Source of the DNA: Bacillota bacterium
GTDB lineage: Bacteria; Bacillota_A; Clostridia; Peptostreptococcales; Anaerovoracaceae
DNA length: 5,607 bases
Direction: 5' to 3'
Assembly: GCA_017556895.1 (NCBI GenBank)
Contig: JAFYLX010000174.1
Span: 1-5,607, forward strand
Shown here: positions 1-5,607 of the stretch, piece after piece
How positions within the stretch are numbered: position 1 is the stretch's first letter
How the letters are laid out: each line of letters starts with the position of its first letter
Made by a program: the position numbers and the translations under genes
The notes under the pieces: generated by a model
Told to the model about the DNA's origin: nothing
What the model saw: only the letters and a program-made list of their open reading frames with translations
Databases searched by the model: none

Positions 1-415
1 CGGCTGCAACTGTGCCCTGGTTAATTGAAATGCTATAAGTAGCAGTTGTACCAGTGAAGGTCTGAGCTTCGGCTGTACCAGAAGCATTAACAGCTACACC
101 ATCAAAGTCTACATAAGCAAGTTCGCCAAGCTGGTCAGATAGAGCGCTTAGGTCACCAAACTCTTGCCAAATTGTACCATTGTAGATAAATTCCTTAGAA
201 CCGTAGTTAACAATGTTACCAATAGAAGGAGTTACTGTCTCGCCACCAATAGTAGGAATCTCTGTACCACCGTCGGAAATGGTTGTGCTAGAAACGCCGA
301 TATAGTCTGTGTAAGCTTGTAGTGTCGCAATGTCAGCACGAGCCTTGGCGTCCTTGATATCATACGTTGTACCAGACGGTAGCGTAATTTGGGAAATCAA
401 TGGATTGTCAGCCAT
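1..415 (-). CDS. Phage structural (fibre/appendage) protein, C-terminus beyond left edge
   Basis: The 138 codons visible from the ATG at 413-415 are open to the window edge, so the gene continues to the left. The start is preceded by an AAAGGGTG ribosome binding site about 8 bases upstream. The protein opens MADNPLISQITLPSGTTYDI and continues with KDAKARADIATL (about residues 21-32). A region rich in Gly, Thr and Ile follows, ending in a short YGSKEFIYNG...WQEFGDL stretch around residues 72-90. From memory, this LPSGTTYDIKDAKAR opening followed by a KEFIYNG/WQEFGDL segment is common in structural proteins of gut Firmicutes phages. No enzymatic motif is visible. It is the last visible gene of the leftward structural operon, 16 bases after the gene at 432-884. 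Its only tryptophan in view is TGG. A virion role is inferred from family resemblance and context; the exact position in the particle is unknown. Confidence 0.75.
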   Translation of the reverse strand, partial: MADNPLISQITLPSGTTYDIKDAKARADIATLQAYTDYIGVSSTTISDGGTEIPTIGGETVTPSIGNIVNYGSKEFIYNGTIWQEFGDLSALSDQLGELAYVDFDGVAVNASGTAEAQTFTGTTATYSISINQGTVAA

Positions 416-431
416 CTATGTCACCCTTTCT

Positions 432-884
432 TTAATATAACCTAGTTAGGACTAAAGTTTCAGTATTTTGAGAAGTGGGGTCAAGCTCTGTTTCCATATA
501 AGCATTAACCTTGTTATCTCAGAAGTCTTTTCGCTCTTGGGTAACCGAGTAAAAGATAGGCAGGTCTGCAAGATACGCGTTTCCATCTCCTACTTTATAC
601 CCAGGAGTATAAATTGTTTCACCGTCAACAGTCTTAGATTCTCAATCTCAAATATTATAAATTTTACCCTCTTCTGGACGAAGAGTTGTTTTATGACTAT
701 TATAATAAGATTTGTTGATGGTAATTATGGGGCTATCGGGCACGATATGTAAACGCTTGCCATTTTCAACATCGACATACATATCGCCTGTGGTCGAACC
801 ACGTTCAACAATAAAAATGGCACCGTCGTGATGCTCTGGAAGGGAGACGCCCGCTGCCCCGCGGAAAAATTTAATCAACGCCAC
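432..884 (-). CDS. Phage structural protein, 150 aa, with three TGA tryptophans
   Basis: I chose the GTG at 882-884 because an AAGGAG ribosome binding site lies 8 bases upstream; an in-frame TTG at 905 would put that site inside the gene. The protein begins (M)ALIKFFRGAAGVSLPEHHDG, has a Y-V-D-V-E-N-G-K-R-L-H-I strand around residues 36-47, a Y-K-V-G-D-G-N-A-Y-L-A-D-L-P segment at about 96-109, and ends with F-W-D-N-K-V...E-T-L-V-L-T-R. I recall this order (KFFRG, GDG..Y..DLP, E..FW.NKV, ETL.LT) from small structural proteins of gut Firmicutes phages, where it is assigned to the virion without a precise role. Residues 79, 81 and 122 are TGA codons, so the standard code would truncate the protein to 78 residues and lose the GDG and FWDNKV parts. 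It ends at TAA. The neighbours on both sides are structural genes, and a 10-bp hairpin separates it from the upstream fibre gene. Confidence 0.78.
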
Positions 885-905
885 GATATCGTCTCCTTTT
901 AACAA

Positions 906-930
906 GTAGCGGGGTCTCTAACCCCGCTAC
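906..930 (-). terminator. Perfect 10-bp intergenic hairpin, possible attenuator or processing site
   Basis: GTAGCGGGGT at 906-915 pairs perfectly with ACCCCGCTAC at 921-930 around a 5-base loop. The hairpin lies between the TAA of the 556-residue fibre gene and the ribosome binding site of the gene at 432-884. In the direction of transcription only a weak T-rich run (TTGTT) follows the stem, so it is not a classic strong terminator. It could partly terminate, protect the 3' end of the abundant fibre message, or be cut by an RNase. On the plus strand a T5 run follows about nine bases after the stem, so termination of rightward transcripts is also possible. Confidence 0.5.
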
Positions 931-951
931 TACTACTTTTTATTGTCTAAA

Positions 952-2622
952 TTAAACGCTTGCAGTAGGGAGTGACTGCCAAGTTAGAGCAGCATCCGTA
1001 TAAGCAATCGCGGCAGCCTGTGCGGCAGCTGCAGCACCAGCATTTTCAACTTCAACGCTATCAACAGAAGTGATAACACCATCAACCTCTGTTACACCAG
1101 ATACTACGAATGTGCCACTTGCAGTAGCTGTACCAGAAGCATCAAGGTCAGCATCGAGAGCCGCAACAGTTGTGCTAACTAGGCTGTCAGCATAAGCCTT
1201 AGCACCATAGATTGTGCTTGCAGAAGCTGTGTCAGAAGCAGTACCAATTACAGCAGCCTTTGCACGAGTAGCAGCGCCAGCCGCATCAACAGCGACAGAG
1301 TCAACAGAAGTGATTACACCATCGGCCTCAGTAACACCACTAACAACGGCAACGGCTTCAGCATCAGTGTCGCCCGCACCAAGAGCCGCATCTAAGTCAG
1401 CATCAAGAGCGCCAACCGTGTCACCAAGGACTTCGTCAACATAGCCAACAACTGTGGTTGCACTAGCAGTACCAGGAATAGTACCGATTGTATCTAATGC
1501 AGCCTTAACTGTAGACTGACCATAAGAAACGTCGATAGCCGCACCAGTTGTAGCAACCTTAGCTAAAGTAATATCAGAGCCAGAATCGTTATCAATTACG
1601 CCGTCAACTTCTTCGACACCAGACTTGATTGTAACTACACCATCACTAACAGTAGCAATTGTAGCAGAACCATCAAGAGCATCAAGCCCGTCGCCTAGAG
1701 CTTCTTCTAACTCAGCAATCTTAGCATTAACACTCTGCTCAGTTACAGGATTCTCGGGGTCAGAAGTGTCAGCTGCACGATAAACAATCTTGTTACCGCT
1801 TACTTTATTAATGGAAGCTTGAATTGTGTTGTTAGCACCAATAGTAACAGTAATTTCACTACCGACAGAACCTTGCATTACTGCAACTAGGTCGTCAAGA
1901 GCGATATACATATGCTGCGGAGTACCGCTATCGCCATCCTTAGTGTTAACTACAAAGTCGATATACTTATCGCCAACCTCAGCACCAGTATAAGGTTCAT
2001 CAGCAGTATCAACGGTTTCGATGTTAGCACTGCGTACTAAGTAGTCTTTAGGAATATTGATTGTACCAATCTTCTTTGCGGCCTTAGCAGCAGCATCATC
2101 AGTACCAAGAACACCCTGATAGAAGTCATAAACTGTTAGTGTATCACCAGAACCAGAAGCAGATTCCATTGTGACTTCAGCAGCCGCGTCATTAGTATTA
2201 ATAGCGGTTGCTAACTCAGCAAAAGCAGCTTCAGCGTTAGTAGCTGTTAGTAGACCACCAGCATCAACAACTGCAACATCAGCAGCCGTACCGCTCTTAG
2301 CAACAGCAGCTAGAGACTGGTCAAGAGTATCTGTATAGCTCTCGGCCGCACTCTGTGCAGCAGCGATATTCTTGTCAATGTAGTCAATTAGGTCTGTATA
2401 CTGGTCAGCTACAGGAAGAGTACCAATGTAGGTTTTTAGCTGTGCAAGTTCAGCAGCAGCGGCTACGGCACCAGAGTCATAAAGACGCGGACCTTTGTAG
2501 AGCTTACCACCCTCACCAGCTGTAGAACCACCAATAAAGTATAGTGTATCCGGGCTAAATGCCGCAATTTGGTCAGAAGTAGCAGACGCCGCATACACAA
2601 ACTTGACTAGATTATCAGCCAT
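952..2622 (-). CDS. Alanine-rich repeat-containing phage fibre/appendage protein, 556 aa
   Basis: The ATG at 2620-2622 follows an AAAGGA ribosome binding site by about 7 bases, and the gene stops at TAA. The N-terminus (MADNLVKFVYAA...DTLYFIGG...KLYKGPRLY, residues 1-48) resembles the short attachment segment seen at the start of many phage fibre proteins: a D-T-L-Y-F strand followed by Y-K-G. Most of the rest is Ala, Asp, Thr, Ser and Val with coiled-coil-like Ala-rich stretches and short beta segments, as expected for an elongated trimeric fibre. Residues 332-548 form imperfect repeats (see the repeat entry). The one tryptophan (residue 548) is TGG. No enzymatic domain is seen. It lies in the middle of the structural operon, 22 bases after the preceding gene. 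It may be a head or tail fibre; the sequence does not settle which. Its base composition is visibly richer in G and C than the cassettes at the right. Confidence 0.8.
   Translation of the reverse strand: MADNLVKFVYAASATSDQIAAFSPDTLYFIGGSTAGEGGKLYKGPRLYDSGAVAAAAELAQLKTYIGTLPVADQYTDLIDYIDKNIAAAQSAAESYTDTLDQSLAAVAKSGTAADVAVVDAGGLLTATNAEAAFAELATAINTNDAAAEVTMESASGSGDTLTVYDFYQGVLGTDDAAAKAAKKIGTINIPKDYLVRSANIETVDTADEPYTGAEVGDKYIDFVVNTKDGDSGTPQHMYIALDDLVAVMQGSVGSEITVTIGANNTIQASINKVSGNKIVYRAADTSDPENPVTEQSVNAKIAELEEALGDGLDALDGSATIATVSDGVVTIKSGVEEVDGVIDNDSGSDITLAKVATTGAAIDVSYGQSTVKAALDTIGTIPGTASATTVVGYVDEVLGDTVGALDADLDAALGAGDTDAEAVAVVSGVTEADGVITSVDSVAVDAAGAATRAKAAVIGTASDTASASTIYGAKAYADSLVSTTVAALDADLDASGTATASGTFVVSGVTEVDGVITSVDSVEVENAGAAAAAQAAAIAYTDAALTWQSLPTASV
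979..1629 (-). repeat. Protein-level tandem repeats in the fibre gene (94, 80 and ~43 aa)
   Basis: Three successive units start with the signature S-G-V-x-E-x-D-G-V-I: residues 332-425 (1348-1629), 426-505 (1108-1347) and 506-548 (979-1107, cut short by the C-terminus). The second and third units share VSGVTE.DGVITSVDSV almost exactly. The first and second units both end with an A-L-D-A-D-L-D-A motif. Codons differ between copies, so these are diverged repeats rather than a fresh duplication. They probably form repeated shaft modules of the fibre. Confidence 0.7.
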
Positions 2623-2644
2623 TCGCGTTTCCTTTCTTTATTCT

Positions 2645-3067
2645 CTATAATACGTCTCACGTATTAACATTACCAATAAGTTTATATTCATCATCTTTCC
2701 AATGATAGATACCGTCATCTGTGTAGTATAAAGTGTCGCTTTTTCCAATAGAAGGGAAAGAGTCAACATCCGCACCATATACTACTGGTGTAAGATTAGA
2801 TGGAGTAACTTGCGACCATGCGCCATCCCATCTCCAGAATACTTGCGTAGACTCAACAAAGTAAAAACCTTCATTTGGGAAGGGTAATGACATGCGGGCT
2901 GCGTCATCAACGAAAGTTCTAATTGTTGTGTACGTGAAGCGCTGCCCGCCCATATCAAGGCAGAACATATTTGCATCTGGTACAAATATAATATTACCAT
3001 TTGATTGCGGCAGTTGGTCTACATATTCTGAAGAGGTATAATATAATTTTGCTTTCGCATTCGCCAT
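2645..3067 (-). CDS. Phage appendage/structural protein, 140 aa
   Basis: The ATG at 3065-3067 sits one base after the TAA of the gene upstream (TAATATG), so translation is probably coupled; a GGATGG stretch gives a weak ribosome binding site. Residues 61-89 contain L-P-F-P-N-E-G-F-Y-F-V followed by F-W-R-W-D-G-A-W, and residues 97-133 contain F-P-S-I-G-K-S-D-T-L-Y-Y-T-D-D-G then Y-H-W-K-D-D-E-Y. These two related modules (a Tyr-rich strand, then W-x-D/K-x-x-x-W/Y) resemble short beta modules common in phage fibre-associated proteins. Under the standard code the gene would end at the TGA at 2657-2659. Read as Trp it continues as W-D-V-L to a TAG at 2645-2647, which I take as the true end. Four other tryptophans are TGG. 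A virion role is inferred from its place between a BppU-like protein and a long fibre. Confidence 0.75.
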
Positions 3068-3068
3068 A

Positions 3069-3611
3069 TTACACCATCCATTCTTCTATTTCCATATCGT
3101 TAGACGCTAGGACTTGTTTAATTTGTTCTAACGCCGCAGTATTTTCTTCAATTTTAATTAAAGCTCTTTTAATTTCGCTTCAATCTTCATCGTCTTGTCA
3201 TCCTGAATTATTTTCTCAGGAGTCCGCAAGAACGTGAATAGTAAAATTAGTAGATGCGGAAACCGATATATCATCTACTAGTTCAATATGTGCTAATACG
3301 TCTCCTTCATGAAGCATTTCTTTCGGATAATAGATTTGTCATGTTGGAGGTAGCTCTTCCGCGGTCAACATAGATTCTTCATCGTCTTCTCTTGGAATTT
3401 CTGTAAAGACGTTATACCCTTTTATATCTTTTTGGATATGTCTCCACGATAAATATACTTTCGTATTGTCCGAGAATTGTGCGGCGGCCTCTTGTGTAAA
3501 TATGATACTAAGGTACCTGCCGTTAGCCTCTGCCGCACCTATAATAATCGGGTCCTCTATGTTCTGCGAAAGGGACTTCATATTAATGACTGTGCCCTTA
3601 AGCTGAATCAT
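3069..3611 (-). CDS. BppU-like baseplate upper protein (receptor-binding scaffold), 180 aa
   Basis: The full product is seen only when TGA is read as Trp at residues 91, 132, 138 and 144; the standard code would stop it after 90 residues. I chose the ATG at 3609-3611, with GAGG about 9 bases upstream; it overlaps the last 14 bases of the upstream gene. Residues 1-130 look like a beta-sandwich: MIQLKGTVINM, G-R-Y-L-S-I-I-F-T, V-Y-L-S-W-R-H-I, then Y-Y-P-K-E-M-L-H-E-G-D-V-L-A-H-I-E-L and S-A-S-T-N-F-T-I-H-V-L. A loading strand followed by G-x-V-x-x-x-I-x-L and S-x-x-F-x-I-x-V is the pattern of BppU N-terminal (DUF2479-like) domains of Gram-positive siphophage baseplates. Residues 145-180 are a short charged helix. 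It would link the baseplate to receptor-binding fibres. The family call is from memory of the pattern, not from a search. An alternative is another Ig-like appendage protein. Confidence 0.68.
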
Positions 3612-4191
3612 CGTTTTCAACCTCGTCTTCCATTGAGTTTACTACAGGAAGGGTTCGCAATTTAGCCATAATATTATCAACGAAACTATTGCCATCCGCA
3701 TCTTTGTAATATTTATATTTCTCTTCTAAAGCTTCTAGTGTGTTGGAATCAATTTTATGTTCCTTAATATAATAATAATTATAAGCATCTTTAAAAGCTC
3801 ATCTAGTATCATCTTGAAGTCTAGCTTGAACCTTTTTGTACATTTGCTGCATTTGCTTATTATGCTGTTGTATCTCTTGGTCACGTTTATAATCATTTTC
3901 TACATATTTTTCAACCTTTTCAAGACGAGCTCCTCGTTCGTCTGCCTTGGCTTCCAAATCATCAACTGCAACATGTAATTCTTTTACGTCTGTTTTAATT
4001 TCATCTATTCCATCGGTGACCTTGTTCATTCAGCGGTCTTTGTCGTTGGCAATATCAAAATGTTGTTTGATTTTCTCCCAGATAAACCCCGCAGCTCTCA
4101 TAATTGCTACACATAACAGAAGAGCAACTATAAGGACTGTGATAACATCACCTACACCATAATTGGATAGGAAAAAATTAAGTTCACTCAT
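3598..4191 (-). CDS. Membrane-anchored coiled-coil protein, holin-like, 197 aa
   Basis: The ATG at 4189-4191 follows an AAAGGA ribosome binding site by about 7 bases, and the gene ends at TAA 3598-3600. Residues 16-38 (VITVLIVALLLCVAIM and onward) form one transmembrane helix after a short polar N-terminus. Residues 55-127 are a long, highly charged coiled coil (DEIKTDVKELHVAVDDLEAK is part of it). After it comes a Tyr-rich segment (AYNYYYIKEHKI, about 136-147), then ALEEKYKYYKDADGNSFVDN and a short L-R-T-L-P-V-V end. A single N-terminal helix, coiled coil and Y..YI...I......Y..Y...G.N........LP tail is, from memory, typical of holin-like small membrane proteins near tail genes in gut Firmicutes phages. 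Trp 54 and 131 are TGA; with the standard code only the membrane part would be made. It is the first gene of the leftward operon. A lysis role is inferred; no endolysin is in the window to confirm it. Confidence 0.7.
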
Positions 4192-4219
4192 CTGCTATCC
4201 TTTCTTTGTTCAAAACTCT

Positions 4220-4225
4220 ATTGTA
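4220..4225 (-). promoter_or_regulatory. Possible leftward promoter -10 box
   Basis: TACAAT (part of TATATACAAT on the minus strand) lies about 29 bases before the ATG of the holin-like gene. No convincing -35 hexamer is present; TTATTA with an 18-base spacer to TATATA is the nearest. A promoter is expected here because the fibre gene to the right ends at a strong terminator, so the leftward operon needs its own start. The whole gene-free stretch 4192-4309 is AT-rich and shows nothing else I can name. Confidence 0.25.
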
Positions 4226-4307
4226 TATAAAAAAGAAGAATAACGGGTAATAAGAAGTTGCCCTAACATTTTGGCGTTAAGTTTTGTAATGTTTTGACTA
4301 AAATTTT

Positions 4308-4324
4308 TCTAGCTTTCCGTAAGT
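4308..4324 (+). repeat. Putative inversion site S1 (core TTCCGTAA at 4315-4322)
   Basis: The sequence TAGCTTTCCGTAA (4310-4322) is identical over 13 bases to site S2 at 4605-4617. It matches the 17-base consensus ATTAGYTTTCCGTAAAC at 13 positions. It marks the left edge of the cassette array, and the cassette to its right is read CTT-TCC-GTA-AGT through it. Confidence 0.65.
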
Positions 4325-4603
4325 AATGTTTTTAGAGGAAAAAATGTAGACGGGAATGTTTCAGCTGATAATTGCAAAAATGCAGGACTCTATTATTTTA
4401 CTTCTAGTCAAAGTGCCCCTAGTGGTATTAATGGTTGATTATTTGTGCTAAAAGATGAAGGCAATGCTGGTTTTATTAAACAAATATGAATTAGAATGGG
4501 CACACCAGGAAGTACTGACGCAGACATACTTTATAGAACAAGTGGAGATAATGGAGTAAATTGAGGAAAATGATATAAGGTTACCGCTACAAGCTATTCT
4601 TAA
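4313..4603 (+). CDS. Silent cassette 1: pyocin-knob-like fibre tip (no start codon)
   Basis: This 96-codon open segment is read with TGA as Trp from CTT-TCC-GTA at the putative recombination site to TAA 4601-4603. No start codon with a ribosome binding site precedes it; an in-frame TAG sits immediately upstream, so it cannot be translated where it is. It carries the pattern of the pyocin-knob / tail-fibre tip domain: N-V-D-G-N...A-G-L-Y-Y (about 11-28), G-W-L-F-V-L (41-46), Q-I-W-I-R (57-61), L-Y-R-T-S-G (73-78), then N-W-G-K-W-Y-K-V (83-90). That domain binds cell-surface glycans at the end of phage fibres. Trp 42, 59, 84 and 87 are all TGA; the W-x-x-W spacing is the best evidence in the window that TGA means Trp. 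It should become expressed after inversion of 4315-5600. Family assignment is by pattern only. Confidence 0.72.
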
Positions 4604-4619
4604 TTAGCTTTCCGTAAAC
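4603..4619 (+). repeat. Putative inversion site S2 (core TTCCGTAA at 4610-4617)
   Basis: ATTAGCTTTCCGTAAAC matches site S3 at 16 of 17 positions, and the match spans the stop codon and the bases outside the reading frame of cassette 1. Conservation across a coding boundary argues for a DNA-level signal rather than a shared protein motif. It begins cassette 2, read CTT-TCC-GTA-AAC. Confidence 0.7.
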
Positions 4620-4919
4620 GGATTAAAAATGAATTTTCAAACTGTTCCTTTTTCTGCGACAGTGAGTTCTAAAGCTACGTCAGAGAATATTCAAGTCACT
4701 GCATCTTTACCGGCTTATTATAGATTAGCTTATGTTGGAGTAGCAGATTTAAATTTTCCTTATACTATTATTCAAGCACAACCTGCAAATAATACTTATT
4801 TTAATTTTTCTAATTCTGCTAGAACTATAACTATTAATGTAACAATATTTAATAATTGAACTTCTTCATTAACATATAGTGGAAACGTAATTATAGGAAA
4901 AGTTCTTTTATTTGATTAG
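4608..4919 (+). CDS. Silent cassette 2: beta-rich fibre C-terminal domain (no start codon)
   Basis: This 103-codon segment runs from CTT-TCC-GTA to a TAG at 4917-4919 that itself forms part of the next site. An internal ATG at 4629 has no ribosome binding site and would remove the shared Leu-Ser-Val opening. The product begins LSVNGLKMNFQTVPFSATVS and then alternates hydrophobic and polar residues (IQVTASLPAYYRLAYVGVAD, then T-I-T-I-N-V-T-I-F-N-N-W), ending V-I-I-G-K-V-L-L-F-D. That alternation is what a trimeric beta-sandwich fibre tip looks like; I cannot name a family. Trp 84 is TGA (4857-4859), and the standard code would remove the last strand. It has no visible sequence similarity to the other three tips beyond the Ser-Val of the site. 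It would be expressed after inversion between S2 and S4. Confidence 0.68.
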
Positions 4920-4931
4920 TTTTCCGTAAAC
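4915..4931 (+). repeat. Putative inversion site S3 (core TTCCGTAA at 4922-4929)
   Basis: ATTAGTTTTCCGTAAAC differs from S2 only by T for C at the sixth position. It overlaps the TAG stop of cassette 2 and opens cassette 3, read TTT-TCC-GTA-AAC. Inversion between S3 and S4 would exchange cassette 3 for cassette 4 with the terminator between them. Confidence 0.7.
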
Positions 4932-5210
4932 CAAGGTTGAGAATATGTGGGAGCAGGAGCTGGTTCTTTTTCAACTAATCTAGCAAAATATTCGGCTTTT
5001 ATAGTTTTAGGTGCTTATGGAGATTATTTCCGTAACGTTTTTTTCACAAAAGATATGCTTCATAGCGGAATGTATATTGATGTTGATATGGCCCGTTTTA
5101 CCGGTACAGGAACTTTTGTTTGTTTTTCTTATACTTCAGACACAGCATGGGAACTTAAAACTAATGATAATAGACTTGGCGTTGGCTTAAGAGGTTTTAA
5201 AAAAATTTAA
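4920..5210 (+). CDS. Silent cassette 3: beta-rich fibre C-terminal domain (no start codon)
   Basis: This 96-codon segment runs from TTT-TCC-GTA through a TGA Trp (residue 7, 4938-4940) to TAA 5208-5210. The first possible start, a GTG at 4947, has no ribosome binding site. The product reads FSVNQGWEYVGAGAGSF, A-F-I-V-L-G-A-Y-G-D-Y-F (about 26-37), G-M-Y-I-D-V-D-M-A-R-F (48-58), T-F-V-C-F-S-Y-T-S and a final L-G-V-G-L-R-G-F-K-K-I. The aromatic-rich alternating strands fit a receptor-binding tip; no family is recognised. Its second Trp is TGG. It is followed by the shared terminator hairpin and faces the expressed cassette 4 tail to tail. An additional TTCCGTAA inside it (5028-5035) is in a different reading phase. 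Confidence 0.68.
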
Positions 5211-5224
5211 AATAATAAATAAAA

Positions 5225-5266
5225 AAGGGGCGTTTTTAGCGCGTTAACGCGTTAAAAACGCCCTTA
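5225..5266. terminator. Bidirectional, nearly symmetric terminator shared by cassettes 3 and 4
   Basis: GGGGCGTTTTTAGCGCG (5227-5243) pairs with CGCGTTAAAAACGCCCT (5248-5264) around TTAA, with G-T wobbles at 5239/5252 and 5227/5264. This gives a stem of about 18 base pairs counting the A-T pair at 5226/5265. A run of six T follows on the minus strand, and TTATTTT follows on the plus strand. It would therefore end the currently expressed leftward gene (cassette 4) and also stop transcripts in the other orientation. Because the stem is almost its own reverse complement, it keeps working whichever way the segment is turned. Confidence 0.85.
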
Positions 5267-5275
5267 TTTTCATAA

Positions 5276-5607
5276 TTAATTTCAATTTAATATTTCTAAT
5301 ACAGCTGCTTTTACTCACATAGTATCAGAACTAGTAAAATTTGAACCCGGTATCACAATTTCAAATTTTGATTCATTATCTACAATTAATGGAGTTCCTG
5401 TTATTTTAAGACTAATTGTATTATACGATATTCCAAAAACTACTGCTGGCATATAAACAACATTTGTTGAATAATTTAAATAATTTATATTGCCACTTCT
5501 TAATATATTACTTGTACTATATGTACATTGTACTTGATAAATTCTTCATTTACAAGAGTAATCTGTTCCATTTGCTTCTCGATAAAATCGAGTTACGGAA
5601 TCCCGTA
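5276..5607 (-). CDS. Expressed fibre gene C-terminus (cassette 4), N-terminus beyond right edge
   Basis: The reading frame (codons from 5605 leftward) enters from beyond the window and ends at TAA 5276-5278, giving 109 complete codons. It begins R-D-S-V-T-R-F-Y-R, where T-TCC-GTA-A is the same core, in the same phase, that opens the three silent cassettes. The frame stays open upstream of the core (CGG-GAT), unlike the silent copies, which have TAG there. This suggests that it is the cassette now joined to the constant fibre body. Strand-like segments include W-R-I-Y-Q-V-Q-C-T-Y, V-V-Y-M-P-A-V-V-F-G-I-S-Y, I-S-L-K-I-T-G-T-P-L-I-V, F-E-I-V-I-P-G and W-V-K-A-A-V-L-E-I-L, as in a beta-sandwich tip. 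All three Trp (KWRI, MWVK, NWN) are TGA. It is probably the receptor-binding end of a tail or baseplate fibre. The family is not recognised and the N-terminus cannot be seen. Confidence 0.7.
5593..5607 (-). repeat. Putative inversion site S4, inverted relative to S1-S3
   Basis: The minus strand carries TTCCGTAA at 5600-5593, in opposite orientation to S1-S3. Upstream of the core it lacks the TTAG of the silent copies and reads TACGGGATTCCGTA, in which TACGG and CCGTA form a 5-base inverted repeat around GATT. The upstream half belongs to the constant part of the fibre gene. The window ends here, so the full site cannot be seen. Confidence 0.62.

Follow-up and report, generated by a model that had tools for sequence, protein, structure and literature searches.

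A probable Rin-like shufflon of receptor-binding tips in a phage that appears to read TGA as tryptophan

Why would a phage keep three open segments without start codons next to a fourth one that is read from the opposite strand? This question is raised by the right end of the window, the whole stretch of 5,607 nucleotides that was analyzed. The original prediction was that the four segments are alternative C-terminal fibre tips behind a common site, with one copy inverted and expressed, and that such a four-way set looks new in a phage that uses TGA for tryptophan. Comparison with other loci supported the tips, the common site and the inverted copy, whereas the argument for novelty turned out to be partly wrong, as discussed below.

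Under genetic code 4, the forward strand contains three stop-to-stop frames (4313-4603, 96 aa; 4608-4919, 103 aa; and 4920-5210, 96 aa), and the reverse strand contains one (5276-5605, 109 aa) that is still open at the right edge of the window. A scan for the site placed TTCCGTAA, the core of a rix-like crossover site, at 4315-4322, 4610-4617 and 4922-4929 on the forward strand (cores 1 to 3) and, inverted relative to these, at 5593-5600 on the reverse strand (core 4). The frames and the site scan thus confirmed the predicted coordinates, but a fifth copy on the forward strand (5028-5035) had been overlooked. All four cores lie in one codon phase, T/TCC/GTA, so that every cassette starts with Ser-Val, and they open 95 to 107 residues. 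On the forward strand, these are the silent tip cassettes 1 (4316-4603, 95 aa), 2 (4611-4919, 102 aa) and 3 (4923-5210, 95 aa), and an in-frame TAG directly precedes the core in each case (4310-4312, 4605-4607 and 4917-4919, the last of which is also the stop codon of cassette 2). Cassette 4 (5276-5599, 107 aa) lies on the reverse strand and occupies the slot that we read as that of a constant fibre gene.

The number of sites and their common phase were compared with randomized sequences. Five copies of TTCCGTAA were found in the whole window, while 0.17 were expected, and none of 200 shuffles reached five. When the sites that share an 8-mer, lie in one phase and open at least 80 residues were counted, the real region yielded four, and 2000 first-order Markov versions of positions 4195-5607 yielded two at most. 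The fifth copy is probably a chance occurrence. It lies within cassette 3 in another frame and lacks an abutting stop codon, and it was rejected as a working site, as it would yield a 53-residue out-of-frame tail. The variable segments agree with those of the Rin systems in that an asymmetric short repeat directly precedes each of them at the 5' side in both orientations, and they are start-less, in phase with the site, of a similar size (95-107 residues) and mutually dissimilar. Global alignments of the four tips gave mostly short aligned stretches and no convincing similarity.

The three rightward segments might alternatively be separate small genes that are individually expressed. A gene caller did produce a 52-residue protein from cassette 1 by starting at an internal GTG; this protein (P0001) stems from a contig of 1,730 bases and, except for the start residue, is identical to the corresponding part of cassette 1. 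Yet the silent cassettes together contain just eight in-frame ATG or GTG codons, all of them at residue 8 or later, and a Shine-Dalgarno-like motif precedes none of the eight, versus three of four leftward genes (present for w2, w3 and w6, absent for w4; w5 was tested at an ATT, and w1 was left out). In addition, the in-frame stop codon abuts each silent site, and a crude scan, which returned fewer sites than shuffled sequences did, listed no sigma-70-like promoter on the forward strand from 4000 to cassette 1. Individual expression is therefore most improbable, and the description of the segments as start-less is true in the sense that is useful here.

The leftward copy differs from the other three in its flank. 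The seven bases 5' of core 4 (5601-5607 on the reverse strand, TACGGGA) lack the in-frame stop codon that abuts the three silent sites, and they read Arg-Asp before the Ser-Val of cassette 4. They are thus taken as the end of a presumed constant fibre gene that would lie to the right of the window. The reading of 5593-5607 as the constant slot is based on these seven bases and their GGGA flank, which also occurs at constant slots elsewhere, and with seven upstream bases in the window, the expression of cassette 4 is our inference. A 37-base stretch of cassette 4 had no exact match in IMG/VR, and no alternative isomer of the phage was found. Cassettes 3 and 4 converge at their 3' ends, and the near-perfect palindrome that separates them (5226-5265) has a predicted folding energy of -28.8 kcal/mol (z -6.4) on one strand and of -29.8 kcal/mol (z -6.7) on the other. 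It was called terminator-like on the forward strand only, while the longer T-rich run follows on the reverse strand. Any inversion between the constant slot and slots 1 to 3 would include this palindrome in the flipped segment.

The original prediction also held that TGA encodes tryptophan in this phage, and three lines of evidence bear this out. First, cassettes 1 to 4 contain 4, 1, 1 and 3 in-frame TGA codons, respectively, and w2, w4, w5 and w6 contain 3, 1, 4 and 2, so that the frames of the window need code 4 (w1 and w3 have none). Second, cassette 1 weakly matched a protein of Streptococcus phage Javan85, which uses the standard code (29% over 87 columns, E 7e-3), and this protein has a tryptophan opposite three of the four TGA codons of cassette 1 and a tyrosine opposite the fourth. 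Third, switching from code 11 to code 4 greatly raises the number of long frames in four relatives (L001-L004), e.g., from 3 to 16 frames of at least 150 residues in L003. The phage of the window thus appears to read TGA as tryptophan. One TGA-recoded relative also encodes a tRNA of 94 bases with the anticodon TCA (L060, G002:94247-94338), which ARAGORN labels SeC and which is a candidate opal suppressor.

Cassette 1 appears to encode a pyocin-knob-like fibre domain. A structure predicted from two sequences reached a middling pLDDT of 67.7, and its ranking against the PDB was headed by the R2 and R1 pyocin fibres, followed by receptor-binding proteins of Staphylococcus phages, in the 80alpha baseplate and the phi11 host-recognition device (best E 0.011). 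In BFVD, the best match was unnamed (E 2.4e-4), and many of the named matches were tail-fibre proteins. The model of cassette 4 was useless (pLDDT 49).

On the reverse strand, the genes w2 (432-884), w3 (952-2622) and w5 (3069-3608) encode conserved proteins of one tail/fibre module, and w6 (3598-4191) encodes, as judged by eye, a membrane-anchored coiled-coil protein; several relatives have a counterpart of it upstream of w5. Searches of IMG/VR with the window DNA or with single proteins returned no relatives, and w5 served as a query for finding them; alignments of w2 and w5 matched eight IMG/VR contigs, two of which (L002 and L003, with identical gene coordinates) look like one phage, plus two MAG contigs. 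In the genome contigs, alignment A1 had no match, and alignment A2 gave the two MAG contigs. The phage records contained no match for w4 or w2, none of 50,697 phage records matched cassettes 2, 3 or 4, and a scan with w3 added no record to the known relatives. The gene order w6-w5-w4-w3-w2-w1 is kept in L001 and L004, and fibre-like genes were seen by eye upstream of it. Directly upstream of w6, near the position that the array has in the window, these two relatives carry two tandem genes of about 55-60 residues (5601-6047 in L001, 5826-6272 in L004), each with a PVGS..GGTW-like motif as judged by eye.

No recombinase gene adjoins the array in the window. A Rin array has its tyrosine recombinase gene on the side that faces away from the constant gene. 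In the window, that side has 118 bases (4195-4312), which are too few for such a gene and contain no listed open reading frame, and then w6. Seven of the eight IMG/VR contigs, the virus records of the family, were searched together with the two MAG contigs: the recombinase domain PF00589 was detected in one of the seven, called G005 here, and in both MAG contigs, which are bacterial bins; the serine recombinase domain PF00239 was detected in none of the seven, and in both cases the virus records may be fragments. The array might be a relic that was built as a shufflon and whose silent tips were frozen when the recombinase was lost or because it was never present, in line with the missing neighbor and with the six family records, possibly fragmentary, that lack PF00589. 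Decay of this kind is at odds with four fully open cassettes, exact cores, a common phase and the abutting stop codons that are retained in all three silent cassettes, and the one family record with a recombinase argues further against it, as shown in the next paragraph. We regard a relic as improbable.

G005 (IMGVR_UViG_3300031853_000004) is a TGA-recoded record of 143,542 bases that is related to the window via w5 and w3. Its whole sequence contains TTCGGTGG seven times, all between 69.8 and 77.3 kb, and the reversed pattern, used as a control, occurs twice. Two sites lie on the forward strand (69827 and 70131) and five on the reverse strand (72019, 72214, 72564, 76703 and 77277), and each of them opens with Ser-Val in the same phase as in the window, for 59 to 190 residues. 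The site at 77277 is located 39 residues into a fibre-like gene that has a ribosome-binding site. One of the cassettes is similar to cassette 1 of the window (30% over 81 aa, E 4e-5). A tyrosine recombinase with the domains PF14659 and PF00589 is encoded at about 70834-71685, between start-less cassettes of both strands and thus within the array. It is about 5.6 kb away from the constant slot; a member of this family can thus have its recombinase far from the constant gene, which disfavors a relic. An array that adjoins its constant gene was rejected for G005, as the sites are spread over 7.5 kb. To reach the two forward slots from the constant slot, an inversion would have to turn around about 7 kb with other genes in it, which makes this array more dispersed than that of the window.

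The relatives of the G005 recombinase led to further arrays. Of 258 candidates, 32 were related to this enzyme at E 1e-10 or better, and 53 records of the phage collection matched it at the same threshold. Many of the 53 are plainly ordinary integrases, and the inspection covered the recombinases of Siphoviridae sp. ctl617 and of PMBT6. These two are the best matches of the G005 enzyme, a duplicate PMBT6 record aside, and are annotated as integrases (36%, E 6e-50 for ctl617; 34%, E 6e-44 for PMBT6). Both adjoin arrays of TTCCGTAA with flanks like those in the window. In ctl617 (L034, 2095-5791), TTCCGTAA occurs at seven array sites, six of which are silent with an abutting in-frame TAG, while the seventh lies inside a gene that is open for 171 codons upstream. 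Bifidobacterium phage PMBT6 (L033, 4508-6904) has four sites, one of which lies inside the CDS 6110-6904. Both arrays are TTCCGTAA shufflons whose annotations read integrase, tail fiber and hypothetical proteins. The phage collection contained no second isomer of ctl617. A further record, L036 (IMGVR_UViG_3300031853_000668), encodes a recombinase that is 51% identical to that of G005, together with an array with TTCGGTG sites that opens under the standard code. L036 and G005 stem from one metagenome, so that two phages with related switches were present in one sample. A third recombinase locus (L037, 27% identity) had no array, and its matches lacked abutting stop codons, as did those of its controls.

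The flanks of the slots were compared across the five arrays. An in-frame stop codon abuts 20 of 24 silent slots (window 3/3, ctl617 6/6, G005 4/6, L036 4/6 and PMBT6 3/3). The PMBT6 slots were counted by eye, the site at 5028 of the window and a sixth-frame near-match in PMBT6, TTCCCTAC, were left out, and the 24 include two slots that may not work (7710 in L036, 27 residues, and 5811 in PMBT6, 25 residues). The abutting stop codon is TGA in three of four cases in L036, and TAG or TAA in all seven cases in the window and G005. The motif GGGA precedes the site at four of five constant slots (in the window, ctl617, PMBT6 and L036, not in G005) and at one of the 24 silent slots (2673 in L036); the latter led us to reject the idea that it is exclusive to constant slots. 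A detector was then run on 26 sequences of at least 4 kb, with the two best matches per sequence and code and reversed sequences as controls. It found 3, 4, 6 and 4 sites with an abutting in-frame stop codon in the window, G005, ctl617 and L036, respectively, while every control and all other real matches had 0 or 1. Site counts alone failed to separate arrays from controls, since reversed GC-rich loci reached 5-7 sites. The PMBT6 array was missed by the detector and picked up by the pattern search.

The silent tips might also serve as templates for gene conversion or homologous recombination in place of site-specific inversion. Conversion systems also place several tips beside one expressed copy. 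In the window, the shared sequence barely exceeds 8 bases and the tips are dissimilar, which is too little for a homology-driven exchange, and the related arrays are accompanied by a tyrosine recombinase, so that conversion is scarcely to be expected here.

Taken together, the set of sites with its common phase, the slot flanks, the homology of cassette 1 and the parallel arrays elsewhere led us to assign a probability of roughly 82% to the view that a tailed, TGA-recoded phage here carries a Rin-like shufflon of its receptor-binding protein; in this phage, the system would further comprise a constant gene and a recombinase, with inversion and a change of receptor. The constant gene to the right of 5607 would supply the N-terminal part of the fibre, and TTCCGTAA would be the point at which one of the four unrelated C-terminal tips is attached to it. 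The three tips not in use point the other way and would stay silent, each with its own copy of the core and an in-frame stop codon directly before that copy. The exchange would be the work of a Rin-type tyrosine recombinase whose gene would lie in another part of the phage; flipping the stretch from the constant slot to one of the silent slots would bring another tip into expression, again in frame. The likely result would be a mixed phage population with varied receptor specificities.

How does this array compare to known systems? The available parts of two reports describe Rin as a tyrosine recombinase system of Bifidobacterium prophages with the 11-bp site TTCCCTAACCC, in which 168 constant residues are combined with 95-100 variable ones and inversions were observed both in prophages and in reads from virions, with all five full-length genes represented (PMC6109161), and as rin of Eggerthella lenta prophages with the site ttccgtat (PMC8778435). 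As far as these texts describe it, Rin shares with the window a short asymmetric site before each of several unrelated C-termini of about 95-100 residues, cassettes in both orientations and a tyrosine recombinase in the arrays (in those of relatives in the case of the window); the constant N-terminus of the receptor-binding protein is present in Rin and presumed, beyond the right edge, for the window. Unlike the Rin systems described there, the window comes from a TGA-recoded phage whose relatives are virus contigs of 43-143 kb, its array lacks an adjoining recombinase, and a terminator-like palindrome separates the opposed cassettes. Because the position that defines Rin holds no recombinase here, the array is filed as Rin-like and not as a proven member of Rin. 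PMBT6 and ctl617 share with the window the identical core, the GGGA before the constant site, the silent flank TAGCT (or TAGCA, TAGTT) and the Ser-Val phase; in contrast to it, they use the standard code, are records of 36.6 and 39.9 kb, have the recombinase at the flank of the array, and have the core lengthened by CCC at most sites. Min of p15B, Gin of Mu and Cin of P1 likewise swap tail-fibre ends by inversion, Min in a multi-way fashion, but according to the accessible text they use serine recombinases (PMC6109161), and PF00239 was detected in none of the seven family records.

Multi-way sets of tips are thus known from Rin and Min, and the original argument for novelty is wrong in that part, whereas the setting in a stop-recoded phage looks new. 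In the available part of a study on TGA-recoded zeta crAss-like phages, a retroelement-based variation of fibres is described and the term shufflon is absent (PMC12386605), and no description of a shufflon or an inversion in a recoded phage was recognized in the accessible text of the literature searched. This absence may in part reflect standard-code gene callers, which would cut such tips at TGA. What looks new is a shufflon in a stop-recoded phage whose relatives measure 43-143 kb, with no recombinase adjoining the array of the window. The recombinase of G005, which is written without TGA while its tips use TGA, also looks new.

The ratio of TGA to TGG codons in G005 is 0/8 in the recombinase and 8/6 in the six silent tips (Fisher p 0.018, small numbers). 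Among hand-picked genes, it is 0/36 in six genes on the forward strand, which include DNA polymerase III alpha and anaerobic ribonucleotide reductase, and 22/13 in 11 genes on the reverse strand. A less selected count took in every gene from 55 to 90 kb that has a Shine-Dalgarno-like start, although it missed the recombinase and started one gene late; it gave 4/55 for 13 forward genes and 24/18 for 19 reverse genes. Hence, the replication-side forward genes (55001-69774), which are presumably early, nearly avoid TGA, and the structural-side reverse genes (72614-89232), presumably late, use it. A complete absence of TGA from early genes was rejected, as a few are present (4/55). It is conceivable, albeit rather doubtful, that the shufflon is split over two genetic dialects, with a recombinase without TGA and tips in which TGA means tryptophan. 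Early synthesis of the recombinase would then be possible with the standard code, so that the choice of the tip would precede the late genes, and the tips would be whole only once TGA is read as tryptophan, so that the receptor repertoire would be gated by the change of the code. A recent acquisition could also explain a recombinase free of TGA.

In summary, four tips behind identical 8-base sites in a Rin-like layout suggest that this phage probably changes its receptor by flipping DNA. This would extend Rin-type receptor switching from actinobacterial prophages, the hosts of Rin in the available texts of PMC6109161 and PMC8778435, to a family of stop-recoded phages. The core, the Ser-Val phase, the abutting stop codon and the GGGA slot provide a cheap signature for the detection of further arrays, and the case of G005 raises a possible link between code switching and receptor switching that is open to testing.
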